Assembly (NCBI GenBank): GCA_015488775.1
Contig: WFNF01000015.1
Span: 1-41,037 of the forward strand
DNA: 41,037 nucleotides
Direction of reading: 5' to 3'
Source: Helicobacteraceae bacterium
GTDB taxonomy: Bacteria; Campylobacterota; Campylobacteria; Campylobacterales; Sulfurimonadaceae
The position numbers and the translations under genes are program-made. Below the pieces are notes generated by a model that saw nothing but the letters and a program-made list of their open reading frames with translations, searched no databases and was not told the origin of the DNA. Of this stretch, positions 1 through 41,037 are shown piece after piece. Each line of letters opens with the position of its first letter. Positions within the stretch are counted from its first letter, which is position 1.

Positions 1-393
1 ACATCAGCCTTTGAGGGTGAAACAAGAACCCAAAACTACCTAAAACATGGATGTAATATATATAATACAAAAGATGCAAAAAGCAGACCTCTAAGTATAT
101 TTAGTGAAAAAGATATCTGGGCTTATATAAAACACTTTAAACTTGATGTAGCTTCAATATACCACCCTAAATATATAGATAACACTCTAGTAAGTGGAGA
201 AAAAAGAACAGGTTGTGCCTACTGTGCATTTGGAGCACATCTAGAAGATAAAAACAACAACCGTTTTACAAGACTACAACAAAGAAAACCCAAACAGTTT
301 AAAAAGATGATGGCTTTAGAAAACAATGGTGTGAGTTATGGGAGTGTTTTAAAGAGTTTAGGGGTGTTGAAAGAGCGTTTGATCCATTTATAA
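1..393 (+). CDS. PAPS-reductase-like protein, C-terminal part (5' end outside window)
   Basis: An open frame enters from the left edge and ends at TAA 391-393, giving the last 130 residues. Seen: a GCNIYNTKDAKSRPLSIFSE segment, then KDIWAYIKHF, then RTGCAYCAFGAHLE with two cysteines, and a short helical tail. The order 'GCN... SRPLS.... DIW.YI ... RTGC..C.FG.HLE' is typical of the phage/island-type phosphoadenosine-phosphosulfate reductase family (adenine nucleotide alpha hydrolase fold, related to DndC). The pair of cysteines may bind a metal or Fe-S cluster, which is inference. The nucleotide-binding N-terminus is not in the window, so the substrate cannot be assigned. It sits beside transposase remnants and a toxin-antitoxin pair, which fits a mobile or defence island better than assimilatory sulfate reduction. 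Confidence 0.75.
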   Translation, partial: TSAFEGETRTQNYLKHGCNIYNTKDAKSRPLSIFSEKDIWAYIKHFKLDVASIYHPKYIDNTLVSGEKRTGCAYCAFGAHLEDKNNNRFTRLQQRKPKQFKKMMALENNGVSYGSVLKSLGVLKERLIHL

Positions 394-477
394 CAAACTC
401 TGTACTTTATGGAGTTGGTAACTTCTTTACAACAATAAACTTTCAATATATGGCTTCATATACTGTTGCGTTTAGCT

Positions 478-624
478 TTAGAGGTGTCCTTTAGGTAAGT
501 TATCATTACAGAGTGATTCTAGATTCATACCTTTTAGGTATTCTCCTAATATTGCAACACCTGTTCTTGGTGTTAATTTCTCGTTTGTGGATTGTAGTTT
601 GAAATTTAATATAGTTTGTGTCAT
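478..624 (-). pseudogene. Transposase N-terminal remnant (IS1380/IS4-like)
   Basis: A 48-codon frame reads MTQTILNFKL, then TNEKLTPRTGVAILGEYLKG, and ends with a stop at 478-480. The 'F....T.EKLTPR.G.A.LGEYL' pattern resembles the start of IS1380-type DDE transposases, which are normally more than 400 residues long. Only the N-terminus is left; the sequence downstream (toward position 394) does not continue the family pattern in any frame I could follow. I therefore call it a truncated remnant. The family assignment rests on one short motif. Confidence 0.45.
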
Positions 625-640
625 AAACTCCATCCGATTT

Positions 641-685
641 GAAAAAGTTACACCCAATTGTGAAAGTTTTAGGTGTAACTTTTTC
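641..685. terminator. Perfect 14-bp inverted repeat, possible terminator or IS end
   Basis: GAAAAAGTTACACC (641-654) and its exact reverse complement (672-685) are separated by a 17-nt loop. It lies between the transposase remnant and the end of the toxin gene. The A-rich/T-rich arms could act as a terminator in either direction; an insertion-sequence end is the alternative. Confidence 0.45.
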
Positions 686-761
686 GCTTTTAAGTACCTA
701 ATTATAGAGCAATCAAGCTTGTTGTCTAATTTGGTATGTAATTACTAGGGTTAAGCCTCCT

Positions 762-1094
762 CTAGCAACTCTTATTGATTCTGTCATATTTTTTATGGTG
801 TCCGATGAAAAGAAAATAAACTACATCTAGTTGTTCTGACAATAAAATTTTGTATTGTTGCTTCGAGTTTATGACTGCAATTGATCTTCGGCACTTATCT
901 TTTTTACAGACAATCTTATGGTAGTGGAGTTTTTGGTTTGATTTATCACTTTTGTACAACTCAAGAGTTGCATCTATTTGCTCTTGAGTCAAGGCAGATG
1001 ACTTCACTAGCTTCGAGCATTGGTGCTTAAAAGAGGTCTCTTTTATGTAGTTCTTATCTTTCAACTTTATGAAATCCAAGTTCAACTTGAGCAT
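762..1094 (-). CDS. RelE/ParE-superfamily-like toxin (putative mRNA interferase)
   Basis: A small basic protein of about 110 residues. Seen: NYIKETSFKHQCSKL (strand then helix), ALTQEQIDATLELY, LHYHKI, RRSIAVINSKQQYKILL and VVYFLFIGHHKKYDR. This is the usual layout of RelE/YafQ/HigB-type toxins: helical hairpin, 'L..HK', 'R.SI.V....YKIL', and a final 'IG.HK.Y' strand. In that family such proteins cleave ribosome-bound mRNA or inhibit gyrase; which applies here cannot be told. The frame opens at TTG 1100, has an ATG at 1094 and another plausible TTG at 1064; the last would give a short overlap with the upstream gene and place the start just before the fold begins. No clear Shine-Dalgarno precedes any of them, so translational coupling to the upstream gene is likely. 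Confidence 0.6.
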   Translation of the reverse strand: MLKLNLDFIKLKDKNYIKETSFKHQCSKLVKSSALTQEQIDATLELYKSDKSNQKLHYHKIVCKKDKCRRSIAVINSKQQYKILLSEQLDVVYFLFIGHHKKYDRINKSC

Positions 1095-1437
1095 TAACAA
1101 GCAATGTGTAAAAAGTGTCTGCTTTATTGAAATACTCTTGCATTAAATTATTTGTAGATTTAGATTGAGTCAACGATTCAAACTCGTCTAGTAAGTCATC
1201 AATCTTTAAGACCATAGAATCAATTTGCATATTAGTTAGGTTCATATATGAGTGGTATTTAAGTAGGTCATCAAAAAATGTATGTGATGCAGAGAGAAGC
1301 ATAATCCTTTTAACGATCTCTTCATTATCTGCTAAGTCATCAACACTTTTTTCGTAATAAGCACTATGCCCCATTAGAGAGTCAATGTGCTGTGATAGAT
1401 TTTGTTGTATGGCTGTATCGTACATTACTTCTAGCAT
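1054..1437 (-). CDS. Helical acidic protein, putative antitoxin partner
   Basis: A 127-residue protein starting at ATG 1437 behind a good AAGGAG site 8 nt away. It is acidic and predicted all-helical (LSQHIDSLMGH, SVDDLADNEEIVKRIMLL, DSMVLKIDDLLDEFESL). I do not recognise a family. Its stop overlaps the frame of the RelE-like gene, and the pair shares an extended -10 promoter, so the simplest reading is an antitoxin-first TA operon. It lacks an obvious ribbon-helix-helix, AbrB or Xre DNA-binding domain and is longer than most type II antitoxins, so the role is inference from position. C-terminal residues (about 95-127) are the likeliest toxin-binding region by analogy. Confidence 0.55.
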   Translation of the reverse strand: MLEVMYDTAIQQNLSQHIDSLMGHSAYYEKSVDDLADNEEIVKRIMLLSASHTFFDDLLKYHSYMNLTNMQIDSMVLKIDDLLDEFESLTQSKSTNNLMQEYFNKADTFYTLLVNAQVELGFHKVER

Positions 1438-1466
1438 GTATTACTCTCCTTGACACTTATACTGTA

Positions 1467-1495
1467 ATTATAACATATAATTTATTTGCTGTAAG
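1467..1495 (-). promoter_or_regulatory. Extended -10 promoter of the TA-like pair
   Basis: Read on the minus strand, TGTTATAAT lies with TATAAT at 1467-1472 and a TG one base upstream, about 30 nt before the ATG at 1437. A weak -35 (CTTACA) fits at 17-bp spacing. Confidence 0.5.
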
Positions 1496-1583
1496 AGACT
1501 TTTTTTAATAGTGTATCTCTATTATAGATGAAACTTTTCACAAAAAAATAAGGATGATAGACTTAATTAAAAAATGGCTGTAA

Positions 1584-1883
1584 AAAAACTCTAAAATATG
1601 CATAAATTGTCATTCAAATAACACTCAAAATCGTGGTTCAAGAAGAGGGATAAAGAGATACTTTTGTAAAGACTGCAAGACTTCTTTTAGTTCAAAAAAA
1701 CGACTAGAATAACTAATCTTTAAAGAGTACTTTTTGCACCGCCAAACACTCAAGCAATTATCAGCAAAATATAGGAAATCAATTCCTTTGATTATGAAGC
1801 AAAGAGATGAATATATTGTTGATTACAAAGTCCATAATTCAAGACCTGTAAATCTTATTTGTGATGCTACTTTTTATGGATGA
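1584..1883 (+). pseudogene. Zinc-ribbon transposase remnant (IS256-variant/IS1-like)
   Basis: One frame, interrupted by an internal TAA (after KKRLE) and ended by TGA 1881-1883, encodes CINCHSNNTQNRG, then RYFCKDCKTSFSSKK, a four-cysteine zinc ribbon. It continues as HRQTLKQLSAKY (helix-turn-helix) and RPVNLICDATFYG, the start of a DDE catalytic domain with its first Asp. This is the layout of the Zn-ribbon transposases frequent in Campylobacterota, normally 300 or more residues long. The start region is also out of frame (an ATG at 1574 lies in another frame). At least two disruptions and loss of the catalytic core make it a dead remnant. Confidence 0.7.
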
Positions 1884-1900
1884 ATGCAATTGCACTTGAT

Positions 1901-1929
1901 TTTAGAATTGTCATGTTTTATGTTATAAT
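1901..1929 (+). promoter_or_regulatory. Strong extended -10 promoter facing right
   Basis: TTTAGA (1901-1906), a 17-bp spacer, then TGT-TATAAT with TATAAT at 1924-1929. No coding region follows on this strand; it points into the structured segment at 1936-2070. Confidence 0.55.
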
Positions 1930-1935
1930 ACTTCA

Positions 1936-2070
1936 TACAAACTAAGAGGTGGAGATTGACCTTCCATACGCTTACAGTGCTAAAAGCAGACCGCAGTTAA
2001 TACCATGAGTGATAGATACCCACTATCAGGGATGATAGCGATAAGGTTAAGAGATTCCAATTTGGTCACT
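1936..2070 (+). ncRNA. Candidate orphan structured RNA (possible IS110-type leader remnant)
   Basis: A non-coding stretch with more G+C than its surroundings, directly behind an extended -10 promoter. Visible local stems include TGCT-AAA-AGCA (about 1979-1989) and TGATAG-ATACCCA-CTATCA (2010-2028). It carries phrases such as GACCGCAGTTAATACC and a TGAGTG motif that loosely recall the leader of the IS110 element at 39840. No recombinase follows; a minus-strand ORF begins at its end. It may be a leftover element end with its bridge-like RNA, or an unrelated small RNA. No known RNA family is recognised. Confidence 0.3.
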
Positions 2071-2074
2071 GGAC

Positions 2075-2485
2075 TTAGTTTATATATTCTTCAATTATCC
2101 ATTTGTAATCACTTCTAATTAGAACAAAATTGACATCATTATAATACTTCTTTAGCGTACTATCACGGAGTTTAAAGATAGTTATACAGTTAGTATGATG
2201 CTTCTCACTTTTAAGTGCATAGATAATAAATGTAGTACTTTCAGGTATATAGGCTATTAAGTTAAATGTATTACCACTCTTTGCGTATGGCAGATAAGCT
2301 ATAGTAGATTCTTGTAATTGTGTGAAAGTAATTCTATTTGTGTAGCAGAAACTATCAGAGTGTTTACTCTTTATCTTAGTTTGTACCCTTTTACTCATGT
2401 AGATAGATTTTTTGAAAGTATTACGAAGATTGTGTAGTATTATTGCTGTTAGCACACCGAGATAGATTCTATTTTTACTTCCCAA
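2075..2485 (-). CDS. Uncharacterised small basic protein
   Basis: A 136-residue frame opening at TTG 2485. On the minus strand a TATAAT box (2512-2517) lies about 27 nt upstream of the start and a weak AGGG is near the start codon. Residues 1-30 are basic and partly hydrophobic; an internal ATG at residue 30 (MSKRVQTKIKSK) is an alternative start but has no ribosome binding site. The rest alternates strands and helices (TFIIYALKSEKHH, NDVNFVLIRSDYKWIIEEY). I recognise no family. It lies in the island with TA and transposase remnants, so an accessory function is likely, but none can be assigned. Confidence 0.4.
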   Translation of the reverse strand: MGSKNRIYLGVLTAIILHNLRNTFKKSIYMSKRVQTKIKSKHSDSFCYTNRITFTQLQESTIAYLPYAKSGNTFNLIAYIPESTTFIIYALKSEKHHTNCITIFKLRDSTLKKYYNDVNFVLIRSDYKWIIEEYIN

Positions 2486-2530
2486 GTTTAACCCTACTTA
2501 CTATTTTTGGTATTATATCTTGTAGCGGTT

Positions 2531-2572
2531 AAACCCAAATTATGCATTCCCAATGAGGACATTGGGAACGAG
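2531..2572 (+). repeat. REP-like palindrome, single unit
   Basis: Flank AACCCAAATTATGCA, then stem TTCCCAATG - loop AGGA - CATTGGGAA (2547-2568), then CGAG. The same stem-loop architecture, with different stem sequences, recurs near 11300, 11446, 22695, 22824, 28707 and 28793, and the left flank recurs inverted at 39658-39682. Confidence 0.7.
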
Positions 2573-2643
2573 TCAATAAGATTTTTTTATGTTTATAATG
2601 TTGATTAGTTAATATTTAATGATGTAGATTTGTTGTTAGAATA

Positions 2644-2718
2644 TGGTGATCACGATTGGACTTGAACCAACGACCACTACCATGTCAAGGTAGTGCTCTA
2701 CCACTGAGCTACGCGATC
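2644..2718 (-). tRNA. tRNA-Val (anticodon GAC)
   Basis: Read on the minus strand, the acceptor stem is GATCGCG/CGTGATC (one G-T pair). The D arm is GCTCAGTGGTAGAGC, the anticodon arm is CTACC-TTGACAT-GGTAG with anticodon GAC, and the T arm has GTTGG-TTCAAGT-CCAAT. The CCA end is encoded (TGG at 2644-2646). All cloverleaf elements are intact. It lies downstream of lspA on the same strand and may be cotranscribed. Confidence 0.95.
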
Positions 2719-2750
2719 ATAAAGGGAATTTTACTACAATTCCCTATAAT

Positions 2751-3275
2751 TTAGCTTATTTCCTCTTTGGCTTTACAAAATTTTGGTTTAAATTGTAAAA
2801 AGATTATGATTGCAACTGCTAAATCTATCATAACATCTGCAAAGTTGAAGATGGCAAAGTTAAAACCACAGTGCCAGTAAACATAATCTACAACTCCACC
2901 ATGTATAAATCTATCGTAAACGTTAGAGAAACCTGCTCCTACCATTATACCACCTGGTATTGCGTAGCATAGTTCACGATTGTGGATTATATATAACATC
3001 ACACCAAAAACTAAAGTGCCTTGAATATATTTTAGGTACTCACCTAAAAATGCAAACATAGAAAAAGCAACTCCATGATTAAACACTAGTCTCATGTTTA
3101 TACACTCAGTTGTGTATATATCTAAAACCTTAGTGTAAAGTTCATTTGTTTCTAGGTAGTACATCTCCTCAGCTTTTAGAACAAAAAAGTCTTTTATAGC
3201 TTGATCAATTAAAAATATACCTATCATCACTAATGCAAGTACAACTATAAGTTTTGATAAGTCATTTTTAAGCAT
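2751..3275 (-). CDS. lspA: Lipoprotein signal peptidase (signal peptidase II)
   Basis: Inner-membrane aspartyl protease that removes signal peptides from diacylglyceryl-modified prolipoproteins. Seen: four hydrophobic segments, the conserved [14 protein letters not shown] block, and the two catalytic aspartates in [15 protein letters not shown] and [12 protein letters not shown]. At about 174 residues it has the usual family size with a slightly long first periplasmic loop ([16 protein letters not shown]). The frame extends upstream to a TTG at 3290. I prefer ATG 3275, which has AAGG 6 nt upstream and overlaps the end of glmM by 8 nt. It forms a glmM-lspA pair, the usual order in Campylobacterota, with tRNA-Val behind. 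Confidence 0.95.
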
Positions 3276-4608
3276 TAAGTGCCTTTTCAAAAAATGCTAC
3301 AAGTTTTTTCATATTTGTAGTGATAAGTTTTTGCTCTTTTGCTTCAAGAAGAAGTCTAAGTTTATTTTCTGTTCCTGAGTATCTGATCAACTCTCTTACA
3401 CCCTCACTTCTTATCTCTTCTTGTAACTCTTTTAATCCATCAAGTTTCTCTAAAGGGATTTTATTTTTAACATTTAGGTTTTTTAGCTCTTGTGGGTAAA
3501 GTTTAAAAGGTCTTAAAGCAGTTGAAGCCTTGCCATTTTTAGAGATAAGCATTGCTAAAGTTTGTAAAGCACTTACAAGTCCATCTCCAGTTTTAGCAAA
3601 ATCGTGCATAATCACATGACCACTTTGCTCACCACCAAAGTTTATGTTTTTACTTTTCATAATCTCTAAAACATTTTTATCACCAACATCACTTCTATGT
3701 AGTGTTAAAGAGTTACTTTTCGCATAATCCTCTAAGCCTTGGTTTGACATAACAGTTGCAACTATAGCCTCACCTTTTAACTTATTGGTGTTTTTAAGAT
3801 ATACAGCTAAAGCACCTAGAAGTTGATCACCATCTACTATCTCACCGAGTTCATCAACTACAACAAGTCTATCTGCGTCACCATCAAGTGCAATCCCAAT
3901 ATCTGCTCTATATTTTTTTACTGCTTTTTGAAGCTCTTTTGTATGTAATGCTCCACAATTTTCATTTATATTGTTACCATTTGGAGAGTTGTGTAAAACT
4001 ATAACATCTGCTCCAAGCTCCTCTAAAACAGTTGGACCCACTTTATAAGCCGCTCCATTAGCAGTGTCTAACACTATTCTCATATCTTTTAAACTTAGCT
4101 CTTTTGGAAAAGAGTTTTTTAGTTGTACAATGTAGCGACCTATAACATCATCTATACGCTTTGCTGAACCTATTTGTATGCCAGACTTTGAAGCATTTTC
4201 AACAAGATCTTCACTAAAATATATATCTTCTATCTCTTTTTCTATATCTATAGAAAATTTATCTCCATGTTGATCAAAAAACTTTATTCCGTTATCTTCA
4301 TAAGAGTTATGAGAAGCACTTATCATTATACCCGCGTCACATCTCATGTTTTCAGTTAAAAAGGCAATGGCAGGAGTTGGCATAGGACCGATTTGTATAA
4401 CATCGTAACCAACAGCAGTTAGTCCAGCTACTATGGCATTTTCAATCATATAGCCCGATTTTCTAGTATCTTTTCCAACTAGTATTCTTTTTGTAACAGC
4501 CGTTTTTTTAAAATACACACCAGCAGCCATCGCTAGTTTTAAAGCAACTTCTACGTTTAAAAATGTCCCAGCTTCACCACGAACACCATCAGTTCCAAAT
4601 AATTTCAT
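3268..4608 (-). CDS. glmM: Phosphoglucosamine mutase
   Basis: Interconverts glucosamine-6-phosphate and glucosamine-1-phosphate on the way to UDP-GlcNAc for peptidoglycan and glycans. The 446-residue length is normal. Seen: the active phosphoserine loop [15 protein letters not shown] (Ser about 99), the metal-binding ALDGDADR loop near residue 240, the sugar-binding GGEQSGH loop, and the C-terminal phosphate-binding [10 protein letters not shown]. The ATG at 4608 has AGGA about 7 nt upstream. It overlaps lspA and is divergent from rpsT. The short ISASHN loop and DGDADR motif match GlmM rather than phosphoglucomutase/phosphomannomutase. Confidence 0.97.
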
Positions 4609-4750
4609 AATCTAATCCTATTTTAATTGGTGTGATTTTATCTAAATATAGCTAATAATATACAAATATCGAACTTATAAACAACATTAATCTAACTTTA
4701 AACATACTTTTTGTAATATGTCGCTCTAAAATACTATGACAAGGATTAGA

Positions 4751-5014
4751 ATGGCAAATCATAAGTCATCTATGAAACGTATTCGTCAGACTGTTAAAAA
4801 GACTGAGAGAAACCGTTTTTACCGTACTCGTTTAAAAAATATTACTAAAGCTGTAGTTACTGCTATAGAAGAAGGTAATAAAGAAGCTGCAACTGAAGCA
4901 TTCAAAGTTGCTAACCAACAAATTCACAAGTTTGTTACAAAAGGTATTCTTAAAAAAGAGACTGCATCAAGAAAAGTAAGTCGTCTTAATAAAGCTGTTA
5001 ACGCAATAGCTTAG
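4751..5014 (+). CDS. rpsT: 30S ribosomal protein S20
   Basis: Binds 16S rRNA in the body of the small subunit. Starts [20 protein letters not shown], the classic S20 N-terminus, and ends with [16 protein letters not shown]; 87 residues, normal length. An in-frame ATG exists at 4736, but ATG 4751 has AAGGA (4741-4745) at 5-nt spacing and gives the conserved N-terminus. It is followed by a hairpin and then prfA, the usual Campylobacterota order. Confidence 0.97.
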
Positions 5015-5023
5015 TACCCTAAC

Positions 5024-5043
5024 TTTACACCTTTTGGTGTAAA
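5024..5043 (+). terminator. Hairpin between rpsT and prfA
   Basis: TTTACACC (5024-5031), loop TTTT, GGTGTAAA (5036-5043): a perfect 8-bp stem followed by a short mixed T stretch. It probably acts as a partial terminator so that S20 is made in excess over RF1. Confidence 0.65.
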
Positions 5044-5070
5044 ACTTTCCCCTAAAAACAAAGGCTAAAA

Positions 5071-6141
5071 ATGCTTTTAGAAAAACTTCAACCATTTATC
5101 AAAAGATACAACGAACTTAGTGATTTACTAGCAAGTCCAGATATTGCATGTGATATAAAAAAGATGACAGAACTCTCAAAAGAGCAGTCTAGCATACAAG
5201 CTGTTTACGATAAAGCAAATGAGTACTCAGATCTTTTAGAAAACATTTCTGAAAATAAAGAGATGTTAAGTGACGCAGAACTTGGTGAACTTGCCAAAGA
5301 AGAGTTGCGTGAGCTTGAACCACAAGTTGAACCATTAGAAGAAGAGATTAAAAAGCTTTTAATTCCTAAAGATCCTAATGATGATAGAAATACTATTGTT
5401 GAGATGAGAGCTGGTGCTGGTGGTGATGAAGCTGCAATTTTTGTTGGCGATCTGTTTACTGCTTACACTCGTTACGCTGAACTTAATGGTTGGAAAATCG
5501 AGCTTATGAGTACAAGCCCTAGTGAGAGTGGTGGTTATAAAGAGATTATCATGCTTATAAAGGGTGATCAAGTTTACTCTAAGATGAAGTATGAGGGTGG
5601 AACACATAGAGTTCAGCGTGTACCTCAAACTGAGTCTCAAGGGCGTGTTCACACCTCTGCTATCACTGTTGCTATTATGCCTGAGGTTGATGATGTTGAG
5701 GTTCATATAGAACCGACTGACCTTAAGATAGATGTTATGCGTGCTAGTGGTAATGGTGGACAATCTGTAAATACTACAGATTCAGCTGTTCGTATAACTC
5801 ACTTACCAACAGGCTTAGTTGTAACCAACCAAGATCAAAAATCTCAACATAAAAACAAAGATAAGGCTATGAAAGTTTTAAAAGCTAGAATCTTTGATAT
5901 ACAGATGAGAGAATCTATGGAAAAAGAGGGTGCAGCTAGAAAAGATCAAGTTGGTACTGGAGATAGAAGTGGGCGTATTAGAACTTACAACTATCCACAA
6001 AACCGTATGTCTGATCATCGTATAACTCTTACACTTTACCGTTTAAACGAGATAATGGGTAGTGGGCTTTTTGATGAAGTTATAGATATGCTTATAGCAG
6101 ATGCTCAAGGAAAAATGATGGAAGCAGCAGGTTTAGCATAA
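5071..6141 (+). CDS. prfA: Peptide chain release factor 1
   Basis: Recognises UAA and UAG and triggers peptide release on the ribosome. 356 residues, normal length. Seen: the codon-recognition loop [17 protein letters not shown], where the P-x-T tripeptide identifies RF1 (RF2 has SPF) and the middle residue is Gln instead of the common Ala. The GGQ catalytic motif lies in [16 protein letters not shown] (Gly229-Gln231). The ATG has AAAGG 6 nt upstream. Its stop is only 4 nt from the stop of the convergent diguanylate cyclase gene. Confidence 0.97.
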
Positions 6142-6145
6142 GGTT

Positions 6146-7171
6146 TTAATACCTTAGCATGTCTCTTCCCATCGCTTTTGCCTCGTACATCTTAGCATCA
6201 GCTCTTTTTACCAAAGAGTCTAGACTTTCCCCATCTTCAAGTGAGGCTAGTCCTATACTTACTGTTAGTTTACCAACATTTTGAAAGTTGTACTCTTTTA
6301 TAGCATAGTTTAGTCGTGAGGCAAAAGTTATTGCACCTTTAAATTCACAAGAATTTGCTACTATAACAAACTCCTCTCCACCATACCTAAACAAGGTATC
6401 AGAGGCTCTCAACTCTCTTTTTAATATATGTGTAATATCTATTAAGACTTTATCACCAACTAAGTGTCCGTAAGTGTCATTAACTTTTTTAAAGTGATCT
6501 ATATCTATAAACAGTAAACATACACCATTATTGGACTTATTTGCTTTAGTTATTTGATCAGCTAAAAACTCTTTAAAGAAGATTTTATTATATATATTTG
6601 TTAATGGATCTTTTAAAATATTTTTTTCTAACTTACCACGCACATTTTTTATTACATATATAAAAATAAGTATTATAATAAATATAGCAAAACTTGCTCT
6701 TAGTTTAAAGGAATTTATAAAGTTATCATATTTTAGTTCAGATACAAACTGTATCTCATTTGTAGCTTGATTTGCCAAAGTCCAACAATGCTCACTTATG
6801 TTTAACTCATCAACTGTTTTTGGACTTTTTTTACTGTTTTTACAAAATAAATCATAATTTGATTTTAGCTCATAGTATGGGGTGATAAAGTCATTTTGCT
6901 TAAAATATTCCATATTTTTTGGTATATAATTTTTTTCTAACCAAAGAAATTTTTTATCTATTTTTTCAAATATATTTTTAGTTTTATTGTTATCTTTAAA
7001 CTTTACGGCTCTTTGGATAGAACCACGGATATATCCAAGTGTATTTAATGCTTTTGCATCGCTATCTATTTTTTTAACTCCATTATATAAATATAAATAA
7101 TTAATTGGTAGTAAAAATAACATCATTAGTAATAAAACTGTAAGTATTAAAGAGGTTTTATTGTGCTTCAT
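6146..7171 (-). CDS. Membrane diguanylate cyclase (GGDEF)
   Basis: Makes cyclic di-GMP. Layout: transmembrane segment at about residues 9-28, a periplasmic sensor region of about 130 residues rich in Lys and Asp/Glu (four-helix-bundle-like), a second transmembrane segment at about 160-176, then a GGDEF domain. The active-site loop is GGEEF at 264-268, and an inhibitory-site RASD sits exactly five residues before it (255-258), so product feedback inhibition is expected. FIDIDHFKKVND is the metal/GTP-binding block. No EAL domain. No clear Shine-Dalgarno precedes ATG 7171. What the periplasmic region senses is unknown. Confidence 0.9.
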   Translation of the reverse strand: MKHNKTSLILTVLLLMMLFLLPINYLYLYNGVKKIDSDAKALNTLGYIRGSIQRAVKFKDNNKTKNIFEKIDKKFLWLEKNYIPKNMEYFKQNDFITPYYELKSNYDLFCKNSKKSPKTVDELNISEHCWTLANQATNEIQFVSELKYDNFINSFKLRASFAIFIIILIFIYVIKNVRGKLEKNILKDPLTNIYNKIFFKEFLADQITKANKSNNGVCLLFIDIDHFKKVNDTYGHLVGDKVLIDITHILKRELRASDTLFRYGGEEFVIVANSCEFKGAITFASRLNYAIKEYNFQNVGKLTVSIGLASLEDGESLDSLVKRADAKMYEAKAMGRDMLRY

Positions 7172-7241
7172 GGTTATAGTGTACTACATTAAACTAAATT
7201 TTTGTTTAAATAGAAATGGTAAATATGTGATGAACTTTTTA

Positions 7242-9029
7242 CTAGTTATTTATAATATTCAAAAAATCATCACCAAATTGTTCAAACTTTTTTTCACCAA
7301 CGCCATTTACCATCAACATTGAGTTTTTGTCATAAGGTTTGTCTTTTGCTAAGTGTTTTAAGGTTTTATCTCCAAAAATTATGTATGCTGGAACATCTAA
7401 CTCTAGTGCTAACTCACGTCTCTTAGCTCTTAATTGCTCAAATAAATCTTCATCATAATCAAAATCTTCACTTTGTTTAACTTTTTTCTCTTTAACATTA
7501 ACCTCTAATCTTGAGGCTTTTATATCTATAGTTTTTTTACCTTTTAAAACATCAACAGATTCTTGTGAAAGTTTTAAAACGCTATACTCACCTATGCTTA
7601 GTAAGTTTAACTCTAAAAGTCTCTCTAAGATTATAAACCAAACTTTTTTACTTATATGTGTACCTATAGAGTAAACACTTAGTTTATCTGCACCATTGGC
7701 CAAAAGTTTTTGCTCTTTTGAACCTCTAAGTATATCTATGACATAGTTTTTACCAAAGCTTTGGTTTGTTTTATAGATACAAGATAAAATCATCTGAGCC
7801 TCTTTTGTTATATCTTCCCTTTTTACACCAATATCTAAACAGTTATCACATCTATCTTTACAATCATCTATTTTATCATCAAAGTATGAGGCCAACTGTT
7901 TATGAAAACATATTTCACTTGTTGCATAAGTGTATATTTTTTCTATTTTTTGAGTCATGTGATCTTTAAACTCTGAGGCTGGTACCTCTTCTAAAAATCT
8001 TTTGTGTTGAGCTATGTCTGATGCATTAAAAAGGAGTAAAACCTCACAATCCTCACCATCACGACCAGCTCTACCAATCTCTTGATAATAATTTTCTGTA
8101 GATTTTGGTAAAGATGTATGAACAACAAAGCGTATGTCACTTTTATCTATACCCATTCCAAAAGCAATGGTTGCCACCATAATGTCAACTTTGTCGTTTA
8201 CAAAATCTTTAAAGTTTTGCTCTCTAACACCTTGTGGTAAACCTGCGTGGTAGGCTAAAGATTTATAGTCATTATCGTTTAGGTATTCACTTAATGTTTC
8301 AGCTTTTTTTCTTGAACTAACATAGATTATGCCACTCTCATCCTCATGTCTGCTTAAGAAGTTTTCAAGTTGTTTGTAACCATTGCTAAGTCTTCTTTGT
8401 GCAGATATAAAGATGTTTTTTCTAAAGATTTTACCCTTAAGCATAAGAGGATTATCTAAGTTTAGGTTGTTAATGATGTCAGATGTTACATGATCAGTAG
8501 AGGTTGCAGTAAATGCACATATATTTGTATCTGGGAAATGTTGCTTAAGTTGAGATAAGGCTCTATAATCATCTCTAAACTCATGTCCCCATTGAGATAT
8601 ACAGTGAGCTTCATCTATAACAAAAAAGTTTATATCTACACATCTTAGAAGATCTCTTGTTTGAGGTGTGTTTAATCTCTCTGGTGAAAGGTATAAAAAT
8701 TTTAAATCTCTATCTAAAAGTTTTGCTATAACTTGATCAACCTCTTGTTTACTTTGGGCTGAACTTATCATATCTGCTGATATATTTTGAGCCTTAAGTG
8801 CTGCTACTTGATCTTGCATAAGTGCAATTAGTGGAGAGATAACAACACTAACACCTTTTTTTAAAAGAGTTGGTAGCTGGTAAACTAAAGATTTTCCTCC
8901 ACCAGTTGGTAAAATCATAAGTAAATCTTGATTATTTAAAATGGCATCAACACCATCTTCTTGCAAAACTCTAAAATTATTGTGACCAAAGTTGTCTTTT
9001 AAAACTCTATATTTTTCATCTTGCAACAA
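7242..9029 (-). CDS. recQ: ATP-dependent DNA helicase RecQ
   Basis: 3'-5' helicase for recombinational repair and fork restart. Seen: Walker A LMILPTGGGKSLVYQLP, motif II FFVIDEAHCISQWGH, motif III AFTATST, motif VI YYQEIGRAGRDG, a Zn-binding RQC region (CFHKQLASYF ... DDCKDRCDNC) and a C-terminal HRDC domain (LRAKRRELALELDVPAYIIF). The open frame extends to 9107, but the extra N-terminus is unlike RecQ. TTG 9029 has AAGG 6 nt upstream and gives about 595 residues, close to the usual 600. Confidence 0.95.
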   Translation of the reverse strand: MLQDEKYRVLKDNFGHNNFRVLQEDGVDAILNNQDLLMILPTGGGKSLVYQLPTLLKKGVSVVISPLIALMQDQVAALKAQNISADMISSAQSKQEVDQVIAKLLDRDLKFLYLSPERLNTPQTRDLLRCVDINFFVIDEAHCISQWGHEFRDDYRALSQLKQHFPDTNICAFTATSTDHVTSDIINNLNLDNPLMLKGKIFRKNIFISAQRRLSNGYKQLENFLSRHEDESGIIYVSSRKKAETLSEYLNDNDYKSLAYHAGLPQGVREQNFKDFVNDKVDIMVATIAFGMGIDKSDIRFVVHTSLPKSTENYYQEIGRAGRDGEDCEVLLLFNASDIAQHKRFLEEVPASEFKDHMTQKIEKIYTYATSEICFHKQLASYFDDKIDDCKDRCDNCLDIGVKREDITKEAQMILSCIYKTNQSFGKNYVIDILRGSKEQKLLANGADKLSVYSIGTHISKKVWFIILERLLELNLLSIGEYSVLKLSQESVDVLKGKKTIDIKASRLEVNVKEKKVKQSEDFDYDEDLFEQLRAKRRELALELDVPAYIIFGDKTLKHLAKDKPYDKNSMLMVNGVGEKKFEQFGDDFLNIINN

Positions 9030-9195
9030 GATAAGCCTTTTTTCTGTGATTTTAACATATCTTTTTATGTGGATGCTAAAAGATGTCAAATATAACATTT
9101 TTATCAAATTTAACGAGAAAATATATATTTATGTATCTTTATACGTTAAAGTGTGGTACAATACCGACTAAACTAAGAAAGTAAAAGGTTTTAAC

Positions 9196-9837
9196 GTGTT
9201 TATTAGGTATATAAGAGCAGATAAAGAAACAAGTGATATAAATACACAGCTTAAAAATACATCTTTATATTTAGCAAAAGATAATAAATCTTTTTGTGAT
9301 GAATATATAGATAAGTCTAACTCTTTACAAAAACTTGATCTACGTGAAAATATCTTAGATTTTTTTAGAAGTTATCATAAATCAACCTTGGTAATAAATG
9401 AGATTGAGGTTTTAAGCACTAATGTTGATGATTTAGTATATATATTTGCTTGTTTATTTAACAAAGATATAAGTGTAATTATATTGTCACAAAACATCAC
9501 TATAGATAAAAATTCATCATCATTACTGCTTTTAGAGAGTATAAACTCTCAACAAAGTGTTAAACTAGAGAAAAATTCTATAGGAAGACCAAAAGGTAGC
9601 AAATCTTTTTCAAAATTTGATATCTATTATGATAAAATCATCAATATGTTAAAAGATGCTAAAAGTGTTAGTGATATCGCAAGAGAGTTAAATATATCAA
9701 GAAGTTCTCTCAATGATTATATTAATTCAAGAGAATTAAAAGATATATATAAAATAACATACAAAGAGTTTGGAGAGTCTATTGATCAAGATATTGAGTA
9801 TATAGAGTGTCCAATTGAAAAAAATAAGGAGATATAA
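9196..9837 (+). CDS. Resolvase-like DNA-binding protein without catalytic serine
   Basis: 213 residues, starting at GTG 9196 behind AAAGG. Residues 1-115 resemble the N-terminal fold of small serine recombinases (MFIRYIRADKETSDINTQL compares with the family Y.RVS..Q). However, the position of the nucleophilic serine reads RAD, so recombinase activity is unlikely. Residues 130-180 hold the resolvase-type linker and helix-turn-helix: IGRPKGSKSFSKFDIYYDKI, then SVSDIARELNISRSSLNDYI. The gene ends just before ccoG (1 nt gap), so the two are cotranscribed. My reading is a recombinase-derived regulator, possibly of ccoG; this is inference. Confidence 0.7.
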   Translation: MFIRYIRADKETSDINTQLKNTSLYLAKDNKSFCDEYIDKSNSLQKLDLRENILDFFRSYHKSTLVINEIEVLSTNVDDLVYIFACLFNKDISVIILSQNITIDKNSSSLLLLESINSQQSVKLEKNSIGRPKGSKSFSKFDIYYDKIINMLKDAKSVSDIARELNISRSSLNDYINSRELKDIYKITYKEFGESIDQDIEYIECPIEKNKEI

Positions 9838-9838
9838 A

Positions 9839-11269
9839 ATGTCTAAAAAAATACCCTACTTAAAGGATTGGTTGCCATACGCTAAAAAAAGACACATTAT
9901 GTATATGATTGCAACTATTATATCTTTAAGTGTACCATGGATAGTTATAAATGGAAATCATCTGTTTTTACTTAGTTTTGAAAAACTAAAACTTCACTTA
10001 CTATTTGTTCAGTTTGATATGCAACAGCTATATCTTATGCCATTTTTACTAATGATACTTTTTTTAGGTATATTTGGGATGACTGTTTTAGGTGGTCGTG
10101 TTTTTTGTGGATGGTTTTGTCCTCAGACAATTTTTAGGGTTGTTTATAGAGATTTTATAGAGACTAAACTTTTAGGTATGAGAAGAAGTGTCAAAAATAA
10201 ACAAAAAGATATAGATTATTCTAAAAATGGAAATAAGGTCAAAAAAGTTATTGCTATACTTATTTGGACTTTTCTTGCATTCCTAGCTGCATCTGATTTG
10301 ATGTGGTTTTTTGTACCACCTGAAGATTTTATGGTTTATATTATGAATCCATCAGAACATACTGTACTTTTTGGGACAATCTTTGTTACAGTTGCTTTTT
10401 TAGTTTATGATATTATCTTTTTACAAGAAAACTTTTGTGTATATGTTTGTCCTTACTCTAGGGTTCAATCAGTTTTATATGATGATGACACAATTATGGC
10501 TATATATAATCCACATCGTGGTGGTGAGATTTATAATGACAACAAAGAGAAAGTCCATAACAAAACAAAAACATTGCTTGAAGTTGAACCACAAGCAGAG
10601 TGTACAACATGTGAAAGTTGTGTTACTGTATGTCCTACACATATTGATATACGCCAAGGTCTTCAGTTGGAGTGTATTAACTGTTTAGAGTGTGTTGATG
10701 CTTGTACAGTTGTTATGGGTAAGCTTAATAAACCATCATTAGTTATGTGGTCAAGTGAAAAAGAGACTTTATACCAAAAAGGTAAAACACATTATCTTAG
10801 ACCAAAAATCATAGGTTACGGTGTTATCTTACTTCTATTGATGGTTATATTACTAAAAATGGGTGGAGATAAAGAGAGAATGCTTCTTAATGTAAATAAA
10901 GAATCAAGACTATACTCTATATCAAACAAAAACAACAAGCATCATGTAGAAAACGCTTATATCTTTTTACTTCAAAATACTGAAAATGAAAAACATAAGT
11001 TTTATTTTGATTTAATAGTTCCAAAAGAGTATGAAGGCAAGATTAAAATTAAAAAGCCAACAGAGCCTTTTAGTGCAACACCAAATGTTAGAAAGAAGAA
11101 AATTGTTGTTTTATACGCTGATGATGTTTTAGTAAAAAGTGATAGAAAAGATACTATCATACCTGTAACGATTAAAGCTTATGCTATAGATAATAAAAAA
11201 GAGATAGTAGTAACAAGAAAAACTACTTTTACATATCCTAAATATGATGTTCTAATGAAACATAAATAA
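9839..11269 (+). CDS. ccoG: Cytochrome c oxidase accessory protein CcoG (FixG/RdxA)
   Basis: Membrane ferredoxin-type protein that reduces copper for assembly of the cbb3 oxidase, as known for the family. Seen: several transmembrane segments in residues 20-215; cysteine blocks GGRVFCGWFCPQTIFR and ENFCVYVCPYSRVQ; two 4Fe-4S clusters in CTTCESCVTVCP and CINCLECVDAC; another transmembrane segment near 340; and an extracytoplasmic immunoglobulin-like C-terminus. The frame opens earlier, but ATG 9839 with AAGGAG upstream is clearly the start. 476 residues, normal length. ccoNOQP is not in the window; the cotranscribed partner is the resolvase-like gene. Confidence 0.93.
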   Translation: MSKKIPYLKDWLPYAKKRHIMYMIATIISLSVPWIVINGNHLFLLSFEKLKLHLLFVQFDMQQLYLMPFLLMILFLGIFGMTVLGGRVFCGWFCPQTIFRVVYRDFIETKLLGMRRSVKNKQKDIDYSKNGNKVKKVIAILIWTFLAFLAASDLMWFFVPPEDFMVYIMNPSEHTVLFGTIFVTVAFLVYDIIFLQENFCVYVCPYSRVQSVLYDDDTIMAIYNPHRGGEIYNDNKEKVHNKTKTLLEVEPQAECTTCESCVTVCPTHIDIRQGLQLECINCLECVDACTVVMGKLNKPSLVMWSSEKETLYQKGKTHYLRPKIIGYGVILLLLMVILLKMGGDKERMLLNVNKESRLYSISNKNNKHHVENAYIFLLQNTENEKHKFYFDLIVPKEYEGKIKIKKPTEPFSATPNVRKKKIVVLYADDVLVKSDRKDTIIPVTIKAYAIDNKKEIVVTRKTTFTYPKYDVLMKHK

Positions 11270-11300
11270 TACTTACTTATCTCATTTTACTAATTACTAG

Positions 11301-11467
11301 TTTCCAAGCTCCAGCTTGGGAATTCATATAGATATTGCTGTAGTAAATGTACTGATGTATGCATTTCTAATGAGGACATTTTCAAAGATAGTAAAAGGTA
11401 CTTTTTTGAATATTCATTGTTTTGTAGTTTGTGTTGTAGTATGTTTTCCCACGATAAACGTGGGAAC
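11301..11467. repeat. Cluster of three REP-like palindromes
   Basis: The 208-bp gap between ccoG and the DoxX gene holds three units. First is TTCCAAGC-TCCA-GCTTGGGAA (11302-11322). Second is a decayed copy with the flank GTATGCATTTC and AATGAGGACATT (11358-11380). Third is TTCCCACG-ATAAA-CGTGGGAA (11446-11466). The third is preceded by TTTTGTAGTTTGTG, which also precedes the unit at 22824. No gene is visible in the gap. Confidence 0.75.
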
Positions 11468-11477
11468 AAGAGGTAAA

Positions 11478-11930
11478 CTAATCTTCTTTACTCATTTTTG
11501 GTAAAAAATTATCTATAGATAATTTTCCTGAACCAAAAGATATTAATGTAAATAACATCAATATATAGTATAAAGGTATCTCATACCCATTATCTCCAGA
11601 ACTAAAGCCGTTTGGAAGATGAACTGTAACTATTGCAACTATCATCACAACAATTAAAGGTATAGATATAAGTCTAGTAAACAGACCTAAAGTTAAAAGT
11701 ACAACACCAGCTAACTCAGTTGATGCAGCCATGTAAGCTTGAAATGTTGGAGCAAAAAGCCCCATCGACTCAAACCAAGATGCTACTGCAGATATATCAT
11801 CCCATTTTCTCATAGCAGGCTCATAAAACCCATAAGCTAAAATGAGTCTTAAAGACAAAAGAGCTACATCTTGTAGTCTTTTAGTAACAGGCTCTATAAG
11901 AGCACAAACTTTTGTTAGTTGACATTGCAT
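11478..11930 (-). CDS. DoxX-family membrane protein
   Basis: 150 residues with four hydrophobic helices. The DoxX pattern is seen in LSLRLILAYGFYEPAMRKW, ASTELAGVVLLTLGLFTRL and a C-terminal YYILMLFTLISFGSGKLSID. ATG 11930 has AAGGA 7 nt upstream and lies 10 nt behind the stop of the KCG-repeat peptide gene, so the two form an operon. DoxX proteins recur in bufferin/HvfA-type gene clusters, where a DoxX (HvfE) accompanies the precursor peptide and the MNIO enzymes. That supports a shared metal- or thiol-stress role; the biochemical function of these DoxX proteins is not established. Confidence 0.85.
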   Translation of the reverse strand: MQCQLTKVCALIEPVTKRLQDVALLSLRLILAYGFYEPAMRKWDDISAVASWFESMGLFAPTFQAYMAASTELAGVVLLTLGLFTRLISIPLIVVMIVAIVTVHLPNGFSSGDNGYEIPLYYILMLFTLISFGSGKLSIDNFLPKMSKED

Positions 11931-11940
11931 ATTTTATCCT

Positions 11941-12201
11941 TTATTTAGATCCACATTTACCTGCGCCACATTTTGACTTAGATTTTTTAGCATCACCACA
12001 TTTAGCAGCTTTTTTCTCACCACCACATTTACCAGCACCACATTTTGATGATTTTTTTTCATCTTTTTTAGCATTTCCACATTTACCAGCGCCACATTTA
12101 CCAGCACCACATTTTCCACCCTCAGCTAAAAGTGAAGTTGAACCTACACCCATCATTAGTGCAGCACCAAGTAGTAGTGCAGATATTTTAAGTTTTCTCA
12201 T
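11941..12201 (-). CDS. KCG-repeat secreted peptide, HvfA-like RiPP precursor candidate
   Basis: 86 residues. Residues 1-26 are a clear Sec signal peptide (MRKLKISALLLGAALMMGVG, ending SLLA-EG). The rest is low-complexity Gly/Lys/Ala/Ser with eight cysteines, every one in a KCG triplet, arranged as GKCGAGKCGAGKCG, KCGAGKCGG, KCGD and KCGAGKCGSK. In HvfA-type precursors the repeated EGKCG cysteines are converted by an MNIO enzyme (DUF692) with a DUF2063 partner into copper-binding oxazolone/thioamide groups. The motif, signal peptide and DoxX neighbour match that class, but no DUF692 or DUF2063 gene lies here. It could also bind metal unmodified. AAGGAAA precedes ATG 12201. Confidence 0.75.
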   Translation of the reverse strand: MRKLKISALLLGAALMMGVGSTSLLAEGGKCGAGKCGAGKCGNAKKDEKKSSKCGAGKCGGEKKAAKCGDAKKSKSKCGAGKCGSK

Positions 12202-12245
12202 TTGATTTTCCTTTTTTTGGCTTTATGCCTTTAAATATATTGAGC

Positions 12246-12275
12246 ATTGTAGCTATAAACTTTACAACTTGTCAG
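12246..12275 (-). promoter_or_regulatory. Sigma-70-type promoter of the KCG-peptide/DoxX operon
   Basis: On the minus strand CTGACA (12270-12275), an 18-bp spacer and TACAAT (12246-12251), about 45 nt before the start codon. Each hexamer matches 5 of 6 consensus bases, unusually good for this AT-rich genome. Confidence 0.5.
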
Positions 12276-12360
12276 TGACATCAATTACATAACATTATAT
12301 TTCATATATTAACATTATATAAACCATACAAAATATATAGTGTAGTAAAAACAATTATAT

Positions 12361-12403
12361 TACTTTATGTAACATTTAATCACTTTATTATCAACATAAA
12401 GTA
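12361..12403. repeat. Spaced 10-bp inverted repeat in the trxA/KCG-peptide intergenic region
   Basis: TACTTTATGT (12361-12370) and its exact reverse complement (12394-12403) with a 23-nt spacer. It sits in the 420-bp AT-rich gap between the divergent KCG-peptide and trxA genes, which otherwise holds only promoters. It could be a two-site operator or chance in AT-rich DNA. Confidence 0.35.
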
Positions 12404-12587
12404 TCAATTACTTAATATATATTGAAAATTACAATTTATCAAAAAAAGTGCTTGATATAATTAAAAGAAAAAGATAGAATTACCCTACGTTATACATATC
12501 GTTAGTTAATGTAACTAAATACTTAAACAAGATACATTATTTTAGTTTAACTTTTGTTACTTTATATTACTTAAAGATTTTAATATG

Positions 12588-12593
12588 TATAAT
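12588..12593 (+). promoter_or_regulatory. -10 box of the trxA operon
   Basis: TATAAT at 12588-12593, 29 nt before the trxA ATG. No good -35 is visible, as is common in Campylobacterota promoters. Confidence 0.45.
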
Positions 12594-12622
12594 TCATTAA
12601 ATCTAATAATACAGGAAGTTAC

Positions 12623-12943
12623 ATGGCAAAATATATTGAATTAACTGGTTCTAACATAGAAGACACTATTAAAGAGGGTGTTGCATTAGTTGACTTTTGG
12701 GCACCATGGTGTGGTCCTTGTCGTATGATCGCTCCAATTATTGAAGAGCTATCTGAAGAATTTGCTGGTAAAGCTACAATTTGTAAAGTAAATACAGATG
12801 AAGAACAAGACATAGCTGTAAAATATGGAATCCGTTCTATCCCAACTCTTATCTTCTTTAAAGATGGTGAGCCAGTTGAAACTATGGTAGGTGCTGCGTC
12901 TAAAGAAGCATTTGCTGAAAAGTTAAACGCTTTATTAGCGTAA
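12623..12943 (+). CDS. trxA: Thioredoxin
   Basis: Cytosolic disulfide reductase, recharged by TrxB encoded two genes downstream. 106 residues. Active site WAPWCGPCRM with Cys30 and Cys33; cis-proline loop SIPTLIFF; buried Asp in LVDFW. AGGAAG lies 4 nt before ATG 12623. It is first in the trxA - thioredoxin-like - trxB operon, with a terminator-like hairpin just behind it, suggesting trxA is made in excess. Confidence 0.97.
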   Translation: MAKYIELTGSNIEDTIKEGVALVDFWAPWCGPCRMIAPIIEELSEEFAGKATICKVNTDEEQDIAVKYGIRSIPTLIFFKDGEPVETMVGAASKEAFAEKLNALLA

Positions 12944-12947
12944 TTTT

Positions 12948-12970
12948 AAAGATGGGTTTATCCCATTTTT
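12948..12970 (+). terminator. Terminator-like hairpin after trxA
   Basis: AAAGATGGG (12948-12956), loop TTTAT, CCCATTTTT (12962-12970): nine pairs including one G-T, with the T run inside the 3' arm. Likely partial termination before the downstream genes. Confidence 0.6.
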
Positions 12971-12999
12971 AACCTCTTTACTTAGCTAAGGAAATACAA

Positions 13000-13479
13000 T
13001 TGGCTAAAAAATCTTTATTTTCTGTCACAACAATATTTGCTTCATTTTTTGGTGCTGCTATGATAGCTGGTGCTTTTGCATACTTTAACTACAAATTTTC
13101 AGAGTATAAATTTATCAACTTTAGAGATTGGGTGTTTTACTCAAAAACTGATATATTTAAACCAAAAGATGATAAATATATACTTGTATTTTATAGTTCT
13201 AAAATGGAAGCTAACTTAGATGAGTTAGTTAAAGCAAAAACACCTTACCACATACTAGCAATAGATTACTATCAAAAAAATGCTAAATCAACTCCAAATG
13301 TAACATTTTTAAGATCTGGAACTAATACAACTTTAAAGTTTATTCAACGATTTAATATCTATAAAGCACCTTCCATTTTTATTATAAAAAAATCAAAAGA
13401 AAATCTTTATAAACAAGATAGTATGATACGAGAACTTGATACAATTAAAGATTTTAATAATAATTTTAAAAGTTTATAA
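13000..13479 (+). CDS. Membrane-anchored thioredoxin-fold protein lacking a CxxC
   Basis: 159 residues from TTG 13000, with AAGGAAA upstream. One N-terminal transmembrane helix (about residues 7-29), then a soluble domain whose strands and loop (YILVFYSS, YHILAIDYY, VTFLRSG, IYKAPSIFII with a likely cis-Pro) suggest a thioredoxin fold. There is no cysteine at all in the protein, so it cannot be a redox enzyme itself. Sitting between trxA and trxB, it may be a scaffold or interaction partner. Fold assignment is by eye. Confidence 0.6.
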   Translation: MAKKSLFSVTTIFASFFGAAMIAGAFAYFNYKFSEYKFINFRDWVFYSKTDIFKPKDDKYILVFYSSKMEANLDELVKAKTPYHILAIDYYQKNAKSTPNVTFLRSGTNTTLKFIQRFNIYKAPSIFIIKKSKENLYKQDSMIRELDTIKDFNNNFKSL

Positions 13480-13491
13480 AAAAGGATTTAT

Positions 13492-14433
13492 ATGTTAGAT
13501 TTAGCAATTATAGGTGGAGGTCCTGCTGGACTTACTGCTGGACTTTACGCTACTCGTGGTGGCTTAGATAACGTAGTTATGTATGAAAAAGGTATGCCTG
13601 GTGGTCAAATTACTCAAAGTAGTGAGATTGAAAACTATCCTGGTGTAACTGGAGATATAACAGGAATGGATTTGATGATTCCGTGGCCAGAGCAGTGTCA
13701 AAAATTTGGTCTTAAACATGATATGGTTGAGGTTAAAAAAGTTGAACTTCTTGATGATGGGACTTTTAACATCCATAGAGGTGATGGTAAGGTTGATCAA
13801 GCTTTAAGTGTAGTTGTTGGTACTGGTTCAACTCCAAAATTTGTTGGTTTTGCTGGTGAAAATGAGTATTTTGGTAGAGGTGTTTCAACTTGTGCTACTT
13901 GTGATGGATTTTTCTATAAAGGGAAAGATGTTAGCGTTATAGGTGGTGGTGATACTGCTTTAGAGGAAGCTCTTTACCTTGCAAAAATTTGTAAAAAAGT
14001 TTATTTAGTACATAGACGTGACACTTTTAGAGCAAGTCCAGCAACTGTTGAACGCATTAAAAATACTGAAAATATTGAGCTTATTTTAAACTCTTCTCCA
14101 AAAGAGGTTTATGGTGACGCGATGGGTGTAACTGGACTTAAGGTAACTACAGCAGATGGTGAAAGAGATATAGATGCACCTGGTTGTTTTATATTTGTTG
14201 GTAGAAACATAAATAACGAAGTTCTTTTAAAAGATGATGGTAGTTTTATATGTGATTTAAATGATCAAGGTGAAGTTATAGTAAACCTTAGTATGAAAAC
14301 ATCTGTTCCTGGTCTTTTTGCAACAGGTGATATGCGTATAGAAGCACCAAAACAAGTTGTAAGTGCAGCAGGTGATGGAGCAGTAGCTGGAATCCAAGCT
14401 ATACATTATGTTGATAAAAAACTAAACTCTTAG
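13492..14433 (+). CDS. trxB: Thioredoxin reductase
   Basis: FAD/NADPH enzyme that reduces thioredoxin. 313 residues. Seen: FAD-binding IIGGGPAGLTAGLYA at the N-terminus, redox-active CATCDG (Cys134, Cys137), NADPH-binding VIGGGDTALEEALYL, and the C-terminal FAD motif GLFATGDMRIEAPKQVVSAA. AAAGGA lies before ATG 13492. It is last in the operon and followed by a hairpin at 14442. Confidence 0.97.
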   Translation: MLDLAIIGGGPAGLTAGLYATRGGLDNVVMYEKGMPGGQITQSSEIENYPGVTGDITGMDLMIPWPEQCQKFGLKHDMVEVKKVELLDDGTFNIHRGDGKVDQALSVVVGTGSTPKFVGFAGENEYFGRGVSTCATCDGFFYKGKDVSVIGGGDTALEEALYLAKICKKVYLVHRRDTFRASPATVERIKNTENIELILNSSPKEVYGDAMGVTGLKVTTADGERDIDAPGCFIFVGRNINNEVLLKDDGSFICDLNDQGEVIVNLSMKTSVPGLFATGDMRIEAPKQVVSAAGDGAVAGIQAIHYVDKKLNS

Positions 14434-14441
14434 TTTTATTG

Positions 14442-14463
14442 CCTACTCACTCCTTTGAGTAGG
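14442..14463 (+). terminator. Terminator after trxB
   Basis: CCTACTCA (14442-14449), loop CTCCTT, TGAGTAGG (14456-14463), followed by TTATATATAAATAAAAAA. Confidence 0.65.
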
Positions 14464-14515
14464 TTATATATAAATAAAAAAGCTTTAATTTACTTTTTTA
14501 CTATAAGGAAATAAT

Positions 14516-15361
14516 ATGTCAGAGATTATAGCTTAGGTGGATGGTGAGTTAAGATTAGATGTATCACTTCAGAGTGAAACACTTTGACTAAATAGAAACC
14601 AAATATCTAAACTTTTAGATAGGGATGTTAAAACAATTGGTAAGCACATTAATAATGTTTATAATGAGGGTGAACTTGAAAAACTTTCAAGTGTCGCAAA
14701 TTTTGCGATAGTTCAAAATGAGGGTGGAAGAAGTGTAACTAGAGATGTAGAACATTATAGTCTTGATATGATTATCTCTATTGGATATAGAGTAAAATCT
14801 TTAAGAGGAATAAGATTTAGACAATGGGCTACATCAGTTCTCAAAGAGTATATTATTAATGATTATGCAATTAATAGGGAAAAAATTAATCAGCAAAGAC
14901 TTTCAAATTTAGTAAGTGATGTAGATTTTATTAAATCACAAATTAAAAATGATACACTAGAATTAAAACAGGGTATATTTTATAACGGACAAATATTTGA
15001 TGCTTATTCATTCATTGTTGATATTATTAAAAGTTCAAAAAAATCAATTACTCTTATTGATGGATATATAGATACTTCAACACTTACAATGCTCTCATAT
15101 AATCATGAAGTTGATATAACTCTTATATCTCACACTTTTTCAAAACAATTAAAGCTAGATGTTGAAAAATACAATAAGCAATATAAACCTTTAACAATTA
15201 TTACAAATAAAACTTTTCACGATAGATATCTAATCATTGATAGTAATAAAGTTTATAATATTGGTGCTAGTTTAAAAGATGTTGGGAATAAAACTTTTAA
15301 TATTAATCTTATGAGTGATTTTTGTGAATATGATATTTTGAAGCGAATCAAAAATCTTTAG
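14516..15361 (+). pseudogene. RhuM-family protein with PLD-like C-terminus, two nonsense codons
   Basis: From ATG 14516, with AAGGA upstream, one frame runs to TAA 15361 and is broken only by TAG 14534-14536 (after MSEIIA) and TGA 14585-14587, where relatives have Trp (SETL-W-LNRNQI). The rest is intact: LNRNQISKLLDRDVKTIGKH (HTH-like), NEGGRSVTRDVEHYSLDMII and IRFRQWATSVLKEYI are RhuM/Fic-neighbour virulence-protein hallmarks. Residues 165-280 form a second domain with FHDRYLIIDSNKVYNIGASL, an HxR...D form seen in PLD-like modules. RhuM proteins are linked to islands and phage or TA functions, but their activity is unknown. Reinitiation at ATG 14768 could still make the C-terminal domain. 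Confidence 0.8.
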
Positions 15362-15421
15362 CTAAGCAATTTTTTTTATGTTACACTTTGCAAAAATAAT
15401 TTGTGATAATGGATATATTTT

Positions 15422-16303
15422 ATGATATTAGCTAAAAAAGCACCAATATGGTTTTTACTTACTACATCAACTAGAGATATGGTCTTTACTATGGTTTTTA
15501 CACTTACTTTGTTTTTGATTCATCTTGAGTATTCATTTTTTACTATACCTATCTCTATCTCTGCATTACTTGGTACTGCTATGGCTCTAATATTGTCTTT
15601 TAGGTTGGCACAATCATACGATAGATGGTGGGAAGCTAGAATTATATGGGGTTCTATAGTTAATGACTCAAGAACATTGACTATGCAAGTTTTAAACTTT
15701 TCATCTGATGAAGAAACTATAAAAGCTAAAGAGATAGCTAAACTACAAATTGCGTGGGTAAACTCTTTATCAACAAAACTTAGAAATCAAAAGCTTGATC
15801 AAAAGCTTTTGAAAAAGTACCTATCAGAAGATAGCTATAATGAGATTTCTAAAAAATCAAATCCAGTTTTACAACTTAGTAATATAATTTCATCAAAGGC
15901 TGATCAACTAAGTAGTTTAAGTGAATACAAAAAAATGCAAATTGATGATACCTTAGTACGCTTAGTAGCCTCTATGGGTGCAAGCGAAAGGATAAAAAAC
16001 ACTGTTTTTCCAAGTGAATATCCTTTATATCTACACTTAAGTATATATATGTTTTTAGCTTTTATGAGTGTATCTTTAGCAAACCTAGGTCACCATTGGG
16101 AGATATTTTTTATTTTACTTATTGCTGCACCATTTTTTCTTTTAGAAAAAGCAGCAGAACATCTACAAGACCCTTTTGAAGATAGACCAACAGATGTACC
16201 TATTAGCTCAATCTCAAGAACAATAGAGATAAATATTTTAGAACTTTTAGACGAAAAAGATATACCTCAACCATTGCAGAATAAAGGTTTTTATATAGAT
16301 TAG
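15422..16303 (+). CDS. Bestrophin-family ion channel
   Basis: 293 residues. Seen: two hydrophobic segments at about 22-60, followed by the bestrophin signature ILSFRLAQSYDRWWEARIIWG, a helical cytoplasmic middle, and two more transmembrane segments near 205-240 followed by LEKAAEHLQDPFEDRPTDVP. This matches the bacterial bestrophin/UPF0187 family, which forms pentameric channels (monovalent cation-selective in the characterised bacterial member, anion in animals). Ion selectivity here cannot be read. It stands alone between the RhuM pseudogene and pglE. Confidence 0.88.
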   Translation: MILAKKAPIWFLLTTSTRDMVFTMVFTLTLFLIHLEYSFFTIPISISALLGTAMALILSFRLAQSYDRWWEARIIWGSIVNDSRTLTMQVLNFSSDEETIKAKEIAKLQIAWVNSLSTKLRNQKLDQKLLKKYLSEDSYNEISKKSNPVLQLSNIISSKADQLSSLSEYKKMQIDDTLVRLVASMGASERIKNTVFPSEYPLYLHLSIYMFLAFMSVSLANLGHHWEIFFILLIAAPFFLLEKAAEHLQDPFEDRPTDVPISSISRTIEINILELLDEKDIPQPLQNKGFYID

Positions 16304-16316
16304 ATACTCTATAAGA

Positions 16317-16322
16317 TATAAT
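16317..16322 (+). promoter_or_regulatory. -10 box before pglE
   Basis: TATAAT at 16317-16322, 26 nt before ATG 16348. No convincing -35. Confidence 0.4.
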
Positions 16323-16341
16323 ACACAAAAATATAAAGTAA

Positions 16342-19207
<2,866 letters not shown>

Positions 19208-19223
19208 TAAAAAAGGGAAAATG

Positions 19224-19883
19224 ATGATAAAAATAATTGTATTTCTGTTAATGGGACTAAATCTAATTGCAGATGTAAGTGTTAAAAGTGAAGAAAGTAC
19301 TGAGTATTACAAAAAGAACAAGGTTGCCCTTGTTACTGAGTTAAGTACTTTTATAGTAAATTTTAAAGATGAAGAGATAATCATACTTGATCATAAAAAA
19401 AGAGTATATACAACGGCTATGATAGAGACTTTTATAGATTTACTCCATTCTCAGATAAGTGAGATGGATGATAAGAAAAAAAAGATGGATAAAGTTTTAG
19501 ATAGTGCAACTTTTATTGAAAATGATAGAGTTTCTGGATACGCTTGTAAAATTTTTGTTGCTACCTTAGAAAATGGAGATAAATTAGAGTCTTGTATCTC
19601 TATGGATCTTCAAAAAAAGATTAGTTCAACTTTAGGTAGAGTTTCTGCAAAGCTTCTTGAAGGGGAGTTAAAAGCATTTAAAGAAGATTCTGGATATGTA
19701 AAATTTGATAAAGTTTACAAAGGTTACCCTTTATACACTACCTTAACTAAGGGTGAAGATGAAAAAGTTTTAAATAAAGTTTTAAAAATTGAAACAAAAA
19801 ATATTTCACAAAGTAAGTTTGCAATTCCTGATTTTTATAAAAAAATATCTTTGAGTGAGTACATGGAAAATGCAGGGTTATAA
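19224..19883 (+). CDS. Uncharacterised exported protein
   Basis: 219 residues. Short N-terminal signal peptide (MIKIIVFLLMGLNLIADVSV), then a soluble domain with FIVNFKDEEIIILDHKKRVY and a repeated pattern of Lys-rich helices. Two ATGs are adjacent; the second (19224) has GGGA at a usable 5-nt distance. One cysteine pair (GYACKIFV and LESCISM) may form a disulfide in the periplasm. The 'measure and colour of a cofactor-free lipoprotein-like domain' resembles DUF4412-type periplasmic proteins, but I would not assign it. It follows pglF by 16 nt and overlaps the next gene. Confidence 0.6.
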   Translation: MIKIIVFLLMGLNLIADVSVKSEESTEYYKKNKVALVTELSTFIVNFKDEEIIILDHKKRVYTTAMIETFIDLLHSQISEMDDKKKKMDKVLDSATFIENDRVSGYACKIFVATLENGDKLESCISMDLQKKISSTLGRVSAKLLEGELKAFKEDSGYVKFDKVYKGYPLYTTLTKGEDEKVLNKVLKIETKNISQSKFAIPDFYKKISLSEYMENAGL

Positions 19884-20301
19884 AGAGTGGTTTAACGAGT
19901 TTGGTGAAAAGCAAAAAGCTATAGTCAACAAACTTATAGGTAAAAATTTTACCCAAGATGAGATTATTGATTATTTTGATTTTGAATCTATGTGTGTAAA
20001 TGAAGTAGATTTTTGTGTATTGTATAAAGATCATAAAAAGTGTCACGATATAAAAGAGTTAAACTGTTATATGTGTGCTTGTGATAATTTTAGATTTGAT
20101 GAAAATGGGATTAAAAATCAAGGTTCATACAAGATAATGAGCGAGTGCAATATAGGCAATGGCGAGAATTTTGGTGCAAAAAATGTTGTTCATCAAGATT
20201 GTTCATCTTGCAGTGTTCCACACCATAAATCTTATGTTAAAAAGAGATTTTCTTATGATTGGTTTGAGATAATGAAAGATGTGGATGTCACAAAAGATTA
20301 A
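19870..20301 (+). CDS. Cysteine-rich small protein of unknown function
   Basis: 143 residues from ATG 19870 (the frame also allows GTG 19855). It is rich in Cys and His: FCVLYKDHKKCHD, LNCYMCACDNFRF, SECNIGN, VVHQDCSSCSVPHHKSYVKK. The clusters CYMCAC and CSSC plus CH/HH pairs suggest metal or Fe-S binding. No signal peptide. Its start overlaps the exported protein upstream and its end overlaps mobA, so it is part of one transcription unit leading into molybdenum cofactor genes. I recognise no named family. Confidence 0.55.
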   Translation: MQGYKEWFNEFGEKQKAIVNKLIGKNFTQDEIIDYFDFESMCVNEVDFCVLYKDHKKCHDIKELNCYMCACDNFRFDENGIKNQGSYKIMSECNIGNGENFGAKNVVHQDCSSCSVPHHKSYVKKRFSYDWFEIMKDVDVTKD

Positions 20302-20857
20302 AACACCTTGTGTTATATTTGCAGGTGGTAAGAGTAGTAGAATGGGTGAAGATAAAGCTCTTTTACCTTTTGGTACTTCTGCTACACTAACCCAGCATCT
20401 TTTAGAAAAAATGGAAGATATTTTTGAGTGTGTATATATCTCAACTAAAGATAGAAAAAAGTTTAATTTTGAAGCGAAGTTCATACTAGATAAATCTGAT
20501 GTTTTTGCTCCAACTTCTGGATTTGTAGAATCCTTTAAAATTTTGAAATGTGATTTTTTTGCTATAAGTGTTGATTCCCCTTTTGTAAGTAAAAAAATCA
20601 TTGAAAAAATCATATTATCTGATCATAAAGATTTAGACGCGGTTGTAGCAAAAGCAGATAATAAAATACACCCAATGATAGCTTTATATAAAATATCTTT
20701 ACAGCATGAGTTTGAAAAGATGTTAAAAGATGATAATCATAAGTTAGGATTTTTACTAAAAAACTCGAAAACAAAATATATAGAATTTCAAAATAATAAT
20801 GAGTTTTTAAATCTAAACAATCAAGATGACTATAGGTTAGCCCTTTCTTTGTTATAA
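20285..20857 (+). CDS. mobA: Molybdenum cofactor guanylyltransferase
   Basis: Attaches GMP to molybdopterin to form the MGD cofactor of DMSO-reductase-family enzymes such as Nap nitrate reductase or formate dehydrogenase. 190 residues. Seen: the nucleotide-binding signature [20 protein letters not shown], then [11 protein letters not shown] (Mg-binding Asp) and the late MIALYK block. Two ATGs are possible, 20279 and 20285; the latter has a better-placed AAAG. Either start overlaps the preceding gene. moaC follows 25 nt later, so molybdenum cofactor genes are grouped. Confidence 0.93.
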
Positions 20858-20882
20858 TAATATAAAAATTGATGAGAATAAT

Positions 20883-21353
20883 ATGAATTTAACACATTTA
20901 GATGAAAAAGATAGACCAAAAATGGTTGATGTAAGTGATAAAAACGAAACAACTAGAGAGGCAGTTGCTAGTGGGATTATAGAGATGTCACAAGAGGCGT
21001 ATGACGCTGTTATAAATGAGAGTGCTAAAAAAGGTCCTGTAATACAAACGGCAGTTATTGCTGCGATTATGGGCGTTAAAAAGACAAGTGATCTTATCCC
21101 TATGTGTCATCCTTTAAATCTTAGTGGAATTAACTGTGATATAGAGGAGTTAGATACTCTACCAGGTTTTAAACTTAGTGTTAAAGCTAAGTTAAAAGGG
21201 CAAACTGGGGTTGAGATGGAGGCATTAACAGGTGTTAGTGTTGGTTTACTAACCATCTACGATATGTTAAAAGCTATAGATAAGGGTATGGTGATTAAAA
21301 ACGTACAACTTGAAAAAAAATCAGGAGGTAAAAGTGGAGACTTTAAAAGATAA
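20883..21353 (+). CDS. moaC: Cyclic pyranopterin monophosphate synthase
   Basis: Acts with MoaA to convert GTP to cyclic pyranopterin monophosphate. 156 residues. Family signatures: [19 protein letters not shown] at the N-terminus, [36 protein letters not shown] and [11 protein letters not shown]. All are intact and the length is normal. Its C-terminus overlaps the DUF493 gene by 20 nt. Confidence 0.96.
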
Positions 21354-21597
21354 AAAAGTAGTTATTGAGTACCCAACGTCTTGGCAATATAAGTTAGTTG
21401 GGCTTACTAAGACACAACTTCAAAATGCAGTTAAAGAGGTTATTTTAGAGCGTGAACACACTATTAAAGAGTCTAAAAAAAGCTCATCTGGAAAGTATGT
21501 TTCAATGAACTTAGATTTAGTGATACAAAATGAAGATGAAAGACTTTTTATATTTGATGCTTTAAAACAGCATGCACATATAAAATTTGTTTTATAA
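21334..21597 (+). CDS. DUF493 (YbeD-like) protein
   Basis: 87 residues beginning at GTG 21334, with AGGAGG 5 nt upstream, inside the end of moaC. Pattern [20 protein letters not shown], then [37 protein letters not shown] is the small alpha/beta DUF493 fold (ACT-like). Function is unknown; the family is sometimes found next to lipoate or cofactor genes. Confidence 0.8.
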
Positions 21598-21615
21598 AAT
21601 AATAAAGGTTAAAAA

Positions 21616-22668
21616 ATGGATTTAGAAAAATTTGAAAGAGATTTAAAAGCAAAATATAGAAGAACTAGATCAGCAGAACTATCAAAAAGAGTTCACTCTC
21701 TAGTTGAACATATAGAAAATGAGTGGAAAGTAAAACCTGAAAATCTTACTTTACATGAGTTAAAGATATTGTCTCAAACAGTTCTTGAAACTGAAACAGA
21801 AGAATTAGATGTTAATGTTGAAGATTTATTAGCTCAAAAAGAGAGAATTGAGCGTGAGTTAGAGAGAAAATCAGCAGAACTTCAAAAAGTAAAATATGAG
21901 ATATTTGATGATATTGAAAAAGCTTTTGAAGATACTTCTAAAGCTACAATATCTAAAATACATCAGATTAAACTACAATCTATTGATCTTTTTGATTTAC
22001 TTGAAGAGATGGTTGAGTCTGCAATCTTAACTGCTATTGAAAAAGATAAAGATATTGAAGAGTCTTTATTTGAAGTTACTAAAGAGATTACATACGAAAC
22101 TATAGAGGAGGGCTCTTTTAATACTATTAGAATTAGAAAAATCATTAGTACTATTTTTAACGAAGCTATTAAAGTTGCAGAAGCTGCACCAAATCGTGCT
22201 GAGGGTATCTTAAAAGGAACTCTTAAAGGTATTCGTTCTGCTCTAATTAGAAGCATTGAGAACTTTAAAAAAGAGCTTCAGTTTATGCCAGAAGAGTCTA
22301 AATCAATTTTAGTAGATGATTATGATACTTTAAGAGATGAAATTTTTTCAACTGATAATTTATTTAAGCAAGTTATAAAGGGTTCAGCAAATAAAAGTGA
22401 TGAATCAACTAAAAAAATAATTAAAAAAGCTCTTAAAGATATTGAGTATGATATGGATGAGTTAGTACATATATCTAAAGAGACAATTGATGTTATGAAG
22501 TCTCACTTCTCAACACTTAAAGATAGCGCATATAAACGTGGTTCTAAGGTTCTAAGTAGTGATAGTGCTAAAGAGGCTAAGAAGATGGGACAAGAGGCTT
22601 TTGGTATAGCTAAAAGTGCTATGAACAATGCTATAAAATCTGCAAAAGATGTTATAGAAAAAAAATAA
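21616..22668 (+). CDS. Long helical coiled-coil protein
   Basis: 350 residues, almost entirely helical and charged, from ATG 21616 with AAAGG upstream. Segment 80-100 (ERIERELERKSAELQKVKYE) is a coiled coil. The middle has LEEMVESAILTAIEKDKDIEE and AAPNRAEGILKGTLKGIRSA; the tail carries alanine/serine amphipathic helices (KKMGQEAFGIAKSAMNNAI). No signal peptide or transmembrane helix. Similar 'DUF6781-like' proteins occur in Campylobacterota, though that link is from memory. The amphipathic tail could touch membranes, an inference only. Confidence 0.6.
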   Translation: MDLEKFERDLKAKYRRTRSAELSKRVHSLVEHIENEWKVKPENLTLHELKILSQTVLETETEELDVNVEDLLAQKERIERELERKSAELQKVKYEIFDDIEKAFEDTSKATISKIHQIKLQSIDLFDLLEEMVESAILTAIEKDKDIEESLFEVTKEITYETIEEGSFNTIRIRKIISTIFNEAIKVAEAAPNRAEGILKGTLKGIRSALIRSIENFKKELQFMPEESKSILVDDYDTLRDEIFSTDNLFKQVIKGSANKSDESTKKIIKKALKDIEYDMDELVHISKETIDVMKSHFSTLKDSAYKRGSKVLSSDSAKEAKKMGQEAFGIAKSAMNNAIKSAKDVIEKK

Positions 22669-22689
22669 TCTCCATCAACACCTCTTCCA

Positions 22690-22843
22690 TCGCTCCCACG
22701 TTTGACGTGGTTGTGCTTACTACACTATAATTTACATAACAATCAGATAAATTTTAAATAAAAAAGTTTAGGGTAAATTGGGTGAGGTCTATAGTTTTTG
22801 TAGTTTGTGCTTTTGTATAAATCCCCACGTGAAACGTGGGAAC
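22690..22843. repeat. REP-like pair (REPIN) between the coiled-coil gene and petC
   Basis: CCCACG-TTTGA-CGTGG (22695-22710) and CCCACG-TGAAA-CGTGGG (22824-22840), about 115 nt apart. The second is preceded by TTTTTGTAGTTTGTG, shared with the unit at 11446. The stretch lies between two convergent genes and contains no ORF. Confidence 0.75.
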
Positions 22844-22859
22844 TAAAATAGCTAACTAC

Positions 22860-23720
22860 CTAGTGTAAATCTTTCCAAATTTCACGTTTCCATGCTATCG
22901 CAAGACCTGACATTAGAACAAAAAATAGAATAACCCAAATACCTAATGCATTTCGCTCATCTTTTTTTCTATCACCTGTCTCTTCCATAAATGCTATAAC
23001 ATCCTCTTGAGTCTCTTGTGTTAAACCAACACGTGGCATTGCTGTACCTTTTAGAAGGTTCTGAGGATCATTAATAAAACTATGTAGGTAATGTTCACCA
23101 CGAGATTTTATATATTGTGAAAGGTCTGGTGGAGTTGAACCAAAGTGTGAAGTTGCAACTTTACCTGGTGTCTTAGCACTTATACCTGCATAAGCCATAC
23201 TATGACATCTACCACAAGCATTTTCAAAACTCTCTTTATGAGTTAACTCTTTAGCTTTTATAGACTCAAAGTAAGCTACTATGTCCATAATCTCTTTAGG
23301 TGTCATCCAATTGTATGAAGGCATTGGAAATGGTTTAGTTTCTGAATATTTGTGTTCTAGGTGCATAGCTTTAGCAGGATTTGCTATAAAGTTTGCAAGG
23401 TAGTTTTTATTGTAAAGATTACCTGCAGTACTTAAATCTGGTGGTACTACACCATAAGATGCAGCATTTGTTGCATCATCCATTAAAGGCATATGCCCTT
23501 GTGATTCTATTGAGTGACAAGCTACACAGTTTGCCTCTACAAGTGTTTTACCATTTTGTGCATCACCTTTTAAAGATGAATCAATATCTTTCAAATCCTT
23601 AAAATTAAAATCTGCTTCTACTGGTTCAGGGTGCATAATATGGTGTGCATAAGGTTCAATTCCATAGTAAGTAAAACCAACTATTGCAAATAAAACAACT
23701 AGTATTTTAAACTCTCTCAT
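22860..23720 (-). CDS. petC: Di-heme cytochrome c1 subunit of the bc1 complex
   Basis: 286 residues. N-terminal hydrophobic anchor (residues 5-21), heme motif CVACH at 65-69, second heme motif CGRCH at 169-173, and a C-terminal transmembrane helix (WVILFFVLMSGLAIAW). Campylobacterota bc1 complexes carry a di-heme cytochrome c in place of classical c1, and this matches. PDLS blocks and methionines (PMPSYNWM, AMPRVG) are likely distal ligands. It overlaps petB by 4 nt (ATGA) and is last of petABC. Confidence 0.93.
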   Translation of the reverse strand: MREFKILVVLFAIVGFTYYGIEPYAHHIMHPEPVEADFNFKDLKDIDSSLKGDAQNGKTLVEANCVACHSIESQGHMPLMDDATNAASYGVVPPDLSTAGNLYNKNYLANFIANPAKAMHLEHKYSETKPFPMPSYNWMTPKEIMDIVAYFESIKAKELTHKESFENACGRCHSMAYAGISAKTPGKVATSHFGSTPPDLSQYIKSRGEHYLHSFINDPQNLLKGTAMPRVGLTQETQEDVIAFMEETGDRKKDERNALGIWVILFFVLMSGLAIAWKREIWKDLH

Positions 23721-24970
23721 TGCTTACCTCCCGCTTTTTTTGCTTCCATATTTGTTATAAATGGAAGTGATATAAATAGAATTAAAAAAGATGCTGAGGC
23801 AAAGAAACCAACCCAAGCATTTGAACCTGTTGGTGGTAATTTTCCAAAGATAGTTAATATAACTAAATCAAGCATTAATAACCAAAACCAAATTTTAAAA
23901 TAAGGTCTTCTATTTGCTGGTGCAACTGTTGGACTTCTATCTAACCATGGCATAACTAAGAAGATACCATTTGCAAAAGCAAAAGCCATTAAACCAAGAT
24001 CTTTACCGCTAATTCCTGCTATGCTAAAAAACCAACCACGTAAAACTTCATATGACCATAAAAAGTACCATTCAGGATAGATATGTTCAGGTGTTTTAAG
24101 TCCATTTGCTTTGTCAAAGTTTATTGGATCCATTGCAAAATTGTAATGGTAAAAAACTAGATAAAAGAAAAATATCATAAAGATGTTGATAACCATAATA
24201 TCTTTACTCAAAAATCCTGGCCAAAAGTTTATAACCTTAGATTCTTTTTTATTACCATCTAAAAATTTCTTAGATTCAACCTCATAATCAAAAAAGTCAC
24301 CCTCTTGGTTATTAACATGAGGAAATCTTAAAGTATAAAAGTGAAATACTATAGCCCCTAAAATTCCTAATGGAAGTAGTAATACATGTAACATAAAGAA
24401 ACGAGTTAATGTAGCATCTGAAACATAAAAGTTACCACGAATCCATACAACTAAATCTCCACCAATAAAAGGAATACCACCAAAGATTTCAGTAATAACA
24501 TAAGCTGCCCAGTAAGACATTTGACCCCATGGAAGCATGTATCCAGAGAAACCTTCTGCTGAAAAAGTCATAAAGATTATCATACCAGATATCCAAATCA
24601 TCTCACGACCTTTTTTATAAGAACCGTAGTAAATACCTGTAAACATATGAATGTATATAACTAAGAAGACTATAGAAGCTCCAACTGCGTGGATATGTCT
24701 AAATAACCATCCATAACCAACCTCTTGCATAATTGTGTAGTTAACACTGTCAAACGCTAGATTTACATCAGGTTTGTAGTACATAAGTAAAAATATACCA
24801 GATATAAGTAAGATACCAAAAAGTGTAGCTAAAAGTGCACCCATTGCCCATAAAAAGTTAATATCTTTTGGAATCCAGTATTCACTCATCATAGTTTTCC
24901 AAAACGCTTTTGTATTTAAACGTTGATCAAACCATTCACCAAGATTTTCTGCTTTATTAAATTCTGCCAT
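23717..24970 (-). CDS. petB: Cytochrome b of the bc1 complex
   Basis: Quinol-oxidising membrane subunit with two b hemes. 417 residues, so N- and C-terminal parts are in one chain. Seen: heme-ligand helices WLFRHIHAVGASIVFL and RFFMLHVLLLPLGILGA, FSAEGFSGYMLPWGQMSYW (Qo site), and PEWYFLWSYEVLRGW (PEWY motif). At least eight transmembrane segments. AAAGG lies 7 nt before the ATG. Sits between petA and petC. Confidence 0.96.
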   Translation of the reverse strand: MAEFNKAENLGEWFDQRLNTKAFWKTMMSEYWIPKDINFLWAMGALLATLFGILLISGIFLLMYYKPDVNLAFDSVNYTIMQEVGYGWLFRHIHAVGASIVFLVIYIHMFTGIYYGSYKKGREMIWISGMIIFMTFSAEGFSGYMLPWGQMSYWAAYVITEIFGGIPFIGGDLVVWIRGNFYVSDATLTRFFMLHVLLLPLGILGAIVFHFYTLRFPHVNNQEGDFFDYEVESKKFLDGNKKESKVINFWPGFLSKDIMVINIFMIFFFYLVFYHYNFAMDPINFDKANGLKTPEHIYPEWYFLWSYEVLRGWFFSIAGISGKDLGLMAFAFANGIFLVMPWLDRSPTVAPANRRPYFKIWFWLLMLDLVILTIFGKLPPTGSNAWVGFFASASFLILFISLPFITNMEAKKAGGKQ

Positions 24971-24973
24971 AAT

Positions 24974-25474
24974 TTAAGCCTTTGCCATTAGTTCTTTGTA
25001 CGCTGCACCATCTTTTCCAAGAGTAAGTGTAGTACCATCTAAATCAAAAGGTGGAATATCTAAAGGACGAGGTGGTGGTCCAAAAGTTTGAACACCTGCA
25101 TCAGTGTATTTTCCACCGTGACATGCACATTTGAAATCTTTTTTATCTTCTCTGTAGGCTGGAATACAACCTAAGTGTGTACATAAACCAATCATCACTG
25201 AAAAATAGTTATCTCCTATTTTTACATTACGACCCTCTGTTGGTTTCATATCTGCACTGTATTTTAGAACAAATATAGGTTTACCACGCCAAACAACAAT
25301 GTTTAGTTTGTTCTCTTCCATATTTGATACATCTACAACAGTAAAACCTGCTGCCATTACTGATGGTAGGGGATCCCACGTTTTTTTCATAGCTACAAGT
25401 GATGCTACAGCACCAACTCCAGCTACAGCGCCAAAAGCTTTTCCGACAAAGCCACGTCTGCTTTCATTAATCAT
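24974..25474 (-). CDS. petA: Rieske iron-sulfur subunit of the bc1 complex
   Basis: 166 residues. A SRRGFVGKAFGA twin-arginine signal/anchor at the N-terminus, then the 2Fe-2S domain: CTHLGC (Cys98, His100, Cys103) and CACHG (Cys116, Cys118, His119), giving two Cys and two His ligands plus the disulfide pair. GPPPRPLDIPP is the conserved Pro loop. AAGG lies 6 nt before ATG 25474. First gene of petABC; the operon passes electrons from menaquinol to cytochrome c and probably to the cbb3 oxidase whose assembly factor CcoG is in this window. Confidence 0.96.
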   Translation of the reverse strand: MINESRRGFVGKAFGAVAGVGAVASLVAMKKTWDPLPSVMAAGFTVVDVSNMEENKLNIVVWRGKPIFVLKYSADMKPTEGRNVKIGDNYFSVMIGLCTHLGCIPAYREDKKDFKCACHGGKYTDAGVQTFGPPPRPLDIPPFDLDGTTLTLGKDGAAYKELMAKA

Positions 25475-25577
25475 ATCTCGCCTTAGGATAAAATTTATAT
25501 TGAAACTAAAGTTTTTAAGTCTAATTTCAACATAACAATATTAGTGCCATAATATAAAATTAATGTTTAAGATGAGT

Positions 25578-26438
25578 TTAAACCAATATAGAATTAATAA
25601 AAGATATTATTTTTTGGTGATTTTGAGGTAATTTGTGATAATTATGGGATTTAGATTTTTCTATAGCCTCTTCCAATACCTTTTTATCATAAGATGTAAG
25701 AACAGGTATATTTAAATCTTTAAACAGTTTTATAAAATCTTTGGGATAATCTTCTCTTTGTATATATATAACCTTTGTTCCAGAAGCAAGTGCATCTAGT
25801 ATGGCTTGAGGAGATGAACTTACTAAGGTTTCGTATGATGTAACAAAATCTTCATACTCTTCACTCTCTTTAAGTACTTTAAAATGTTTTGAAAGTTTAT
25901 CTTCATAGTCTAAAAACCAATAAAAACCAAGTAGTAAATCAAAATCAAACTTAGCTAATGATGGAGCTATCTTTAGTAAATCCTCCTCATAATCATCATC
26001 ACCAAAAAAGAATCCAAGTTTGGAAGTTTTTTCATACTTTTTAAAGTAACGAGGATCAACTATAATCTCATTTAAAACTTTATCATCTTTTATATATGGG
26101 TTTATTAGATACTCTTTTTCACGTAAAGTATCATCTACTTTATCAGAGACTCTTACAAAGCTTGAAAAAAACTTTTGCATATCATCAAGCATAAACTCAT
26201 TGAACTCATCACTATCAAAAATTAGTTTATCACCATGATGGGCAACTTGAGGTATATTTCTTACAACATCAAGACCGATGTTTTTTTTAATATTATAATC
26301 TTTTAATAGACTAGCCACTCTAAAATCACTAGTTAAAAGTATAAGCTCTTGATCAAGATAAGGTAAAATTGCAGCAGCTCTTCTAAATCTGTCCAGCCCA
26401 ATTCTATGGCCTGTGTGTGCGTAATAATAATATTTCAA
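25578..26438 (-). CDS. GT-B-like glycosyltransferase-type protein, unassigned
   Basis: 286 residues from TTG 26438 with AGGAA upstream. N-terminus KYYYYAHTGHRIGLDRFRRA, then LILLTSDFRVASLL and a C-terminal SSSPQAILDALASGTKVIYI ... FKDLNIPVLTSYD. The Gly/His-rich start and the late 'S.QA.LDALASGTK.I' nucleotide-sugar-binding pattern resemble PseG/MurG-like GT-B proteins, but both halves are short. No transmembrane segment. Substrate unknown. It may belong with surface glycan synthesis, though it is separated from pglEF. Confidence 0.45.
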   Translation of the reverse strand: MKYYYYAHTGHRIGLDRFRRAAAILPYLDQELILLTSDFRVASLLKDYNIKKNIGLDVVRNIPQVAHHGDKLIFDSDEFNEFMLDDMQKFFSSFVRVSDKVDDTLREKEYLINPYIKDDKVLNEIIVDPRYFKKYEKTSKLGFFFGDDDYEEDLLKIAPSLAKFDFDLLLGFYWFLDYEDKLSKHFKVLKESEEYEDFVTSYETLVSSSPQAILDALASGTKVIYIQREDYPKDFIKLFKDLNIPVLTSYDKKVLEEAIEKSKSHNYHKLPQNHQKIISFINSILV

Positions 26439-26514
26439 TATATATTCCTAAAAAAAATTAATAACATTTTAGCTTAATATTTTTAAGAGATATATTTAAG
26501 AGTAATTATTGGAG

Positions 26515-27855
26515 TTAGCCTAAAGTTATAGTAAAAATAGCACCATCATTTTCATTTTTAACATGAACTTTTCCATTAAGGTTTTCTGTTATAACTTTAT
26601 ATGTCAAATCTAAGCCCAAACCTGTCCCACCATTTTTTTCTTTTGTTGTAAAGTAGGCTTCAAAAATTTTGTCTATTATCTTTTCTGGTATGCCACCTGC
26701 GTTATCTTTAAATGTAAGGATTATCTTGTTGTTTTTCTCTTCAAGATTGATGTGTAGATATGGATTTTCAATATTATTTATAACAAGTGCATCTTTTGCA
26801 TTATTTGCAATGTTCATAATTGCATGTATAAACTCTGCATTTTTACCCACAATTTTAGCATTTTTATAGTTGTTTATATATTTAAGTTCTATGTTTTCTT
26901 TATAAAAACTTGACTCTATTAGTGATAACATCATTGTGATAGAGTTATCTATAAAAAACTCTTTATCTTTTGCATTTGGAGATGAAAATTTTAAAAAATC
27001 ATTCATGGTTTCTTGCATTAGATTTGTTTGTTTTAAGATATCTTTTATAGCTTCATAGGGATCAACACTATCATCCTCAAGCACTTTAGATAGTTCAACA
27101 TCTGCTGCTATAACATTTATACGGTTTAGTGGTTGTTTCCATTGGTGAGAGATGTTTGCTATCATCTCACCTAAAGATTCCATTTTTGACTTTTGAGTTA
27201 TGTGTTGCTCTTGTCTTATAAGTATGACTGATCTTCTATCTATCTCATCATCTTGATGCTCTGCTAAGTCACTTAACATTCTGTTTTTACCCCTAAGAGT
27301 AACTACAAAAGCATCTTGTATATCACTTAAAAGTTTTACAAACAGAGTCTCAACTACTAAAGAGATACTAAGAAAAATTAGGTACTCTTTTTGGTAAGGA
27401 ATCTGTATGAAATCTGCAAATAGAAAAAATATAAATATAGTAGAGAGTAAAAAATAAACCCATTTTATACCTGTTTGAGTTTGAAGTAAAAAGATTGAAA
27501 AAAGTGGAAGTAGGGCAAACCAAACAAAACCACTATTTGCTATGCCACCCTCAAACAATGCTGGAAGTAAAATAAGATAGATAACAGATATTGAGAGGTG
27601 GGAAACTATGTTAAGATTTTTAAGATTTTTTCTAAGAAGTATGATACCTATAGTTCCAACAATAACTACAAAAGCACTTGCAATTGGGTAAATCACCATC
27701 CCTTTGTTTATGTTGTCTGGAATAAGCAAGAGGTTGATTAAAACACTTAGATAAAGTATGAAGTTGATAATACGAACTTTTTTATACTCTAAAGTGTCTG
27801 CTTTAAGGTTTAAGTTTGAACTTAAGATATTGTTATATAACTTTTTGATTGACAT
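26515..27855 (-). CDS. Membrane sensor histidine kinase (orphan)
   Basis: 446 residues. About six hydrophobic segments lie in residues 28-185 with little periplasmic loop, then a linker and the kinase: H box LGEMIANISHQWKQPLNRI, N box IMNIANNAKDALVIN, and G boxes TFKDNAGGIPEKI and NGGTGLGLDLTYKVI. HQWKQPLN is typical of the HisKA-type kinases abundant in Campylobacterota. No response regulator is adjacent on either side, so the partner is elsewhere. The signal is unknown; the membrane domain suggests sensing within or at the membrane. No strong ribosome site at ATG 27855. Confidence 0.9.
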   Translation of the reverse strand: MSIKKLYNNILSSNLNLKADTLEYKKVRIINFILYLSVLINLLLIPDNINKGMVIYPIASAFVVIVGTIGIILLRKNLKNLNIVSHLSISVIYLILLPALFEGGIANSGFVWFALLPLFSIFLLQTQTGIKWVYFLLSTIFIFFLFADFIQIPYQKEYLIFLSISLVVETLFVKLLSDIQDAFVVTLRGKNRMLSDLAEHQDDEIDRRSVILIRQEQHITQKSKMESLGEMIANISHQWKQPLNRINVIAADVELSKVLEDDSVDPYEAIKDILKQTNLMQETMNDFLKFSSPNAKDKEFFIDNSITMMLSLIESSFYKENIELKYINNYKNAKIVGKNAEFIHAIMNIANNAKDALVINNIENPYLHINLEEKNNKIILTFKDNAGGIPEKIIDKIFEAYFTTKEKNGGTGLGLDLTYKVITENLNGKVHVKNENDGAIFTITLG

Positions 27856-27976
27856 AAAAGATTTTAGTATAAGTAAACTTAATTTTTACTCATAAATTAT
27901 TTCTATAAAAATTGATACTCATTAATATATATGCTAAAATTATTACATAATATTTTATACATAAGGAGTTTACTGT

Positions 27977-28216
27977 ATGGGAGCAACTGTAAGAAAAATT
28001 TTTTTGTTTGATAAGCAAATTTCTATTCATCTTGAAGAGTTAGCTAAAGATACTAAGCAGTCAATGACTGCACTTATACAAGAGTTGATTGAAAATCGCT
28101 ATAAAGATATAAAATCAAAAAAACGACTTCAAGTATTTAATAGTTTAAAAGGTTCTGCTACAGGTCTTTTTGTAGATGAATCTATTCAATCTATTAAGGC
28201 TAATCGTGAATTATAA
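27977..28216 (+). CDS. VapB-like ribbon-helix-helix antitoxin
   Basis: 79 residues. N-terminal ribbon-helix-helix (TVRKIFLFDKQISIHLEELA, then SMTALIQELIENRY), followed by a flexible C-terminus (SLKGSATGLFVDESIQSIKA) that would wrap the toxin. ATG 27977 follows AAGGAG. It overlaps the PIN gene by 11 nt. In such pairs the antitoxin represses the operon and neutralises the PIN nuclease. Confidence 0.75.
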   Translation: MGATVRKIFLFDKQISIHLEELAKDTKQSMTALIQELIENRYKDIKSKKRLQVFNSLKGSATGLFVDESIQSIKANREL

Positions 28217-28636
28217 AAGAGTTTTTTTAGATGCAAATGTTATTCTTGATGTTTATGATGAAAAGAGAACTTTTCATACACAAAGTTCAGACGTTATCTC
28301 TGTATTTCTTCAATATAAAGATATAGAACTTTTTACCTCATGTGATATTATCACAACTTTGTATTATGTTCTTTCAAAAAAAGGGAAGATGTATGCTTTA
28401 GATTCAATCCTTGATGTTAATGAACTTTGCACGCTTATTGAGTTTGCAAATTTACAGATAGATGAGAGTTGTAACCTAATGAAAAAAATAAAAAATTTAC
28501 TGATTTAGAAGATACTATCCAATATGTCATGGCTAAAAAAGCCTCTTGTAATTTGATTTTATCTAATGACAAAAAGTTTGCTTCTGATCAAATAGTTTTA
28601 ATGAGTAGTGAAGATTTTTTAAATAAAATAAAATAA
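28206..28636 (+). pseudogene. VapC-like PIN-domain toxin, split by a -1 frameshift
   Basis: From GTG 28206 the frame reads VNYKRVFLDANVILDVYDEK (first PIN Asp), SSDVISVFLQ, LFTSCDIITTLYYVL, and after 100 codons hits TAG 28506-28508. In the -1 frame the protein continues FTDLEDTIQYVMAKKASCNL, ILSNDKKFASDQIVLMSSED and ends at TAA 28634-28636; this part supplies the essential PIN acidic residues (DLED, SND). The switch point holds A-AAT-TTA (28493-28499) exactly in the zero frame, a canonical -1 slippery heptamer, next to an A7 tract. Either programmed or transcript slippage makes the full 143-residue nuclease, or a one-base deletion has inactivated it. The truncated form would lack the active site. 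Confidence 0.75.
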
Positions 28637-28702
28637 AATAAAATTTACTTCATTACTTCATTACTTCATTACTTCATTAAAAATAAACTATTTTGATTCT
28701 TT
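28603..28702 (+). repeat. Duplicated PIN/mnmG junction, copy 1
   Basis: About 100 bp starting GAGTAGTGAAGATTTTTTAA, containing AAAAT units, then four ACTTCATT octamers, and ending TTTTGATTCTTT. It matches copy 2 at 28823-28909 except for one fewer AAAAT unit and one fewer octamer there. It includes the last codons of the PIN gene and a copy of the last codons of mnmG. Confidence 0.85.
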
Positions 28703-28706
28703 TTTT

Positions 28707-28819
28707 CGTTCCATCCTCTCCTGAGGTGGAATGCCTACAATATATCAATCACCAAAACTTTGAATATTTTAGTGAGTTTTAGCTTAATGTATGCATTCCA
28801 CCTCAGGAGAGGTGGAACG
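28707..28819. repeat. REP-like inverted pair (REPIN)
   Basis: CGTTCCA...CTGAGGTGGAATGC (28707-28733) and GCATTCCACCTCAGGAGAGG...AACG (28793-28819) are inverted copies differing by one inserted T, each itself a stem-loop. The spacer is about 59 nt. The pair sits exactly between the two copies of the duplicated junction. Confidence 0.85.
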
Positions 28820-28822
28820 AGG

Positions 28823-28909
28823 GAGTAGTGAAGATTTTTTAAATAAAATAAAATAAAATTTACTTCATTACTTCATTACTTCATTGAAAATAAACTATTT
28901 TGATTCTTT
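28823..28909 (+). repeat. Duplicated PIN/mnmG junction, copy 2
   Basis: 87 bp, with three ACTTCATT octamers where copy 1 has four. It overlaps the true 3' end of mnmG (stop 28895-28897). Confidence 0.85.
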
Positions 28910-30781
28910 AGCTTTTTTTGCAGCCATTTTTATATAGATGTGAAGTATCTCTATAGCTGCTGGGGTTATACCACTTATTTGTGATGCAGCTTGAAGAGTT
29001 GGTGGGTTGAACTTCTCAAATTTTTCTATAACCTCACTTGAAAAACCTCTTACAGCTTTAAAGTCAAAGTTTGGAGGTATTTTCATGTTTATATTTTTTT
29101 TCATACGTCTAATATCATCAAGTTGTTTCTCTATGTATCTTGCGTATTTACCCTCTATAAGGATCTGTTCTTGTATATATTCATCGTATATTTCAAACTC
29201 TGGTATAAGTTTTAAAAGTTTATCTAGTGTAAAACTTTTTCTAGCTATTAAAGAGGTAGCTAAAATTTTATCTGTTATTTTTGCTTCACCAATGCTTTCT
29301 AAAAAACTTATAAACTCTTTATTTGGTGTGTAAAAAGTCTCTTCAAGTTTTTGTAAACCAGTTTTTATCTCTTTTGCTTTTATATTTACCTTATCCATCT
29401 GATCAGAATCTATTAAACCAAAGTTATGTCCATATTGGCTTAGGCGTAAGTCTGCACTCTCCTCTCTTAAAAGCAGTCTGTACTCTGCTCTTGATGTAAA
29501 CATACGGTATGGCTCTTTAGTACCTTTTGTCACAAGGTCATCTATTAGAACACCTATGTAAGCTTCATCTCGTCTAAGTACAAATTCATCTTTGCCTTGG
29601 TTTGCTAAAGATGCGTTTATACCAGCCATAAGACCTTGTGCTGCAGCTTCCTCGTAACCAGTTGTACCATTTATCTGTCCAGCTAGGTAAAGGTTTTTTA
29701 TCTTTTTGGTTTCAAGTGAGTGTTTAAGCTCTGTTGGGTCAACATAATCGTACTCTATAGCGTAACCATAACGAACTATTTTAGCGTTTTCTAAACCCTC
29801 TATAGAGTGTATCATCTCTTGTTGAACATCTGGTGGAAGAGATGTACTCATACCATTTATGTAACACTCTGTATTTTCAGCTGTTTGAGGTTCTATAAAA
29901 AGATGATGTCTATCTTTATCTTTAAAACGGTTTATTTTATCCTCTATAGATGGGCAGTATCTAGGTCCTACACCATCTATTTGACCTGTAAAAAGTGGTG
30001 CTCTATGGAAGTTTGATGCTATAAGTGAATGTGTATCTACATTTGTGTAAGTGATATAACAAGGGAGTTGTTTTTTCTCTTCTCTAAATTTATCCCTAGG
30101 TGTTCTAAATGAAAAAGGGTTAGGTTTAACATCTCCACCTTGTTCTTCCATGATAGAAAAATCTATTGTAGAGGTGTCTATGCGAGGGCAGGTTCCAGTT
30201 TTTAATCTTCCTAGATTTAGGCCCATAGATGTTAGTGAATCACTAAGCTTAGTTGCAGAGAACTCACCATATCTTCCAGCTTTTTTTGTTACCTCTCCAA
30301 CATGAACTACACCATTTAAAAATGTACCAGTTGTCAAGATAACTCTAGTTGCCATATATTCATTTAAAAGATCTGTTCTTACACCAACTACAACACCATC
30401 TTTTATGATAAGATCATCAACACTCTCTTGAAGTAACTCAAGGTTTGGAGTGTTTAAAACGGTTGTTCTTGCTATAACCTTATACTTGTCCATATCTATT
30501 TGAGCGCGACTCCCTTGAACAGCAGGTCCTTTTGTTGCGTTAAGGATTCTAAACTGTATCCCCGCTTCATCTGTTATGAGCCCCATCTCTCCACCAAGAG
30601 CGTCAAGTTCTCTAACTAAATGCCCCTTAGCAAGTCCACCAACTGCTGGATTACAAGATGTAGCTCCAACATTTTCAGCTAACATAGATACTAAAAGGGT
30701 TTTTTGATTCATTCTTGCACAAGAGAGTGCTGCTTCAACACCAGCGTGACCAGCGCCAACAACTATTACATCGTATTTCAT
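28895..30781 (-). CDS. mnmG: tRNA uridine-5-carboxymethylaminomethyl modification enzyme, FAD subunit
   Basis: With MnmE it installs the cmnm5 group on wobble uridine of several tRNAs. 628 residues, normal length. FAD-binding [18 protein letters not shown] at the N-terminus, [30 protein letters not shown]-like block ([15 protein letters not shown]), [10 protein letters not shown], and the C-terminal helical domain [20 protein letters not shown] 30781 has only a weak ribosome site. Its last codons lie in the duplicated segment, so the 3' flank has been rearranged. Confidence 0.97.
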
Positions 30782-30867
30782 ATATTATTCACTTTTTATT
30801 AATTGATGGAATTATACTACATGTACGATTTTTTAAGAGTTAAGGGGAGATTTTAGTTTTAAGAGCT

Positions 30868-30898
30868 TATAAGTCAACAAAAGTTTTGTTGACTTATA
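30868..30898 (-). terminator. 15-bp palindromic hairpin after the porin gene
   Basis: TATAAGTCAACAAAA (30868-30882) and its exact reverse complement (30884-30898), with a one-base centre. It lies 11 nt after the porin stop. The U tract is poor, so it may end transcription or only protect the 3' end. Confidence 0.55.
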
Positions 30899-30908
30899 GT
30901 AGATTTGT

Positions 30909-32465
30909 TTAGAAGTAAGCGTTAAATAGTGCGTAAAGATTTTTTTGATGAGCATCTTTGTCATCTGGCTTACCAAAGTGCCAACCAGAACCTGTAAATT
31001 TCTCATCTATCTCTAAGTAACCAACTCTTACATAAACATTTTTAGCTATGTTTTGAGATACATAAACCTCATGTGCATTACCACGAGTTGCAATTTTGTT
31101 GAAGATATCTTCACTACCTTGAGTTGCAGACCACCAGTATTTTGAACCGTAATTAAACTCATACCCAAATTTAGTGCTGTAACTATCCCAAGGTGCAGTA
31201 TATTTGAAACCTGTATAAACTGCTTGACCTGTGTTTTTAAGAAGCCCACCTCTAGCCATCTCACTATCGTAATATGCCACTGCTTTTGAATTACCAGATA
31301 TTGTGCTTGGGTCTTTAGTAACTGCTAGTTTACCAACTCCGTTACAATCACCTGAATTATCAGTGGCAGTATAGTTAACACAGTTTCCATTGGCACTAGG
31401 GTCAGATACAGAGTAGTGAGCAAAAAGGTCAAGTGTACCAACACTCTCACCTAAAGGAACAGCTCTAAGCTCCCAACCAGCACCGTAGTTAGCTATACTT
31501 CCTAAGTCTTGTTGATACTTAATATTTGTATTTGAATATTTATTTTCTGCATGAGCCCCACCAAGAAAAGGTGTAGCTTTTATATTTGCATTATTGTTAT
31601 AACCTATCCAAAATGTGTTATCTATATTTGCTGGAAGTGGGATCTTCAACTCTGCAAATATACCAGCAACATCGTTGTTTTGGATGTTTTCTCTGTTACA
31701 TTGGTAGTAGAACATATTGTCATTTAGAGTATAACCCTTACCAACTATAGCTCTTACATAGGTGTCTATACCAAGTAGGTTGCTAAGGTTTGCAGTAGCG
31801 ATTCCCCCGTAAACGTTACTATCAAACATAATAGTTGGAAAAACTGAACGTCTAGGTGTATTTTCGATGATGTTTGAACTCATACCACCAGTTGTTGGCA
31901 AGATACCACCAGTTAGCGTAAGTGGAACTACTCCATCATGCATAAACGGAACATCAACAAAAGCACGATCTACATCAAAGGTTGTAAATTTGTTACTACT
32001 TGAAGCTGGAAGTTCAGCGCCTAAATGCTGAGGACTTAAGATACAAAGTCTTTGATCACCTTGAGATGAGTGATCAAAACGGATACGACCTGTAAACTTC
32101 ACACCCTCATCAGTTTTTGCATTCATGTTGATTAAACCACGAACAGAGTATTGAGGATCATATTGTTTCTCTTGAGGAAAGTTCATCTCTCTTTGTTTAT
32201 ATGACTTAGCTGTATTATCGAAAGGCTTTCCTATATTTTTACCTATACCGTTGTTATCGTAAGAGAACTTATCCATACGACCACGAAGTTCAAAAGACAT
32301 GTTTAGTTTATCTGTAAAGGCTTTAGTCTCAACCTTTTCAATAACGCTCCACATCTCTTCATTGTCTGCTTCAAGTTGTTTAATCTTATCATCTGTGCTA
32401 GCAGCTAGTAAAGATGATGAAGATAAAAGAGCAATAGCTAGTAAGCTTAGTGTAGTTTTTTTCAT
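30909..32465 (-). CDS. Outer-membrane porin-like protein (DUF3373 type)
   Basis: 518 residues. Signal peptide (MKKTTLSLLAIALLSSSSLL, cleaved after AAS), a short coiled coil (KIKQLEADNEEMWSVIEKVE) like the N-terminal trimerisation part of many porins, then alternating beta-strand sequence rich in aromatic residues and ending in aromatic Phe (LYALFNAYF). The general pattern, including RGRMDKFSYDN and GGILPTTGGMSSNI, matches DUF3373 proteins of Campylobacterota. AAGGGG precedes the ATG. It is the last gene of the chemoreceptor/small protein/porin operon. Substrate unknown. Confidence 0.8.
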   Translation of the reverse strand: MKKTTLSLLAIALLSSSSLLAASTDDKIKQLEADNEEMWSVIEKVETKAFTDKLNMSFELRGRMDKFSYDNNGIGKNIGKPFDNTAKSYKQREMNFPQEKQYDPQYSVRGLINMNAKTDEGVKFTGRIRFDHSSQGDQRLCILSPQHLGAELPASSSNKFTTFDVDRAFVDVPFMHDGVVPLTLTGGILPTTGGMSSNIIENTPRRSVFPTIMFDSNVYGGIATANLSNLLGIDTYVRAIVGKGYTLNDNMFYYQCNRENIQNNDVAGIFAELKIPLPANIDNTFWIGYNNNANIKATPFLGGAHAENKYSNTNIKYQQDLGSIANYGAGWELRAVPLGESVGTLDLFAHYSVSDPSANGNCVNYTATDNSGDCNGVGKLAVTKDPSTISGNSKAVAYYDSEMARGGLLKNTGQAVYTGFKYTAPWDSYSTKFGYEFNYGSKYWWSATQGSEDIFNKIATRGNAHEVYVSQNIAKNVYVRVGYLEIDEKFTGSGWHFGKPDDKDAHQKNLYALFNAYF

Positions 32466-32478
32466 TTAATTCCCCTTT

Positions 32479-32745
32479 TTATTGTGGTACTGTAGCTTGA
32501 TCTTTGTCAGCCGAGCGTTCGTTAAGATATTTAAGTAGAGATGCACGATCCCCATCACTTAAACTATCAACACCTAATTTTGTTAACCACTTATCTTTTT
32601 TAAAGTAACGGTTCCATTGTGACTCTGTTTTATTTCCACCTGCTTTAGCATAAACACTTTTTGCTGTGGATGCTAGGTCAATGGCGAACGCTGATGATGA
32701 AAGCATTAGTGAACAACCTAATGCTAGAACTGTTTTTTTTAACAT
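32479..32745 (-). CDS. Small exported protein between chemoreceptor and porin
   Basis: 88 residues: signal peptide MLKKTVLALGCSLMLSSSAF-A, then about 66 residues (DLASTAKSVYAKAGGNKTES, WNRYFKKDKWLTKLGVDSLS, LLKYLNERSADKD). The spacing of helices and 'SLSDGDRASLLKYL' look like a cytochrome c-type fold, but there is no CxxCH. ATG follows the chemoreceptor stop directly (TAAATG), using AAGGAG inside the upstream gene, so it is tightly coupled. Periplasmic binding partner of the receptor is a reasonable guess only. Confidence 0.65.
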   Translation of the reverse strand: MLKKTVLALGCSLMLSSSAFAIDLASTAKSVYAKAGGNKTESQWNRYFKKDKWLTKLGVDSLSDGDRASLLKYLNERSADKDQATVPQ

Positions 32746-34377
32746 TTAATCTCCTTTAATGATAAATTGACTTAAGCTTTTTAGTAAAGCACTATTTGAG
32801 TTGATTAGTAGCTCAACCTCATTATTTATTATCTCTGTTTCTTTTTTATTTTGTACGCTTGCTGTTTCGATTAAGCTGTTTTCCTTTATAAGTGATTTTG
32901 TGTTTGAGTTTACAAGATTAGATATCTCTATGTTGTCTAAAACACTTGATGTAACCTCGTTTGTTATCTGGTTAGTCTCTTCTATGCTTGAACTTACCTC
33001 TCTTGAGATATCTGAAAGTTTTTGTATCTCTTTAGAATTTTTAGATATATCTTCTGAAGCGTTCATAATCTCTTGAGTTAAGATACTAATAGTTGCTTCT
33101 ATATCTCTTAGGCTTGTTTGTGTTTTTTCTGCTAGTTTTCTCACCTCGTCTGCAACAACTGCAAAGCCACGACCATGCTCACCAGCCCTTGCTGCCTCAA
33201 TGGCAGCATTAAGAGCAAGTAAGTTAGTTTGATCAGCAATATCACTAATAATTCCTAAAACATTTTTTACCTCTTCAGCATTTCTACTTAAGGCTTCAAT
33301 TTTTATAGCTATCTCTTCCTCTTTAGAAACAGTAACATCTACAAAATCTGTTAGCTCATCCATCTTAGCATCAACAACACTTAAAACATTTGAAACATTT
33401 TCTAAGCTATCTTTTGTTGACTCTGATTTTTGTTGAGCTTCATCTAATGTATCTATGATGTGATTACCATGCGAAACAGCTTCAATTAGTGAATTAGATA
33501 TATTTTGAGATGAGTCACCAATATCTACAGATACCTCTTTAACCTTACTAGATACATCTGCACTATCGTTTGCACTTTTTACAACCTCGGTAAGAGCGTG
33601 GTTAAAGGCATTTAGTATGACTTGAACATCATCTCTTACCTTTAGTATCTCAGCATCTATTTTTCCGTTGTCTTCTAAAGTAGCAGTTAGGTCTTTATTT
33701 GCACTAATGTGAGACAACCATGTGCTTAATGAATTTATGGAAGATTTGATTGTAAGCATAGTTATAAATGCTATTACAGTCAAAATCAACATCACAACAA
33801 TAGTAATCATAATGTTTTGGCTAATCTGTGAATCAAACTTTTTTTCTATATTATTTGAGATTTTATCTTGATAGAGTGTAACATCACTTACAAGTTTTGT
33901 CATATCTTTTTGTAAAAGTGAGTACATCTGCTCTACGGGTTCTATCTCATACTGTGCCTCTTCTGGCATCTCTTTCATTATCCCTATAAAAGATTTTGCT
34001 ATGCTAAAAAAGTTTTTATATCTTTTAACTAAAGAGTCTAATGTTTCTTTTATAGAATCTTTATTGAAATCTGGATCATCAAAGCTATCTAAAAGTGAAC
34101 GTATCTCTTTTACTTTTTTATTAAACTCATTATTGTAGCTATCTAGAACTTTTTGATTTTCAAGTTTGATACCGCTATTTAACATTTTAATTTGTATTTT
34201 TAAGATATCTTGTTTAAGCTCATTGATTTTTTTTACAAATGGTGTAGTCTTGTTTTGCAATATTGCGTAATCATGTTTTAATTCTGTGAGTGTTGAGTAA
34301 CTCATGTATGCTATTATGGAGTAAGATACTATTGCTAAGAGTAACATTCCAAATAGTTTTGCAACTATACTAATCAT
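32746..34377 (-). CDS. Methyl-accepting chemotaxis protein
   Basis: 543 residues. Transmembrane segment at about 5-24, a periplasmic four-helix-bundle-like sensor of about 160 residues, a second transmembrane segment near 190-210, a linker, and a signalling domain with the hairpin tip [20 protein letters not shown] and [20 protein letters not shown]. No CheR-binding pentapeptide at the C-terminus. AAGGAAA precedes ATG 34377. A MITE ends 27 nt upstream of the start codon, so the native promoter has been displaced or replaced. Confidence 0.93.
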
Positions 34378-34404
34378 TTTTTTCCTTTTGTATAAATAAG
34401 TTTA

Positions 34405-34670
34405 GGGCACCTCTAAAAACCCTAGTGCCCCTCAGCATTACATAGGAGTTTACAATCAAGGCAATCTTTTGAAGACCTAGCCAAAGCTAAGTCAAAAAAG
34501 ATTAACGCGGAGTGTGAGCTCCTATGTAATGCCCAAAGGGAGGGATAAAAAAAGCGATATTTTGTAAAACTTTTAATCGCCATAGCTAAGGCTATGACTC
34601 AAAAAAGCTTTTACAAAATCTCATCTTTTTTTCTTCCCTCTGAGTGGTACTAGGGATTTTAGAGGTGCCC
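34405..34670. mobile_element. MITE, 266 bp, with 31-bp imperfect TIRs and TTTA target duplication
   Basis: Left end GGGCACCTCTAAAAACCCTA and right end (reverse complement) GGGCACCTCTAAAATCCCTA agree in 28 of 31 positions (34405-34435 versus 34640-34670). TTTA flanks both ends (34401-34404, 34671-34674). Inside are two composite hairpins: GCATTACATAGGAG (34435-34448) pairs exactly with 34519-34532, and ATTTTGTAAAA (34559-34569) pairs exactly with 34609-34619 around CATAGC-TAAG-GCTATG. No transposase frame is present, so it would need a helper IS with matching ends (IS5-like ends are my guess). Confidence 0.85.
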
Positions 34671-34752
34671 TTTAAATTATAGTACATTTTTATCACAAAA
34701 TAATAAAACATAATATATAATTATACAAATGTACATCATAAAGGATTAAAGA

Positions 34753-35985
34753 ATGTTTAAATATACTACAATTATCTCAACAATACTTGTATTTGTAACT
34801 TTACTGGGTTGTTCTAAAGAGCAGGTAGCTTCAAAGAATGTAGCTGATACTATTACCAAATTATATTACGGTGATATAAAAACTAATGAACTTGTTAAAA
34901 TAGATTTAGTTAAATTTAAGGTTGAAAAAAATCTACAAAGTAGTGGAGATTATCCATATGAGGTGACAAATGGTTTTGATGGAGATATACTACTTTTAAA
35001 TAGAAAAGATACAAATATAGGTGTTGTTAAAAACGACAAATTAGTTGGAACTATAGATTTAAATTTAAAACCTAGATCTATAGCTTTAAACACGGTTGAT
35101 AAGTCGATTTTACTTAGTAGTACTTCAGAACCCGCTGGAACTATAGTGTATGGTACAAATCAAAAAAAGGTGTATAAAGATAGTAACTACACTAAACCTA
35201 TATCTTTTGGAGGAACTTATGCAACAGGTCATCCACTTTGGTTAAATGAAAATTATTTTTTTATTTTAGATAGATCTGAAAAGTCAGTTGAACTTTATCA
35301 TAAAGACTCAACAACTCCAAAAGATAAACTACTAACTTCATCTAGCGTTCATCATGTTATTTATAAAGATGGTTATTATTATGGTTCTTTAGAGGGGATA
35401 GTTGGAAGTGTTTCGCCAGGTATTATAAAGTTCAAGGTTGAATTTGGAAAATTTACAAATGTTAAAGAGTGGCTTTATGATGATTATAAAAATAAACCAG
35501 ATGATTTTGTAAAAGAGAATTGGGGTTCTCATCACTTTGCATTTAATCCTAGTGGTAAATATATTTATGTAGGCTCAAATGAGGGCAATGTTTTTGTTAT
35601 AGATAAAGATAGCATGGATTTAGTTGATACTTTTAAAGCTGGAAAAGGGGTTGGACATTTTATATTTTATAAAGATGTTTTAATCACAACCAATCATCAC
35701 GATAATTTTAAATCTATCTACGATGCAAGCAATCCTAAAGATAACAAACTGATCAAAGAGTTAAAATTTGATGATAAAATATATGATGGGGTTACTATGC
35801 AGTCACATACCTCACATATTATAGGAGAGTATCTATATTTCACTTTTAATACGGACACAGATAGTTATTTATATAAAGTATCTTTAAAAGATTTCACTAT
35901 AGTTGATAAACTAAAATTAGCAGGTAGATACTGTTTAATGGGAACAATTCCAAAAACAAATAAGCAGACACCTGATTCTATGTAG
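34753..35985 (+). CDS. Beta-propeller-like lipoprotein
   Basis: 410 residues. Lipobox VTLLGCSK (Cys about 20) marks a lipoprotein. The rest has repeated four-strand blade-like units: LYYGDIKTNELVKIDLVKFK, HHFAFNPSGKYIYVGSNEGN and VFVIDKDSMDLVDTF resemble YVTN/YncE-type propellers. Histidine pairs (SSVHHVIY, GSHHFAF, TNHHDNFK, SHTSHI) recur at blade edges and may bind a metal or heme. AAAGGA before ATG 34753. It is monocistronic, with a hairpin at its end. Partner unknown. Confidence 0.65.
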   Translation: MFKYTTIISTILVFVTLLGCSKEQVASKNVADTITKLYYGDIKTNELVKIDLVKFKVEKNLQSSGDYPYEVTNGFDGDILLLNRKDTNIGVVKNDKLVGTIDLNLKPRSIALNTVDKSILLSSTSEPAGTIVYGTNQKKVYKDSNYTKPISFGGTYATGHPLWLNENYFFILDRSEKSVELYHKDSTTPKDKLLTSSSVHHVIYKDGYYYGSLEGIVGSVSPGIIKFKVEFGKFTNVKEWLYDDYKNKPDDFVKENWGSHHFAFNPSGKYIYVGSNEGNVFVIDKDSMDLVDTFKAGKGVGHFIFYKDVLITTNHHDNFKSIYDASNPKDNKLIKELKFDDKIYDGVTMQSHTSHIIGEYLYFTFNTDTDSYLYKVSLKDFTIVDKLKLAGRYCLMGTIPKTNKQTPDSM

Positions 35986-35988
35986 TAT

Positions 35989-36014
35989 GGATACTAAGTA
36001 TTATCTTAGTATCC
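35989..36014. terminator. Bidirectional hairpin between convergent genes
   Basis: GGATACTAAG (35989-35998), loop TATTAT, CTTAGTATCC (36005-36014). The right arm contains the stop codon of the leftward gene at 36006. No clear U tract on either side. Confidence 0.55.
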
Positions 36015-36278
36015 CATATCATCAAGAAGTTTGTAGTTTTCGCAAGCAACATCATAACCAAGATCGCAAGATTTTTTATAATAATCTTTTGCTTTAAACC
36101 TATCTTCACATATCTCATCAGACTCATCATACATATAACCAACAAGATTACAAGCTTTTGCATCATTTTTATTACAAGCTTTTATCCTTTTGTTTAGTAG
36201 TGCTACAACTTCTGGATCGTATGTTTTTGCAAAAAGTGGAAACAATACAAATACGCCTAACATTAAAATTACTTTCAT
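36006..36278 (-). CDS. Small exported Sel1-repeat-like protein
   Basis: 90 residues: signal peptide MKVILMLGVFVLFPLFA, then about 70 residues with paired cysteines spaced as in Helicobacter cysteine-rich (Hcp) Sel1 repeats (KACNKNDAKACNLVGYMYDE and YYKKSCDLGYDVACENYKLL). One or two repeats only, far shorter than Hcp proteins. AAAGG before the ATG, 3 nt after the DUF523 stop, so it is coupled to that gene. Confidence 0.7.
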   Translation of the reverse strand: MKVILMLGVFVLFPLFAKTYDPEVVALLNKRIKACNKNDAKACNLVGYMYDESDEICEDRFKAKDYYKKSCDLGYDVACENYKLLDDMGY

Positions 36279-36281
36279 ATA

Positions 36282-36713
36282 CTAACCTTTAAAATTATTT
36301 TCATCATACACTTCAATACCAGCATCTTTAAGTATTTTACAAGCTATCCCGTCATCATACCCTATTAAGCTAAAGTTTGTGTTAAGAATTGGAGTTGTTT
36401 TGTCTCCACATGATGGGGATTTAGATTTTAAAATCGCAAAATCAAACTTCTTGTTTAAGACTTTATATGTTTCATTTTTTATTAGCTTTGTTACATCTTT
36501 TTTTGTGCTGTCAACTAAAAGTCTATAATCATTATCTATCTTTACAACACTTATACGCTCTCTAGGTGTACCTAAACTAGGAGCTTCAGGGCAAAAAGGT
36601 ACAAGTGTATAATCTTTTAACTTTTCAAGTAATAGAGTGTCCTTTTTAGTTTTACCATCATAGCGACAAAACTCACCTAAAAGACAAGCAGAGATTAGAA
36701 CTTTTTTAGGCAA
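36282..36713 (-). CDS. DUF523 family protein
   Basis: 143 residues. N-terminal KVLISACLLGEFCRYDGKTK, then LVPFCPEAPSLGTPRERISV and the late AILKSKSPSCG, the three conserved blocks of DUF523. The conserved cysteines suggest a metal or cluster site, but the function is unknown. Start is TTG 36713, overlapping the stop of the aldehyde dehydrogenase gene (TTGCCTAA), so translation is probably coupled. Confidence 0.85.
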   Translation of the reverse strand: MPKKVLISACLLGEFCRYDGKTKKDTLLLEKLKDYTLVPFCPEAPSLGTPRERISVVKIDNDYRLLVDSTKKDVTKLIKNETYKVLNKKFDFAILKSKSPSCGDKTTPILNTNFSLIGYDDGIACKILKDAGIEVYDENNFKG

Positions 36714-38127
36714 AAACTACACTTTTTATCTCGCTCATCTCTTCAATGGCAAAGCGTGGACCCTCTTTACCTACTCCACTAAGCTTCACCCCACCATAAG
36801 GTTGAATATCAAATCTAAGTGTTGGAATATCATTTATAACTATACCGCCAGCGTCAAGCTCATCTATAGCTCTTAAGCTTAGGTTTAAGTTGTTTGTAAA
36901 TATTGAGAACTGTAGGCCATAAGGGGAGTTGTTCATCTTTTTTGCTGCGCTATCAAAATCATCAATGCTAACAAGTGAAACTATAGGTGCAAAAACCTCT
37001 TCACAAACTATTTTCATATCATCTCTTACATCTGCCATAACAACAGGATAAAAGATTCTACCATCAGTTTTAATCTCATTTAAGGCTCTTGCCCCCTCAT
37101 CTATGGCACTTTGTACCCATGACGTTGCTCTTTGAACACTCTCATCATCTATTAAAGGTCCCATAAAAGTATCATCATCATAAGGGCTTCCAACTTTTAG
37201 TTTTTTAGTTTCATCTGCTATAAGTTTAGCAAACTCCTCATATATATCTTTGTGTACATAGATGCGTTGAAGAGAGATACAAACCTGACCTGAGTTTACA
37301 AAAGCACCAATAGCACATTTTTGTGCAGCAGTTTTTAAATCTGCATCTTTATCTATAAAGGTTGCAGCGTTTCCACCAAGCTCTAAAGATATTTTTTTAA
37401 TTCCAGCAGATTTTGTTATGATGTTACCAACAGGAACACTTCCAGTAAAAGAGATTTTTCTAGGTATATCTGAACTTGTTAATGTACTACCAACTTCAAC
37501 ATCTCCATAAACAACACTTAGTGCATCTTTTATAGCAAAAGGGGAGTCTATAAATAGTTTGGCAAATTTGTAAGCTGTTAGTGGGGCTTCTGGGGTTGGT
37601 TTTAGAACAACAGTGTTCCCAGCAACAAGTGCTGGGGCTAGTTTGTGTGCAACAAGATTTAGTGGAAAGTTAAAGGGTGTTATTGCGGCAATTACACCGA
37701 CAGGTACTCTTTTAAAAAATGCTGTAGTTTTTCTACCACTTTGCATTGCATCTGTGTTTATGGTCTCACCAGACATAGTTCTCATAGTTGCAGAGCTTAG
37801 TTTGATTGTTTCTATAGCTCTTTTTACTTCAATGCGTGAGTAAGTTATGGGTTTTGCTACTTCATCAGTTATGGTTTTCGCCATATCTTCCAAAGATAAT
37901 TCTAACTTAGATGCAACATCATCTAGCCAGTCACATCTTTGTGAAAGAGTAGACTCTCTAGCTGCTTTTGTTGCACCTTTTGCTATCTCTAAAGCTTTTT
38001 TAGTGTCTTGTGCATCACAAACACTAGCTATAGAAACAACTTCTTTGTTAAATGGGCTTAGCCTTTTACTCTTTTTATCTTTACTAAACTCACTTGAGCC
38101 AAAAAATACTTTTGCTTCTATAGACAT
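36706..38127 (-). CDS. NAD(P)-dependent aldehyde dehydrogenase
   Basis: 473 residues. Seen: FNFPLNLVAHKLAPALVAGN and VVLKPTPEAPLTAYKFA (cofactor binding), LELGGNAATF (general-base Glu), and NSGQVCISLQRIYVH with the catalytic Cys. The compact size and HKLAPALVAGN/GQVCISLQR pattern are closest to lactaldehyde/succinate-semialdehyde or GapN-like dehydrogenases. The substrate cannot be fixed from sequence. It heads an operon with DUF523 and the Sel1-like gene. Confidence 0.88.
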   Translation of the reverse strand: MSIEAKVFFGSSEFSKDKKSKRLSPFNKEVVSIASVCDAQDTKKALEIAKGATKAARESTLSQRCDWLDDVASKLELSLEDMAKTITDEVAKPITYSRIEVKRAIETIKLSSATMRTMSGETINTDAMQSGRKTTAFFKRVPVGVIAAITPFNFPLNLVAHKLAPALVAGNTVVLKPTPEAPLTAYKFAKLFIDSPFAIKDALSVVYGDVEVGSTLTSSDIPRKISFTGSVPVGNIITKSAGIKKISLELGGNAATFIDKDADLKTAAQKCAIGAFVNSGQVCISLQRIYVHKDIYEEFAKLIADETKKLKVGSPYDDDTFMGPLIDDESVQRATSWVQSAIDEGARALNEIKTDGRIFYPVVMADVRDDMKIVCEEVFAPIVSLVSIDDFDSAAKKMNNSPYGLQFSIFTNNLNLSLRAIDELDAGGIVINDIPTLRFDIQPYGGVKLSGVGKEGPRFAIEEMSEIKSVVFA

Positions 38128-38168
38128 AACACACCCTAAAATAGTTTTTTAGTAGTGTAGCAAATTGA

Positions 38169-38708
38169 TTACCAAATGTACATTAATTGTGCAGATATTC
38201 CTGGGTTAATTCTTATTTTATCAAAATTGTTTTCAGTCATAACTCCATAGAGTAGATCCAAGCCTAAAACAACATTGCCACTCTTTCTACTACCAATCTC
38301 AGCGCCAAAACCTCCAAAAACTCTATATGTATTTGTTATGTTTATTGTATTTACCTCTGATCCATTATAATATTTATCGTATGAGTAATCATATCCAATA
38401 GAAACAAGTGATTTTAAGTTCAACCATTTGTCTGCACTCTCATAAAAGTAGTAACCAAGAGATATATCATAAGAGCCGTAGAAATATGCTGCATAATCAT
38501 CTTTTTGACCAGCTATAAATAGTGTATTGTCTATATATAAATCATCTAAGAAAATTCTATATACTATACCATTTCCCTCTCCATAACTAAGTTTAATACC
38601 AAAAGCATCTTGTGCATACTCTCCAAGTGCAATAGATGGTTCGCTTTCATTGTTATCTTGTGCCTGAACTAATGCAAAAAATATTAATAAAACTAAAATT
38701 ATTTTCAT
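38169..38708 (-). CDS. Small outer-membrane beta-barrel protein
   Basis: 179 residues: signal peptide MKIILVLLIFFALVQA, then alternating strands rich in Tyr/Gly (AAYFYGSYDISLGYYFYE, SIGYDYSYDKYYNGSEV, YRVFGGFGAEIG, INPGISAQLMYIW). The aromatic C-terminal residue and eight or so amphipathic strands fit an OmpX/OmpW-size barrel. GGGAGG 6 nt before the ATG. Function unknown. Confidence 0.75.
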   Translation of the reverse strand: MKIILVLLIFFALVQAQDNNESEPSIALGEYAQDAFGIKLSYGEGNGIVYRIFLDDLYIDNTLFIAGQKDDYAAYFYGSYDISLGYYFYESADKWLNLKSLVSIGYDYSYDKYYNGSEVNTINITNTYRVFGGFGAEIGSRKSGNVVLGLDLLYGVMTENNFDKIRINPGISAQLMYIW

Positions 38709-38756
38709 TTTAACCTCCCAAAGTTATATGACATTATAGTATACCTTTATTCAGTT

Positions 38757-39641
38757 TTAACCTTTTTTTACTAAAAGTCCACCAAGTACAATTAATGATA
38801 TCCCTAAAAATGTGTAAAAATCTGGAAAAGCATCCCCTAACACATAGCCAAACCCTATAGCAAAAGGGATATTTGTATAAGATATAACACCTATAATACT
38901 TGCGTTAGATAGTGAGTATGCTTTTGTAAGTAACCATTGAGATATGGTAGAAATAACAGCCATGAAGATTATTAAAGACCAAATACTTAGTGAAGTTGGC
39001 ATAACAAAATCTACAAATAAAAAGTTAAGATAATTAGGTACAGATACATACGGTGTAATTAAAAAAAGTAAAAATGGTATAAGAGTACCTAAACCCATAA
39101 AAGAGAGCATTATAACTCTAGTGTCATAGATATCTTTTATAGTTTTTATAGTTGCGTAAGCACTAGCAGCCATAAAACCACCAAGAACCCCCAATATATG
39201 CTCATAACTAAAGCTAATTCCATATGGTTTGCTTATTAGTATAACTCCTGCAAAACCTATAATGATTGCAATAATAGCTCTTGAACTTACTTTTTCATTT
39301 AAAAGCCAAAAAGCTAATATACTTACAAAAAGTGGAGATGTTTTGTTTAGTGTTATAGCCACACCTAGTGGTATAGTTGTAATGGTATAGAAAAAAAGTA
39401 TCATTGCACTAAAGCCAAACAGACCACGAAGTAGAAGTAGTTTTAGTTTTCCACCCTTTAGTATTGGTGGAACTTTTTTAAGAGCTATTAGTATCATCAC
39501 AACACCAATTAAGTTTCTAAAAAAAACTATCTCTAAGGCTTCTAAATCTTGACTAAGAAGTTTTGCAGTTGCTCCATTTAGTGCAGAGATAAGTGCACTT
39601 AGAAGCATAAAAAGGACACCCTTGTCTATGGTTTTTAACAT
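38757..39641 (-). CDS. EamA/DMT-superfamily transporter
   Basis: 294 residues, ten hydrophobic helices in two EamA repeats (MLLSALISALNGATAKLLSQ and GVLGGFMAASAYATIKTIKD). First repeat ends VAITLNKTSPLFVSILAFWL; the second has GVISYTNIPFAIGFGYVLGD. Typical of drug/metabolite exporters; the substrate is unknown. No ribosome site at the first ATG (39641); the internal ATG of MLLSAL, behind AAGGG, is an alternative start. Confidence 0.88.
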   Translation of the reverse strand: MLKTIDKGVLFMLLSALISALNGATAKLLSQDLEALEIVFFRNLIGVVMILIALKKVPPILKGGKLKLLLLRGLFGFSAMILFFYTITTIPLGVAITLNKTSPLFVSILAFWLLNEKVSSRAIIAIIIGFAGVILISKPYGISFSYEHILGVLGGFMAASAYATIKTIKDIYDTRVIMLSFMGLGTLIPFLLFLITPYVSVPNYLNFLFVDFVMPTSLSIWSLIIFMAVISTISQWLLTKAYSLSNASIIGVISYTNIPFAIGFGYVLGDAFPDFYTFLGISLIVLGGLLVKKG

Positions 39642-39657
39642 TATATATCTTTGAACT

Positions 39658-39675
39658 CAAATTATGCATAATTTG
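39658..39675. repeat. 18-bp perfect palindrome, REP flank relic
   Basis: CAAATTATGCATAATTTG. Read on the minus strand, AACCCAAATTATGCAT (16 nt) is identical to the left flank of the REP-like unit at 2531. The rest of 39676-39800 holds no gene. Confidence 0.55.
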
Positions 39676-39804
39676 GGTTGATTTTTTTGGAAGTATAGCT
39701 AAATTTGTGAGTTAAATATGGTAAGTGTTGTTTTCTTGTTTGTATAATACATCTAACCACTCAAGAAGAGTATAATAATATTCTAAGAGTCGATTTGATG
39801 TAGA

Positions 39805-39832
39805 TTGATTTTCTCGTTGAAGCCGTTATAAT
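39805..39832 (+). promoter_or_regulatory. Promoter of the IS110 leader RNA
   Basis: TTGATT (39805-39810), 16-bp spacer, TATAAT (39827-39832), with a second TATAAT at 39833-39838. It lies about 165 nt before the recombinase start, leaving room for a leader RNA. Confidence 0.5.
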
Positions 39833-39839
39833 TATAATG

Positions 39840-39994
39840 AGCCTGATTGGGAGCTAAATTGCTAAACTGATAACTTGAGTGGAAACAGAGTCGGAGATAA
39901 TCTAGACTGCATTTACAAGCGAAAGTCAGGTTTAGTGTGTATCACATAGACATAAAGTCTATGCTACCGAACTCTCCACTTAATGGAGGTTCTC
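39840..39994 (+). ncRNA. Candidate bridge RNA of the IS110 element
   Basis: Non-coding, stem-rich leader between promoter and recombinase. Long-range CCTGA (39842-39846)/TCAGG (39926-39930); GACT/AGTC around GCATTTACAAGCGAA; 7-bp CATAGAC-ATAAA-GTCTATG (39945-39963); and the ribosome-site hairpin at 39969. In IS110 elements such RNAs carry two loops that pair with target and donor DNA; the guide loops cannot be assigned without the element ends. Confidence 0.5.
39969..39992 (+). promoter_or_regulatory. Hairpin hiding the recombinase ribosome binding site
   Basis: GAAC-T-CTCCA (39969-39978) pairs with TGGAG-GTTC (39984-39992), one bulged T, loop CTTAA. The right arm contains the Shine-Dalgarno GGAGG (39985-39989) of ATG 39995, so folding would block translation of the recombinase. 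Confidence 0.55.
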
Positions 39995-40924
39995 ATGGAT
40001 AATTATATCGGAATTGATGTTGCTAAGGCAACCCTGCAAATATATATACCAAAAAATGATTTGGATGTTGAAGTAAAAAATAGTGAAAGTGGATTAAAAA
40101 CACTCTACACTAAATTAAAAAAACAATATAAAAAAGAGATAGGTGATATAGTATTTGTATATGAATCAACAGGAAGTTATTCAACATATTTAGAACAGTT
40201 TTCAGAGTCCAATAGTATCAAATGCTTTAAAGTAGGTGCATATCAAAGTGCATCATTTTCTAAAGTTGTTAAAAATAGAAGTAAGACAGATATAGTAGAT
40301 GCAAGAATGTTGTCTAATATGCATGTAATAGCAACCGATGAAGATATTAAGATACCATCAAGAGATGTTAAAGCCCATCAGATAAGGTCTTACATCAAAT
40401 ATTATCAATCACTTGTAAAAGAAGAGATAAGAAGTAAAAATTATCTTGAAGCAGCCACTTTTAACCTAGAAGATAAATTTGTACTCAAACAAGTAGAGAA
40501 AAAAATCAAGAATATCCAAAAAGAACAAGTGGATATTATAAGCAAAACTATGGAGATAATAAACTCCAATGAAAAATATAAAAAAGCCTATGAAAATATA
40601 ACTTCAATCAAAGGTATTGGAGAGAAAAGTGGTATCATTCTCTTATATCTGTTTTTAAGATATCCAAAGGCATCAAGACAACATATAACAGCTCTATGTG
40701 GACTTGATCCAATACAGAGAACTTCTGGTACATCTGTGCAACATAAAGAGAGAATATCTAAACAGGGACTATCATTAGTGAGAGCTATATTATTTATGCC
40801 AACAATGACAGCAATACAGCATAATGAAGAGATGAAACTAATCTATGATAGATTAGTAGATAGAGGTAAGCCAAAACCATTGGCTCAGATAGCAGTGATG
40901 AGAAAAATAGTAAGCACCAAGTAA
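39995..40924 (+). CDS. IS110-family DEDD recombinase
   Basis: 309 residues. RuvC-like N-terminal domain with the acidic residues of the DEDD site: YIGIDVAKATLQIY, FVYESTGSYS and NRSKTDIVDARMLSN. A coiled linker (residues 130-195), then the C-terminal domain with the helix-hairpin-helix ITSIKGIGEKSGIILL and the serine-containing RTSGTSVQHKERISKQGLSL. An ATG at 39983 exists, but ATG 39995 with GGAGG at 5 nt is the start. The frame stops after VMRKIVSTK; in the -1 frame VNTILKSK (to 40947) continues the family pattern, so the last eight residues have been lost by a frameshift or are added by slippage. Confidence 0.9.
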   Translation: MDNYIGIDVAKATLQIYIPKNDLDVEVKNSESGLKTLYTKLKKQYKKEIGDIVFVYESTGSYSTYLEQFSESNSIKCFKVGAYQSASFSKVVKNRSKTDIVDARMLSNMHVIATDEDIKIPSRDVKAHQIRSYIKYYQSLVKEEIRSKNYLEAATFNLEDKFVLKQVEKKIKNIQKEQVDIISKTMEIINSNEKYKKAYENITSIKGIGEKSGIILLYLFLRYPKASRQHITALCGLDPIQRTSGTSVQHKERISKQGLSLVRAILFMPTMTAIQHNEEMKLIYDRLVDRGKPKPLAQIAVMRKIVSTK

Positions 40925-41008
40925 ACACCATCTTGAAAAGTAAATAAAATTAAAAATCTACACTATTTTAAAAGTCCTAATTGAGGGCTATTTAGCTAAA
41001 ATATTTGT

Positions 41009-41037
41009 ATGAAAGAGACAGCAGTCACAACAGAATC
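41009..41037 (+). CDS. Possible start of a gene cut by the window edge
   Basis: ATG 41009 opens a frame (MKETAVTTE) that runs off the window, with TAAAAT 13 nt upstream and no clear Shine-Dalgarno. Nine codons are too few to identify it, and it may be a chance frame. Confidence 0.25.

Follow-up and report, generated by a model that had tools for sequence, protein, structure and literature searches.

The closest described counterparts of the locus analysed here are HvfA and HvfX of the hvf (oxazolin) operon and the Buf_EGKCG/captophorin precursors, with which it shares a small Sec-exported peptide of repeated KCG motifs and an adjacent DoxX protein of the HvfX family. The hvf/captophorin clusters also encode an MNIO and a DUF2063 protein, and in captophorins each Cys is converted to a 5-thiooxazole with a loss of 4 Da. 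Metallothionein-like ligands and metal-binding Cys tails, which present repeated unmodified thiols on a low-complexity peptide, are also similar but differ in that the KCG peptide is exported, is paired with a membrane DoxX protein and is evolutionarily linked to RiPP precursors. Bufferins (i.e. Buf1 and Buf2) are likewise exported, Cys-containing peptides that act in metal stress and have DoxX partners, and fusions of bufferins to metal proteins, namely MerC and cytochrome c, have been described (PMC12452194). Buf_EGKCG precursors were reported in 2583 closed genomes, only 67 of which were without an MNIO, and it was suggested that unlinked precursors are perhaps modified from elsewhere or unmodified (Antoine et al. 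2025; PMC12452194). No Campylobacter-type names occur in the main text of that article, and a search of the literature on DoxX in Campylobacterota and on the function of HvfX yielded no report of MNIO-less systems.

The window is a 41,037-nucleotide stretch of DNA (contig WFNF01000015.1) from a Helicobacteraceae bacterium related to sulfur-oxidising bacteria. Three features of the window, all on the minus strand, form the locus:

11941 to 12201, minus strand: gene for an exported 86-aa peptide with KCG repeats (8 Cys, NF050137 match)
11478 to 11930, minus strand: gene for an HvfX-family DoxX membrane protein (150 aa, Pfam and NCBIfam matches)
12246 to 12275, minus strand: weak site resembling a promoter (CTGACA-18-TACAAT), upstream of the gene for the peptide

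Both open reading frames exist as described in the original prediction, i.e. an exported peptide with eight cysteines, all in KCG, encoded 10 nt from a DoxX gene. In the translated peptide these cysteines are arranged as four KCGAGKCG pairs; among 200,000 shuffles of the mature part, the KCG count reached at most five (15 times) and never eight. Inspection identified an N-terminal Sec-type signal peptide, MRKLKISALLLGAALMMGVGSTSLLA, which is probably cleaved. The peptide scored 29.6 bits against the NCBIfam family KCGExKCG_twice (NF050137, HvfA family; cut-off 19.5). Whereas Buf_EGKCG precursors carry EGKCG, the window peptide carries GKCGAGKCG, and exact EGKCG is absent from it with GKCG, SKCG or AKCG in its place. 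The DoxX protein matched the NCBIfam HvfX family (NF050144) with 122.6 bits, above the equivalog cut-off of 80, and Pfam DoxX with an E-value of 1.2e-18. These matches bear out the predicted HvfA/HvfX-like pair, and the modifying enzymes are, as noted before, absent from the operon: unlike the hvf/captophorin clusters, it has neither MNIO nor DUF2063. The ribosome-binding site of the DoxX gene (AAAGGA) overlaps the stop region of the peptide gene, and the short spacing suggests that the two genes are cotranscribed. A near-consensus promoter had also been proposed. The sequence is present at 12275-12246 but promoter-like sites are no more frequent in the operon region than in shuffled sequence (6 found, 9.3 expected), so that the site is no evidence of a promoter; a scan of the same region for promoters and terminators gave nothing beyond chance. 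An open reading frame antisense to the peptide gene (11912-12205, plus strand) was taken as a mirror of the repeat and rejected as a gene. The operon is convergent with a gene for CcoG, a cbb3 oxidase assembly protein (9815-11269, plus strand), and on its other side lie thioredoxin-like (12623-12943) and thioredoxin-reductase-like (13492-14433) genes, both on the plus strand.

The source genome (2.7 Mb in 170 contigs, 95% complete) was searched for DUF692/DUF2063 genes and other KCG peptides, as the original prediction had proposed. No MNIO was found near the window operon and exactly one in the genome, on contig C22 (PF05114, 1.4e-94). The gene order on C22 is a short KCG peptide of its own, the MNIO and then a DUF2063/HvfC gene (DUF2063, 1e-06). 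The signal peptide of this KCG lipopeptide ends in a lipobox-like sequence, and no HvfX is encoded at C22. The MNIO (329 bits) and the DUF2063 protein (73.7 bits) fell under the HvfB and HvfC equivalog cut-offs of 360 and 142, respectively. Behind the C22 operon lies a gene for an MBL-fold hydrolase (L019:2851-3714), and a similar one occurs near HvfX/KCG genes in MNIO-less genomes (L112:6733-7602). Two HvfX genes were detected in the source genome, one in the window and one on contig C1. The C1 gene adjoins a gene for a Glu_synthase-type protein; in many loci HvfX is followed by a gene for a protein of 583 aa that has a hydrophobic stretch at its N-terminus and a domain resembling glutamate synthase (e.g. 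L018:8115-9866, which is the C1 locus, and L106:3594-5345).

The distribution of the three components was examined in 228 genomes (18 genera) of the source organism's family; most genomes compared are drafts. KCG counts refer to DNA patterns, confirmed as reading frames in the fetched loci only, and absence of MNIO means no PF05114 match. The pattern KCGxGKCG was present in 147 of the 228 genomes and in 16 of the 18 genera, and a reversed-pattern control gave no hit in this set. HvfX was above cut-off in 107 genomes and MNIO was detected in 16, with DUF2063 above cut-off in MNIO genomes only. Among MNIO-less genomes, 93 of 94 with HvfX had KCG and 80 of 118 without HvfX lacked it (table 93/38/1/80; Fisher P = 1.6e-27, uncorrected for relatedness). 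Hence, HvfX tracks KCG and not MNIO in this family. One genus (g16) follows the opposite rule, with KCG in six genomes that are exactly its six MNIO genomes. Assembly gaps were rejected as the cause of MNIO absence, as KCG and HvfX occurred without MNIO in 18 closed or near-closed (1–2 contigs) family genomes and positive controls were detected. These controls came from a collection of named genomes that overlaps the family set, so that the counts are not additive: a genome-wide search found MNIO in none of 43 genomes having the KCG-HvfX pair and no MNIO nearby, including cultured Sulfurimonas indica NW8N, and in all four genomes with an MNIO in the locus. At the level of the order, a hand count from tables gave 41 KCG genomes outside the family, 14 with and 27 without MNIO; 17 of the latter belong to one family and six to one genus. 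A KCG gene also adjoins HvfX in Bacteroidota drafts (L181, L191, L198, L206 and L224) whose genomes have no PF05114 match. In MNIO-less genomes, the HvfX/KCG genes are repeatedly accompanied by those for a GMC flavoprotein and for a Gluconate_2-dh3-like protein of the Tat type (L105, L106, L109–L113, L120 and others). The lineage-wide absence of MNIO is a departure from the published rule, under which MNIO-less EGKCG precursors are rare, and the EGKCG-based model of that study (PMC12452194) may miss the KCG peptides of the source family.

A tree of 137 HvfX proteins (146 columns), in which many forks are unresolved, placed the window HvfX on a long branch in a ten-member clade with support of 96/94. 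In the other nine members a KCG gene adjoins HvfX and no MNIO is present at the locus. Eight of the nine are in genomes that were searched and are MNIO-free, five of these genomes being closed (G036, G220, G225, G226 and G227), while the ninth (L148) is represented by its locus only. The window pair differs from hvf in having close relatives in genomes wholly without MNIO. The sister group of the clade contains HvfX proteins from MNIO operons.

KCG stretches were also found on other proteins. On C71 of the source genome (L017:7200-8786), an ArsR-family gene, a gene for a MerTP fusion, a mercuric transporter, with a KCG tail (above the NF033556 cut-off) and a zf_CopZ protein gene lie in a row. 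On C104 (L014:7344-9089), a cytochrome c carries a C-terminal KCG tail and its gene is followed after 3 nt by one for an SO_0444-family Cu/Zn exporter (391 bits over a cut-off of 300), with a divergent ArsR-family gene present. C144 (L015:102-3244) encodes the C-terminus of an RND pump, an HMA protein, a KCG lipoprotein, a response regulator and a histidine kinase, in this order; L120 likewise has a KCG lipoprotein of this family behind an RND pump. In relatives, KCG tails are carried by a copper chaperone, PCu(A)C, and by HMA-like proteins, the latter identified by eye. Bufferins differ in having another Cys pattern, the tails described here being on MerTP, PCu(A)C, DsbD_2, HMA and cytochrome c proteins of mostly MNIO-less genomes. 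The location of KCG tails on or near metal systems points to soft-metal binding by their thiols, and the KCG stretch appears to be a metal-binding module that this group of Campylobacterota reuses. A copper role, part of the original prediction, gains support from the genomic context, i.e. the MerTP, Cu/Zn exporter and RND pump systems that KCG stretches accompany.

The explanation that we consider fairly probable is that kcg-hvfX is a two-gene unit in which KCG thiols bind a soft metal and whose core function is independent of MNIO. The Sec pathway would deliver the peptide to the periplasm, and there its thiols would take up a soft metal, for which Cu(I) is the likeliest candidate. HvfX would be the standing membrane partner of the peptide, with an action that we can only guess to be thiol anchoring or redox upkeep. 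The unit belongs to a Campylobacterota lineage that keeps KCG peptides and HvfX without MNIO, a retention which argues against dependence of the core function on the formation of thiooxazoles. As the pair usually resides in genomes of the source family without the modifying enzyme, the peptide probably works unmodified, and modification is probably not needed for the function of the window peptide. The C22 MNIO/HvfC pair could, in the source genome, modify it additionally. A broader proposition, on which we are evenly divided, is that in Campylobacterota unmodified KCG serves as an MNIO-independent soft-metal tag, in free peptides and in C-terminal tails of Cu/Hg proteins, and that HvfX acts as the peptide's partner and not as a RiPP maturation factor.

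Of the two options originally offered, enzymes acting from another locus or an unmodified peptide, the former is made possible in the source genome by the MNIO/DUF2063 pair on a separate contig and the latter is favoured by the relatives. The RiPP reading was to fall if the genome had no MNIO and the cysteines were unmodified; C22 carries an MNIO, but in the family this pair normally occurs without MNIO and the RiPP reading is therefore not needed to explain its retention. A split RiPP of the oxazolin/captophorin type, with the C22 MNIO/HvfC modifying the window peptide in trans in the cytoplasm, a thiooxazole copper peptide being exported and HvfX serving both loci, is a possibility that we regard as rather unlikely. 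It would account for the finding that C22 has MNIO, HvfC and a KCG lipopeptide yet no HvfX, and it fits with reports that HvfBC uses the signal peptide as leader (PMC13419390) and that the related FonBC enzyme accepts most Ala substitutions as well as alterations ahead of the core (PMC13097082). An LLLGAAL-type signal motif is common to the window peptide, the C22 peptide and all 13 MNIO-adjacent precursors. This motif is, however, not diagnostic of modification, because 35 of 80 MNIO-less peptides keep it (11 of 180 in the background), and it was rejected as proof of leader function. MKCG occurs more often in proteins without MNIO (57/90) than in those with MNIO (1/13; P = 0.00016), and the window peptide, like most MNIO-adjacent precursors, has neither MKCG nor any Cys outside KCG. 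Since its clade-mates L103 and L152, from MNIO-less genomes, also lack MKCG, this absence is not decisive for the window peptide and motif composition does not separate modified from unmodified peptides. Modification in trans is further disfavoured by the MNIO-less state of the rest of the window HvfX clade, by the persistence of KCG-HvfX in the 18 closed or near-closed MNIO-less genomes and by the C22 MNIO already having its own lipobox-type precursor.

MNIO-less genomes may contain an MNIO too divergent for PF05114 or another modifying enzyme. The candidate for a non-MNIO enzyme acting on the peptide is the GMC flavoprotein together with its subunit, a Gluconate_2-dh3-like protein of the Tat type, homologues of which were present in 39 and 28, respectively, of 75 mostly MNIO-less loci (Pfam identities). 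Neither gene lies close to the window operon, or close to HvfX in those clade loci that were read, and known GMC enzymes oxidise alcohols and have no known tie to Cys, making this proposal very improbable. No single conserved substitute enzyme emerged from the MNIO-less loci, in which only HvfX is near-universal. Another scheme, which we judge improbable though a little less so, is that the peptide carries not metal but sulfur (i.e. persulfides or sulfane sulfur) and that DoxX is its redox partner. Such a role would suit sulfur-oxidising hosts: KCG genomes without MNIO are found mainly in the groups to which Sulfurimonas and Sulfurovum belong, and the window DoxX weakly matches the TQO subunit DoxD. 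Against this scheme, the systems that bear KCG tails or lie beside them handle metals (MerTP, PCu(A)C, HMA, Cu/Zn exporter, RND pump and ArsR).

KCG peptides and HvfX owe their names, modified RiPP metallophore and RiPP maturation protein, to their company with MNIO. As most carriers of the KCG-HvfX pair in this study have no MNIO, automatic annotation would be misleading for most of these species. The role of HvfX becomes testable in such species without MNIO. Related peptides with and without MNIO also provide a natural comparison for the contribution of thiooxazole formation to copper binding, and one that bears on the order of events, i.e. whether the thiol peptide preceded modification or survived its loss.

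A further KCG stretch of the source genome is carried by a DsbD_2 membrane protein encoded on C159. Orthologues of DsbD_2 without KCG often end in CC (L234, L237, L239 and L247), as if CC and KCG tails were interchangeable metal ligands.
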